This document shows positions 1 to 64,000 of a stretch of DNA of 64,000 bases, in pieces. The DNA lies in the NCBI GenBank assembly GCA_029204225.1, contig CM055102.1:14451285-14515284 (forward strand), in the 5' to 3' direction. A program made the translations under genes and the position numbers. Every line of letters begins with the position of its first letter. Within the stretch, counting starts at the first letter, position 1. The notes beneath the pieces are model-generated. The model saw only the letters and a program-made list of their open reading frames with translations, had not been told where the DNA came from and did no database searches. The DNA comes from Diphasiastrum complanatum (taxonomy: Eukaryota; Streptophyta; Lycopodiopsida; Lycopodiales; Lycopodiaceae).

Positions 1-24
1 GAGAACCAAAGCAAGGGGGCCGAG

Positions 25-918
25 GTGAAGGATGGAGCTTCAATTTCAAAGTGCAAAGGAAAGAAGGACAAGTCCAAGGAAAGGTGTTTCCTTTGTGGAA
101 AGATTCATGAGGCTTGGAGTCTCACAAAGACTTACAAGATTTGTCTTCAAAAGTCCATCATCACACATTTCAAACCTTTAGAAGTTTTTCATTTGGAAGT
201 GCATTGTTTGGTTCAAGATGCAAAGATAAATGTCACTTGGATTTGTTTCATGTCCTTGAAAAGCATTTTGCTCAGAACTTTAGAAAAGTTCAAATTTACT
301 GTTATGATCCAAGAGAAACCAAGAAAGATTAAGGAGGAGCAATCACAAAATGAAAATAGTTTCATTTATGCTCTCATGAAATCTTATGAAGAACTATTGT
401 GCTTTGAAGGGATTTTTGTATTTCAAAGGTGGATTAAGGCAATACTAGTTGAGTGTGATGCCTTAATAGATAGCAAAGCATGTTTTCCTTGTAAACTTAC
501 ATTGAATATGAAGTCAAGGAAATGGAAATGTCTTCATAATGTATTTTTTGTTGGTTTCAATAAGATCATGAATGATGTGTTCATTCATAATGTTGAAGAT
601 TGTAAATTTTCAATTTTAAAGGCAAGTTGTAAACTTCTTATGAGAATAAGTGAAGCATCCAAAGTGGACACTTATATCCATAAGCAAGTAGTTAGCCTTA
701 TTGAGATGGAAATACTTCTTGATTTCAATATTAGAAAAATCATGCCAAGTTGTGGTGAATTTTGGACTTATGTTTCTAGCATAAGTAATGTTGATGATCA
801 TATGAAGTGCACATTATATGATAATGTTTGTTGTGATCATTTTGAGACATGGAGGTCTTGGATTTCCATCAAGGAGGAGCACCAAGAAGTTGATCTTGAG
901 GAGTCATCTCAAGGTTAA
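25..918 (+). CDS. Retrotransposon ORF: gag/integrase relic plus first domain-X repeat
   Basis: 297 codons open from the start Met to a TAA at 916-918. Residues about 20-35 hold a broken zinc knuckle (CFLCGK-IHEAW, last Cys absent). The following stretch carries integrase C-terminal similarity only in a shifted frame (114-332, ending in YCYDPRETKK). From about residue 105 the frame encodes domain X, with a WIKAILVECDA segment and ASCKLLMRISEASKVDTYI near residues 198-218. The latter is almost the same as a segment of the 858-residue ORF at 53778-56354. The next ORF continues in the same frame after the single TAA, so this was probably one longer protein. Its function is unknown. It is rich in Cys, Ser, Phe and Ile, and no catalytic motif was recognised. 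Confidence 0.6.
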   Translation: MKDGASISKCKGKKDKSKERCFLCGKIHEAWSLTKTYKICLQKSIITHFKPLEVFHLEVHCLVQDAKINVTWICFMSLKSILLRTLEKFKFTVMIQEKPRKIKEEQSQNENSFIYALMKSYEELLCFEGIFVFQRWIKAILVECDALIDSKACFPCKLTLNMKSRKWKCLHNVFFVGFNKIMNDVFIHNVEDCKFSILKASCKLLMRISEASKVDTYIHKQVVSLIEMEILLDFNIRKIMPSCGEFWTYVSSISNVDDHMKCTLYDNVCCDHFETWRSWISIKEEHQEVDLEESSQG

Positions 919-1716
919 AGTGTGGCAAGGATTGAGGAGGAGAGTCCTTCTCAAGTTATGATTCCAAGAAGAATATCAAGAGACATGGTTGAGCTCATAT
1001 GGCTCACATTTCAAGGGAAAGAGGAGCACATTTCAAGTAGTATACATCTCATGCTTGTTTCTCTTATGTCATTTGGTGAATCAATTTGCTTTAGTGAGAC
1101 TTTTGCATTTCAAAGTTGGAGTAAAGCAATACTAGTTGAGTATGGTGTCTCTCTTAAGAACATAGTTGATGTTCTTAATGATATGAAATTGATTTTAGAT
1201 CAATTAGAAAGCAAATGGTTATTTCATCAAATGTATGCTCTTGAGTCTTGCAAGAGCAAGAGTGATTTGTCCACTCATAGTGTGAACAATTGTCTTTTTT
1301 CATGTATTGAGGCAAATTGTAAACTCTTTATGAGAGAAAGTGAATCATCCTCTAAGGAAACTTATCTCCATAATGAAGTATCTAGCCTCATTAGATCTGA
1401 GATTAGCATGGAAACCAAGCATGAAGATATGATACAAACTCTTTGTTATTATAGCATGCATAGTCTTGCCAATGTTGATGAGCCTAATCCTCAAGATCTT
1501 GGTAACATGATGTTGGATCTTTGTGATCCTCATGAGTCAAGAAGGACTCTTTATTTTATCATGGAGTTGCAGCTATTTTCAAGGAGGAGGAGCTTTTGGA
1601 TCAACCATATGCTTCAAGGATGGAACAAATCAATGAAAGAGGTGCTAGGATGGTGCAAAGCTCTCAAGTTCATCAAAAAAGTCAACATCAAAGAGGCATT
1701 ATCATGGATACGGTGA
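919..1716 (+). CDS. Retrotransposon ORF: second domain-X repeat
   Basis: This stretch continues the frame of the preceding ORF past one TAA codon. About 265 codons encode a second, diverged copy of domain X: WLTFQGKEEH, FQSWSKAILVEYG, a Cys-containing IEANCKLFMRESESSSKETYL segment, DLCDPHESRRTLYF, and a C-terminus KEALSWIR. The nested element's 858-residue ORF has matching blocks in the same order (WLTLHGKEGH, KAILVLYDA, EANCKLLLRLSEASKVDTY, DLHDPYEAWK, KEILSWIW). Conserved order and a conserved end suggest a once-functional protein rather than chance reading frame. There is no Met at the start, so it is unlikely to be translated alone. No known family was recognised. Confidence 0.6.
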   Translation, partial: SVARIEEESPSQVMIPRRISRDMVELIWLTFQGKEEHISSSIHLMLVSLMSFGESICFSETFAFQSWSKAILVEYGVSLKNIVDVLNDMKLILDQLESKWLFHQMYALESCKSKSDLSTHSVNNCLFSCIEANCKLFMRESESSSKETYLHNEVSSLIRSEISMETKHEDMIQTLCYYSMHSLANVDEPNPQDLGNMMLDLCDPHESRRTLYFIMELQLFSRRRSFWINHMLQGWNKSMKEVLGWCKALKFIKKVNIKEALSWIR

Positions 1717-2007
1717 TTTCGGATCGAATCAAGCTCATTGGCTGATCTTCACACCTTTTGACCAGCAAGGATCCATATTTGAAGACCAATTCAACCCATG
1801 GATTCAATCTCAATATCATCATATTTTTATCAAGTTAGTTTTGAGGAGGAGTGTTAAAACTGGCAAAAGCTAACTTGATCAAATCTTGTAAATACCATTA
1901 TGAGTAGTACATATCATCATTAGACATGTGTGGAGCCTGTTCCCATGTGTGAAATAAATGCATTTATCATTTAGATGAGTCATATAGGTTGTACATACCA
2001 TTTCATT

Positions 2008-2205
2008 TGAATTTACAAGTATCGAAAAAAAATATATACTGACTAAAAAAATATAGAATTTTTCGAGTTGATCCAATATCGAAAAATTCTGAAAACTTCT
2101 AACCTGAATTTTTCGATCCTTTGAACAGAAATTCGAGCCTTTTGTTCTGGGTTTTCAGGATGCTCATTATTGAATGGATTTGAGGCTGAGCATCAAATTC
2201 CAACA
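2008..2205. repeat. Dispersed ~200-bp repeat, copy 1
   Basis: About 200 bp here matches 8690-8898 in the same orientation, from TTTACAAGTATCG to GAGGCTGAGCATCAAATTCC. Both copies contain an internal inverted repeat (GAATTTTTCGA...TCGAAAAATTC here). No protein is encoded. It may be a SINE- or MITE-like element. This copy sits inside an LTR. Confidence 0.55.
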
Positions 2206-2330
2206 TCTAACTAGGAATAAGAGTTATAATTGGAAGAAGACATAAATCACAAAGCTAATAAAATTAGAAGACCGTGACCCAAGATTTAATGCAACTTCGA
2301 ATCTATGTTATTCTCTCAAAATCGGAATAA

Positions 2331-2695
2331 AAAAAACTAACAAAGAATCTCATTGTGTGGTCAATTGTTTGAAAACGGTCTTGATTTAAAATTTGATGTT
2401 GACACATGTATAATCAAGAGTGAGGATGAGGTGAGAGCTAGAGGATCTAGATTTGGTTTTGATCAAGCTAGATTCTAGTGAGAGTGCTACCATTTGTGAT
2501 GTTGCCTACAAGACCAAGATCTCTCAAAAAGATTTGTGGCAAAAATTGGGCCATCCCAATTTCAAGGCCATGACATCCATGGTCAAAGATGGAAAAGCTA
2601 TTGGATTTTCAAAGTCCATATCAAAGGAGCTTCAACCTTGTGAGAAATTGCCAAAATATGGCAAATCTAGCTTTATCAAAACCGTGTAGGTTGTA
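2331..2695 (+). pseudogene. Copia pol fragment (GAG-pre-integrase region)
   Basis: Frames in this stretch read as the region between protease and integrase of a copia polyprotein: a GLDLKFDVDTCIIKSEDEV segment, then DLWQKLGHPNFKAM, the usual LWHxRLGH zinc-binding start of integrase. At least one stop (near 2476) and a frame change break it. The protease and integrase core are missing. The fragment lies within the 3' LTR of the domain-X element. Confidence 0.6.
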
Positions 2696-3194
2696 CGTAG
2701 GTGGGATCCACACGTGTATAGTAAATTTTTTGGAGTTATTGAGAGTTTCTACATTTTGAGCTATTTGGTTTTCTCTCTCTACATGAGGATTGGTGCTTGG
2801 ATTCTCTTTCTACCCGAGAGCAAGGCTTTTTTGTACTTAGTTTTTTACATCGACAAGTCTCCACACGTGTGAATGTACTTTGGTGAATGATATGTGCATG
2901 TTTCATTGTGTTCTTTCCTTATATTTGTGAGAGAGATCTTGGATTTCAATCTATGCTTGATCTTTGTGCAATCACTACATCTTAGAAGACCGTAATCACA
3001 CTTTTAGGGAGACCCACACGTAAAATTCAACAGTAGACATGAAGCGACCTGTCTCTTATCTTTAAGATTGATGGTGTTTAGTACTATATATGACAAGACA
3101 ATGAAGTTGGATGCTTTCCAATCTATATTTGTTGTTGATAAAGCAATTTCATAGAATAACTATTTTTGTAATAGTTTGAATAGTATCATAAAAG

Positions 3195-3665
3195 ATGAAA
3201 CATCATTTGCTTTGGAAATATTTGTGTCCAACATGCTTTGTGCATGATCATTCCAATGTAAGGACCAAAGAAAATCCTACATCAATGATGATAGGAGTAA
3301 TGGTAGTTTCTTTCTCTTCAAGTAGAGATTGTAGAATCTACATGTATTACATCAAAGAAGTTGTCCATGATGGAAATATGGTCTTTCATGAGTGGAAGAC
3401 TTGCAAACTTGAAGTAGCATGTATGGATCAGCGCCTTGTCCAAATCATTGATGAATTGGAGTCAAGTCAAGAGGAGGAGCAAGCTCAAGACCCAAGGACT
3501 CCAAGAAAAACCTTGAGTAGCAAGATGGAGCCATCAAGGCTCACCCATATGAATCAAGCAAGGCAAGTTGAATTTGGCAACATTCTTTATGCACTTCATA
3601 ACTTAATTCATATTTTATCAAGTGCACAAAATGCCTTGGAATTCATAGCTTGGCATAATGTATAG
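3195..3665 (+). pseudogene. Copia pol fragment (integrase C-terminus to RT linker)
   Basis: The frame holds the copia integrase C-terminal signature in worn form (CFVHDHSNVRTKENPTSMM, then YYIKEVVHDGNMVFHEWKT), followed by the acidic linker and the 'EPSRLTHMNQARQVEFGN' type sequence that precedes reverse transcriptase. The same arrangement appears better preserved at 39651-40000. RT sequence ends soon after the linker. The fragment is not functional. Confidence 0.6.
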
Positions 3666-3838
3666 TTTTGAAGTTTGCTACATGTATATACACACATTTA
3701 TGGAACAAGTTATCAGCTGAAGCCTGTCTTTGCGCCTTTTGTCATGCGCCCAACTTCAAGCATTTTTGTACTCAGTTTTGATTATTATCAGAGTGCAAGT
3801 TTTGTCTACTGTTGTTGTTCTATTGCACATTGTAATAT

Positions 3839-4003
3839 TTGATCCATCTTCAGGACTGGTTCCAAAACTACAAACCTTTCACCCATTCTAGAGTTGTGCA
3901 ACTTGGAGACAACTCAAAACATTCCATTGAAGGTGAAGGGACAGTCAGGGTCAAATTTCAAAGAGGTGTTGTTAAGTTGATGTCCAATGTCCTCAATATC
4001 ATG
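3839..4003 (+). pseudogene. Copia protease-region fragment
   Basis: A short frame reads DWFQNYKPFTHSRVVQLGDN followed by IEGEGTV and a hydrophobic SNVLN segment. This is the typical stretch just after the catalytic DSGA motif of copia proteases. The catalytic Asp itself is not seen. It is an isolated fragment between other relics. Confidence 0.5.
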
Positions 4004-4079
4004 TCGAATGTATGCTTCTCTATGATTATTTATAACTGATAAATCTCTTATTGTTTTGTCTGATTTATTCAATACTTCA

Positions 4080-4410
4080 TTTTTTGGCGATGAAATCACT
4101 TGTGCTACCGATTTCAAAGTTGGTTGCTAAAATTGAACGCGACTTTCGTCATTATGCCTTGTTCAATATTGATAGACATAGTCATGCATTAGGAAAGAAG
4201 GCCAAGTGTCGTTGCACTCGATAAGTCGCTTACAGTCTTCAACTTGTCAAACCGACTCACTTCACCTCCCTCTTTCCAAGGGGGGAAGAATGTTACGTCC
4301 ATGTCTAGTATGAGGGATTCGGAATAGTTCCTGACATAGATAGCCGGTCACTCCAATGTATGTGGTTATTAGTTATGCCTTGTCATTCCGAGTTTGGCAA
4401 GTATAGTAAT
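4080..4410 (+). mobile_element. Possible Ty3/gypsy 3' end and LTR start
   Basis: A purine-rich run (AAGGGGGGAAGAA, about 4278-4290) is followed directly by TGTTACGTCC. This is the polypurine tract and LTR start pattern common in plant Ty3/gypsy elements. The LTR appears cut off near 4415, where an opposite-strand copia fragment begins. The call rests on this short pattern alone. Confidence 0.3.
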
Positions 4411-4416
4411 TAATAA

Positions 4417-4790
4417 TCATATGAGGGCCTTGAATCTGAGATGGTGCTCCTTTGATAGAGCCTTTGTGAAGTAATTTGCTGCCATTGATTCTATTATGTA
4501 GTAGACTAATAATACCTCGTTGCTTTGCACTTTCTCTCTTAAATAGTGATACTTGATTTCGATATGCTTGCTTCGAGAATGAAATCTCGGATTAAGAGAG
4601 AGAGCTATGGTGCTTTGGTTGTCACAAAAGATGGTCGTTGAATGTGACTGTACAAGGTCAATTTTCGCTAGCAGGTGCCTCAACCAAATTGCCTCCTTTG
4701 TAGCATTCGTGGCAACAATGTACTCTGATTAGATTGATGATAATGCTACTAAGCTCTACTTTTGGTTGTTCCAAGAGATTGGGCCTTGAT
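4417..4790 (-). pseudogene. Copia RNase H fragment
   Basis: Read on the minus strand from 4790, the frames give the copia RNase H end: a worn 'SEYIVATNATKEAIWLRHLL', then IFCDNQSTIALSLNPRFHSR, SKHIEIKYHYLRE and ANYFTKAL. The part before 4684 contains a stop. Only the last third of RNase H remains. It faces opposite to the copia pol that starts at 4791. Confidence 0.75.
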
Positions 4791-7516
4791 TGTATAAAAA
4801 TACAAATCCAGACCTACCTGCAGATCAATTACATCAAACCCATGATGATTCGTCAGATATTCGATGGCACAGGAGACTATGCCATATGAACTCAATGACA
4901 TTGTATCAAGCAAGCCATCATGGAGCTATCAAAGGGGTGAGCATCTCGAATGCAACCAGTTCGACGACCTGTGATGCATGTATAAAAGGTAAGATGTCAC
5001 GTACTCTTTTTGTCAAGGACTCCTACAGACAACAAAGATTCTAAAGCTAGTACATTTGGACATCTGCGGACCTTTCGACGTGATCTCAGTAGGAGGCTTG
5101 AAGTACTATATCACCTTTATTGATGATTACAGTAAATTCGTCCGAGTCTACTTCATTCACAACAAATCAGAGGCATTTGACAAGTTCACATAATATGTGA
5201 ATTGGACAGAAAGATGCACAAAAAATAAGGTGTTAGCAGATCAGAACAGATCGGGGTGGAGAACACATCTCAAACCGATTCACTGATTTCTGCAATGATC
5301 GAGAAATCATTCACAGAAGGACAACATCCTATACACCGCAGCACAATGATGTTGCAGAAAGAAAGAACAGAACTCTCATGGAAGCCGCTAGGTGCATGAT
5401 GGCCTATTTGAAGGCTCCAAGAGTGCTGTGGGCTAAAGAAATAGCTACAGCTGCCTACATTCAGAACAAGAAATGAAAATCTGGTGTTCCTCACACAACA
5501 CCACATGAACTATGGTGGGGTAGAAAACTCACTCTAAGTCATGTTCGAATCTTTGGCTGTGGAGCATATGCACACGTTCCTGACAAGCTTCGGAAGAAGC
5601 TTGATGAGAAAGCAGAACAAGGATATCTTGTAGGATATGACAATCATTCGTCATACTACAGAATTTATATGCCAGAGACAAACACAGTGAAGACAATCAG
5701 AGACGTCAAGTTCAATGAGACCAGAACAATGGCCAACAATGATCCTGTCAATTATGAAGTTCTTGGAAGACAATATTATGATCTACCAATTGTGATAGAG
5801 GGAGCAAAGGACGAACACTCAGACGAAGATGTTCGAGTCAAGTGACAAATCAGACAAAGAAAAATTCGCAAGCCTGCCTACTGCTACTACACCTGTAAAC
5901 CGAAACGGTTCCGGACCTAGCAGAACAGAAAATCTGAAGAGTTTTGTGGATTCAGTGGAGAACCACAAACATTCAAAGAAGCAATTGAATGTCCAGAGAA
6001 GGACAAATGGATCCAAGCCATGAACAAAGAAATCGAATCCATGAAGAAGAATGAGGTATCATACACTACAACCAGTGCTAGGGAAGCAAAAAACAGTGCA
6101 ATGCAAATGGGTTTACAAACTCAAGTATGGACCGAATGGAGATGTTTCGAGATACAAGGCCAGATTTGTAGGGAAGGATTTTTCTTAGAAGTACGACATC
6201 GACTACACTAAGACCTTTTCTCCAGTGGTGAAGCATGCTTCCTTACGCCTACTATTTGCATATGCAGCTACATACGACCTCAAGATTCACATCATTGATG
6301 AGAAGACAACATTCCTACATGGCAAATTAGACGAAGAAGTCTATATGGATCAACCTCCAGGCTACATTTCGAACTCACTTCCTACTTTTGTATATGTGAA
6401 CGACACCCTGATACAATGCAGAAGCAAATACTTGATTGCAGAAGTGAAGAATGAGATCTTGAAACATTTCGAGAATATAGACCTAGGAGAAGCCAGATGA
6501 TATCTTGGCTTATAGATTGTCATAGACTATGACGAAGAGAGATTATACTTTCATCGGTCCAAAAATATACCCAAAAAATTCTAGAAGATTTTGGAATGAT
6601 GAATTGCGAAGAAACAACTACTCCAATGCTTGCAGGAACAATCTTGACAAATGAAGATTGTTCGAAGACTGAGAGGTAAGAGAATTGATGCAACACACAC
6701 CATATAGGAAACTAATCAGATCACTAATGTATCTTGCAAATAACACACGCCCTGAAGCTTATGCCATGTTCAAGATGAGTCAATTCAGTACGAATCCAGA
6801 CTCGACTCATTGGAAGATCGCACTTGCAGTACCTTCAACTAACGAAGGATTTTGGGTTGTGTTATTCTTGTGATGCAGCAGGATTCCAGATGCTTTCATA
6901 CAGTGATGCTAGTTGGGCATCTCTCAAGGATGACTTCAAAAGTGTCTCAGGAGGATGTACCATCGCAGCAGGAGCAACAATTCTCTGGGTCAGCAGAAAG
7001 CAGACCATCGTAGCTTAGTCATCCTACGTAGCATAATACGTAGCAGCAACAAAGATGGCCAATAAAATCACTTGGCTCAAACAGTTCCTTGACGAATTAG
7101 GTGAAACGAGAAATGAACCTCTGATTTTGCAGATGGACAATACATCCGCAATACACTTGACAAAGGATTCCGTATTTCACTCAAGGACGAAACACATTCC
7201 AATCAAGTACCACTTGATAAGAGATCTGATCGAAAAGAAGAAGCTACAGACTACTTTCGTTGGGACAAAGAAGATGGTTGCTGACATCTTCACAAAGGCC
7301 TTAGACAAAGGTTTGTTCGAGAAACAGAGAGTTAGTCTTGGAGTCATAAAGCTACCACGCTTTGAGAGAGAGCTGAAGAAACGAAATTTTTATGTTACCA
7401 AAGCTCTACTAGCTCTCGATTCCCAACCTCGAAAAATGAAGATCTCAAAGACCTCGAAAACGAAGACCTCGAAGACGAAATGTTCGCGAACAACAGGAGA
7501 AGGTCAAACGACGTGA
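4791..7516 (+). pseudogene. Copia pol (family 1): pre-integrase, integrase, RT, RNase H, decayed
   Basis: A plus-strand copia pol with several stops and frameshifts. 4806-5044 carries the integrase zinc-binding start (WHRRLCHMNS, then CDACIKGKMSR). 5050-5490 is the integrase core in changing frames (LDICGPFDV, FIDDYSK). 5500-5810 is the integrase C-terminus. 5950-6500 is reverse transcriptase and 6880-7330 RNase H (QMDNTSAIHLTKD, RTKHIPIKYH, VADIFTKAL). RT has lost about 60 residues: NSLP runs straight into the catalytic strand at 6390. The catalytic YVDD reads YVND (6393-6404). It is nonfunctional. A family-1 LTR follows. The relatives at 37365-38914 and 51560-60075 show what is missing. Confidence 0.85.
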
Positions 7517-7627
7517 AACGAAAATGTTTGAGACACCCGAAGATCGAATACTTTCGCCACCTCACACTCGAAAGGTCCGAGAAGATCAAAGAAGTACCGT
7601 AAAGTACAAATCCCTAATATGATATGA

Positions 7628-8258
7628 TGATGTCAGCAGAAGAGCATTAGGACATGCCTAATCCGCCGCTCTTATAATCTATGATTAGTTTGAGATTGTT
7701 TAATCTATCTAATCAAGATATTACTTTGAATGTATGTAATTGCTAGATGCACCAAATACATATATAGATACAGATAGACAAAATACAAAATTCAGAAGTC
7801 CGCCAGTGAGCGAGACAATTTTGTAAGCAGGATCCACAGAGATCCAAGTAGTCCGCTAGTAAGCGAGACACTGTTCGTGAGAGAACACCGCTTCTCTCAC
7901 GTTGATGTGTTGTGTGGATCTGTCACACAATACTTTAAATCAAGAGGCTCAATAGATGATGTTGTAGCTGTTATGCACATATCATTCTAGATTGTCAGAT
8001 TTGGATTGAATTGTTGTCTACTTATTGTTCGTGTATCTCATTCGCCTGTTTTATCTATTCCGCACATAGGTTTAATCTTGTTGAATGCTGAATTAACTAA
8101 AACGTAGGTCAGCAGTGTTTGTCTACATTCTGGAGGATTGTAGGAATGATATAGCAGGCAGTGACCAGCAATCATATCCGAATTCCATCCGAACTCATTT
8201 GCGTTTGTTTCGCTTATGATTCTCAATCAGTGCTTTTGGAGCGATTCGATTCACATCA
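7628..8258 (+). repeat. LTR of copia family 1, copy 1
   Basis: This stretch matches 51800-52448 closely, and the adjoining pol 3' end matches as well. In the second copy a tRNA-Met-type primer-binding site follows at once, which fixes the LTR's right end (...CATCA, 8258 here). The left end near 7628 (TGATGTCAGCAG) is inferred from a shared start with 39159 and is uncertain. Non-element sequence follows at 8259. Confidence 0.6.
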
Positions 8259-8689
8259 GATATCATGTCAAAAATCAGTAAAAGAGCGGAAGCTGATGAG
8301 CGAGCTTGGTGTAGAATCGGAAGCGCCACAATTAGCAGCAAAATATTCAAATTGAATGATTCAGACAAATGCTCAATGAAACAATACAGTAGTAAGACTG
8401 AGAATTTGCACTCTAATTAATATCAAACAGTGAGTACAATGCTTGAAGTGATAACTTCAGCTTAAAGTCGTTGAGCATGATAACGCTGGCTACAAAAAGA
8501 TTGATCAAATTAAGAATTATCAGAAGAAGTTTCTTGATGAAAATTCTAGGATTGGTGTACTACAAAATATCTACAACAATCGTTTTGTTGCAGTTATTAC
8601 AATTGCCTCATTACTATTAATGCATGTACAAAGTGGGCGGACTGTCAACGCGAAGTCGTTGGGTCAGATTTTAAATCGATAGTATCAAA
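8259..8689. other. Spacer, no gene seen
   Basis: AT-rich sequence after the LTR. No coding frame, known element or RNA gene was recognised on either strand. Confidence 0.5.
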
Positions 8690-8898
8690 ATTTACAAGTA
8701 TCGAAAATGTACAATGACTTGGAAAATATACACTGACTTGAAAAATATAGAATTTTTCAAGTCGATTTGGTATTGAAAAATTCTAGAAAAATCGATCCTG
8801 AAATTTTCGATCTTTTGCTCATAAATTTGAGCCTTCTGTATCTGGTTTTTCAGGATGCTCATTATTGAATGGAATTGAGGCTGAGCATCAAATTCCAT
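8690..8898. repeat. Dispersed ~200-bp repeat, copy 2
   Basis: This matches 2008-2205, including the internal inverted repeat (GAATTTTTC...GAAAAATTC). The copy ends exactly where a long (CT)n(CA)n microsatellite starts, as a SINE or LINE tail might. Confidence 0.55.

Positions 8899-8900
<2 letters not shown>

Positions 8901-8986
<86 letters not shown>
8901..8986. repeat. (CT)10(CA)33 compound microsatellite
   Basis: An uninterrupted CT run of ten units passes directly into about 33 CA units. The long perfect run implies high length variability. Confidence 0.95.
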
Positions 8987-8989
<3 letters not shown>

Positions 8990-8991
<2 letters not shown>

Positions 8992-11900
8992 CAAGAATTC
9001 CATGGCTCGAGGGTGAGGTGCTGATCCTCTAGGAAGATCCATCTCTATTTGGTTGGGTGGATTTTTCCTCCCATTAGTCTCTCATGTGTTTCCTTCTATA
9101 GCCTCAATCCCTATGGTCTTAGTAGTAGTGTCAGAACCAAACTAAAATGTGGTTGGGGTGAGAAAAGAAGCATCAATTTGGAAAGTGAAGCACTTGGATG
9201 TATGAAATTGGTTGGCTTGCTGATTTTCCAAGGAATGCATGAATTTGGATATCACTAATTCCTGGTTGAGCAAATTCCCTCATAGTTGTTGTAGCGTGCA
9301 CTAATTGCATGTTAGATTTTGTTAAAATCTTCTTAGAGTTAGTGCTTGAATCCATGGATTTTCTATGAGATTGTATTGTTGAAATGAAGGACATCCTCTT
9401 TACGAGTGCATATGATGGTTGTATTGTCTACATTCGTTATATCGGACCTAGGAAATGTGCAACCACTTGATATTATGTCTATTTCCAATTGTGTTGGCTT
9501 ATTAAATCTTATTTTGTTTAAAGTGAAGGTATTCAAAATCCTCAGCATGTTTATTAGAATAGGATAAATGCATGTGTGTTGCACTTTTCCAACATGGAGA
9601 GTTTGAAACATGACATTAAACAAAGTAATTCTGATTTGTGTTCCATTCTTGTGAGGGTTTGATGAAATGCTTATGTTTTGGATGATTGGTTTCATGCTAA
9701 AGTGACATTTGTCTATTGATGAAATTGGTTGTTTGGAATCAATTTGTCCATGCGAAATAGACAAGAAAGTACTTGAAATTCATAATGAAAGTTAATTTAA
9801 GGAGTAGCTCATAAAGATATAATGAATTGTTATTTATGAGATGGTTTGAAATTGGATCTGATTTTGCATAAAAAGGATTGTAGTTTGTTCTAAGATTAAG
9901 TAAATCATGCAATTTGTTGAACATAGAAAGGATAGATCTTGTCGATCATCTAGTGTTTTGAATGGCATGAATACCTCTTATAAGATGTCAATTCTGATTT
10001 TTCCTACTTCTGGTATGGCTATGGGTAGGAAATTAAAATTCATACGCTGATTTTTTGTACGAACAATAGGAAAGCATGGATAGAAATCAGATTGTATGGA
10101 CTAAGTCAAACCTGTAATCACCATCAATGCATGCATGTAAAGAAAAGGCTTCAAAAATGGTTTTTGGAAATTCATAAGCTTCTTTGACTAGCATGCAGTG
10201 AAATCAGTATGTTAGAACATCCCTCACTTGTTATTGAATGTACAACCAGTTTTGCTTAAGAAATCATTATGCATGTTCAAGAAACTAAATGTATTCCTGT
10301 CAGAGGACTAATTGAAAACTACTCAGGTTATCAATAGCTGACTAATGATGTCTGTTTGTTGAGACCTAGGCTAAAAAAACCAAACAATATATTGTTAGTG
10401 AACTAGCTTAATGGCAGTTATGACATGATTCCAATATTATCCTATTCCCAACATGATTTAACATGCTCCTTTTGGCTGTAAGAACGTGTTGACTTGTCCT
10501 TTTCCTTGGTTGAACCCTAAAATCGTGACTGCTGGTTGTCGGAAGGATGTGAAGGGCGTAGTTCTTAAGAATCCTAATAGCTCGATTCTACAAAAAAATT
10601 CTCAAGCGATTGTCTATGCTTGTAAGGGACTAACCTTGCTCATGGAATTCTAACTTGTGGCAAGCTCTTGTCCCATTGGAGCTAGCTAAAGATGGCCTTT
10701 GAGCCATGATTGTTAGCAAAAGTCACTGGTTGTAGCAACGCTTCTTCTTCTTCTTCTGCATGATCCATCCCAAAAATTGGAAATATGGCAATGACAGCAT
10801 GCTCCCAGATTTGTGGGTTAGCTTAATGTGGACAGGTGGGTGTGGTGATGGTTGCATGAACACCAATTTCCCCAAGGTAGTGCAACGAATTGCTAGGCGA
10901 TGCTTGGCAGTGATGGATGCATGCACATCATGAAACTATGTATGTGTGTGCATCCTTGTATGCATCACTAAAAATTTTCAATCAAAGCTTTTTAAATGTT
11001 GGAGAAACATGGCTCTTGTGGGTTAATGCTCTCTCTTTTAGTAGCACGACTTAAAACATGTGGACCCAAGTAAACTTTCACTAGGAATTTTCTAGATACC
11101 ATAGAAGATTGACCCCTCTTGTGGTTGCATGTGGAACGAGTAGCAAGCATAAATGGGTTTTAGAATGGCATTGGTGTAAGCTCAATTTTAGGTCAGTACA
11201 AATGAAAGTTGTCCTGAGGATGTTGGGATTGGTAAGGGAAATTGAATCTAATCAAGCTTGAGCCTAAAAATGGGAATTTTAGATTCTTTAAATGGACATA
11301 AGAATTCTTTTTTGATACAAATGGAGGGAAATTGGCAAGGGTTAAGAACTTGCCTTCGTAACAAACACCTAAGTGGCAGCTTTATAATCCATCATTTCAT
11401 AGAATTAGGATTATAGGGCAAGCTATCAATCCATCAATTTTGGTAGAAAAATTTTAGTATGTTGTCGATTAAAGAAAGTTTTTGAATATCACTAGACACC
11501 AGGGTGCAATGTGGAAATCTAGTTATTGACATTTGTGTACAATGACACCAACCATGTTTTTTGCTTCATATTCAAGTTGACACTATCCAACCACGCACGA
11601 ACTTCCGAAGTAATAAATTCAACCTTTGAATGTGTGGGCCATGCACAATGTCAATTATAGGCATACACAAGATGAAAGCAAACTTTGGTTTTTCTACCTA
11701 GTTGGGATATGTTGTGAGTATTGCTTGAGCCAAAACTAGTTAAGGTTGGGTATTGGCCAAGTATTGGTGACACCAGTGTTGCCCATCATGTAGCAGTTGT
11801 GAAGGTGAATAGCATACACGTGGCATATTATGGTTGGTCAAGAGGAGCCTGATTTGAGGCCATAGCAAGGCTTCAGAAAAAGGTCTAATCTCACCCATCC

Positions 11901-12600
11901 ATCTGCAACTGCTACGTCAGGTATCCTTCATCCAACGGTTGGCTACCGTCCTATAGCAGGTTTTGCCACTCCAACAGCTCAACTTGCTATTGCTGGTATG
12001 ACACATACCTAGTACATTCTAGTCTCAAGATCTATTTTGTCTACATTTGACACTGCTTTCAAAATCCATCATTTCAAGTTCAAGAAGTGTTGCATTGTTA
12101 GGGGTTGAGTGAATTCCTTTGACTAACAAGTAACTAACTCACACGCATGGCCTATGTGGGGCTTCGATACAGTGACTTTAAAACAATGGAAGTAGCTAGT
12201 TAATTGTAGTTTCAATGATTAACAACTAAAATCCATATGAGTACTTGTCGACACTTGAGAGTAAACAACCTCCTTATACGTACGAGTAGTATGATGTTAA
12301 CAAAGATGATGCATGACATGAGTTCACTTTATGCCTTGCTCATGATTACTTATAAATGCATTTGCAACTAGACTTGCATCTAACAATAAGCGTTTCTATA
12401 TTAAATGGTTAAAAAATATGTGATAATACTTCATATAGTCACAATCTCACATGATAAAACAACTTTTTTCAATGGCCTGACATATTATGCCTCAGTCCAT
12501 TCTTGTCTATTGTACTTTTGATAGACATGGCCTCAATTTTGATTGATAAAGCATGACTCAATTTGTCCAAATAGCCATCTAGAAATCCTTTAGTAACGAT
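8990..12600. other. Long spacer without recognisable genes
   Basis: About 3.6 kb of AT-rich sequence. The longest open frame (9363-9764, minus, 133 codons) has no recognisable motif. Nothing supports a gene, RNA or mobile element here. Old, unrecognisable transposon sequence is likely. Confidence 0.5.
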
Positions 12601-12603
12601 TTC

Positions 12604-13290
12604 TTACTTAGTAGTGCCTACGATAAGACATTGTCCTGTATTGAATTGAATGACATTATTGATGATGGTTTTGAAAGACCCATGTTGAAGTGTGATTAGT
12701 ACCATTCCCTTGCCTTCAATGTTGTGAAGTTTGAGTTTCCTATCTAGATGGAGTTGTCTTGAATTGAACTGATAAACTCTAGAAACCCGTCCTTCCATGA
12801 TGTCATATGTTGATTCGAGGTACTAACATTCAAGATATAGTTGTGAGGACAATTCTACCATGAACAACCTTTGGGCATTATCCGAAGTGGAAGGATCTTG
12901 ATTGTTTGTGGTGGGGGGCACACTTTTCTTCCTCTTGTTCTTTTTGAAAATCCTGGTCCTACAATCTTTGATATCATGTTCTTTCACAACTTATAGAAAA
13001 CATCTTTGGTGTTTTTGCCAAGTTCTTTCTTGGCTTGTTGACCAATAGAGGGCTAGTTGTCTTTGGCCTAAAAAGTAGGGGTATTCTTGGAATGCGTGGT
13101 ATGAGTATTCTTCTTGGAGTATAGGTTGGCAAGTGAACATGTGAATCACCTAACTTCCTTTTGATCTCTTCTTGAAGTAAGATAGGTCATTATTTGAATG
13201 GTTAGCACTTTACTATGCGGTCATGAGCATTACAAGGTGCTCATTGGATTTGGACAGATTTAAAAGTAGGGGGGCCGGCTTCTTTTCATT
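12604..13290 (-). pseudogene. Copia gag zinc-knuckle to protease fragment
   Basis: On the minus strand, about 13010-12900 reads as a worn zinc knuckle (CGKEHDIKDC-like) with a basic stretch after it. 12798-12604 gives IEGKGMVLITLQHGSFK, the usual strand after the copia protease active site. The catalytic DSGA is not preserved, and several frame changes are needed. It is a short, old remnant. Confidence 0.4.
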
Positions 13291-13299
13291 TCAAAGTGA

Positions 13300-13728
13300 G
13301 CTTTCATCTCCAAACATAAACTAGGCAACATAGATATTATTCCTATATTTTCTTAACAATGAAACATCAACATGACAAACACCCTAAATGTTCATTGGCT
13401 ACAATATAGTGAGTGAAACATTTTATAGAAAGGTTATTTGGAACTAGAGAGAGTACAAGAGTCAAGGGGGAAAATGTTTGAGAATCATAATTTTTAAGAG
13501 CATTGGATCCAATAGGAGGGATGATTTAAAGATTATCACTCCCGAGAGAGCACTAAAAGTTTTTTTGGGTTCTATTTCTAGGAAATAAATTATATTTCAG
13601 AAGAGGTGTATGTTATGTCTTTGACTAACTGTGAAGGATATAAGGAGTATTGGTGCATGCCAGCAAGGTTTCTATAGATGTTGGAGCTTGTCATTCCATT
13701 GACTATTGGTTGATCACTATGTGATCAG
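13300..13728. other. Spacer before duplication copy 1
   Basis: No coding or repeat signal was recognised. Homology to the second duplication copy starts at about 13729. Confidence 0.5.
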
Positions 13729-14543
13729 ACCAATATCAAGAATCGTCATTGTGTGCTAAATTACAAGTACGACTTTTAAGTGCACTTACATAGGAAATGT
13801 GGTTTTGTAGAAGCATTGGGCACCCAATGACATTCAACTACTTGTCCACCAATGATTTTTCTCAAGGAAACAAGTGTTATGCTTCGTTTTTTTATAAAAT
13901 GTAAACCATTTTTGAGTTTAGTAACCTCATAACTAACCTCTTGGAACCCCCAAAAAAGGTAATTTTAGGCTAGAATTGAATGTTGCCACCCATCTGAACT
14001 TGTATGGGGTGCATGCCTCTATCACACTTGGAAAAAGTCAAGAGTATTTGGGTTACCATCAGAGTTGAACCTTATTGTATTATTGTCTACATCCAATAGA
14101 TTCATACCTACTCTGAAAAAGACTCACCTAGATTGTGAATAGTTACTGGCTTCTCTATATGGGCTTCCACATCTCTAGTAGAATTAGAAAATTTTGGAGA
14201 CAAGTTTGGCATTTTTCAGGTTGGAACATCTTGGTTCATTGGTGTTCCGAGGGTTTGATTTGCACCTTATTTCATTGATGCCCCTAACCAAGAGGTTCCC
14301 AACCACCATAATGCATACAGAACCCTATCTGGGCTCACTATCAAATTTAAGAGAATTTAAAGAACATTTTCCCAGTCCCACATTGATTTTTCATGTCAAA
14401 ACAATGTTACACCTTGTAGGGATTAGCCCATTCGATATTTTCATGGTAGAATCAAGATAGCAACATGACCTTGATCACAGCCAAGGAGGTTCAGTCTGAA
14501 CAGACAATCACTCATCAAAAAGCCATTCTTAATCAACTTGCAC
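13729..14543. repeat. Segmental duplication copy 1, block 1
   Basis: Collinear with 60080-60918 at high identity. Copy 1 lacks about 30 bp near 14343 that copy 2 keeps. A plus-strand frame at 14194-14460 is also open in copy 2 (60542-60835), but it differs by indels and has no recognisable motif, so it is not called a gene. Confidence 0.85.
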
Positions 14544-16543
14544 AAATTGCTTCTGTTTTGTAGGTGCTTGTGCACTAGATGCGTGCACTAAGCTCAGATA
14601 ACATTCTGAGTTCCAAGGCCTCCTAAATAAAGCAACCTATGCAAAAGGACCAGAGTTGGATGCTTCTCTTTGCAAGAAGTTCAAAATAAAGTGAAGCAGT
14701 TTGCATCACTTGGGTCTCCCAAATGGCAGTTGAAACAGAAATGTGGTTCTCTAAGACATTTGAGATGTATCCAAAATATGACTCAGCAGTTCCAATTAGC
14801 ACCCGTACATATGGCCAATCACACGAGCAAATCATACAAAACTATGATATACAGAGCTTACCAGCTAGGAATGTTCCAAGCAAGATGCTAGGATAGCTAT
14901 GATTGTCCCGAATGGACAACTATGAGAAGCGCCTTGAAGCTTCAAGCATATGAGAAGAGTGTAGGATTGACAAAATGATCCTTAGAGTAATCTGTACTTG
15001 TTTCCAGATCTGACTCTGCAAGGATCTGCTCTATGGTGTTGCAGGACTACAAGGCCCTTTATGAAATTAGATATTTTCATCACTTGACATTACAACAGGC
15101 TAAGTCTTTAGCCTCTACCTTCCATCATGAATAAGTTGACCCTCAAGCTCCATCATTGAGTCCAGCAGATAGTATTCCAACCCAAAGCATTACAGACAAC
15201 AACAGGTTAATATCATTGACAATGAGTAAAAGATACCAAGCAAGTTCAGATCTCACGCTGTTGAGCAACATGAAGAGAGCTACTTAATACTGAGGGTGAG
15301 ATTTACCAGCAAAAAAGCTTGCAATTCTTTAAACTTACAGTCAATAGGAGGCTTTTCTACCACCAGCTGATGAAGCAAGCAGCATGACCTCTTGAACCAG
15401 ATTCAAATCATATGAGCCCATTTGATTGCAAAACAGATTGATGGAGATAGAATGTGAGAGATTCCTTCCTGAGACATAATGACAGAACATCTTTCTTTAT
15501 CTCAAGCATAATTACACCACATATCTACTTACAGTGACAACTCTGAAAATGATTGTATTCCAGATTGTGAAGCTCTTTTTGGGCCATGATGGCTGAAGAA
15601 GATCATATCAATCCATAGAAACACAATTATAGAAATATTGTGGTCCTCCAGTTCATAGCCAGGGAAACTACCATTTCAGCTACACTATAATCGTCAGGAG
15701 CATAAGATGTGTGCATAAAGTGATGATGTAAACATGTTCTGAGAAGACCTGGATAAAGGAAAGTTCACAACAATAACACATCACTCAGCAGATAGCAGAG
15801 ATGTGACCTTTGTTTAGCTCATAACCTCAAAAGTAAATGCTTTTGCCCCTACAGGTAGAAGAAAGATTTCAAGAGCACATGCTTTCTCACAGATTTCATG
15901 GACATCTTGTCTGGAAACTTGACACACCAATAACTCTGGCATCTTGCAAAGTAGTGTCTCTAGATTAAGACTTACCGTAAGTCTCCTTTCAATTCTCTGA
16001 AAAAGTTCCCTTCTTGTGACTTCAATTCCTTTGAGCAATTCTCTGCAGAACTGTCATAAATCATAACGAATCCCTTTCTTTTTTGAGACTGCTTACAATT
16101 AAAGAGAAAACTCAATACTGGATAATGATAGCCACCACTGTGTAAGATCACTAACACCTGTCTGAACGAGCAGAAGGAAGACCTAAAATTCTAAATGTCA
16201 GAAAAAGCAGTTTTAAACACAATGAAAATTCAGTAACATCAACTATGGGTAAATAGCTATCATACAATGGTTATGCCTAATTCAAAAGACAATCTGATTA
16301 ATACCGTATTGATCTTTGTAGACCAACTTGAGAAGCACAATTTCATGTAACGACCATAAAATGCTATCAAAAGAACTTCAAAGCATCACATCCTCTTCAC
16401 ATACTTTAACCTAATCATAACCACACTCCAAGTCAATCCTGCTAATAGCACCATGCAAAGTGTCTAGGAAGTCACAAATACATGGCATGAGATACCAATG
16501 CATAACAGTTGAAACCTCAAGAATCTGCACACATCCCAAAATC
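14544..16543. other. 2.0-kb segment present only in duplication copy 1
   Basis: At the matching point of copy 2 (60919-60921) flank joins flank directly, so this stretch was inserted here or deleted there. No transposon ends or proteins were recognised. One minus-strand exon-like piece lies at 15976-16042. Confidence 0.6.
15976..16042 (-). other. Exon-like segment (weak)
   Basis: On the minus strand a TTCTGCAG acceptor-like site precedes 67 nt open in one frame (ELLKGIEVTRRELFQRIERR...), followed by a near-consensus donor (ACG|GTAAGT). It could be an internal exon of the gene whose first part lies at 18134-18935, but no adjoining exon or protein family was recognised. Confidence 0.2.
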
Positions 16544-17249
16544 TATCCTTTGTCAAAGGAATGATCGGCAAGCCAAGAGGGAGAAGCCAAGGACAGACAA
16601 GAGATGGCAACAAATGTACTAGCCTAAGGGAAACGTTAAATCTATGTCCACAAAAATACTTTCTTCTGACAGGAGTGAACTATTTGCTCCAGAGATGAAG
16701 CTATGATGCCTGCAGGAGACCTATCCTCTTTTTGACTAAAGAAGATCTAGTAGTAGATTTGATGTTACTGGCTACCAATTGTGTTAGTGTGGCCAGTTGT
16801 CCAGAAGCAAACTGAATTTGAGATTTGAAGTTTAAAAACTGTACAGAACCTCAAGGACCAAAAGCACAACAAATTTAATTCACTCAACTAGTCAAATCTC
16901 TATGGCAGGTTATTGGCAAAAGGAGCAAGCCTACACAATTTCAAAATCTTTTGCTCCAATGTTACATAAGTTTTTTGCCAATTACTTTCACAATGAAACC
17001 TGAGTTGCAGCGGATCGCGATCCGCTGAAAAAACGTTTCGGATTGGCGATCTGCAACCCAGATCGCAATTTTTTTTTTTTTTTTGGTTGTGGAAAAAGGA
17101 ATACTGGCCCAAATTTTTATTTTTTTTCAGTTTAATACTAACTAAACCGTAAATGGTGGACATGCTTTTCCAATAGATATCAGAAATCAATTTTGAAATG
17201 GTGTTCTGATGCCAATGGTTTGCAAATCTACTGATTCCGTTTTCTGTTA
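16544..17249. repeat. Segmental duplication copy 1, block 2
   Basis: Collinear with 60921-62033. Copy 2 carries about 380 extra bp (about 61155-61535). The block contains a perfect 20-bp palindrome at 17008-17027 that is decayed in copy 2. Confidence 0.8.
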
Positions 17250-17379
17250 GCAAAGAAGGAAGAAAAATGAAAGAAAAAGTTGATCACTCATATTTATTGT
17301 TTGTTTGATGTATTTTTTCAAAGAGTTCAAGCATGGTGAAATCATTTCATTTACATTCTATTTGATTCTTCATGTACTA

Positions 17380-17620
17380 GTTACGTCTTGACATGTAAAA
17401 TTGATGTAAGAAATAGTGAAGCATCCCAAGTGGACACTATTCTCTATATCAATTATGGTTGTTTCTATTTTGAGCATTACATGATCATTGAAAGGAGATC
17501 TATGAAGAAGATCATTCTTATGATGGATCAAATTTCTATGGTCAAAACTATGCTAGGAGCAAGCATGTTGAGGTGCAACAACATTTCATGAGGGAGCAAG
17601 GCTGATCGTCGAAGATCAGC
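17380..17620 (+). pseudogene. Copia fragment with domain-X and RNase H pieces
   Basis: This lies in a stretch missing from duplication copy 2. 17400-17440 encodes RNSEASQVDT, matching the SEASKVDTY core of domain X (646-672 and the nested element). 17540-17600 matches the RNase H end of copia ('GASKHVEVQQHFMREQ' in a shifted frame). The two together suggest a deleted member of the domain-X family inserted into copy 1. Confidence 0.45.
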
Positions 17621-17674
17621 CCGGTTGGGCTGATCCATTGCTGATAGTGGTGCATTTTTTTTGCGAGCCCACTC

Positions 17675-18960
17675 GTGGAATAGCTGAAACCATCTACTGA
17701 TGTCCAAATTTCTAAAACCATATGAAATTGCAGCTAGTTTTTTTAAACCATCTACTGATGTCCAGATTTCTAATGAATGTAGCCTGCAGCCATCTGAAAC
17801 CAAGCAACAGATCTGCATAACAAATGCTTTATTGATATCCTTTCACATGAGGGAATGCAAATGCGTCTGCTACCTTGGACAGGATAAAAGAATTTGGAAA
17901 ACACGTTTGCATCAAAATTTGCACATTTGAAAGTACATGCAAACATGTTTGTTGCTAACTATAAGCCAAATATTCAAAAAAAAAAAAAAATAGATCTCTT
18001 TCTCCTTTTTGTATGAAGAAACTAAAAAACGAGTATTGAGATAAGAAGCATCGTGACGGAGTAATCAATGCCATGTTGGAGCTTTAATAGTATACCAAAA
18101 GTTGAGGGATACTAATTTGAATGGCATTCATACCTGTAGCAGCCTTTCCTTTGAACACTTGATCAGGGAATGCTCCATGTGGAAGGTCAGAAAATGAAAA
18201 ATCAATGCATTGTCTTGCTCTCTTCGATCTCTTTGCGTTCACCAACGGGTATGTTGCATATCCTCGTTGTCTCGAAAGCCCTACGGTAGGAGGTTGTGTT
18301 GGCAAGTTCAACCTCAAGCCATGTGGGGGAGTTACAAGTACGTTTTCTCGATGAAGAACATTTTTCATGTGTCGTTCAGAGTATGCAACTCGCAGAACAT
18401 ATAGGAAAGCTAACAAAGGCCTGTCATTGTTTCTAATGATTGGTGAAACAAACAATTTCTTACATTCTGCAGGCCCACATCTTTTGAAAAAGATGGTTTT
18501 TGAATAGTTCGTAACAAATCCCACTAGCGTTTCGTCCATAACCATATTGCCATATAGTTGTTGCACGGCGGGAAGAAGCACTTTTTGTCGCTTTGGAAGA
18601 TTTAGTGCTATGCAAAAATCTTCACCATCTTCCAAATCAAATTGCCAACTGCCTTTTACCCCTCCAGTTCCCAAGTTCCTTTCAGAAAGGTCGTTTGGAT
18701 TGAATTGTTTTGTTTTATCCAAAATTACTTGATCCGCTGAAGAAAGGGATCGGCTGCTTCCACCACCTTGATATTCAGCTGGGATCCCCAATAATTGTGC
18801 CAACAAATTTACCCGACCAAAGATCAGCATGGCTACCGCTCCTCGCACTTTGTCTTCACTTACCGGTGGCGGCCATGGAGGTCCACGTCCATAAGTCACT
18901 GGAGTGATGTTTGCATTTGAGTCGTCTAATGTCAATAGAAGATTTTCACAGTTTTGATCA
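17675..18960. repeat. Segmental duplication copy 1, blocks 3 and 4
   Basis: 17675-17853 matches 62093-62270, and 17853-18960 matches about 62935-64000. Copy 2 has about 660 bp extra between them. Within block 3 the unit 'AAACCATCTACTGATGTCC' is repeated twice in both copies. Block 4 holds the duplicated exon. Confidence 0.85.
18134..18935 (-). CDS. Exon of a putative nuclease-fold/kinase (Crinkler/FunK1-like) protein, copy 1
   Basis: A long minus-strand frame runs from before 18935 to a strong donor site (CTACAG|GTATGA, intron from 18133). The features resemble the restriction-nuclease-like region placed before a kinase domain in Crinkler/FunK1-type proteins: PDQV-like SSADQVILD, a tract ending in GEDFCIALNLPKRQK where an E-x-K pair is usual, AVQQLYGNMV, GFVTNYSKTIFFKRCG, then LFVSPIIRNNDRPLLAFLYVL. 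The last residues (GAFPDQVFKGKAAT) could begin the kinase glycine-loop strand, but no kinase exon was found downstream. A frame continuing upstream (ARQTKNIRWSDYWSDFDQN) ends at a TAA near 19015. The 63211-64000 copy differs at roughly seven residues in 271. The family assignment is by remembered pattern, not a search. Confidence 0.5.
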
Positions 18961-19105
18961 AAATCAGACCAATAATCACTCCATCGAATGTTCTTGGTTT
19001 GGCGGGCAATGTCTTAGATGAGGATCTTGGACTCAATCTGGCCTCCATATCAGGAAGCTTTTGCAAAGCTGCTTGCCGTGCAGCGAGCACTGAAATTTGA
19101 GACAT
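18936..19105 (-). pseudogene. Upstream coding of the same locus, frame disrupted
   Basis: The frame of the main exon extends upstream through NIRWSDYWSDFDQNCENLLL to an in-frame TAA near 19015. A Met-initiated frame from 19105 (MSQISVLAARQAALQKLPDM) overlaps in another frame and shows no splice pair joining the two. A single-base frameshift would connect them. Either this copy is a pseudogene, or the true start is the Met at 18935. Confidence 0.35.
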
Positions 19106-19262
19106 GATGCAGAAACCTGTCTAGATCTTGATGCATTCAGCAAGAACGTTCTGAAGCTGGCTAGCTATCCAATAAAACCCAACAACGCTTCTGCTTTAGT
19201 AAAAGAGTAATAAACTCAGAGGAATTGACTGGTAACAATCGAACACGCATGCGGAGATGTAG

Positions 19263-19275
19263 AAACCCTAAACCC
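19263..19275. promoter_or_regulatory. Telo-box-like motif upstream of the duplicated locus
   Basis: AAACCCTAAACCC lies about 160 bp upstream of the MSQIS start, on the strand opposite to the gene. Telo-boxes (AAACCCTAA) are known plant promoter and 5'-leader elements. The role here is inferred from position only. Confidence 0.3.
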
Positions 19276-19702
19276 AGAATCTTGATTTACATTGTCGTCA
19301 GAGTTGTGTTTCCTTCCAGCAACAAATCAGTGTTCAAAGCCACTAGTCTTCAAGCAGTGATCTGCCAGTGACTTCTGCGTGCGCCTGATTTTTGTGGGTT
19401 CTAGTTTGTGATTTGCCTACGACTGTGAATGCGCTCCAACTTCGCTTGCCTACACATTGAGCCTGCTGTTCCACTACTGTGGGCCGCTAACTCTTTGCTA
19501 CCTACATGTCTGCACTATTTGCAGCAATCCGCCTGTCTATGAACTTTAGCTACGCCCATCTGCTGCGGTTGTTGGTTACCTATTTGCTTTGCTTGCGTAT
19601 ATCGTTTGATGTGTATTCACTCTCATACAAAGCGTTTTTCGCTCTTGCGTTTTTCCCTCTTTTTTAGTATAGTTTGTATACTTCGAGTAAAAGCCCTTTT
19701 GT

Positions 19703-19836
19703 ATTATGGAAGGAGCCGGGCACAAGCCATTTTGCTCCATAAGGATTTCCAAAAAAATTTAGGGGGCCGAGCGTAAAATTTTTTGGAAGCCAAACCGGTC
19801 TGAATGGGCTGTGCCCGGCTACTTCCATTGCGTAAT
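19703..19836. mobile_element. Foldback / MITE-like hairpin element
   Basis: Left arm ATTATGGAAGGAGCCGGGCA and the right arm, read in reverse complement, pair along most of the 134 bp. Both contain AGCCGGGCACA and an inner TTCCAAAAAA tract. Such a long, near-complete hairpin is typical of foldback MITEs. No clear target duplication was seen. Confidence 0.5.
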
Positions 19837-20090
19837 GGATACTTGGAATTTTCTCACAAGTACATTACGAAGCTTAATAGGCAGGTTTGACTTTGACTGA
19901 CCACTACGAATGCGCCACGTAACAGTTGTACGGACGGGCACAAACAAGCAGAAAAAAAATTCAAAATCCACCTTTGAAAAAAACACATATTTTATGATTT
20001 TTAATTTGTCTGAAATTGGGCAGAATCTACCATAGGTATCCATTGCGGTTTTAGAAAATGTATTAAAAAAAACGAGAACGATGTGCTATT

Positions 20091-20094
20091 GTGT

Positions 20095-20125
<31 letters not shown>

Positions 20126-20240
20126 GGGGGGGGGCTTCCCCGAGGGCCTTCCGTGCTTGGAGGGCCCTTGCCCGAGGGCGGGAGCCCACCGAGGGTAGGG
20201 CCCGACCTGCACGGAAAGGCCCGAGGGATCGGGCCTTCCC
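20091..20240. repeat. (GT)9-G26 tract and GC-rich hairpin
   Basis: Nine GT units run into 26 consecutive G (20109-20134), then about 105 bp of GC-rich sequence in an AT-rich region. GGGCCTTCCGTGC near 20146 pairs with GCACGGAAAGGCCC near 20209. Codons can be read through it, but the composition explains the open frame. Confidence 0.7.
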
Positions 20241-21990
20241 CTGCGTAATGACATGTCTAAGATTTTTCTCTCATGAATTTTGTCAGAATCGTTGTCAAGA
20301 ATTGTTGATGTGTTTATTCAATAAGGAGAATTCTGGACAAAACTATTGCTTACTTCAGATGCAAGCAAATTCCACCTCTGGAGGTGCATCAGAAACACAA
20401 AGAAAAATCGAAGACTTGGCATTACGTATCACAAAGGCCTTGCCATGTCATACTAGCACGAATTGTTTAAAGTGTTTTTTATATTGTTGTGATAAATGAT
20501 TTTGTGTACTTATTTTGTAGTTTCAAAATTTGGATAGTAGTTTGTTGTTCGTATTTAACAGACATTTGAATGTTAGATGAGATTTATAATATAATTTATT
20601 ATAAGTTTTGTACAAAGTTGTTTTTTTGAGAAAGATGTTGATTCCATTCTTGCACTTGTTGGATTTTCCAAACAATGGCCCGAAGTTTGAATCAATTAAA
20701 ATCCTAATTAAAAGGATAAATTTGTTATATTTTGAGCATTTTGGCCGAGGAGTTGTTGAAGAGCCTAGATAAATTATCTTATTTTAGGATAATCGTTGAT
20801 TCTTTCTTTATACTTTGCAAATTTTTTGGAATTTGCTCCATATTTTTGTATGAAATCTCAATAGAATTTCTTGCTCACTGAAATTGCTCAATGGATTCAT
20901 TACTGTGTTTTTCGTTTCGTTTAATAGTTAATGATATTCACTTGTTTTTATGTACTTTGTCAAGTAATAAATGATGCTGTTGTTTGATAGTTGTGAGTCT
21001 TGATAGACTTTCTTAAATTTGTTAACAATCGACATTTGTGGCAAGTAGTGAAATTGATTTATTAGAGAGTGTAGATTTTGTTTCATTGTTTCTATCCATT
21101 TGTATCAGTTTCGTTTTTTGTTGTTTGACAAGATACGGGGTTCTATGGTTGTTCTTGGTTCTTTCCGAGGATATACTTCTACTTTGTTGTCAATATTTGT
21201 TTGCATACTGATTCTTTTCATTGTTCCAATTGGATTGATGCATGTCACAATTTCTCGAATTGTTATTGCTGAATCAGTGTCACAATGATATACTACTAGC
21301 TCATAATTCATGCATTTGCAAAACCAAAACAAACAAAAGCTGTCACATTGTATTGGCGATCGATTGTCATTGTTGGTAAGAAGTTTTATGCATGTTTCAA
21401 ATGATGTGATTTGCTCATATTGGATTTTAAAAATCGGATCGTTTTTGTAGTGTTATTTTCAAATCGTAGCATCACAATCATTTTCTCTTAAACTTAGCAA
21501 AAAGCATTGCACAACATTTGCTCGGAATATGATGATTCAATAGAAATGAAAAGACGTTGAAATGTCATGGTTGACTTCATAAATAAATAAAAATTCAAGA
21601 TCTATATAGTCTCTTGGTCCATAGTCATTTGTGCAGATATTGCTGGTCATTGTGGTTGTAAAAGATAAACTACTATGCTTTTCAGCTAAGAAGAAAACGA
21701 CTATAACGATAATCTTGTTTAATTCAATATTTGCTTTAATCTACTAGGACTAATTGACATTGTTTTTTTTTTTTTTTGGCTATTAACTTCAATCTATCAA
21801 AACCAATGATTATACCACTAGCATTTGGGCTAAAAATTTCTTCATTCAAACCTATAGAACAATTTTACCACAAGTAACGAAGATTAACAAGCGCAATCTT
21901 TATTATGAATAAACACGTTTTAACATTCATAATTTGTATTTATAAAAGTCCTTAATCACGATTACGTTGTAGAATATTTTAATATTTAAG
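20241..21990. other. AT-rich spacer, nothing recognised
   Basis: About 1.75 kb without a convincing frame, repeat or RNA. Short T and A runs only. Confidence 0.5.
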
Positions 21991-21997
21991 ATTATTA

Positions 21998-22392
21998 TTC
22001 ACGATTTGTATTCACAATGTTCACGATCAGTATTCACAATATTTACGATCACTATTCACAACATTCACGATGAAAATCTCAAAATCTCAAAATCTCAATT
22101 TCTCAAAATCTCAATTTCTCATAATCTCAATTTCTCAATTTCTCATAATCTCAATTCCTCAGAATCTCAATTTCTCAATTTCTCAGTTTCTCAGAATCTC
22201 AGTTTCTCAGTTTCTCAATATTCGCAATTTCAAAGATCACAAACCATCAAAAAAGTAATCTTCAGGACGCACCTTTGAAAATTCGATCATTTTTTCATCC
22301 AATATGGAAGACATTGTCTATATGTCATGTAAAACAAACACAATTGCATAATTATAATTTGATAGAGATCAGTTCTTATTGGAAAAAACTTA
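21998..22392. repeat. Octamer tandem array with conserved 3' flank, copy 1
   Basis: Three or four units near TTCACGATCAGTATTCACAA (21998-22071) lead into about 18 tandem octamers of the form NNTCTCAR (22074-22222). A unique flank of about 175 bp follows (22216-22392), and it is repeated after a second array at 49776-50083 in the same orientation. Repeat and flank therefore travel together. Confidence 0.75.
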
Positions 22393-22554
22393 TTGATGAA
22401 TTATTGATGTATTATATCTGTCACAAAAGGTGTGATAACTACAATTTCATAGCTCAAGTAAACAAAAAAAACAAAAAAAAACACAGTTTTTGAGCTTTGA
22501 CCATATTTCATACTATTTAAGACAACAACCACATAATATGCTTTAACTTTCACT

Positions 22555-22995
22555 TTGTTACAAACTCCATTGATCGACCTAAACACATAGTTTTGCCTTT
22601 GCAAGGGAAGGCCAAAAATGTCAAAATCTAAAACTAGCATGTAGATGACATGCATCATGTCACCTCAAATCTACCGAGCTTTCACCTTCTTCACAAGAAA
22701 AAATCAACAAACATCTTTCTTTCCATATTGAGGAAGCATGTATGAAGTTGCAATCGATGGGCATCATGTTTTCACAACTGCACAATGAGCAGAGCCTTCG
22801 TTGCCCATCAATTCTATGCATGCATCCTATTTGAGGCGTCTCACAAAGGTTTGAAGTGTCTCACAAAGGTGCAAACCTTACACGTTAAGACCATCACAAT
22901 TTTTTAGCCTTTAACTTTGACTATTTTTCAAACTCCATTGACCAACCTTACCACATAGTATTGCCTTTGCAAGACAAGGCCAAAAAACAAGTATT
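22555..22995. repeat. Direct repeat of ~75 bp
   Basis: 22540-22618 and 22908-22988 share CAAACTCCATTGA...CACATAGT-TTGCCTTTGCAAG..AAGGCCAAAAA in the same orientation. Between them lies a shorter doublet of 'GTCTCACAAAGGT'. No coding function was seen. Confidence 0.6.
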
Positions 22996-23143
22996 CTTAG
23001 ATAGCTGTTTTTCTCTCTTTTCTCAAATTATAAGGTTTACCCTGTGCTTCACTTTTGCTATTCCAAGGCTCGAAATTTTCGTTTTTGCATAACCTTTTTG
23101 TAAAAGCTGTTTTGTTGTCTCTGCTTTCCATTTTGCCTTCTAC

Positions 23144-24870
23144 TTGTGCATTCCTCGTCTTGCTTTAATGTTGGGATCTTCTTTACCTATCAATATGGTT
23201 CCTCAAGAATCTTCTCCTCCTCTACAACTCACAGATTTCAATCCTCTTGTTCGACGTGGAGAAAAGAGACCTGCTTCACCTTCAAACCATCCTTCCAATG
23301 CTTCCCTTTCATACGCACGTCGTGAAGCCCACCGTGATGTTGCAGGTTCCTTGCTTGTTTTCTATGGCCAGTTGGCGCCATACTGTCCCGCCACATCTTC
23401 GCCACCACCTTTCTTCCTCTCTTTCAGTTTCTCAGCTTTCTCCTTCTTCCTCTTCTCGCCCCCGTGTTCCTTGTGCGGGATGTAGTCATCTTTATGTGCA
23501 AGGTGCCGGTCTTTCTCGCCATCAAAACACTTGCTCTGCTTTCCGTCAGCAGCTCGCATTCGACCTTGCACCTCATCTTGCTCTCACTTCGCCATCATGG
23601 ATTTGCTCCCTTGATATTTTAGCCGCTTTTCACTTAGGTTTTTCTCATCCTCGTCTTTATGCACATATCCTTTGCCTTATGCTTAGACGTTCAGAGAGCT
23701 TTGTCCTTACCTTTGTCTCGTTTGGCTTCCAACCCTTCTGATACTGCAGCTTGGCATGCCTTTTTGCTTTTTCCTCTCTAGTGTTTGCCTTTGCCTCCTC
23801 GGGGTGGTGATGCTGGTCACTGGAAATCTCGCAACAGGATTCGTCGCTTTATGTCAAGAGATTGGAAAAATCTGCAAGAGGATCATTTCCTTCGCTGTCA
23901 TTGCTCAGCGGGATGCTACTTCGGATAGTGTTTCTATACCCCTTGTTCATCGTCGGTTTCGTCGCTGTGTTTTACTTGGGCAAGTGGGTGAGTATTCTCG
24001 TGCAACTTGTGCTCTAGCTCCCACGAGTCCAGCGACTCCTTCTGCTGCCACCCTTCAGGCTTTGGAGCTTCTTCATCCACTGGCAAATGATTGAGGTTTT
24101 ATACAGGTTGGTTTCTCGGGCTCTTGGTTTTTAGCTTCGTGACAGTTTTCATGACCACCTATTTCCTCATCAGTTTGGTTGCGCTACTCCTGGCGGTTGC
24201 GAGATAGTCGCACATGCTTTGCGTGCTACCTTGGATCTTCATCCAAATTGGGTTGTCCTTCAAGTGGATGTTTCAAATGCTTTCAATTCTATTTTCCGAG
24301 GGGCCATTTTTCAAGAACTTCATGTGACTCATGGTCCATGGCTCACGGTCCACTCGCTCAGCTCATCCCATTTGTTTGCTCTTTTTATTCCATGGATGTG
24401 CCTCATGCTTCTCACTCAGGTGATGTTTCGGTTATCCCTTCTATTGATGGTATCAAGCAAGGTGATCCCTTGGGTGGTGCTCTTTTTGCTTTGGCACACT
24501 TTCGAGCATTGTGAGCTTCTTCTACGGCTTTTCTATCTTGTTTGTCTCCCTCTATTGTTGATGACACGATTGTGGGACCTGCTAACGATGTCCTTCCAAC
24601 TTTCCTGCAACAACTCTCGGCTTTGGGCCTCATTGTGAATCCCTCTAAGTGTGTTGCTTGCTGTCCTTAGGGCTTCCTTCTTGAGCTCCTTTTCCCTAAA
24701 AGTTTCAATACTCCGGTTGATGAGATTCGAGCGCTTGGTATTCCTATAGGTTTCTCTGACTTTGTCCACAGTAGTTGTGCGCTGAGCACTATGATCCTAC
24801 TATGCTTCTTCAGTTGTTCAAAGATACAACTAACAGATAAATGAATCTCTCTATTGGCTTTGATTGCTCT
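23144..24870 (+). pseudogene. Non-LTR retrotransposon ORF with N-terminal zinc finger and reverse transcriptase
   Basis: Plus-strand relic read across several frames. 23480-23550 encodes a CCHC-type finger (VPCAGCSHLYVQGAGLSRHQ then NTC). 23830-24090 gives RRFRRCVLLGQVGEYSRATC and a Ser/Thr/Pro stretch, then QALELLHPL. 24210-24660 is reverse transcriptase: LQVDVSNAFNSI (catalytic Asp strand), GIKQGDPLGGALFALAHFRA, VDDT (24557-24568) and LGLIVNPSKC, followed by EIRALGIPIGF. The order is that of a LINE-like RT, not an LTR element. Frameshifts near 23480, 23740 and 24340 and stops at 24094 and 24512 disable it. No endonuclease domain was recognised downstream. Confidence 0.75.
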
Positions 24871-26340
24871 CATTCTCTCAATTGATTCTGATCCTGATGA
24901 TTATTCTGATCCTACTTTGTGTGTGTATATAAATATATATACAAAAGCATCACCGTGTTTGTAATCTTGAAACATCATTGAAGAAGAGACTGATGATGTC
25001 CACTATTGTGTTGATAAGCCTCCAATTTAGTAAGTGTATTGTAATGCAATAGTACTCTTGTTTGTGTGCTTCCCCATTAGTTTGTTCATACAATGCCCAA
25101 TACATTTTAATTTCGCACAACATATGGTGCTTCCCTTTTGTCCATTATACCAATCTATTTAACAACCTTGATTTTGATTAGCACAATTGTTTGAAGTTTG
25201 TTTTTAACTTAATAACGTCATACATTTATGAATGCTCCAAAGATTGTAACAATGGTCCATAGAGTGATAGGGCTAGTTCATCTGTGTGACCTTTTGTAAC
25301 AATTTGCCCTCCAAAATATAATTGTCCAAGGTCGGCGGGTTTGTCTTATATTGTGGGCCACAAAGAAGCAATCTTGCAAAAACCAAACTCATTGAATCAA
25401 GTTATTCCAAGTTATTCTTGTGATGAATTCTTATGGACAAAAATGACTTTAGGTCTTTTTACAACAGATTTAGGCCTTATTTGGGGCCTCTCCCATTAGC
25501 ATTTTAGGAACTTGTAGAGGAGCACATTACTTTTCTCCAAAATGCCAATTGCTATTTGATTTTTGTGAGTTATTTATTGTAAGGTTCCAACAGTGTTCAA
25601 GATTACTAAAAATAAATGGTAGAGATATCCACCAAGTAGCTTATGATTTGGTGTACTCTTGAGCTCTTTGTTGGAGACTCATAGCTATTCCTTTTTGGTT
25701 ATGAGCCATAAATTGTATTTAGTGTTTGTTCAAGTTATGTTAGGTGGAGAATAATTTATTATCGAATTATAGTATCTTGTTACTCTCATAGAATGCCAAT
25801 GTGTGTGATGTAGTTCATAACATGGGGAAAGGAATGTCTTGACCTACTTTAGATTACTTTCATTTGTTGATTCTTTTTCTACTTCCTACTTTCCAACCTA
25901 CAACATTTTTGCCCTCCTATCTTTTTGCCCCTGCTTTTTTTCCCTCCCTAGTTTTTTGCTCTTCTACTTTTTCTCCCTCTTACATTTTGATAAAGGCCAT
26001 GGAAATTGAAAACATTCTCTTTTTGCTACTGCCAAAGTGTTGTGATATTCAAAGAGCAGAACATTATCAAATGCATCAACTAAACTTAGACACTTACAGA
26101 TCATCATACTGGTTTGATCCATAGTCACTGCATAATAAGAATGGATTCCACTATTAAAACTGTGTGCAACTCGAATTTTTGCCAATATGTGGTAGCATAA
26201 AGTCCAAAACACTTGAAATAAATTCTGTTAAGACTCTGCATGTACGTAATCAAGTTGCTTGAAAACTAACATTGCCGTATAAAATGTTGACCATAAAATA
26301 CAAATATGATGCAACATATCTCACTTCAGAAGAAACCGCA
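24871..26340. other. Spacer downstream of the fibrillin gene
   Basis: No genes or elements recognised. The last part probably includes the 3' untranslated and downstream region of the fibrillin gene, which ends at 26352 on the minus strand. Confidence 0.5.
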
Positions 26341-26351
26341 ACAAAATATGA

Positions 26352-26982
26352 TCACGTAGGAACTCTGTAGCCTGGGTCCACCATCTCAAGAACAAACAAG
26401 TTCCCCCGGTCTCCACGGGATATCCTTGACAGCATATCAGAAGAAAATGGTCAGGTAAGAATCCAGATATAGGCACACAGCAATCTTGTTCTAGGCATGG
26501 TCAATCTTGCATGAAGTAACAATATCTTTTTCCCTTTTATCCAGCCCTGCCAGCCTTTTCCAGCATTTGCACATATTCATGATCAAAACAAATAGCTTGT
26601 AAAGATTAAAAAGAAGGCATAGCTGGTGAAATCTCAAGTCATCAGAACATAGTCACCCCTCAAAGCAAATTGTGAGCCTAGTAGCAGCAAGACCATGGTC
26701 AGAGAACAAAAAACTCAATACCGAGTTTCAGAATGTTCAGGAAATCTTATTTCAATAGAAGTACAAATGAAGAAAGAGGAGAAAAAATAGGGCATTTTTA
26801 CTTGAAACGAGAAAACTACCAGTTGCAGGAACGTTTTGATATCTTAATTATTTTTAAGGATATCTGGTCAGTAAAACAACAAACATAATAGCCATTTGTT
26901 TACTTTCATAGTTTGAACTTTGTATGCGTGAACCTGAAAGCCAGCCAGTGAGTCAGTGAATAGTTGGCAAAAGCCTCATTGC

Positions 26983-27037
<55 letters not shown>

Positions 27038-30000
27038 GGGGGGGGATTTGGCCTGCATAAGTGATGTCAAAAGTGAGATTAAGCAATTGCATGAGCTTGG
27101 AGCATAGCACAGCAGCTCATAATCAACAGCTCCTTTGTGCACTATTTTGCAGCACTGCCCTCAAATAACATAGTACCCAAGAGCAGCCAAAGATCAGATG
27201 CACAATAATATGTACGATTCTGTTTTCATAGATTGAAAGAAGTACAAAATTTGCATCAAAACAATATATATAGAATATGATTTATCTGTAGAAAATTTAC
27301 GCTGATACAAAGTTTGATATATAATGAATGATGTCTACCTTAATGTACTTAAGTTGAAGACTCAAATTCAAAGTCTCATGATTGCTTTTGAATTTTTAAG
27401 CACATATGTGAAGGTTCATCACTCCTGCATAGCCGTCAGATAAACATCTGACAGATAAATTAAGTGTCTAACAGGAAATTTATGAAAACCTCAAAGGAGT
27501 TATAACAAGCAAGCTCAAAAGTGTCCAAAAAATATTTCTTCATTGCTGTCAATGAACATGACTCACCTTAATTTTTCATCAAGATATGTCACTTCCAGCT
27601 CACCCCTTGCCCTTCCAGGAGCTTTTATGCTTATCTACAACAACATATGCACATACTTGTTAACTTAGAACAAAAGCTTTGATGCAATATTTTAACCAAC
27701 CTACTACATTGGCCACTCGACAGGGAACAGGCAGATGGGAGTCATGAAAAGTTTCGTGAATCCATAGAATCACAAATTAATTGGACAAACAAAACAAAGT
27801 GCATTGACTTCTATGCGTACATGCTGACTCCTTTCAATGTCGATCAAAAGGACTGAACAAGAGCAGCAAGGCAGCAAGGGCACAAGCCTGATCCGCAAGC
27901 AAAAGGAGTATGATTAAAAACATCAATAGGCTCCCAGGTGGCCTCCTCAACAGGACGACCATCCCACTGAACCAAAAACTGAACCTCTAGACGAAGGGAG
28001 TGGTGCAGAACTGTAAACATCACGAAAATCAATACAATCAAGATAAGCAGAAGGTAACACATCAAACCAATGCGGAATGGTAGCAACAAGACTATGTAAC
28101 AAAGCAGGAAGACGGGATGATGCATCAGCGGCAGCATTCGAATGACCAGGCCGATAAAATATCAAAATGGAAGGACTGTAAAAACTACGACCAACAATAC
28201 TGATGGTCACCAAGGTCTCGCTATGTAAAAAGATAATGAAGAGACTGATGATCAATGATGATGTCAAAAGAAACACGATAAAGGTAATGATGCCACTTCT
28301 TAAGAGCATAGACAATAGCAAGGAACTTTCTCGTGGGTAGAGTAACGTTGCTCATAAGAGCGGAGACAACATGACTCATAAGCTATAACACACTGAGCCT
28401 AAACCAACAAAGCTAGCATCAGTCTCAACAATGAACTTCTGATCATGGTGAAGAGTATCAAAGGTTGTATGACAATTAGAAGTTCGTACAAAAGAGTGAG
28501 ATCTCTTGAGAAGTGCATGGACAGGAGTGGCAACAATGGAAAAATGTGGAACGGGATGACGAAGGTGAGTGGCCAACCCGAGAAATATACGAACATGGTG
28601 AACATCAGTAGGCTGAGGCCAATTCTGAATGACTTGGACCTTAAGAGGATCAAGTCGAATATGACCATCACAAATAAAAAAACCTAAAAACTCAATCTCA
28701 AGGACAACAAAAGAACACTAAGGCAATTTAGCAAACAACTGATGAGTGACAAGTAGCTGAAAAACAGAAGAAAGATGAGAAACATGTAGGGAAAGAGAAG
28801 TACTAAAAATAAGAATACCATCAAAGTAAACAAGAACACAATGACCAATAAGGGGATGCATAACATTCTGGAAAGTAGGATCATTGGTGACACCAAAAAA
28901 GAAGAACACAAAACTCATAAAGACCGAGGTGTGTACAAAAAGCTGTCTTATACTCATTAGAAGTGTGCTTCCTAATCTGGTGGAGACACCTACGCATAAA
29001 CTACTCATTAACTAGCTACTAATTCCCTTGAGAATTAATACCAACAAGTGAATGGGTCAAAGTACCATGAGAGAATGTAAGGTCCAATGTAATAGCACCA
29101 GTGAAGCAAACCAATCTGCACCAAGGATAATATCATAGGGCTCCATAGGTATAACATAGAAATCCACCTGTCTAACAAAATCCCCAATGCAATACTCCAG
29201 CCCCTGGAACATCTGAGTGCTGAAAAAGGAATGTGAATTAGCAACCTTGACGCGTAATGTGTGTAGCAAGAACAAGTGAAGCACGAATCCGAGAAGAAAT
29301 ATAACTGCTGAGAAAAGAATGAGTACTACCAGTGTTGACCAAAGCAATAGAAGTAGCATCAAGCGCAAGGCACCACGTAGGCTAGCTATATAGCGAGAAA
29401 TGAGCTCTATAGGCTGTAACTCTAAAAAAAGGTACAAAAGTTCCATAAAGTGGTCAATATAGAGAGTCAAGGTATGAGAAAGACTATGAAAAACATCGGA
29501 AAAAAAAAAGAAAAAAAAAAAGAAGCTATACGCTGGACTTTGGAGTCATCTACGCTGGATGGTTGAGAGATAGATATGTGCGATTGATACAACCATCCAG
29601 TAGATCAGATTTTGACAGGCTTACTCATATGGACCGGAGGCTGCTGCATTCCGTATTATGCTGGAGCAACTAGCGGAAGAGAGCGGGAAAACTCTCTGAG
29701 CACAAGCTACAGCATCAGCTGGATGGTGGCATTAGAGAGCTGACAGATTTTTTAGATACTTTGCTTTCGCTAAAAGCTGAAGATAGCCTATCTGATATTT
29801 GCGTGATGGCCTTGCTCTCAGTGAATAATTTTCTGAGGTCATAGATATTGATGAATGACAGGTTCAAAGAAGCTTGATTCTAAGTAGATAAACAGACACA
29901 ACAAGATTTTCACAGAAAACTCTATAGATTGCTCGCATATCAAGATGTGTCCCTAAAAAGAAGGAACATGCGGCCATCAGGTGCTTTATTACCTGTTTTT

Positions 30001-32091
30001 TTATATGTAAAAAAAAAACGTTCCGACCCAGTATGTTCCGGAACGTACATTACATCCCGACCCAAAAGGGTCGGAACAGGTTTCTAAGCCACAAAGCTCT
30101 GACCGTGGATTAATATCCCATAAGGGGATCAGAGGGCCTACTTTGACCCGTAAGTCAGTTATGATTATGAGGGGTTTGTGCCCTCATGGTCTTAAATCAT
30201 TATTGACGGTTTGGAGGCCTAAACCCCATGATGGTAGATTGGTATAGAACAAAAAGTGACTGAAGGATATCAGTTAGATGGCTCATGTGTCCCAATGAGG
30301 TGTTTCAGCTCACCCCAGGTGGTGGTTGGCCTTGGAGGGTATAAGTATACCTATTGGCTTCCCGATGGAGAGAGCTTGGCTACGTGTTGGTAGCTCGTTT
30401 TGTTTGCCTGTAAGTCAAGCAATTTCTCAATCAATTGGGGATTGCCAATGATTCTAAGCAAACACCAATTGATTGCTGAGCTTGAATGCTTTTCAGGCTT
30501 TTAGTTGTGCTTTCTTGCAAGTGCTTAAGGCAAAAAAAATTTCATTACTCCTTTCAAATCCTCAAGCTGGTTTCTTATTTCTTTTATGGCATGAAATTTC
30601 TTGGTTTTAGATGTGATTTCATCGAGTTTTGATTGCCATAAATTTTGCTCGCTGGTCGAGCACGCACTTTTGCTAGCACAAATTTGTTTGTGCGAGGGAA
30701 GGGGGAGGGGTAGCTAAGGTAGGTTTGGTCTTATTTTTTCCTTGTGATTGTATTTTGGGGTTCTAATTACTAGACATGGGTGTGCTTTTCTTAACTATGG
30801 GGGATGGGGGGGAATTTCCCGTGACTCCCAGGTACCGGGAATTCATTATTTTTTTCATCTGATACGGGACACACAAATGGCACATCGAATTAAGTCTATT
30901 CTTAAATGTGCATATGTTTCCCGACACCATGGAACCAATTGGAAGTAAATGGCAATGGCTTAGACTCTTAGTATTGGGAGTACTAAATAGCTGGTCCATT
31001 CTTGAAATGTAACCGAACTTTGTGTTGTAATTGAAATTGTATCATATCACATTCTAAAGTTAGTTAGACCAGATAATGCAATTTACAGTACCAAAATTTG
31101 ATAGAATTTGGTTTTTATTGAATAGTATTGGGTAACTTGCATTTGTCTACAATGTTCACATAAAGATGTTAAAAGACGTAACAAGAGGATATTTTGTGGT
31201 TGATGCATATGGAAAAGATATCTGCAAACTCCTTGATATTAGAGGAAATAAATGACAAGGATGTCATTAGCAACATATATAGCTACAAGCTTTTATTGAG
31301 CTGAACAAAGAAATGAAAAGAAGTATCAAGTGAGAATTGCTAGCACGTGTTCATCCTTGAACAGTTGGAAACTCTACTTGTGCGTGAGGAGTAGCATACA
31401 AATCTTTATGAGCACAAGCCTCTACATTCTGTTTAGCAATTCTCACTATTTCAAGAAGCACTTGCAAATACATTTTTCCCAACAACAACATTTTTAGGCA
31501 ATCAATGGTTAGCAAAATGTACTAGAAATTTAGCAACAAGCATCAAACAAAGTGACATCATAACCACAATATTATATGTACACTGTGATTGACATTTGTG
31601 AATTGAGATACTTTTTCTCCTAACAATCAATATCTGGTTATATTTCACATGGTACTATATAGTAGCCAAAGTAAAATCAGTTAAAAAAGTTGCATTTAGA
31701 GCGAAAAAAAATTTGGAGACACATCGCTCTACTTTCAAGCACAACCTCCTTGATTAATCACTGCAGAAGAGCAACTAACTTAAAAGGAGGTATGTACCAA
31801 GCCACCTATCTTGAACGTGTCAAAACTCACAGCCACCTTGCTGGAGCTCAAAGGCACCAAGTTTGCTGTGACCTGCACAGAGATGCATCTATTATTTGTA
31901 GATCCTAGTGAACAAGAAAAGAGATTTTCATGGCAGCAGAATTGATAGCCAGAAGAGAAAGAAACTACGAAAGATGACGGAAAACCCTTTTGAAAAGGCC
32001 ATTGTGTAAATAAATGCAAATTGGACTTTGAAAAGAGAGAGGCTTCTTTATAAGATAGATAAGGCTGAATAGAGGTGGATGTGTTTTCTTG

Positions 32092-32164
<73 letters not shown>

Positions 32165-33176
32165 CCAAAACAGCCATCAGGGTTGTCACGAATTATACAT
32201 ATAGACAAGCTTAACTAGGAGGTTAGCATTACTTGGTTGAAAAAAGGCCAGGTCTCCATGTTCTGTGCTCTGAGTGTATCAGAATTGATGGATTGATAAA
32301 TTGGTCCCCAAGGCCTCAAGAACTTCGGATTCTACAATTTCAGAAGTAAAACGTCCTGAGCTTAGAAATTCCAAAAAAAAAGGCTCTGCATCTGAAATTT
32401 ATGAGTCCCAGCACAGCTGCTTTCAGTCAAGAGAATACTTCGATACATGCAATGCGTTTAGAAATTTCAACCTACTTGTAAGAACACATACGTCCTTCTT
32501 CAAAATTGATCTAGAAGTGGTGTAAAGCAGCTGCCATTTGCCATTGAGCAATGGAGATTTCAGAGGCTCCTTGGTGGGGTTTAAAGCCTCCAGTTTTTTA
32601 GCAATCTGAAGACCCATAAACACCACCTATCAGAAGCAAATCTCTCTCACACATACTGATCCATCCATCCATATTTCAATGCATTCACATAGCATCAATT
32701 CAAATTCCGTGTTGGGTTTTTGTAAAAGCGAGGAAGAGAACCTTGTCGATTAGGAGCTCATCTTGTGGTGAAGCTTCGGCACCTCGATCCACACCCTCGA
32801 TGGCCTCCAGCAACTCCTCCTTCACTTTCTGTCTGTCGCCCTTGCCACTGATGAATGGAAGCGCGATTCTGATGCCTCCAATGGAGGCCCTGGCTGCGCC
32901 TCCCGCTGCTGCACGCCTCCCTCTCCCCGACCCAAGCCGCCATCCTTCAGCAGCAGCATAATCGTCGCCGCCCTTGAACCGTACATTGAAGCAGCGACTT
33001 GATAACCCAACAAGCTCATCAGAGGAGCGACTGATCACAGGTGGGCGACACGAAAATCCCAGAGAACAGGACGAAGAGGAAGTGGAAGAGGAGGAAGAAG
33101 AAGAAGAAGAAGAGCAGAAGGAGAAGGAGAGAGGCAAAGCCAAATGGATGGATGCAGCAGCAGAAAGAGTCGCCAT
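26352..33176 (-). CDS. Plastid-lipid-associated protein (PAP/fibrillin, FBN3/PAP4-like), six exons
   Basis: Exons, in order: 33176-32742, 32605-32492, 32331-32233, 31872-31798, 27634-27567, 26424-26352. All introns start GT and end AG, phases agree, and the stop is TGA at 26354-26352. The product is 287 residues. Residues 1 to about 100 are a Ser/Ala/Arg-rich chloroplast transit peptide with a long poly-Ser run. The PAP_fibrillin domain follows: [117 protein letters not shown]. Fibrillins bind lipids in plastoglobules and thylakoids. The KEPLKS...YTTS pattern and short length fit the FBN3/PAP4 group best. No disabling change is seen, despite a 4.2-kb intron 4 carrying a gypsy relic. Confidence 0.92.
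26984..27045. repeat. (GA)n-G19 tract in fibrillin intron 5
   Basis: About 21 GA units followed by 19 G. In the transcript (minus strand) this is a C19 and CT-rich pyrimidine tract. It lies well inside the 1.1-kb intron, not at the acceptor. Confidence 0.9.
27860..29480 (-). mobile_element. Ty3/gypsy chromodomain element relic in fibrillin intron 4
   Basis: Minus-strand fragments in the usual gypsy order. Protease near 29345-29280 ([13 protein letters not shown]) and DIILGADWF near 29085. Reverse transcriptase 28990-28680 (CTHLGLYEF-like, [11 protein letters not shown] in place of YLDDILIFS). RNase H 28576-28380 ([16 protein letters not shown]). [17 protein letters not shown] stretch near 28140 lies at the RNase H/integrase border, and a chromodomain end follows ([20 protein letters not shown], about 28010-27940). 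Most of integrase is deleted. The relic lies in the same sense as the host gene, between exons 4 and 5, and its LTRs were not identified. Confidence 0.8.
29481..30000. other. Intron 4 sequence without assignment
   Basis: This begins with an A-rich run (29490-29522). A plus-strand stretch near 29700-29850 ([20 protein letters not shown]) is open for about 50 codons but has stops around it and no recognised match. Confidence 0.4.
30019..30077. repeat. Short inverted-repeat element in intron 4
   Basis: GTTCCGACCC (30020-30029) and GGGTCGGAAC (30068-30077) form a perfect 10-bp inverted repeat. A GTTCCGGAAC palindrome lies between them. It may be a tiny MITE or an LTR terminus of the gypsy relic. 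Confidence 0.35.
32094..32160. repeat. (GA)33 microsatellite in fibrillin intron 3
   Basis: A perfect GA run between exons 3 and 4. It reads as CT in the transcript and creates spurious long Leu/Ser frames. Confidence 0.95.
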
Positions 33177-33370
33177 AGGACAAGAAGAATATGAGAAATG
33201 TATGTCTCTTGTGTGTGCTTTTTGATGTTATAGATCTACATATGGCCAAAACCTTGGCTTTCATATCTTGAATGAGCTACAATCTTCACTTTATTCAACA
33301 CAAATCTTAATTGGCATTTGATCCTTTTGTTCTTAGCTTTACATGTTTTACACAACATCCTAAAACTATT

Positions 33371-33550
33371 GTGATGATTTGCTAAAAGCTGAGGTGATGC
33401 TACCGTGTGAATTCGAATGACATCTTGTGATGATTTGCTAAAAGTTGAGGTGATGTTACCATGTGAATTCGAACGACATCATAAGCTGAAGCTACTATCG
33501 TGATGATTTGCTAAAATTCGAGGTGATGCTACCATGCGAGTTTGAACATG
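33371..33550. repeat. Three imperfect tandem units near the fibrillin 5' end
   Basis: Units starting GTGATGATTTGCTAAAA at 33371, 33427 and 33500 share about 50 bp each (GAGGTGATGCTACC, then a G-A-TTCGAA stretch). They lie about 200-370 bp upstream of the fibrillin ATG, so promoter proximity is possible. Confidence 0.75.
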
Positions 33551-33559
33551 AAAACAATT

Positions 33560-34240
33560 TCCTATTTTTAATCTTTTTAAACATGAAAACAATTTTTTTT
33601 ATCTTCAATCGTTTTGAATCTTAATCTTCGTTTTCTTTCAATTTTTTGACAATCTAAATGCTTCTCAAACATGATACAAGTGTACAACAAACCTTCTCTA
33701 GATTGAATGATCACCTTGTTAGCTTTGTCAGGTTAGCTTAGCTTATTCCTAGGTCAACTTATCTCTATCTTGATGATTTTCCAAAAGATGTTGCCTTTCT
33801 ATTGAATGAGTTTGAGCATGCAAATGCATTTAAAAAAAAATGCAATCAAATTTTTTTTCTTCATTTCCTAACAATCTCAATGCTTCTTTACATTTGAGCA
33901 TACATAGGTGTGGTGATCTTTCAACATTTCACATCACTTTGTTTCCTCAGGTTAAGCCTTTTGGATTTATGTAAGCTACATAAATTTTGATTCATATGAT
34001 AATGCTCTTGAATTTGCTTGTTTAGAAGCTTATAATCAATGGGAATTTCTCTATTCTTTGGCATGAATTCTTCAAACATGTGTTGGGTACTCATTTGTTT
34101 CAAACAATGTATGAAAGTCTTTTGATAATTTGGTAGTCTATCACAAAAACAATCTAGCCTTGATGTAAATGGTTTTCTTGGTGGAAGTGCTTTTAACATG
34201 TATTGATGGAGTGAAAACCATTAATCAAGTTATTGTATAA
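33560..34240. other. Spacer upstream of fibrillin gene
   Basis: AT-rich. A 92-codon minus-strand frame at 33921-34199 shows no recognised motif. Confidence 0.4.
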
Positions 34241-34589
34241 GAAATGAGTTAGGAATTTGCGGATTACACACAACTGTAACACAACGATTCACACAAGAAA
34301 CTACACATTGTACTTGATTAACTTGAACTATGCAATAATTACAACCTAAGTACTAAGTAGGGCTTAATAGGTGATAGTCGAACAGTCTAGTGCCTAGAGA
34401 GAGAAAATGAAACCGCAAAAGAAGTGGTTAATGTTTGTCATTTTTCAACTCTCTCCCTCAAACATATAACGTTTCTACAGAAGAAAAACGATAATAACAT
34501 CCATGGAGCATGCCTCCATGATAGCATGGCATCTAAGCATAGATATTTTCTACATCAAAAAATATCTTACAAGCTTTATGTAATCGCTT

Positions 34590-35900
34590 CTACACCAAGT
34601 TTAGTTTGAAAAGTTTCAAACTTATCTTTGCCCAAAGATTTTGTGAACACATCAACAAGGGTGCAATGTAGTAAAACAATGAACCACACTCACATCCCCA
34701 AATTGCAGTTTCTCTCATATAAAGTGATACTTTATCTCAAAATGTTTCGTTCTCACATGGAATATAGGATTTTTAGCCAACTGTATTCCAATTTGGCTAT
34801 CACTGAATATGGTGGTAGGATATGTTTGTCTCATACAATCTCGCTTAACAGATGTTGTAGCCAAACTGCCTCTTGAGTTGCTAAGCTCATTGCTTTATAC
34901 TTAGCTTCAGTAGTCGAATGAGATATAGTATCTTGTTTCTTACTAGACCACGAAAAACAACCATTGAAAGCATACCCTATGGTTGATCTTCTATCGTCTA
35001 TGTTGCCAACCCAATCAGCATCAACATACCCCTATAAATTTGGTAACTCATGTTGTCTTTCATAAATCAAACCAAGGTGGGGTGTGCCTTTCACATACCT
35101 CAAAATCTCTTTGCCGCATTCGAATGATCCAATGTAGGTGATGATATAAATTTACCAAACGCACAACATAGTAGATATCAAGACATGTAGTGGCAAGATA
35201 AATCAAGCTCCCAACTAGTTGACCAAATAAAGTAGTATCAACTTGACTGCTACCATCAAAGCGAGACAATTTTTTACCCACCTCACATGGCATGATATAT
35301 GGATTATAGTCAGAGATGTAAAACCTTTTAAATATTTCATAAACATTCTTGCTTTGACAAAGCCCAATGTTATTGGCATTCTGTCATACTTATACCCCTA
35401 AGCAATAGTGCATAAGATCAAGATCAGCCATCTCAAATTGCCTGCTTAGATTAGCCTTAATGGTATGAATGGGATTCTCATCGTTTCCTATAATGATGAT
35501 GTCATCAACGTACAATAGAACCAAGGAAATGCAATCATGACTCATGAAAACATGAAGATTTGGATTAGAATTGGTTCTCACAAACTTGTGGGAGAGAAAG
35601 TATGCATCCATACCACGCTCGTGGTGCTTGCTTAAGGCCATAAAGTGCCTTCCGTTGCTTGCACACTTGATCTTCATGCCCCTCGACAAAAAAAGTGCCT
35701 TTCGTCGCTTGCACACTTGATCTTCATGTCCCTCGATAAAAAAGCCTTGTGGCTAAACCATGTATAAAAAATGTAGACTTTACATCCATTTGGTGGATTT
35801 TCCACCCAAAGTAAGATGCCAATGCAATTATAAGGCATAGCGTAGTCCATTTTTCCACATGAGCAAACATTTCTTATAGTCAATGCCCTTTGTTTTGCTC
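34590..35900 (-). pseudogene. Copia RT and RNase H relic
   Basis: Minus strand from 35900: worn RT sequence, then LVLLYVDDIIIIGNDENPI with an intact YVDD (35501-35512), LSRQFEMADLDLMHYCLGV, then GSLIYLATTCLDIYYVV after a frame change. RNase H follows: a [16 protein letters not shown]-type segment near 35030, 'SWSSKKQ' and [19 protein letters not shown] near 34890. Several stops and a partly duplicated RT stretch (35674-35883 against 35600-35716) are present. A purine-rich run near 34450 followed by TTGAAAAATGACAAAC may be its polypurine tract and 3' LTR start (about 34250-34447). Confidence 0.8.
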
Positions 35901-36099
35901 ATAACCCTTCATTATTAAGTGTGCCTTGTACTTTGCAAAACTACCATCTGGTTCTGCGTTCAGATTATTGTCAGTATTGCGATGCTTTCCATGTTCGGTT
36001 TGACTATCTGATTGACTTGTCTGACTATCTGCTCATTGCTTCTGCTACCGCTACCATCGTGCATTAAACTCTAAATTTATCTTGTGTTCACCTACTTAG

Positions 36100-36480
36100 T
36101 TATCAGTAGTGCCCGAACCGAGGTGAGTGCGTTCCGATATTCATCATATCGTGTCCTCTTCCAGCAGTTAGATAATAAGTTTATCAACCAGAATGCTTCT
36201 TGCATAGCCTGCAGAGCTGCAATGTACTCTGACTCTATTGAGGACAATGCGATGGAGGTTTGTTTATGGCTATTCTAGAAAATTGGACCATTGTTGAGAA
36301 GGAATGAGAATCCAGATGTGGATTTTTGTGTATAAATATCAGCTGCCCAACTTGCATCAATGTCTTCCTGAAGCATATGGATTTTGTCTAGGTTGACCTT
36401 CCCAATTTTTTGGATCATTGGATCAGCCTAAGTGGTGGCTTATAGATTGCATATCAAATTTTTAGCATTTGCATGTAGAT
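36100..36480 (-). pseudogene. Copia RNase H fragment
   Basis: On the minus strand: DIDASWAADIYTQKSTSGFS, a stop, then SIESEYIAALQAMQEAFWLI. These are the first and central RNase H motifs of a copia element. The sequence stops matching near 36100. It differs from the RNase H at 34600-35030, so it is a separate insertion. Confidence 0.65.
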
Positions 36481-36792
36481 TTGGAATAGTCAATTTTTTG
36501 TAATTTTGTCAAAACCCTAATTTTGATTGGATCTCTAGATAGTGAGGTTTCTGGACTTCATTTGAGTGTGTTTCAATCTTAGGAAGTGGCAAAAGTCATT
36601 AGATTGAGAATAGATCATAGGTTGATCAAGATTTCACGATTCTATGTGTTAGTTTGCTGAGATAAGTGCTAGAGGAGAATTTGTGAGATAGTTTCAAATC
36701 TTGGTGATTTCTTTTGAAAGCATTTGTTGTTGTTCAAAGGAGTGCTTTGTGCATTGAAACAGGTTGAAAGAGAAAATCAAGTCATTGCTACA

Positions 36793-37360
36793 TGGCAGCC
36801 TCAATTAGAGTCATGTTGGAAGCCAATGATAGGCTTACCTCAAGTAACTATTCATTGTGGAAAGTGAGGATGGAGTCACTTCTTGAGATGATGATGTTTT
36901 GGATATTGTTCTAGGTTTGGAGGAGAGACCAGCAACACAACAAGATAAAATGAGATATGACAAGAGGGCCAAGAAGGCTCTGTAAGTGCACATCATCTTT
37001 TGAAGCTTGGAATTCATTGAAGGAGCTTCATGAATCCAAATCTACTTATAGAGTGTTGACTCTAAGAAGGCAAATCTTTTCTTGTTTGCAAAAGAATGAA
37101 GAAAGTCCAAGTACTTTTGTTTTGAGAATGAAAGCATTGAATGATGAGTTAGCTTGCATAGATTAAAGCATTAAGGAAGGAGAGCTTATTCAAGTGATTC
37201 TTAATGGCTTGTTGGATGCTCATGCTAACATTGTCCAAAGTATTTCTATTCAAAAGACTTTGCCAAGTTTGATGGATCTTCAAGAGATCTTGATCAATGA
37301 GGAATATAGGCTTCAAGCAAGAAGTGGATCTACATCGACACTTCAAGAGGATGATTACCT
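36793..37360 (+). pseudogene. Copia gag fragment (family 2 type)
   Basis: Starting MAASIRVMLEANDRLTSSNY, this reads as a UBN2-type copia gag: SLWKVRMESLLEM, FEAWNSLKELHESKSTYRVL, TLRRQIFSCLQ, MKALNDELACID and a stop, then VILNGLLDAHANIVQSI. Several small frameshifts and stops are present. The leader upstream (36580-36780) resembles the one upstream of the minus-strand gag at 46828-47073. At about 37360 the gag is joined to pol of another family. Confidence 0.75.
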
Positions 37361-37364
37361 CATA

Positions 37365-38914
37365 AGCGCAAGACTGTCAAATGCAAATGGGTTTTCAAAC
37401 TCAAATATGGACCAGACGAGAGTGTGACAAAATACAAGGCAAGACTGGCAGCAAAGGGTTTCTCTCAGAAATACGGTATTTACTACTCTGAAACCTTCTC
37501 TCCTATCATCAAACACTCATCCCTACTTATGTTGTTTGCATATGCAGCAGCTTATGACCTCAAGATCCACATTGTGCATGAGAAGAGAGCCTTCTTACAT
37601 GGCGAATTAGACGAAGAGGTCTACATGGATCAACCCCCAGGATTTGTCTCAAATTCACTTCCTGACTGTGTATGCAGAATGCATAGAAGCATATATGGTC
37701 TGAAGCAATCAGCCCGACAATGGTACAAGAAGAAGGATCAGGCCCTGAAATCATTGGGATTCAAGCCTCTGTTGGTTGACTCCAATGTGTATGTCAGAGT
37801 TACAGATGGGTAGATCATCATAGTGGCTGTTTATGTGGACCGCACTCTGATACTTTGCAGGAGTGAGTAGCTAATTGCTGAAGTAAAGACAGACATCTCG
37901 AAACATTTCGAGATAATGGATCTGGGAGAAGCCAGGTGTTACCTAGGCTTACAAATTGAAAGGGACTATGAGGGAGGCAAGTTATACCTTCACCAGTCCA
38001 GATACACCCAGAATATCCTAGGGGACTTTGGGATGCTGAACTGCAAAGGAGTGAACACTCCAATGCTCGCAGGGACGATGCTAACAAATGGCGACTGTCC
38101 AAAGACTAAGGAAGAAAGAGAACAGATGTAGCTCACACCCTACAGGAGGCTGATAGGTTCACTAATGTGCCTTGCAGACAACACACGTCCTGATATTGCT
38201 TATGCAGTATTCAGGATGAGCCAATTCTACACGAATCCAAGCTCGACACATTGAAAGATTGCAAAACAAATTTTGCAATATCTTCAATTAACGAGGGATT
38301 ATGGCTTGTGTTATTGTCGTGGTGCAGGTCTCAAGATACTTTCCTACAGTGATGCTAGTTGGGCATCTCTCAAGGACGACTGTAAAAGTGTCTCAGGAGG
38401 ATGCACCAACACATCAGGAGTAGCAGCTCTCTGGGTCAGCAAGAAGTAGACCATTGTAGCCCAGTTGTCCTGCGAAGCAGAGTACGTAGCAGCAGCGAAG
38501 ATGGCCAAAGAAATAATTTGGCTAAGGTAGTTCCTGGACAAATTGGGCAAAACAAGGAATGAGCCATTGGTCTTGCAGATGGACAACACTTCTGTGATAC
38601 ACCTGACGAAAGATTCTGTGTTCCACTCAAGAACGAAGCACATTGCGATCAAGTATCACTTGATTATGGATCTGATTGAAAGGAAGATGATGCAAACCAC
38701 CTTCATAGGAACAAAAGATATGGTTGCTGACATATTCACTAAAGCTCTAGACAAAGGTCTCTTTGAGAGGCAAAGGAACAGTCTCGGGATCATAAAGCTA
38801 CCATGCTTTGAGAGGGAGTTGAAGAAACAAAGTGTTTCTGATTACAAAGCCTTGCTAGCCTTTAGTCCTTCACTTGACGAAGATGTTCACGAACTTGAAC
38901 ATCTGGAGACATGA
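37365..38914 (+). pseudogene. Copia RT and RNase H (family 1)
   Basis: Reverse transcriptase starts inside its conserved WVFKLKYGPD region and runs well preserved through KARLAAKGFSQKYGIYYSET, YMDQPPGF, SIYGLKQSARQWYKK and VAVYVDRTLI, where YVDD has become YVDR (37832-37843). RNase H follows: SYSDASWASLKDDCKSVSGG, SCEAEYVAAAKMAKE, QMDNTSVIHLTKDSVFHSRT, VADIFTKALDKGLF, ending at a stop at 38912. About six in-frame stops interrupt it. It supplies the roughly 60 RT residues missing from the 4791-7516 copy. Confidence 0.85.
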
Positions 38915-39158
38915 AACACGAAGAGTTTTGCGAACACGAAAGTCAACGGAGATCAAGACAAACGGTTCACGAACACGAACGGTTCGCGAACACAAAGGAT
39001 CCACGAATGAGATTCCTTTGCGGTCCAACAAGAGAGAAAGACAGACGAGATAAGCAAAACCAACGGTGGAAATGAAACTCGTTCTGTCCTCGCGCTCCAA
39101 GGAGTACCACCAAAGATCACGCAAGTACCCAGAAGTACAAAGATCCGACTTGATGGCA

Positions 39159-39650
39159 TGATGTCAGCAGATACTTCCTAGGTCATGGCTAATTTGCCAC
39201 TCTTGTAATTCTCTAATTAGTTGTAGATGTATAATCACTCTAATCTTAGAGACCGTACTTACTGGATAATACTTGACACATATCAGAACAGGATACATAG
39301 AGTGTAACTAAGAGAAGAGACACTAAAGAAGTCTGATGCTAGTAAGCAATCGAGACGAACACAGAAAGAAGCTCTGCCTGCGTGCGAGAAGATAATTCTG
39401 TCTAGGATTCGAAGAAGCTATAGAACATCAAATTTGGATCATTCCTTAAGAAGTAGCACTCATTAATGAGGGCTGATTTCACACATATGAGCTCTCTGTC
39501 CGTACAGAGCTCCGCTGGATCAGATCAGCCTTGATTTGATCCACTTATGATCCACAGATTGCTTGTTTCTCAGCGAGTTTGAATCCCTCTCCCAAATCCG
39601 AGTTCCTGCAGGCAAAAACACCGATGATCTGATGTATACACCCTCACCTC
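39159..39650 (+). repeat. Probable family-1 LTR remnant
   Basis: This follows the family-1 pol 3' end and starts TGATGTCAGCAGA like the LTR at 7628. Similarity fades and the right end is unclear. Another element's pol starts near 39651. Confidence 0.4.
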
Positions 39651-41549
39651 TTCAAAGCATGAAGCTCTGATAGGATATGCATCCACTAAAAAAGCATACA
39701 AGATTTATTTGCCCTCTACTGACAAGAATGTTGTTGGTTGAGATGTGATCTTCCATGAAGATCAGAAGTTTAACTTGGATGATGCACAGATCAAGGAGAC
39801 TCATGCAAGATCTACAATCATCAATCTTGATGTTGTTCAAGAAGAGGTGAGGCCGAGGCTTGAGGAAGAGCAAATTCAAGCTACCACACCCAGAAGACCT
39901 ACACGAGCAAGATCTGAGCCAAGGAGGCTCACATATGATGAAGAAGGAAGGCAAGTGGAAGGTGAAACTTCCTATCATGCACTTTTTATATCAGATGAAG
40001 AGCCTGAGGATGTCCAAGAAGCTTTTCAATCCAAGGAGTGGGTTGAAGCAATGACCCAAGAATTTGAAGCCTTGATGTCAAATAACACATGGGAGCTTGT
40101 GGAGCCACCAAACAACATGCATGTGATTGGATGTAAGTGGGTATTCAGACTCAAGTATAATCATGATGGATCTATCAATATGTATAAAGCAAGACTTTGT
40201 GCCAAAGGCTACTCACAGATCAAAGTTCTTGACTATGAAGACACCTTTGCACCAGTTGCAAAGATGGTAACAATTTGAATACTCATATCTCTTGCATGTT
40301 TTCACAAATGGAGTATGTTCCAGCTTGATGTTTCTAATGAATTTCTCAATGGTTACCTTGAGGAGGAGATTTATATGGAACAGCCTCCAGGTTTTGTGAA
40401 GGAAGGTGATGAATCAAAAGTTTTTCTTTTGTTCAAAAGTCTGTATGGACTGAAATAGGCACCAAGGTCTTGGTATGCAAGGCCCAATTCCTATCTCATA
40501 TCACTCGGATTTTGTCTAAGTGAATATGACCCTTCTCTGTATTATAAGTTTGTAGATAACTTTGTAATTATTCTTCTCATCTATGTAGATGATATCATTC
40601 TTTGTGGAAACAATGAGAAGTTAGTTGAAGAAACTAAGCATGCACTTGGTACTGAGTTTAAGATGCAAGACTTAGGAGTTCTTCACTATATTCTAGGCCT
40701 TGAAATAGATTTTCGGAAAGGTCATGCATTTATAAGCCAAAGTAGATATGCACTTTCCATGCTCAAGAAATTCCATATGGAGAACCGTAAAGGCATAGAT
40801 ACACCTATGGAGCACACTGTAAAAGTTCCTATTAAAGATGATGAAAAATCCTTTGAGGACATCACTCTTTATAGGAGTCTTATTGACTCACTTATTTGGT
40901 TAATAGTGACTAGGCCTTATCTATGCTTTTGTCTTCATAAGCTAAGTCAACACATGCAGGATCCAAAGTTATATCATTGGAAGTTGGCTAAAAGAGTCTT
41001 GAGGTATATATCTTCTACCTTGGATTATGGACTATACTGCAAAGGAGAAGATCTAACTTTGATTGCTTTTTTAGATTCAGATTTTGCAGGAGACAGGTTG
41101 GACAGGAAATCCAAAAGTGCTTACACTATATTTGTTGGAGGAAATTTGGTTTGTTGGCTATCAAAGAAGCAGGCAACTATTTCCGTATCATCCTATGAAG
41201 CTGAATACAAATCTCTTACAACTACAACAAAGGAGGTTTTATGGATCAAAAGGCTACTTTTGGAACTAAAGTGTTATGCAAATGAAGATTTACCAATTAT
41301 CAAGAATGATAACATTTCTGCCCAGGCTCTTGTAAATAATCCAGTCGTCATGCAAGGAGCAAGCATATTGAAGTGGCTCATCATTTTGTAAGAGAAAAGT
41401 CATTGGGAGAGAGATCTCATTGGAGCATGTTTCATCTTCAGATTGTGTTGCAGATCTTCTCACCAGACCTCTACTCAGAAATGTGTTTATGAAGATGAGG
41501 TCTAACCTTGGCCTAATTTCAAAATCTATGTTGATAGGAACATAAATTT
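39651..41549 (+). pseudogene. Copia pol 3' half: linker, RT, RNase H (near-intact)
   Basis: The best-preserved polymerase in the window. Integrase C-terminus and acidic linker 39651-40000. RT 40010-40660: EAFQSKEWVEAMTQEFEALM, GCKWVFRLKYNHDGS, FQLDVSNEFLNGYLEEEIYM, KSLYGLK, LLIYVDDIILCGN with intact YVDD (40582-40593). Connection and RNase H 40663-41500: MQDLGVLHYILGLEI, FLDSDFAGDRLDRKS, SSYEAEYKSLTTTTKEVLWI, DCVADLLTRPLL. Stops at 40276 and 40456 look like single C-to-T changes (CGA/CAG type), and a frameshift lies near 41350. The LTR that follows carries the family-2 motif, so this is the RT-bearing relative of the domain-X elements. Confidence 0.85.
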
Positions 41550-41652
41550 TAAGCAGGAATGTGAAGATTATTAAAATATTATCTTCCTATCTTGAGTTTG
41601 GGGCCATGTCCATGGTGATTTCCACTAAAATTTATGTTGTACATAAAAGGAG

Positions 41653-42287
41653 TGTGAATTGAGCACATATCCTCCTAGTGTAGCTCGGATTTGAGTTAGA
41701 TAGGTTCAATTATGATGACATGCAGATGTTTAGATAGCATGCAAAGTCTTATTGTATGCATGCAAGCCATGTAATCAGTGCATGCAACATGCAAAGTAGT
41801 TTCAGTGATCTACACATGTCTAGGCAGTTTTATGAGTTGACATGCAGTACATGCAACATACATGCATGCAGTTACACATGTGGATCTATGGTAGGTGAAT
41901 TAGTTCAGTTAAGTGGACTTTCCATGCAACTCCACTGTAGGAATTCGAGTCTCTCTCATGTAGGAAAAGCTGGGCATGTTTTGCCACATTGTGAATATTG
42001 AGATTTTAGTGTTTTGGAATCATTATCTCTCTACCCGAGTTTTCTATGCTTGATTTTCTCTCTCTACCCGAGAGCAGCCTTTTTTTCCCATACTAAACAC
42101 TTAGAATTATTTCTGACATTCATTTCTCATAGTGAAGAGTTAGATTTTTTCATCTGATATATGCCAATGTGCTCTTGCCTTAGATTTTTCAAGCATACTG
42201 TTCTTTGATCAATCTTGTGCAATCACAACACCTCAATAAGATCCTGTAAGTTGTGTGGTGAAGTTCACACGTGCTAAAAACTTCACA
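41653..42287 (+). repeat. 3' LTR of the 39.65-41.55 kb element
   Basis: It starts TGTGAATTGAGC after a purine-rich ACATAAAAGGAG and ends near TTCACA (42287). It holds two copies of the TCTCTCTACCCGAG motif (42030-42080) and a CACACGTG near the end, as in the nested element's LTRs. The right end is approximate. Confidence 0.6.
41718..41930. promoter_or_regulatory. Cluster of RY motifs (CATGCA) in an LTR
   Basis: About ten CATGCA/TGCATG words lie within roughly 210 bp of the LTR's left (U3-like) part. RY elements are known binding sites of plant B3-domain factors (ABI3/FUS3/LEC2). The density suggests an enhancer-like or tandem origin. Function is inferred. Confidence 0.45.
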
Positions 42288-42479
42288 TCTTAAATAGACT
42301 TCAAGATGTTTTGTTAATAGAATTACCTCATTGCTTACCGCCTTCTAGGACAATAGACCATAGGATTGTGTCAATTTAAAGTAGTTAACATATATCTAGA
42401 CAACTTTATAGGTTTTTCAGAAGGAGTTAGAGACTTTTGGTCAAATATAAAACTATTTAAGGATGGTACATATACAACC

Positions 42480-42815
42480 TAGTAAGTCACCATGGGGTTG
42501 TGTTCTTTTGAAAGTGAAAAAGATTGGAGGCTTCCAAATGTGTGTTGACTACAAGGAGCTGAATTAGGTAGCTATAAAATGACTATTCACTGCAAAGGAT
42601 GGATGACCTAGTATATCACTTGGAGGGAGCAAAATTCTTCACTAAGATAGATTTTAGGACTGGGTAGGATGCATCTCGACAACATGAATTGATTTACGGA
42701 CAACATTTGAAATTTGCAAATTTTTAGCATTGTCTTTTGGATTAACAAATGCATGTACGACATTTCAACAGATGATGAATGACTTATTTCATCCATATGT
42801 AGGAAAATTCTCATA
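42480..42815 (+). pseudogene. Ty3/gypsy reverse transcriptase fragment
   Basis: Reads SPWGCVLLKVKKIGGFQMCVDYKELN, then a DLVYHLEGAKFFTKIDF-like stretch and, in another frame, TTFEICKFLALSFGLTNACTTFQQMMND, which is the conserved gypsy RT fingers and palm. Stops and shifts disable it. Both flanks are copia LTRs. Confidence 0.75.
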
Positions 42816-42824
42816 AAGGGAAAG

Positions 42825-43518
42825 TGTTAAAATTCACAAGCTAGTTTGGACCAATTTTGGTCATATGTATTATAATTGGCAAGATGGCCATGTAATTGGA
42901 TGCCACATGTTCCAAATAGCATAGGATGCTTTTCCAAAGCTTTATTCTACATGTTACATTGTGATGGCACCTTTGAAAAGAGGCCAAAAAGTGCATAGAT
43001 AGGGTAGAGAGAAAATAGGACCCAAAAATAGCATGTTTTTCATTGTTTTTGGATGTCGAGATCTAGACCCCTAATTGGATCCAATGATCTATTAGATTAG
43101 ATGCTAGGGTTAGGTTATGTTGAGTTCAGAGAAGCCCTAAAATGCTTAGATCCGAGCTACCTATGTATAAATATCTGATGAATTCTTCATTAATTCAATG
43201 AGTAAAAATTGGTTTTCCTTCTATCAATGTTGTTGGTGATCCATATGCTTGATATTTGCATTTGATTTGAGTTCTTTGAATTTGTGAGATTGATTAAAAA
43301 GTTAAGGTACTATACTCTGCCTTTGGTATAGTCCGTACATTCACACGTGTGAAGGAAATTGCAAGATTTTGAGCCTTGTAGTGGAGTTCAAGCCAAGGGA
43401 AAGCTAGGAAACACTAAATTGGTTGGTGTTTTTGCTATAAGATATCAATTGGATCCATTAAAGGTGCTTCCTCCATCATGTCAAACATTTATTGGAGTTT
43501 TTTTGTTGCATTTCAACA
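42825..43518 (+). repeat. 5' LTR of a copia element (family 2 gag)
   Basis: Begins TGTTAAAATTCACAAGC and ends ...TTTCAACA at 43518. A primer-binding site follows at once, which fixes the right end. 694 bp. Confidence 0.75.
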
Positions 43519-43530
43519 TGGTATCAGAAC
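43519..43530 (+). promoter_or_regulatory. Primer-binding site (tRNA-Met type)
   Basis: TGGTATCAGAAC lies directly after the LTR's terminal CA. It is near the plant copia consensus TGGTATCAGAGC, complementary to the initiator tRNA-Met 3' end. Confidence 0.8.
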
Positions 43531-43876
43531 TATGTTATGAAATAAGCTAAATTCTTGCAATTTGATTCACTAGCATCATAGATTTTAATCAATTCAAGCA
43601 GTGACTGATTCTTTGTGATTATCTATGATTTGTATCTCCATTCTTGATCAAACTAAGTGAAGAGGAGTCTTGTAGGATCTGATCTACAGGTGTTTAGGTC
43701 TCTAAAACCAAGATCAAGTCACTTCTTATCTACAAGACCAAGTTAGCAAGAAATAGCATCTTATTAAGAATTCATTTTTTGATCATTCTCATGTCCCTAG
43801 ATAGTGGGATAGCTAGTACTTGCATCCTTTCTACTGTGTATCCATTCTTAGAGATCAATCTCTTGTTTAAAGGAGG

Positions 43877-44630
43877 ATGGCATCCATGAATGCTTATCTT
43901 TTGGATTCTAGTGAGAGGTTGAACAAATCAAACTATTCTATTTGGAAACTAGGAATGGAATCAATCCTTGTAATGCAAGACTTGATAAATATAGTGAGTG
44001 GGGATGAGGATGAACCTATCCACCCTCAAGAATCCACTAAATACAAAAAGAGGTGCAAACTAGCCCTTTATTGTATTAAAATGAATGTAGCCAATGAACT
44101 CCTAGAGGAAGTAGGAGAATGTACCTCGACCCAAGAGGCTTGGGAGTCCCTTCAAAAGGTTTATTAGTCAAAGAACACTACAAGGTTGCTTGCCTTAAAG
44201 CATCATATCTTTCAAAGTTACCAAAAGAAGGGAGAGAGTGCTCATTTAAACAAAGAAATTTCCTTTATAGGAGAATCTATAAAGGAAGATGAGCTTATAC
44301 AACTCATCTTGAATGGCCTTTGTGTATATTTCTCTAACTTGGTGCAAGGATATGCCATAATGAGCAAGTTACCATCTCTTGAAGACCTCCAATGTGTCCT
44401 CATGGCCGAGGAGAATATGAGATAAAACTTCAACTAATGCAAGGATGGATAGGCTTTCTATCCATGATGGAGATGATCAAGCACTCTTCACCAAGAGCAA
44501 GGGATCTACATTCAAGGAGAGTCAAGCAAGGATTGAAGATCAAGATGGATTTTCAACTCCAAATCCAAGCAATACCAAACAGGTGTTGGATTATTCTCTT
44601 TCTTACCAATCAACTAATCGGTTCTAATCT
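43877..44630 (+). pseudogene. Copia gag (family 2)
   Basis: Starts MASMNAYLLDSSERLNKSNY and follows the same plan as the nested element's gag: IWKLGMESILVMQDLINIVS, KKRCKLALYCIKMNVANELL, EAWESLQKVY, a TAG, then KHHIFQSYQKK, FIGESIKEDELIQLILNGL and PSLEDLQCVLMAEE. Stops at 44165 and 44423 and frame changes break it. The C-terminal part (DGDDQALFTKSKGS) matches the basic linker before a zinc knuckle, which is missing. The sequence ends abruptly near 44635. Confidence 0.8.
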
Positions 44631-44635
44631 TCATC

Positions 44636-44965
44636 CGTTGTTTATCCAGTTCTGTGGAGTTTTACCATAGCGTCGCTTTTCTCACTCACTTCGGTTTTTT
44701 CGCTTTTTGCGAAGTTGTTGCCTGTCAGGAATCTCGTGTAAAAATGCAATGTCGCTTTTCGCATTTTTCACATGTCAGGATTTGCGAGCAAATATGCAGA
44801 GTCGCATTTTTTTTACTTGACAGAATGTCGCATTTTCGCTTTTTCCAAAGTGCCTCAAATGTTAAGAAATGACTCTGGCAAACTGTAGGGCAACCCTAAT
44901 GAGATTTAAGGGCACTGTCGAATTTTTCGCAAGGCTCTGAGCGACAGAAGCAGAAAGTCTCCAAG
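44636..44965. repeat. Junction spacer with degenerate TCGC-TTTT repeats
   Basis: Motifs such as GTCGCTTTTCGCATTTTT and TGTCAGGA recur four or five times in about 220 bp between two copia families. No protein is seen. It may be the breakpoint filler, or an inserted minisatellite. Confidence 0.45.
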
Positions 44966-46180
44966 AAGACTGCAACGAATCAGAAGCTGACTCAAAGTCA
45001 AGAACAATCATCAAATCCACAGTCGAAGAAGAAGATGTTTTGTAGGGATTGCAAGCGCAATAACCATGAGATCAAGGATTGCCGAATTCTCCAAGCAAAG
45101 AATGCAGCCAAGCAACATGATAAACAAGCAAACATAGTCTCTTCATCTCCCCAGGTCGAAGTGGATGAAGGCGCATTTATGGTCAAAGATCAAAACACAT
45201 TTTTGGATGATTCATGATTTCTGGATTTTGGAGCTACTTAACATATGACCAATCAACGTGAGATCTTCAACTCCTACACGCCTTACAACACGAAGAAATT
45301 TGTTCATCTTGGTGACAATAGTACTCTGTCCTAAACTCTCTACAAATCTATTATCAATAAGTAGAATTACAGACTTAGGTCATAAGGTAGAATTCGAATC
45401 TGATCAATGCAAAATTATTGATAGGAGTAATAAGATCCTTGCACTCGGCAAGAGGCAGAGTTACTTATATAGATTGGCACACTGTTATTTAGAGTCTAGT
45501 CAAGCCTTGAAAATCTCTGTTCTAGTCAATAAACCATTATTATGGCATCGTCGCTTAGGACACGTGAATCATGCATCTATTTTGAACATGTCCAAAAAAT
45601 CCATGGGTCTTGATCTCGACTATCCTTCTGGTAAGGTCGATCTCCTTGTCTGTCATACTTGCATTTTTGGAAAGCATGCTAGGATTCCTTTTAGATCAAA
45701 CCATATGCATGCGGCAAAAGGTCTGCTAGATGTTGTTCACACAGATATATGTGGACCTATGCAAACTCCTTCATTATTAGATGCAAAGTATTTCACTACC
45801 TTTATTGACAAGTTTTCCTTAAGAACAACTGTTTCATTAAACAGAAATTAGAGAACTTTTATCAAATTCATACAATTCAAAGAGCATGCTGAGAATCAAA
45901 CTGGTAAACGAATCAAAGCACTGAGGTCAGATAATGGGGGAGAATACATCTCCAACGAATTCAAGGAGTACTGCCTCAACAATGGCATTGAGCAACAATA
46001 TATTGCTTGCTATTCACCTCAGTCAAATGGTCTTGCTGAGAGAAAGAACAGAACCTTAGTTGAATCGGCAAAGTGCATGTTATCACATGCGACACTTCCG
46101 AAGTCTTTCTAGGCTGAAGCTATTTCAAAAACGAGTGCGCATAAGCAATTCTCTCTTCTGAAACTCTACAACATGAAGCA
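44966..46180 (+). pseudogene. Copia gag end, protease and integrase (family 3)
   Basis: A third copia family. Zinc knuckle at 45035-45085 (CRDCKRNNHEIKDC). Protease near 45215-45320 with DFGAT replacing DSGAT, then a stop, and KFVHLGDNSTL. Pre-integrase LLWHRRLGHVNHASI and CHTCIFGKHARIPF (45535-45690). Integrase core 45715-46110: VVHTDICGPMQTPS (first Asp), ALRSDNGGEY (second Asp) and NGLAERKNRTLVES (Glu). All three catalytic acids are visible, though stops at 45849 and 46111 split the frame. Sequence is lost after about 46180, before RT. Confidence 0.8.
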
Positions 46181-46199
46181 TCCCTATAATGCACCCAGA

Positions 46200-47080
46200 T
46201 ATCCCATCCATCTTCAATAGATCCATCAAATGATACAACTTCATGTTTAAAACCCTTGATACTAGATCAGGCCTATCTGCTGCTATTTGCTAGTGTTTCA
46301 ATTCTCTCCTTACCTCCAGCCAATATGGATTTGCGGTCATCATGATAAACAAATTAGGAGAAGCTAACTCTCTAACAACAACAATACAACATGTCATTAA
46401 GAACAACTTGAACAAGTTCTATCTCCTTAATGCTTTTATCAATACATGCTAGCTCATCATTGAATGCTTTACCCCTTAAAATGAAAGCATGAGCACTTTC
46501 ATCCATACTAGAAAAGATTTGTCTTCTTAGAGTTAAAACTCTAGATGGCTATAAGTACCATGTCAGATGTGAAGAAGGAGAACTTAGGTGGTCGTGGAGA
46601 TATAGAGATAGGCGAGTTTGTAGGGATGGTATACAAGCTGGTAGCATAATCATTCTAAATACGAAGGTTCTTCAAGAGAGGTGGTGGAGAACGAGGAATG
46701 AACTCACACCAAAAGTGAAGATGTATGCAACCATGTTCTGCGTTCCGCAGTACGTTAAGCTTACCTCTCTGTCGAGAACCTTGCCCCTGGACTTAGATTC
46801 ATAAAGCTTCTTTAATGAATCCCAAGCCTACTTTGATGTTGTGCACTTATCAGCTTCCTTGAGAAGTTCATTAGTCACATTCATCTTGATGATGTGTAGA
46901 GCTTTTTTAGCTCTCTTGTCATACCTTAATTGATCTTGAGGTTCCAAAGGGCTCTCCTCCACACCTGCAACAATTTCCATCAACATGAAGCTACTTGTGG
47001 TTGCCATGTTGCAATGATTTGATCTTCTTTGAACCTGTTCCAATGCACTTAGCACTCTCTTGAAAATCAACAAATGAAAC
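46200..47080 (-). pseudogene. Copia gag fragment with internal insertion
   Basis: Minus strand: SSFMLMEIVAGVEESPLEPQ, LRYDKRAKKALHIIKMNVTN and ELLKEADKCTTSKXAWDSLKKLYESK near 46800. After an about 240-bp unrelated stretch (46555-46795) gag resumes with 'SRVLTLRRQIFSSMDESAHA' and FNDELACIDKSIK. Stops are frequent. It resembles the gag at 36793-37360. Confidence 0.65.
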
Positions 47081-47269
47081 TCAAGAATAAATCAGAAAGA
47101 TTTGGAAACACTCTAGCCTCTCCTTTTCTCTCTTCTAGCAAATCCTAGTACCTAGAATCTTGATTTCTTGATCACAATAGATCTAAACACAATATGATGA
47201 ACTTTTGTCAACACCTAAGATTGAAAAACACTAACAGCACACAAGCTATTAAAGGTTAAGGCACTGTAA

Positions 47270-48430
47270 GATTATGCTTTGCAAACGATCAATCTAAGCT
47301 ACTCTTTAAAGTCCTGTATGTACCTAAGTTATCTACAAATCTGCTCTCTGTAAGTAGAATCACAAATCTAGGACACAGAGTAGAATTCAAATGTGATCAC
47401 TGTAAAGTAGTTGATAGGACAGACAAGATCCTAGCACTCGGAAAGAGGCATGGATACTTGTATAAATTAAGTCATAGTTTTTTCGCTTCAGGCTCTCAGT
47501 ACTTCAATTCATTCAAATAAAGGTTTACTTTGTCATTATAGGCTTGGTCATTTAAATTATGCTGATATACAACGAATGTCTAGATAATCTATTGTTCTTG
47601 ATCTCGACTATCCTCGCGAAAAAGTCGAGCTACCTGTCTGTTAAGACTGTCTAGTTGGTAAACAAACTAGGAAGCCATTTCAGTCAAGCCATCAGCATTT
47701 GCTAGAGGATTGTTTGCTGTTGTACATTCAGATATTTGTGGCCCAATGAAAAATCCTTCACTGAAGGATGCCAAGTATTTTATAACCTTTATTGATGAAT
47801 TCTCCAGAAAAACTATGGTGTACTTCATAAAGAAGAAATCAGAGACATTTAACTACTTCAGAATCTTCAAGGAGCATGCAGAAAAGGAGACTAGAAGGAT
47901 GATCAAGGCCCTAAGGTCAGATAATGGTGGAGAATATATCTCTGTCGAGTTCAAGGAGTACTGCCAAAGCCAAGGCATTGAGTAGCAATTCATCACTCCT
48001 TATAGTCCTCAGTCTAATGGCTTAGCTGAGAGGAAGAATCGAACTTTGGTCGAATCTGCTAAGTGTATGCTAGCACGTGCATCGTTGCCCAAGAGGTTCT
48101 GGGCTGAAGCTGTCTCCACTCACCAAGCCTTCATCATGTTTCCTTGTCATTACCAAACCATTTGTCCAATCTATTTCTACCACAAATGTGTGGATGAGTC
48201 CATTCCCTTGAAGAGTGATAACCAAGATTTGTGCTACCTATCAGGAAAGAGCCTCGACAAGACTAGAACTTCAACTGAGAAAAGAATTGTGGAAATGCCC
48301 AGAAGCAATATGGAGGATACAGACCTCCCAGAAGTTAGATTCTGTCCAGAAACTATAAGTGAAATCATCCATGGTAGATGCAATGAAAGAAATAAGACAA
48401 AGACACGAGAGAAGCACTCAGGCATGTAGA
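47270..48430 (+). pseudogene. Copia integrase fragment (family 3)
   Basis: Plus strand: NLLSVSRITNLGHRVEFKCD and LALGKRHGYLYKLSHS, then a frameshifted pre-integrase. Next is a well-kept core: VVHSDICGPMKNPS, YFITFIDEFSRKTMVYFI, IKALRSDNGGEYISVEF, a TAG after GIE (47983), and NGLAERKNRTLVESAKCMLA. The catalytic D, D and E are all present. After about 48160 the usual C-terminal domain is replaced by a shortened linker (ESIPLKSDN...). Close to the 44966-46180 copy but clearly a separate insertion. Confidence 0.8.
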
Positions 48431-48922
48431 GTTGTCAAGCAGTTGGGAGCTCTCCAATTTTGAAGATGTCAACTATTTGCGGCAATAAGACATTCTGGTT
48501 AAATTGCGGAAAGCAGTTTTTTGACAAAGACTGGCAACAATAAGCACTTGATTTTATGCAAGCGAAAAAGTCCAGCAACTTGAAAATCAAAAGATCCTAT
48601 CAAATTTATGGTTTCGCAAAAAATGCAAAATATTGAATCAAGCAAATTTACATGAAAAAAGCTAGAATCTTGATATATCATCTATTAGAATGTATCATTA
48701 TCTACCATGAGCAATTTTTGTCTCCATAATCCAATGAGTGGTTTTAAAAATTGTCCATCTACAAGTTATTTGACCTAAAATGACTTTTAGATCCCAACGA
48801 TCCAATCTCTATTGTTGAAAATGCTTGATTTGAGTCAACAACATCTCCAAATCCTCATAGAATTTATGGCGCCCTCAAATCCACTTTTAGATTTGTTAAT
48901 ACCACCAACTTTGGCCTGCAAC
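48431..48922. other. Spacer, probably element leader sequence
   Basis: No coding signal. It lies between the plus-strand integrase fragment and a minus-strand primer-binding site, so part may be the untranslated leader of the minus-strand element. Confidence 0.4.
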
Positions 48923-48936
48923 CTGTTCTGATACCA
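48923..48936 (-). promoter_or_regulatory. Primer-binding site, minus-strand copia element
   Basis: On the minus strand TGGTATCAGAACAGG follows LTR end ...CACA at once. Confidence 0.75.
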
Positions 48937-49556
48937 TGTGAATAATCAGAGATCAAAACACATTTGATCCATTAATGATCTTTAGCCAATTTGGATTACA
49001 CATCTAGATTCATCAACAACATAGAAATCACTACTTTATGCATGCTAGAATTTAGAAATGCATCAAGATCTGATCATAGCCACTTAGATCTGACTTAGTA
49101 CTATCCATGTCCGGGAGCAGTAGTACAATACAGTATAGTACAACATTCTACACTTAGAAACTCAAGATATCATGAGAAAACCATAAGAGATGGACATAGA
49201 ATCAACAAAGATGAATTCTCCACATCAAAAGAGAAACAACGATATGTTTTCCATGCAGGTACAACTATTTATAACAACCAATATGTCATTTAGCCACTTT
49301 CCCTAAGTATGCCCTAAAATGGCACTTCTAGGTACTTAACCAAAAACCTAGAAATACTAGTCCAAATGCAATGTACCAATATTGACCAATTAGAATAGGT
49401 CCAAAATCAACCTCATCCACTTATCTACTTGCCAAAAATAGTAATACCACTATTTAGGCCTTTATTGACAAATATGAAACTATCTCTAAGTTGAGAGTTC
49501 ATTTTGGCCTCCAAACATGCCAAATAAAATGTCGAGACTAGTTGACAATTTTCACA
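48937..49556 (-). repeat. 5' LTR of a minus-strand copia element
   Basis: Minus-strand LTR starting TGTGAAAATTGTC at 49556 and ending CACA at 48937 (620 bp). The end is fixed by the adjoining primer-binding site and the start by similarity to other TGTKARAATT starts in the window. Its gag may be the minus-strand fragment at 46200-47080, now separated by the integrase fragment. Confidence 0.65.
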
Positions 49557-49775
49557 GGCTACATACATGATGGTAGAGAGAGCAAGGATTGCACCTCATC
49601 ATGTTATTTTGCCATGTGGACCAATACGAGCAAGAGGTGTATCAAAATGGTCCAATTAAAGTGAGAGGTGATTAGAGAGTGGTCCAATCATTGTAAGAGG
49701 TGATTTGAGAGTGGTCCAATCATTGAGCTTTGTTTCCACCTCACTCTATGAGAGTGAGAGAGCTTGTATTGACAC

Positions 49776-50083
49776 TTCTCAAAATCTCAGAATCTCAGAA
49801 TCTCAATTTCTCAGTTTCTCAGAATCTAAATTTCTCATTTTCTTAGTTTCTCAGAATCTTAGTTTCGCAGTTTCTCAGTTTCTCAAAATCTCACTTTCTC
49901 AATTTCTCAATATTCGCAATTTCAACGATAAAAAACCATCAAAAAAGTAATCTTCAGGATTCATCTTTGAAAATTTGATCATTTTTTCATCCAATATGGA
50001 AGACATTGTCTATATGTCCGACAAAACAAACACAATTGCAGAATTATAATTTGATAAGATCAGTTCTTATTGGGAAAAACTTA
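49776..50083. repeat. Octamer tandem array with conserved 3' flank, copy 2
   Basis: About 17 octamers (NNTCTCAR, 49776-49912) followed by the same flank of about 175 bp as at 22216-22392, same orientation. The sequence before the array (49600-49740: repeated GTGGTCCAATCATTG, AAGAGGTGATT) differs from copy 1 and resembles a family-2 LTR piece. Confidence 0.75.
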
Positions 50084-50089
50084 CTGAAT

Positions 50090-50810
50090 TGGAAATATTA
50101 AAATCTGCAACACAGTTGTATTCGACAAGGTCAACTAAAGCAACAAAAGGTGTAACTGTAGCTTGTGTATGATCTTCAATTTTTTTTTAAATTATGTACA
50201 TGTGTTTTATTGGGTTCCCTCACTTGGGCCCACATTTTGTAATAGAGTCTATGTAAAACCTATCACATTGGTCAATGTCCAAAATTAATGTAGTTTCTCT
50301 AATTTTTTCTTTTTACGTATTTGGTCTCTTATTCTAGATATTTAAGAAGTATTTTGAAGGGGATGAATGGAGGCTCAGACAATATCAAGGTAGGTTCATA
50401 AAAAAAAAAAATTTACTCTCATGTAAGACAATGGTTTTGGGATGTTTTGCCATCAGCTTGGGCCGAGCTCTAGGCCTTTTAGGGCTGGTCTCAACAGGGT
50501 TAGCAGTTATCTATTTTTTTTTTCGAATGGGAACTGATTCAGTAAGAGTAGCTTCTTCAATGACGGGCTTGCTAAAAGGGACAATGGAGGAAGCTATCTT
50601 GCCATGTCCCAATATTATTGACTTCGAACTACAAGAAGAATAGACTAGGCCTTTTCCCTCTACAAGCGCATGGCAACACTTTTTTCAAACATTGTTTTAA
50701 GCTCTACAAGAGAGAAAAAAATCATTGAAATATTGTTAGAGTAAGAATAATTATATTATCTATGCTCAACATAGCAACATAATGTCTAAAATGAATATGA
50801 GTCTTAAATA
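50090..50810. other. Spacer
   Basis: No gene recognised. A 70-codon frame at 50431-50643 has a hydrophobic stretch but no family match. Confidence 0.4.
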
Positions 50811-50815
50811 CTGTC

Positions 50816-51130
50816 AACATTTTCACATGTGTGGAGACTTCCAAAATAATGTGATTGATCTTCTAAGGTGTGTGTGATTGCACATGAATCTATCTCTTGA
50901 TTGATGCAAACAATCTAGCTTGAAAATATCAAGACAAGAGCACACAAGCATGCAATATGCCATCCAAAAACTATCATTCACATAGAGATAACACTTGATG
51001 AAAAAAAGTATGAAATTTGTTGCTCTCGGGTAGAGAGAGAAAATACAAGGCTTTACTCTTGGGTAGAGAGAGAGAACATAAATTTTTTTCTAAGTATTGG
51101 AGCTCAACTCTCATCAATTCTGAGATTTAT
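50816..51130 (-). repeat. Family-2 LTR remnant, minus orientation
   Basis: Shares with the nested LTR the end TGTCAACATTTTCACATGTG, GATCTTCTAAGGTGTGTG, and two CTC(T/G)GGGTAGAGAGAGA motifs (51028-51075). Only about 310 bp remain. Confidence 0.55.
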
Positions 51131-51165
51131 GGAGTTTGGAGGTGATGTCCCTAATATCAGTCCCA

Positions 51166-51425
51166 TGTATCCTTAGCAGTCTGAACAACACATATGTAAT
51201 TGATTTGGTTATCTCTGATGTTGAGAGTGATCATGGCAAAAGCCTTGCCATTTTTCAATCTCCATTTGGTGATAGTGGCTGCATCACCTTCAAGTTTAAC
51301 TTTTGTGCCATCAACGATGTCTCACAGTTCCTTGGCTAGTAGTATGACCTTCATTTTGAACTTCCAGATATGGTAGTTACTCCCATCGAGTCTGTCAATT
51401 AGAGAAGAACTAGTAGATGGATCCA
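51166..51425 (-). pseudogene. Copia gag N-terminus fragment
   Basis: On the minus strand from an ATG at 51425: MDPSTSSSLIDRLDGSNYHI, WKFKMKVILLAKEL then a TGA, DIVDGTKVKLEGDAATITKW and KNGKAFAMITLNIRDNQINY. This is a classic UBN2/Retrotran_gag copia gag start. It is cut at about 51166 next to the LTR remnant. Probably a different family from the other gags in the window. Confidence 0.75.
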
Positions 51426-51559
51426 TTCTGGTTGAGCGAGATCGTTGGTAGAAACAACAATTTAGATGATATTGTTGGCTGCACGCTTGCTAGAACAACG
51501 TCTTGATAGAAACAAGACTTGACAATTTGCAGACAATGTGCAGATTACTGAACAGCCCA

Positions 51560-52448
51560 CTCTGATACTGAAGAAACAAAATGTTTCTGTTACCAAAGCT
51601 CTGCTAGCTCTCGACTCCCAACCTTGAAAAATGAAGATCTCGAAAACCTCAAAAACGAAGACCTCGAAGACGAAATGTTCGCGAACAACTAGAAAAGGTC
51701 AAATGATGCGAAACAAAAATGTTTGAGACACCTGAAGGTCAAATACTTTTGACACCTCACACTCGAAAGGACCGAGAAAATCAAAGAAGTACCATAAACT
51801 ACAAATCCCTAATATGATATGATGACATCAACAGAAGAGCGTAAGGACATGTCTAATCTGCTGCTCTTGTAATCTATGAATAGTCTTAGATTGTTTAATC
51901 TATCTAATCAAGATATTACTCTGAATGTATGCAATTGCTAGATGCACCAAAATACATATACAGATACAGATAGACAAAATACAAAATTCAAAAGTCCGCT
52001 AGAGACAATTTTGTAAGCAGGATCCACAGAGATCCAAGTAGTCCGCCTGTAAGTGAGACACTGTTCATGAGAGAACACCACTTATCTCACGCCAATGCGC
52101 TGTGTGGATCTGTCACACAATGCTTTAAATCAAGAGGATCAATAGATGATGTTGTAGCTGTTATGCACATATCATTCTGAATTGTCAGATCTGGATTGAA
52201 TTATTGTCTGCTTATTGTTCGTGTATCTCATTCGTCTGTTTTATCTATTCCGCACATAGGTTCAATCTTGTTGAATGCTGAATTAACTAAAACATAGGTC
52301 AGTAGTGTCTATCTACATTCTGGAGCATTGTAGGAATGATATAGCAGGCAGTGACCATCAATCATATCCGAATTCCATCCGAACTCATTCGCGTTTGTTT
52401 CGCTTCTCATTCTCAATTAATGTTTTCGAAACAATTCGATTTGCATCA
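51560..52448 (+). repeat. Copia family-1 pol tail and LTR, copy 2
   Basis: 51560-51790 matches the pol tail and downstream region at 7385-7620. About 51800-52448 matches the LTR at 7628-8258 at high identity. The LTR's right end (CATCA, 52448) is fixed by the primer-binding site one base later. Pol tail, LTR and a gag start in this order suggest a tandem pair of elements sharing one LTR, formed by recombination. Confidence 0.75.
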
Positions 52449-52449
52449 G

Positions 52450-52461
52450 TGGTATCGGAGC
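52450..52461 (+). promoter_or_regulatory. Primer-binding site, family-1 element
   Basis: TGGTATCGGAGC differs by one base from the plant copia consensus TGGTATCAGAGC. Confidence 0.8.
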
Positions 52462-52595
52462 TTCTTATAGTCTATTAGAGCCACCACGACATACTCATAT
52501 CTGAGACCTGATATAGCTAGAGAGCTATCAGATCCAGAAGACAAGCATTCAAAATAAGAAACCAGAAAGAACAACTGAAGAACACAATCTACTAC

Positions 52596-52855
52596 AATGG
52601 CATCAATCAGCAGTATACAGTCAAAGATCTGCACATCCTCAACTCAGAAGGGTCAAACTTCCTAGCATGGAAGATAAAGACCTCTCTCATATTGAAGGGA
52701 GAAGGGCTATGGCCCTGGGTAGACGGCACCGAAGAAATGCCTACAACTACAGGCAAAGAGCTACGTGAATGGAGAGAGAAAAACAACAAGGCAATAGTTG
52801 TGTTGTCATCATCCATTGAGGATAGCCTGACGCTTGATCTCATGACACTCTCTAA
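52596..52855 (+). pseudogene. Copia family-1 gag, 5' part, split by nested insertion
   Basis: Frame with TVKDLHILNSEGSNFLAWKI, LKGEGLWPWVDGTEEMPTTT, REWREKNNKAIVVLSSSIED and SLTLDLMTLSN, i.e. a copia gag N-terminal domain. The gag start codon may be the ATG at 52597, which lies one frame off. The gag stops at 52855, where the nested element begins, and resumes in the same frame at 57934 (AREMWDTLFTRFQTK). The five bases TCTAA occur on both sides. Confidence 0.85.
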
Positions 52856-53650
52856 TGTTGAATTTCACACGTGTGGACTGTCCATTACATGTACTTGTGA
52901 TCTCCTAAGGTGTGTAGATGCACCAAGATTAAGACTAGATTGAGATTCAAGATCAATCTTAGATCCTATGGCAAAAACACACTACTACATGCATTCAATC
53001 ACTTCCAAATCTCACTCACACGTGTGGGAAGTGTTCCAAAGGTATTCTAAGTAAAAACAAGCTGCTCTCCTCGGGTAGAGAGAGAAAGCTAGAAATTCAA
53101 TGACACTCAAAATCCACTCAATCTCAAAATCAATTAGATCCAAAATGAGGAGTACAATGATACTAGTAGATTCATAAGCTACCACTATGCTTAACTATGA
53201 TTGGATCACACTTTGCCACCTCTTAATCCTATTGGACCATTGATCCATGCACCTCTAAATTCTATTGGACTATATTCAAGCACACCTCAAATTCCTATTG
53301 GACCACACATGGTTCCACCTCTAAAACCTATTGGACCTCTTAAACTTCATCAAACAAAAGCATTACACTTGTCTACACTCTAATTGGAACAATTTTGGCC
53401 TCCTACTCTATTTTGGCTCAATAGTGGCATTACAAGTGGAAATGGATAATTTGCCATCTATGCCAAATTTGACCCTATCAACATCCTACACCTAAATGCT
53501 TGACTATGAAATTCCATGAGACCCCTGTATCAAGCATTTTGATTTACTTTACAATTCTCCACACGTGGGAACATCCTCCACACATGTGAGATTCACTTAC
53601 AAACTTCTATCATAAAAAATACCAAGCTAGATTTTTGCCAATTTCTCACA
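52856..53650 (-). repeat. 3' LTR of the nested element
   Basis: 795 bp. Read on the minus strand it begins TGTGAGAAATTGGC and ends GTGAAATTCAACA. It has one copy of the CTCTCTCTACCCGAG motif, where the partner LTR has two, owing to a 32-bp indel. Confidence 0.95.
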
Positions 53651-53665
53651 CTCTTCCTCAAAAAA
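53651..53665 (-). promoter_or_regulatory. Polypurine tract of the nested element
   Basis: Minus strand ...TTTTTTTGAGGAAGAG ends exactly at the 3' LTR start. The purine part matches GAGGAGGAG at 1843-1851 in the other domain-X element. Confidence 0.75.
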
Positions 53666-53777
53666 ATAGCCTGGAAAGGTACTAGATCACTTGAGAAGTA
53701 TGTAAATCTTTTTCAGTGGATCCTTTGGTATGCATAAGAAGTGAAGATCAACCAAGGGATCCATCATAGCAGCACCC

Positions 53778-56354
53778 TCACCATATCCATGATAAGATCT
53801 CTTTGGTAGAGATCTCTTGCCAATGCCTTTGAAGAGTGCTCCACCAATATGCCACTATGATCATGGGCTTCCTCCATGCTTGATGATGATATTTGATTTG
53901 AAAGTTCCACTTGCATGATGGATGCACCATAAATAGAGAAATTTGAGGCTTCCAAGCCTCATAAGGATCATGGAGATCAAGATCATAAGATGTGAAACAA
54001 TGATGAGTATCAAGATTATGCTTTCTAGCTTGACTAGTCCACATACAATGAACTATATCCATAATGGATCTAATCTTGATATCAAAGACTATCTTGATCT
54101 TTTTTAGGCTAGTTACTCTCTCAAGGATGTAAGTGTCCACTTTGGATGCTTCACTTAATCTCAAGAGGAGTTTACAATTTGCCTCAAAACATGTAAATAC
54201 ATGATTTTCAAAAAAGTGAGTACCAAGCTCAATCTTGTTCTTACTAGAACCAAGAGCATACTTTTGACAATACAATATCTTGTTTTCAAAAAGTATTGGA
54301 AACACATCTAAGTCAATAATGACAAAAAACATGTCCATACCATAAGCATCATACAAAACTAGTATAGCTTTTCTTGAATTTTGAGATCCAAAAAATTCAA
54401 TGAAGCAAGATAGCATTTCAAGCAAAGGAAGAGAAGCATATATGAATGTGTTGTAGTAGATACAACATGAAAGATGCCCCTCTTTGCCATGTAAGGTGAG
54501 CCATAAAGACTCGGCCATGCATCTTGAAGATCTTCTTGAAATCATATGAAGAAGAAACTTCTCCTCACACATTGGCCCCATCATAACTTGAATACCTTCA
54601 AAAAAGATAACTTGTGATGCTTCTTGAGAAGCCTTGATCTCGGCCACTTCCAAGATTGAATCTTCATGCAATGTGACATCTCTATTCACAATCATTTTTG
54701 AAATAGAGAGTGTAAAGACACTAAAGGCCTCCTTGATGGATGAGTATCCAATCATGATCCATGAGCTTGGATCATCCTTCCTTCTTGTTTCCAAGGGAAT
54801 ATGTGCAAAGCAAGCACTACCAAGTTCACTAAGGTGATCAACCTTAGGCTTCATCTTGAATAAAACTTCATATGGTGCTATTCCTTCAAGATCTCCAATA
54901 CTCCTCAAAGCTTTGATCTTCAATGAGAATTTCTTCTCAACATATGCTTTGAATAATAAGGAATAATCATACACCATAATACTTGAAGAGAGAAGATATG
55001 TGCATCTTGTGTGATCATTCTCCTTTGAAATATTGGACATATAAGAAACATCAAGAGAGTTTGCACTCTCACTTAGATCCAATTTGTAGATGCCTTCAAA
55101 TCTTGATCCATATGCAAGGATCTCATCATCCTTCTTGATCACACAATTGTCAATATTGAAATTGACATCAAAGCCACTATCAAGAAGTTGGCCAACACTT
55201 AAGATGTTCTTTGTAAGCTTTGGGACAAAAAGAACATTGTTGAGAAAGAGATCTTTAGAAGATGCAAGCTTCAAGGGAATAATCCCTACTCCTTCAATAT
55301 TGCACTCATGCTTACTTGCAAAGTATATGGTCTTCTTGACTCCATCATAAGGCAAAATAGATGAAAAAAAGTGCTTGGAGCCACACATATGTGAAGATGC
55401 TCCACTATCAATATACCATGAGTCATCCTTGTTGAAGGTGGAAGAGGAGAAGCTTGATGCCATAAGAGAGCCTTCTCCATCACTTGAAATATAGTCTTCT
55501 TTCTCATTGGTGATGTTGGCTTGATTGAGTTGAATCTTCTTCTTGAAGCAATTGGTGGCATAATGGCCTTTCTTGCCACAATAAAAGCACTTGATCTTCT
55601 TCTTCTTGAGATTTGAAGTAGAAGCATGAGAGGTATCCTCCTCCTCCTCTCCATCTTGGTCTTTAGCTTTGTCATTAGATAAGTGATGGTGTTTCTTCTT
55701 ACTCCTCTCTTTGTGCTTGGCAAATAGAACTTTGCCATCATCATGATTGAGTGATAGCTTGTCCATCCTCAAGAGTTTGTACTCTTGTCTTGATTCTTCA
55801 GAAATAAGCACACTTTGAAGGGCCTCAAAACTTGGTAGCTCCTCCTTAATGGCATAGGAGTGGACAAGGTTGTCATATTCATCTCTCAAGCCATTGAGAA
55901 TGACTTGGACTTGCTCACTTTGATTGATTGAGTCACCAATACATGCAAGCTCCCTATGAATATCCTTGACTCTCAAAACATAATTAGATGCACTCTCATC
56001 ACTCTTTTGACTACTTTGGAATATTTGATTTCTAAGAGTGAGGAGCCTAGAGGTGTTCTTAGCCTCATAGATGGACTTGAGACAATCCCAAGCTTCCTTG
56101 GATGTAGAACAATCACCAATCTCCCTCAATATCTCATTAGAGACAATCATCTTAATGTAGTGGAGAGCCATCCTAGCTCTCTTCTTGTATTTTTGTACTT
56201 CTTGAAGGACTTGAGGCTCCTCCTCAATCCCAAGTACAATGTCCATCACATCTTGGAGTATCAAGATGGACTCCATCCTCAACTTCCATATTGAATAATT
56301 GGAAGTAGACAATCTCTCACTTGGTTGCAACAAGTATGAACTCATTGAATTCAT
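53778..56354 (-). CDS. 858-residue copia polyprotein: gag, protease, integrase remnant, domain X
   Basis: One uninterrupted frame from the ATG at 56354. Residues 1-200 are a UBN2-type gag. 250-275 is a zinc knuckle C256-X2-C259-X4-H264-X4-C269. Protease active site DSG is at 316-318 (WYIDSGASSH). 370-440 is the pre-integrase region. At about 480-490 the integrase core is cut: KALRS (where the second Asp block begins) jumps to APYEVLFKMKP and the integrase C-terminus (to about 575). Residues 580-858 are domain X, ending KEILSWIW. There is no reverse transcriptase or RNase H. An open frame of this length in a decayed neighbourhood fits the low LTR divergence. The protein could still form particles and mature them. 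What domain X does is unknown. Confidence 0.9.
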   Translation of the reverse strand: MNSMSSYLLQPSERLSTSNYSIWKLRMESILILQDVMDIVLGIEEEPQVLQEVQKYKKRARMALHYIKMIVSNEILREIGDCSTSKEAWDCLKSIYEAKNTSRLLTLRNQIFQSSQKSDESASNYVLRVKDIHRELACIGDSINQSEQVQVILNGLRDEYDNLVHSYAIKEELPSFEALQSVLISEESRQEYKLLRMDKLSLNHDDGKVLFAKHKERSKKKHHHLSNDKAKDQDGEEEEDTSHASTSNLKKKKIKCFYCGKKGHYATNCFKKKIQLNQANITNEKEDYISSDGEGSLMASSFSSSTFNKDDSWYIDSGASSHMCGSKHFFSSILPYDGVKKTIYFASKHECNIEGVGIIPLKLASSKDLFLNNVLFVPKLTKNILSVGQLLDSGFDVNFNIDNCVIKKDDEILAYGSRFEGIYKLDLSESANSLDVSYMSNISKENDHTRCTYLLSSSIMVYDYSLLFKAYVEKKFSLKIKALRSIGDLEGIAPYEVLFKMKPKVDHLSELGSACFAHIPLETRRKDDPSSWIMIGYSSIKEAFSVFTLSISKMIVNRDVTLHEDSILEVAEIKASQEASQVIFFEGIQVMMGPMCEEKFLLHMISRRSSRCMAESLWLTLHGKEGHLSCCIYYNTFIYASLPLLEMLSCFIEFFGSQNSRKAILVLYDAYGMDMFFVIIDLDVFPILFENKILYCQKYALGSSKNKIELGTHFFENHVFTCFEANCKLLLRLSEASKVDTYILERVTSLKKIKIVFDIKIRSIMDIVHCMWTSQARKHNLDTHHCFTSYDLDLHDPYEAWKPQISLFMVHPSCKWNFQIKYHHQAWRKPMIIVAYWWSTLQRHWQEISTKEILSWIW

Positions 56355-57090
56355 GTAAAGTGAAGATAAATAAAGGTGATGAACAAAAAATGTTGCTTCT
56401 CTCTCACTATAGGATCCAATAATGATGTGCTACCATCTCCTATGCAAGATCTTGCAACAAACTGTGAGATGATTCTCACTAGCTATCTCAATCTCTCCAA
56501 AACTAGATCTACTTCACATCAAATGGAGTATGGGAAAAGTTAGGATCAAACACTCTTAGCACGTGTGAAATACACTAAGAAACCAAATTTGACTCAAATA
56601 CAATGATATTGCATGAAACAAAATGGCTAAGATCTCAAAACAGTGCCTAGATCACATACAGATGAGATTGGTAAGCATTCAACTGTGATTTTGGATCAAA
56701 CAAGCAATCTCTTGACCAAACCAAATGTGTCCACCCAAGTCTATGTGCCCTACCTAACCCTCTTCAAAAGCTTATAACTTTTGATTGGCTCAACCAAATG
56801 GAATGAAACTGATTGCATCAAAAACTAGACAAAAATAGCTTCAAAATAAGCTACCTAGCAAGATTTTTGGATCAAACATGAAAGAGAACTCCCAAACTGA
56901 AATTGGATGTTCCTCACACGTGTCTGAGCACCTGATTCTGTACAGTACCAGGTCAGACCCAATCAATGTCCTTTGATCTCTTTTGATCCAAAATTGAACA
57001 AGATAGCTAGGAAAATGGGCCTTGACAATTTCTAGCTCAAGATTGATGAATAGTTTTCACTCAAATGGATCAAAATGCATGGTAACCTTA

Positions 57091-57107
57091 GGTAGGCTCT
57101 GATATCA
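57091..57107 (-). promoter_or_regulatory. Primer-binding site of the nested element
   Basis: Minus strand TGATATCAGAGCCTACC directly follows the 5' LTR. One mismatch from TGGTATCAGAGC. Confidence 0.8.
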
Positions 57108-57928
57108 TGTTGAATTTCACACGTGTGGACTGTCCACTACATGTACTTGTGATCTCCTAAGGTGTGTAGATCCACCAAGATCAAGACTAGATTGAGATTC
57201 AAGATCAATCTTAGATCCTATGGCAAAAACACACTACTACATGCATTCAATCACTTCCAACTCTCACTCACACGTGTGGGAAGTGTTCCAAAAGTATTCT
57301 AAGTAAAAACAAGCTGCTCTCCTCGGGTAGAGAGAGAAAAACCATCATGAGCTCTCGGGTAGAGAGAGAAAGCTAGAAATTCAATGACACTCCACTCAAT
57401 CTCAAAATCAATTAGATCCAAAATGAGGAGTACAATGATACTAGTAGATTCATGAGCTACCACTATGCTTAACTATGATTGGATCACACTTTGCCACCTC
57501 TTAATCCTATTAGGCCATTGATCCATGCACCTCTAAATTCTATTAGACTATATTCAAGCACACCTCAAATTCCTATTGGACCACACATGGTTCCACCTCT
57601 AAAACCTATTGGACCTCTTAAACTTCATCAAACAAAAGCATTACACTTGTCTACACTCTAATTGGAACAATTTTGGCCTCCTACTCTATTTTGGCTCAAT
57701 AGTGGCATTACAACTGGAAATGGATAATTTGCCATCTATGCCAAATTTGACCCTATCAACATCCTACACCTAAATGCTTGACTATGAAATTCCATGAGAC
57801 CCCTATACCAAACATTTTGATTTACTTTACAATTCTCCACACGTGGGAACATCCTCCACACATGTGAGATTCACTTACAAACTTCTATCATAAAAAATAC
57901 CAAGCTAGATTTTTGCCAATTTCTCACA
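57108..57928 (-). repeat. 5' LTR of the nested element
   Basis: 821 bp. Pairs with 52856-53650. Keeps both TACCCGAG motif copies (57320-57372). Confidence 0.95.
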
Positions 57929-57933
57929 TCTAA

Positions 57934-58570
57934 TGCAAGAGAGATGTGGGATACATTGTTTACCAGATTTCAGACGAAATCACGCATCCAGATAATGCTT
58001 CTCGAAGATCAACTGACAAATCTACGATGGGATGGCAGAGACCTTACCTCCTTTATCAGAAAGATGAAGGATCTGTTCCTCTCATTACACAATTCTGGAA
58101 CAGAAAATGCAGTATCAACAGAGAAGCAACTCACCTATCTGTTAAGAGTTTTACCAAGATCCTTCCAGACAACACGAACATTGCTAGCAAAGGATCCAGG
58201 TATGACACTCGAAAAGGCAGTGATCAAAATTTGACAATAAGTCAAAGCTCGTGAGCACCTTGATCACAAGGACGCTTCTAACCAAGCTCTCTACAGTAAC
58301 AAAGAAAGGCCAAAGAAGCAGCTCAAGCCTAAGAGGGAGTCAGACTGAAGGCAGTAGACCGAAGGCAGGATTGAGACCAACAAGCAGAGGGAGCCAACAA
58401 AGGTGGTTGGAAGAACAAAAGGAAAGTCTAAATAGTAGAATGGCGACAAGAAAACATGCGTGAGATGCAGATGCGAAGGACATACTGTCGATTCATACTA
58501 GCTCAATCCGAAGATTGAGTGTATCCATTGTCACAAAAAGGGTCATGCAGCTATGGACTATTACTAGAAC
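57934..58570 (+). pseudogene. Copia family-1 gag, 3' part with two zinc knuckles
   Basis: Continues the gag frame of 52596-52855: AREMWDTLFTRFQTKSRIQI, LEDQLTNLRWDGRDLTSFIR and KQLTYLLRVLPRSFQTTRTL, to a TGA at about 58236. After a frame change two zinc knuckles follow: CVRCRCEGHTVDSY near 58460-58497 and CIHCHKKGHAAMDYY near 58527-58567. In both the last Cys is replaced by Tyr, with TAG codons close by where Trp is expected. These are single G-to-A changes. Confidence 0.8.
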
Positions 58571-58659
58571 CAAAAAACAAACAATCTCAAGGCAAACGGG
58601 AGAACAATAATAGTTCATCCTATGTCAAAGAGTCAGAAACCTCGAAGATGGGCGAAGAA

Positions 58660-60010
58660 AGATCGAATCATGGAAATTCGACCACCTACATCTGTGCAGA
58701 CATGTGTGCAGTATCGACACCTGAGACACAGGAGGTAATCTTTGATTAAGGAGCAACCTCACACTTCGTTACATCAAGACGGATAATGTCTGACTTTCGG
58801 AGTGTAGATCCATCAAGATTTATTATTCTTGGAGACGGATCGAAACATCAAGTGAACGGTATTGGTTTGTTGTGGCTCAACACAAACGGTAGAGACAGAT
58901 GACTCGAAGATGTTATGTTTGTACCTACATTGCAGCAAGACTTAATTTCAGTCGCAAGGATAGCAGATGCTGGGATGCGTGTGACATTTTCACACGAAAC
59001 ATGTAACGTTGTTGATGCAAGCACCTGTACATGGATTACACAAGGTAGAAGAAAGGGCAACCTGTATCACTTGAAGGTATGCCTACCAACAGATCAATTA
59101 CATCAAACTCATGATGATTCATCAGATATTCTATGGCACAGGAGACTATGCCATATGAACTCAATGGAATTGTATCAAACAAGCCATCATGGAGCTATCA
59201 CATGGGTGAGCATCTCGAATGCAACCAGTTCGACGACCTATTATGCATGTATAAAAGGTAAGATGTCATGTACTCCTTTTGTCAAGGACTCCTACAGAAA
59301 ACCCAATCTGAGTCATGTTCGAATCTTTGGCTGTGTAGCATATGTACACGTTCCTGACAAGCTTCGGAAGAAGCTTGATGAGAAAGCAGAACAAGGATAT
59401 CTTGTAGGATATGACAATCATTTATCATACTATAGAATCTATATGCCAGAGACAAACACAGTGAAGACAGTCAGAGACGTCAAGTTCAATGAGACCAGAA
59501 CAATGGCCAACAATGATCCTGTCAGTTATGAAGTTCTTGGAAGACAATATTATGATCTATCAATTGTGACAGAGGGAGCAGAGGACGAACACTCAGACGA
59601 AGATGTTCGAGCCACACCTCAGTCAAGCGATGAATCAGACGAAGAAAGATTCGCAAGCCTACCTACTACTACTACACCTGTAAACCGAAACGGTTATGGA
59701 CCTAGCAGAACAGATAAATGCAAGAGCATTGCAGTACCCGAAGGATCTCCTAGAAGATCAACAAGAGAGCAAAGAGCGCCAGCAAGATTTGTGTCAGGTA
59801 GCTCAACTTCTACATCTAAAGAGTTTTGTGGATTCAGTGGAGAACCACAAACATTCGAAGAAGCAATTGAATGTCCAGAGAAGGACAAATGGATCCAAGC
59901 CATGAACGAAGAAATCAAATCCATGAAGAAGAATGAGGTATGGACACTGCAACCAGTGCTAGGGAAGCGAAAAACAGTGCAATGCAAATGGGTTTACAAA
60001 CTCAAGCATA
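58660..60010 (+). pseudogene. Copia family-1 protease to RT start, integrase core deleted
   Basis: Protease active site near 58742-58760 reads D-stop-GATSHF, TAA replacing the Ser codon. From 58915 a 382-codon frame is open: FVPTLQQDLISVARIADAGM, ILWHRRLCHMNSMELYQTSH and YYACIKGKMSCTPFVKDSYR. It then jumps in frame to LSHVRIFGCVAYVHVPDKLR, so the whole D-D-E integrase core (about 150 residues) is missing. The integrase C-terminus, acidic linker and RT start (AIECPEKDKWIQAMNEEIKS, KTVQCKWVYKLKH) follow, and RT is cut at 60010. Closely related to 4791-6120. Confidence 0.85.
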
Positions 60011-60011
60011 G

Positions 60012-60075
60012 ATTTGCCTGTTTTATCTATTCCGCACATAGGTTCAATCTTGTTGAATGCTGAATTAACTAAACA
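60012..60075 (+). repeat. Family-1 LTR fragment at a rearrangement junction
   Basis: About 62 bp matching 8041-8101 inside the LTR is fused to the RT stub on the left and to the segmental duplication on the right. The rest of RT, RNase H and most of the LTR are deleted. Confidence 0.7.
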
Positions 60076-60079
60076 TCAT

Positions 60080-62270
60080 ACCAATATCAAGAATCGTCAT
60101 TGTGTGCTAAATTACAAGTACGACTTTTAAGTGCACTTACATAGGAAATGTGGTTTTGTAGAAGCATTGGGCACCCAACAACATTCAACTACTTGTCCAC
60201 CAATGATTTTTCTCAAGGAAACAGGTGTTATGCTCCGTTTTTTAATAAAATGTAAACATTTTTGAATTTAGTAACCTCATAACTAACCTCTTGGAACCCC
60301 CAAAAAAGGTAATTTTAGGCTAGAATTGAATGCTGCCACCCATCTGAATTTGTATGGGGTGCATGCCTCTATCACTTGGAAAAAGTCAAGAGTATTTTGG
60401 TTACCATCAGAGTTGAACCTTATTGTATTATTTTCTACATCCAATAGATTCATACCTACTCTGAAAAAGACTCACCTAAATTGTGAATAATTACTGGCTT
60501 CTCTATATGGGCTTCCACATCTCTAGTAGAGTTAGAAAATTTTGGACACAAGTTTGGCATTTTTCAGATTGGAACATCTTGGTTCATTGGTGTTCCGAGG
60601 GTTTTTTGCACCTTATTTCATTAGAGCCCCTAACCAAGAGGTTCCCAACCACTATAATGCATATAGAACCCTATCTGGGCTCACTATTGGCTTTTCCAAC
60701 TTTGTCAAACCTCCATCAAATTTAAGAGAATTTACAGAACATTTTCCCAGTCCCACATTGATTTTTCATGTCAAAACAATGTTACACCTTGTAGGGATTA
60801 GCCCATTCAATATTTTCATGGTAGAATCAAGATAACAACATGACCTTGATCACAGCCAAGGAGGTTCAGTCTGAACAGACAATCACTCATCAAAAAGCCA
60901 TTCTTAATCAACTTGCACTTTATCCTTTGTCAAAAGAATGATCGGCAAGCCAAGAGGGAGAAGCTAGGACAAACAAGAGATCATGGCAACAAATGTACTA
61001 GCCTAAGGGAAACGTTAAATCTATGTCCACAAAAATACTTTCTTCTGGCATGAGTGAATTAATTGCTCCAGAGATGAAGCTATGATGCCTACAGGAGACC
61101 TGCACACCAATGGGCCTATCTACTTTTTGACTAAAGAAGATCTAGTAGTAGATTTGATTTTATAACATGAATGTTACTGGCTTGGCATTTGGTCTTATTA
61201 GATTCCAACATTTTCCTTCAATTTAAGATATCGACCAAATGTTCTTGAGGCAGGAACCATTTCCCATGCAAAGCATTGGACCAAGATATCAATTGAGTTT
61301 TACTGAATTGCTAAGAGAATACTCATGACTTAGGTTGAGTACTGGAGTAGAACGTCTTGTGAATTGTTGTTGTTATTCTGTTTCAAAGAATGGGATGTGG
61401 TTTGATGTGCTTTTATGCTTTCAAGCATTGGCTGATAGATCATCCTTGAGGCATAGCCACTCCAAGAATATTTTGGCCCTGAGTTTGTCTAGTGTCTATG
61501 GGTCACCTTGAAGTGTCTATTTGGATATTAGTTACTACCAATTGTGTTAGTGTGGCCAGTTGTCCCTAAAGCAAACTGAATTTGAGATTTGAAGTTTAAA
61601 AACTGTACAGAACCTCAAGGACCAAAAGCACAACAAATTTAATCCACTCAACTAGTCAAATCTCTATGGCAGGTTATTGGCAAAAGGAGCAAGCATACAC
61701 AATTTCAAAATCTTTTGCTCCAATGTTACATAAGTTTTTTGCCAATTACTTTCACAATGAAACTTGAGTTGCAGCGGATCGCAATCTGCTGAAAAAATGT
61801 TTCGGATCATGCAATCCGGAATTTCAGTGATCTGCGACCCGAAACAATATTTTTTTTTTTGTTTTTTTTTGTGGAAAAGGGAGTAATGGCCAATTTTTTT
61901 TTTTTCTTTGAGTTTAATACTAACTAAACCGTAAATGGTGGACATGCTTTTCCAATAGATATCAAAAATCAATTTTGAAATGGTCTTCTGATGCCAATGG
62001 TTTGCAGATCTACTGATTCTGTTTTCTGTTAGAAAACGATAGAAAGAATTAGAAGGAGCCTTCCTTAGACTGGCAGGAATTGTATACTTCTTGTGGAATA
62101 GCTGAAACCATCTACCGATGTCCAAATTTCTGAAACCATATGAAAATGCAGCTAGTTTTCTTAAACCATCTATTGATGTCCAGATTTCTAATGAATGTAG
62201 CCTGCAGCCATCTGAAACCAAGCAACAAATCTGCATAACAATTGCTTTATTGATATCCTTTCACATGACA
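60080..62270. repeat. Segmental duplication copy 2, blocks 1-3
   Basis: 60080-60918 matches 13729-14543. 60921-62033 matches 16544-17249, with about 380 bp extra at about 61155-61535. 62093-62270 matches 17675-17853. Same orientation as copy 1. No gene was recognised. The 190-codon minus-strand frame at 61664-62236 is broken in copy 1 and is not called. Confidence 0.8.
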
Positions 62271-62934
62271 CCCATATTGGCAACTATCCAAAAAAAAAAA
62301 CAAATTGCGTTCCGAGAAACCCTAATGGAAAATCCTGGATTGTGTTCCGGATCGCGGACTGCAACTTTGAATGAAACTTACAAAAAGCCTTAATGTATAA
62401 AGATCTACATACATTCTTAGCTCGTTGAGATTTGAATTTAGTGTCATGCCCTATATTTATGTGTAGAAAAAATTGTCATTTGAAGATATGAACTCAAATG
62501 CCTCAGAGGTGCTTTAGGCTAAGAGAAACACCTATCTAAGAGTTTAAAGAACGTCGTTTAGCATTGTTTAGCAGTAAGGTTTATGATTTTACAGAAAACC
62601 TCACTCCTCCCCAGCAGCAGTTCCAAAAAGTTGCTCAAATGTTGTTATTGTCTATTTGGGGATTACTAGTTATTTGAGTCACAAAAAGGTTATGAAAATA
62701 TCCTTGGGCAAGTACACTCCTAAGTATGTGTACTCTTGTTATGGTGATAAGATTATGATCAAACAGTTGAATGGTGTATCAACCATATCAAAAGTAAGAA
62801 AATGTGATCAAACATCGCATGCATCTAGGACTCAAGAGACATTAAAATTTTGGACAAAACAACTTTCGAGTTATGACTGACAACTTATAGGATACCTCAT
62901 ACAACTTACAAGTAGCAACTTTGAAATGTGGCAG
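62271..62934. other. ~660-bp segment present only in duplication copy 2
   Basis: Copy 1 runs straight through at 17853. No terminal repeats or protein recognised. It starts near an A10 run and includes a short GC-richer stretch (TTCCGGATCGCGGACTGC). Confidence 0.55.
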
Positions 62935-64000
62935 TGCAAATGCGTCTGCTACATTGGACAGGATAAAAGAATTTGGAAAACACGTTTGCATCAAAATTTG
63001 CACATTTGAAAGTACATGCAAACATGTTTGTTGCTAACTATAAGCCAAATATTCAAAAAAAAAAAAATAGATCTCTTTCTCCTTTTTGTATGAAGAAACT
63101 AAAAAACGAGTATTGAGATAAGAAGCATCGTGACAGAGTAATCAATGCCATGTTGGAGCTTTAATAGTATACCAAAAGTTGAGGGATACTAATTTGAATG
63201 GCATTCATACCTGTAGCAGCCTTTCTTTTGAACACTTGATCAGGGAATGCTCCATGTGGAAGGTCAGAAAATGAAAAATCAATGCATTGTCTTGCTCTCT
63301 TCGATCTCTTTGCATTAACCAACGGGTATGTTGCATATCCTCGTTGTCTCGAAAGCCCTACGGTAGGAGGTTGTGTTGGCAAGTTCAACCTCAAGCCATG
63401 TGGGGGAGTTACAAGTACGTTTTCTCGATGAAGAACATTTTTCATGTGTCGTTTAGAGTATGCAACTCGCAGAACATATAGGAAAGCTAACAAAGGCCTG
63501 TCCTTGTTTCTAATGATTGGTGAAACAAACAATTTCTTACATTCTGCAGGCCCACATCTTTTGAAAAAGATGGTTTTTGAATAGTTCGTAACAAATCCCA
63601 CTAGCGTTTCGTCCATAACCATATTGCCATATAGTTGTTGCATGGCGAGAAGAGGCACTTTTTGTCGCTTTGGAAGATTTAGTGCTATGCAAAAATCTTC
63701 ACCATCTTCCAAATCAAATTGCCAACTGCCTTTTACCCCTCCAGTTCCCAAGTTCCTTTCAGAAAGGTCGTTTGGATTGAATTGTTTTGTTTTATCCAAA
63801 ATTACTTGATCCGCTGAAGAAAGGGATCGGCTGCTTCCACCACCTTGATATTCAGCTGGGATCCCCAATAATTGTGCCAACAAATTTACCCGACCAAAGA
63901 TCAGCATGGCTACCGCTCCTCGCACTTTGTCTTCACTTACCGGTGGCGGCCATGGAGGTCCACGTCCATAAGTCACTGGAGTGATGTTTGCATTTGAGTC
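62935..64000. repeat. Segmental duplication copy 2, block 4
   Basis: Matches 17853-18960 almost base for base to the window edge. Contains the second copy of the exon. Confidence 0.85.
63211..64000 (-). CDS. Exon of a putative nuclease-fold/kinase (Crinkler/FunK1-like) protein, copy 2 (partial)
   Basis: Near-identical to 18134-18935 and open throughout. The frame ends at the same donor (CTACAG|GTATGA, intron from 63210), and the open frame continues off the window edge. Visible differences include LLPAVQQ to PLLAMQQ, NNDRP to NKDRP, YSERH to YSKRH and FKGK to FKRK. Conserved AVQQ/AMQQ-LYGNMV, NYSKTIFFKRCG and SPIIRN blocks are kept in both. Two open copies with few changes suggest recent duplication or constraint. 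No kinase exon lies between 60.1 and 63.2 kb, so the rest of the gene may be lost or far away. Confidence 0.5.

What the first reader, a model, noticed from the sequence alone, without database searches (positions are those of the whole stretch)
53778..54617. Unrecognised 'domain X' takes the place of RT and RNase H in an intact copia polyprotein
In the nested element an 858-residue ORF runs gag, protease, truncated integrase, then about 280 residues of no recognised family, ending shortly before the polypurine tract. The frame is free of stops although neighbouring elements are riddled with them, and LTRs are about 98% identical. Non-autonomous LTR elements usually lose coding sequence. Gaining or keeping a fused extra domain in place of the polymerase is unusual and may mark a distinct parasitic lineage.
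Basis: partly seen in the sequence, partly recalled or inferred. Interest (0 to 1): 0.8.

Follow-up and report, generated by a model that had tools for sequence, protein, structure and literature searches.

The report
Decayed retrotransposon polymerase with conserved hairpin
The unrecognised stretch in this plant-type jumping element looks like what is left of its own copying enzyme, with the catalytic part cut out and the protein sequence drifting freely, yet it has stayed free of stop codons and has kept a small fold-back structure that an enzyme-bearing relative nearby also carries.

Summary
A complete 5.07-kb copia-type element (52856-57928, minus strand; LTRs 98.35% identical; TSD TTAGA) has one 858-aa ORF: gag, zinc knuckle, protease, integrase SH3 remnant, then about 280 residues (X) with no Pfam or PDB match. 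The "extra domain" reading does not hold. X recurs twice, in tandem, in a second element (1-1716). Through those copies its first ~100 residues match the IN-RT linker and RT N-terminus of a copia in the window. Its core lies in the same codon phase as that element's RT C-terminal segment. About 190 codons, including the YVDD palm, are missing. Between X copies dN/dS is about 1 with no third-position excess, yet there are no in-frame stops where neutral drift predicts about 6-9 per lineage. AlphaFold gives pLDDT 38. The unexpected part is a 58-nt hairpin in the core. It recurs in a palm-bearing RT gene (40822-40883) and in a fourth fragment (17397-17459). Twelve of 23 pairs show compensatory double changes (0 of 500 shuffles). 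I read X as a frame-preserved RT ghost carrying a cis-acting hairpin, perhaps a packaging or replication signal. Function is inferred; RNA selection versus DNA palindrome correction is open. The host genome could not be searched.

The parts
52851..52855 (.). target-site duplication TTAGA, 3' side
52856..53650 (-). 3' LTR (TGTGAG...CAACA)
53651..53663 (-). polypurine tract TTTTGAGGAAGAG
53778..56354 (-). single 858-aa ORF: gag-protease-integrase remnant-X
55782..56276 (-). gag (Retrotran_gag_2, residues 27-191)
55545..55595 (-). CCHC zinc knuckle (residues 254-270)
55170..55418 (-). protease region (Pol_BBD, residues 313-395; WYIDSGASSHM)
54657..54857 (-). integrase C-terminal SH3-like remnant (residues 500-566); integrase core not found
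53781..54620 (-). 'domain X' (X3), residues 579-858: decayed, internally deleted RT region
54243..54545 (-). X N-terminal part: IN-RT linker plus RT N-terminal segment (MISRRSS..KYALGSS)
   Evidence: by homology with X2 and X1; X3 alone is not significant against RT
54112..54173 (-). conserved hairpin in X3, in codon phase with the RT C-terminal segment
53945..53960 (-). second candidate hairpin GAGGCUUGGAAGCCUC (lead only)
57096..57107 (-). primer-binding site TGATATCAGAGC, one mismatch to the pattern TGGTATCAGAGC (tRNA-Met by recall)
57108..57928 (-). 5' LTR
57929..57933 (.). target-site duplication TTAGA, 5' side
1..918 (+). second element: end of gag (degenerate zinc knuckle) fused to X1 (homologous part 355-870); TAA at 916-918; the element's 5' part lies outside the window
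919..1716 (+). X2, second tandem copy of X, same frame as X1; ends at a TGA homologous to that of the nested ORF
631..692 (+). hairpin in X1
1321..1382 (+). hairpin in X2
1839..1851 (+). PPT TTTTGAGGAGGAG of the second element; LTR starts at 1852
17397..17459 (+). fourth hairpin copy (D17k) in a short fragment; an RNase H end motif (YARSKHVEVQQHF) lies about 90 nt downstream
40822..40883 (+). fifth hairpin copy inside the RT/RNase H ORF 40459-41388 of a copia element that keeps YVDD
39742..41388 (+). RT-RNase H region of that copia element (three pieces in one frame parted by two stops), used as the RT yardstick

Best explanation
This is a recently inserted, non-autonomous (Gag-protease) copia element. 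'Domain X' is the leftover of its own RT region. An ancestral deletion of about 190 codons took out the catalytic palm in the original frame, and the rest has since drifted without detectable amino-acid constraint. Two things have stayed: the reading frame remains open up to about 130 nt before the LTR, and a 58-nt hairpin remains in the segment that once encoded the RT C-terminus. Shown: ORF anatomy, homology to RT, missing palm, dN/dS about 1 with no stops, and a covarying hairpin shared with a palm-bearing RT gene. Inferred: the element is copied in trans by an autonomous partner. The hairpin is a cis-acting signal, most likely for recognition of the genomic RNA by Gag or RT (packaging or replication), which a trans-mobilised copy must keep. 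The frame is kept open because an early stop would leave a long 3' UTR and expose the RNA to nonsense-mediated decay, or otherwise upset translation of the genomic RNA.
For: RT origin: X2 with linker against the 39742 RT ORF scores 76, 0 of 2000 shuffles as high (X1 1 of 2000); the part after the linker alone 2 of 2000 (X2) and 4 of 2000 (X1). Profile of the X segments after the linker against this RT: 3 of 2000; linker profile 12 of 2000. All five hairpin copies share one codon phase. From the RT N-terminal motif to the hairpin is 648 nt in the RT gene, 69 nt in X3 and 72 nt in X2 (193 and 192 codons less); YVDD is present in the RT gene and absent from X1, X2 and X3. No amino-acid constraint: omega 1.02, 0.87, 0.99 and 0.94, 0.96, 1.23; DNA-only alignments differ at codon positions 1/2/3 by 0.334/0.356/0.299; three-way identity 0.188 against 0.211 expected for a star tree of independent sites; pLDDT 37.8. 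Frame kept: neutral simulation (kappa 2.5) expects 9.1, 8.7 and 5.7 stops for X3, X2 and the X1 core; 0, 0 and 0 seen. Hairpin: four copies, 8 of 23 pairs doubly changed, 0 of 500, alifold z -6.6, 0 of 500; with the RT copy 12 of 23, 0 of 500, z -17. The model with structure scores the RT copy 44.9 bits (E 1.3e-8), the sequence-only model 11.4 bits (E 0.018). The RT copy alone folds at z -3.66, 0 of 200.
Against: X3 alone shows no significant match to the RT N-terminus (1341 of 2000 after the linker, 195 of 2000 with it), and no X matches the RT start of the 58903 copia (284-1090 of 2000). With a profile of both RTs, X2 gives 10 of 1000 and X1 55 of 1000. In the six-frame ranking the RT piece is not among the nine best listed for the linker or post-linker profile, and the middle profile has no protein-level RT signal (1346 of 2000). 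No RNase H similarity of X passed. The amino-acid composition of X3 and X2 departs from that of random translation (0 of 1000 each; X1 96 of 1000), and a codon-position bias in base composition remains (z 2.6 X3, 4.4 X2, 3.7 X1 core; gag 5.2, protease 14.1). Single-sequence fold energies of the X3 and X2 hairpins are unremarkable (z -0.76 and -0.36 at 44 nt). G-U pairs are rare (98 Watson-Crick, 4 G-U, 2 A-C cells), so sense RNA is not distinguished from a DNA palindrome. The gag and protease controls rest on distant relatives and do not isolate this element's own branch. The RT-lacking hairpin loci were found by X or hairpin similarity, so that they keep the hairpin is no independent evidence. 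Another copia with the same RT motif (6655-6716) has no such hairpin. Packaging and NMD roles were not tested.
Confidence: 0.6

Rival explanations
1. The hairpin has no function: it is a quasi-palindrome that template switching or snap-back synthesis keeps correcting, so 'compensatory' pairs arise in single mutational events. X is then simply a decayed RT whose frame is kept open for other reasons.
For: Stems are almost purely Watson-Crick (98 WC, 4 G-U, 2 A-C, 11 other cells), more like a DNA palindrome than a typical evolving RNA stem; the D17k copy also matches the model on its minus strand (20.5 bits).
Against: Three of the five bulge bases and the inner UCC/GGA stem are invariant in all five copies and the same shape recurs in the RT gene; palindrome correction does not explain conservation of unpaired bases.
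Confidence: 0.25
2. X is a genuinely new, fast-evolving protein domain under diversifying selection that happens to average dN/dS = 1.
For: Open frame in three copies; composition of X3 and X2 not random; codon-position composition bias remains; one block of about 70 codons has omega 1.2-1.3.
Against: No third-position excess, no excess of shared residues, BLOSUM score of changes at or near the neutral value, no fold from a shallow alignment, no family match above cut-off; the longest identical DNA stretch is conserved at synonymous sites too and forms a hairpin.
Confidence: 0.08
3. The X frame is open only because these copies are young relics of a coding RT; no selection keeps it open.
For: The nested LTRs are 98.35% identical, so this copy had little time to decay after insertion.
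Against: X1, X2 and X3 differ by about 0.5-0.6 substitutions per site at synonymous and nonsynonymous sites alike, which predicts 6-9 stops per lineage; 0 were seen, and X1 and X2 were found by similarity, not by openness.
Confidence: 0.08
4. X is a captured host gene fragment.
For: Host gene capture by plant LTR elements is known (search listing of PMC3726574).
Against: Linker and RT N-terminal similarity and in-phase hairpin homology with the RT gene. No host database was on hand to exclude capture for the unassigned tail (about 110 residues).
Confidence: 0.05

Closest known systems
RLG_Quinta (wheat centromeric non-autonomous gypsy element; PMC11302176, passages read)
   Same: One ORF with GAG followed by a domain of unknown function, RT and INT missing, presumed mobilisation by an autonomous partner.
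   Different: Gypsy, not copia (classing recalled); the passages call DUF1 unexplained and possibly acquired later, while here the unknown stretch traces in part to RT and carries a covarying hairpin.
TR-GAG elements (PMC8704663, passages read; e.g. AT5TE33540)
   Same: LTRs plus one gag-bearing ORF; can transpose without encoding RT or IN.
   Different: Here protease and a 280-residue decayed RT region are fused in frame.
TARE1 of tomato (mutated copia-like family, PMC3701649, search listing and abstract start only)
   Same: A mutated copia family that still amplified.
   Different: Not compared in detail; the paper was not opened.
Defective-interfering viral genomes (recalled)
   Same: Works like: internal deletions remove the polymerase but keep cis-acting signals.
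   Different: Analogy only; no interference tested.

Membership tests
Ty1/copia superfamily | copia-type gag and protease | tested here: met
   Retrotran_gag_2 2.6e-27, Pol_BBD 9.2e-24
Ty1/copia superfamily | LTRs TG..CA, PBS, PPT, 5-bp TSD | tested here: met
Ty1/copia superfamily | integrase upstream of RT-RNase H, all present | tested here: not met
   Only the integrase SH3 remnant; no rve, RVT_2 or RNase H listed. A derivative, not an autonomous member.
TR-GAG | single gag ORF between LTRs, no pol enzymes | tested here: inconclusive
   Single ORF without RT or IN core, but protease and X are fused
Gag+DUF non-autonomous pairs (Quinta type) | autonomous partner with matching LTR ends and PBS | tested here: inconclusive
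   A short LTR stretch (67 nt, 80.6%) is shared with the 36.8-41.5 kb copia, but the pattern scan found no matching LTR start, end or PBS there
Conserved RNA structure element | covariation beyond phylogeny, many sequences | tested here: inconclusive
   Strong in 5 copies but only 5, from one window
Conserved RNA structure element | match to a described Rfam family | tested here: not met
   0 matches at gathering threshold in the window; 5 sub-threshold matches at 53900-54400, none at the hairpin
Conserved RNA structure element | function shown by disruption | not testable with these tools
   needs a bench test

The most novel reading that the evidence does not exclude
A copia lineage carries a cis-acting bulged hairpin inside its RT gene that its own proteins recognise for packaging or replication. 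Trans-mobilised descendants behave like defective-interfering genomes: they lose RT as a protein, keep the hairpin (even in duplicate), and keep an open but amino-acid-free reading frame through the dead gene, so that selection acts on stops and structure and not on the protein.
Probability: 0.32. Interest if true: 0.78.

Novelty: new variant of a known kind. Interest (0 to 1): 0.6.

Why it matters
A non-autonomous plant LTR element with a Gag-plus-unknown ORF has been described as carrying a domain of unknown function (RLG_Quinta, PMC11302176, passages). This case suggests that such a 'domain' can be a polymerase ghost whose frame and nucleic-acid shape, not protein, are preserved. That can be checked wherever many copies exist. 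It also offers a candidate location for a cis-acting signal of copia elements, inside the RT gene, and a reason why deletion derivatives would keep some pieces and lose others.

Tried and rejected
Pfam on X3 and on X1 and X2: no family above its cut-off (X2's best is DUF4957, E 0.015, 15.6 bits against a cut-off of 30.8). PDB sequence search with the X profile: 0 hits. Viral contigs with the X alignment, the RT piece and gag-protease: 38, 3 and 14 pattern matches, none confirmed. The hairpin pattern gave 0 in viral contigs and 10 exact matches in prokaryote contigs, judged chance (17 fixed bases in 257 Gb) and not read. An RNase H origin of the X tail: similarities seen by eye were not supported (164, 225 and 143 of 1000 shuffles as high for X3, X2 and X1). 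A CKW..KY match of the X3 tail to RT (0 of 1000; tail profile 3 of 2000) lies at a place not homologous with the RT start of X2 and X1; it is unexplained and was set aside. A fold search was not run because the model is too poor (pLDDT 37.8). Other structured windows in X: near 53945-53960 (z -6.1, 0 of 1000, but double changes 260 of 1000) and near the start of X (z -3.6, 4 of 1000, no double changes); both stay leads. The enod40 paper (PMC10578108, passages and section 19) reports a copia stretch downstream of the codons between integrase and RT, shared with enod40; not shown to be the same place, so left aside. Print searches for a matching case: (open-licence PMC papers only, some lists capped); none listed describes, by title or abstract start, an RT-gene hairpin of plant copia or a frame-kept RT ghost. 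Passages of four of these papers were opened.

Full report
The element. The 858-aa ORF at 53778-56354 (-) is real and unbroken. It sits in a complete LTR element, 52856-57928, with a PBS, a PPT, 98.35% identical LTRs (777 of 790 ungapped positions, plus indels of 6 and 32 nt) and the 5-bp duplication TTAGA. Pfam sees gag, a zinc knuckle, protease and the integrase SH3 remnant, and nothing in residues 579-858. The copia elements suggest a plant, which is inference.

X is not alone. tblastn of the ORF against the window finds X twice more on the plus strand, at 355-870 (X1) and 958-1710 (X2), at 35-37% identity (for X alone E 2e-20 and 1e-32; alignments). They lie head to tail in one frame, parted by a single TAA at 916-918. 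The second element runs from a degenerate gag zinc knuckle (1 and 2 of 500 shuffles in two overlapping comparisons) into X1 and X2, and ends in a PPT and LTR start like those of the nested element. So X belongs to a small lineage.

Where X comes from. An RT-bearing copia at 36.8-41.5 kb serves as yardstick (RVT_2 1.4e-15 and 3.3e-20 on two pieces). X2 aligns with its IN-RT linker and RT N-terminus (score 76, 0 of 2000 shuffles). Without the linker, X2 (2 of 2000) and X1 (4 of 2000) still do; X3 alone does not (1341 of 2000), and no X matches the RT start of a more distant copia at 58903 (284-1090 of 2000). A profile of the three X segments after the linker gives 3 of 2000, the linker profile 12 of 2000, the middle profile 1346 of 2000 and the tail profile 3 of 2000, the last at a place I cannot explain. 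With a profile of both RTs, X2 gives 10 of 1000 and X1 55 of 1000. A 156-aa ORF at 3195-3665 matches both this RT (0 of 1000) and the nested ORF after residue 500 (0 of 1000), though not X2 (63 of 1000) or X1 (757 of 1000). The core of X is placed by the hairpin described below: its copy in the RT gene lies in the same codon phase, at the K......D.TLYRSL..SL segment (motif recalled). From RT N-terminal motif to hairpin is 648 nt in the RT gene but 69 in X3 and 72 in X2, and the YVDD box is missing from X1, X2 and X3. From the hairpin to the stop is 334 nt in both X3 and X2. X is therefore best read as RT with an ancestral in-frame deletion of the palm. The last ~110 residues stay unassigned; an RNase H origin was not supported.

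How X evolves. Omega between X copies is 1.02, 0.87 and 0.99, or 0.94, 0.96 and 1.23 with another aligner. In alignments of DNA alone, pooled over the three pairs and counting in-phase sites only, the codon positions differ by 0.334, 0.356 and 0.299. Shared residues among three copies (0.188) do not exceed the star-tree expectation (0.211). The mean BLOSUM score of changes is -0.72, -0.97 and -0.48 against -0.72 (sd 0.11) in neutral simulation, so one pair lies two sd below and one two sd above. By contrast, eight gag, protease and SH3 fragments in the window compared with the nested ORF have pN/pS 0.33-0.59 (nine rows, two being the same fragment), though dS is near or at saturation in several, two short protease rows have intervals reaching 1, and they do not isolate this branch. 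Against pure neutrality, X3 and X2 keep a non-random composition and a codon-position bias in base composition. Yet no stop has entered: simulations expect 9.1 (X3), 8.7 (X2) and 5.7 (X1 core) per lineage at kappa 2.5, with 150 runs per setting; over nine settings only X1 at kappa 5 ever gave 0. AlphaFold on the three-row alignment gives mean pLDDT 37.8, with 0 of 280 residues at 70 or more; the alignment is shallow, so this alone is weak.

The hairpin. The longest identical DNA stretch between X1 and X3 is 28 bases. A 24-mer search found a fourth copy at 17415-17438 with one mismatch. The four fold alike, though X2 and X3 alone are no better than shuffles. On a MAFFT alignment of the four made from sequence alone, 8 of 23 pairs carry changes on both sides (0 of 500 shuffles; slid versions at most 4). 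The structure counted was the RNAalifold consensus of the same alignment, so that count leans towards it; the column-shuffle test, which refolds each shuffle, gives z -6.6 (0 of 500), and three X alone z -5.2 (0 of 500; double changes 13 of 500). The stretch was picked after the hairpin had been seen. A covariance model from the four finds a fifth place, 40822-40883, inside the RT/RNase H ORF, E 1.3e-8; the next hit is the other strand of copy four at 0.031. A sequence-only model gives that place 11.4 bits and E 0.018, sixth in its list behind one unrelated hit. E-values of these models are rough. The RT copy folds into the same shape on its own (z -3.66, 0 of 200; in a 106-nt context z -2.06, the inner part kept). 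With it, 12 of 23 pairs are doubly changed (0 of 500), z -17; as the fifth copy was found with the structure model, these two figures lean towards the structure. One copia of another lineage (6655-6716) has no hairpin there. A scan of 25 windows of X puts the strongest at this hairpin (z -7.1), two neighbouring windows near 53945-53960 at about -6 and one near the start of X at -4.3; no window of a gag pair falls below -2.5. Sense and antisense cannot be told apart: 4 G-U against 2 A-C cells. Rfam has no match.

Mechanism. Shown: Gag and protease coding kept, RT as a protein lost, frame and hairpin kept. Inferred: the element needs an RT and integrase in trans, as TR-GAG elements do when they transpose (PMC8704663, passages), and like RLG_Quinta with its Gag plus unknown domain (PMC11302176, passages). 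A copy that is mobilised in trans must keep cis signals, and a hairpin shared by X and an RT gene fits such a signal. The invariant parts, three of five bulge bases and an inner UCC/GGA stem, look like a protein-binding site; I think packaging or replication most likely (about 0.35). The open frame may protect the RNA: long 3' UTRs promote decay by NMD (PMC5031192, passages), and a stop at the start of X would lengthen the 3' UTR by about 840 nt. This is untested. The main rival is palindrome correction without function.

Limits. The window's own genome could not be searched, so all copies come from one 64-kb window. The print searches cover open-licence papers only.

Noticed in passing
1-1716: Second element with two tandem X copies fused to the end of gag, with no protease or integrase between; one TAA between the X copies.
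   Followed up: yes
17340-17602: Short fragment with the hairpin and an RNase H end motif about 90 nt downstream, perhaps a different deletion derivative.
   Followed up: partly
3195-3665: 156-aa open frame matching the integrase end, IN-RT linker and start of RT; another decayed but open copia piece.
   Followed up: partly
53945-53960: Second candidate hairpin in X with changed but still pairing stems in X2; covariation not beyond chance.
   Followed up: partly
53830-53910 (tail of X3): CKW..KY stretch in the X3 tail that matches the RT start at a place not homologous with X1 and X2; unexplained.
   Followed up: partly
2359-3032: Protease fragment of a relative directly followed by an LTR (2639-3032) with the same ends as the nested element.
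   Followed up: no
57108-57928 and 52856-53650: LTRs contain repeated CACACGTGT (G-box-like) motifs; the 5' LTR has a 32-nt insert relative to the 3' LTR.
   Followed up: no
57934-60063: The nested element probably lies antisense in another copia element (plus-strand ORF 58903-60060 with GAG-pre-integrase and SH3 domains); the other flank was not checked.
   Followed up: no
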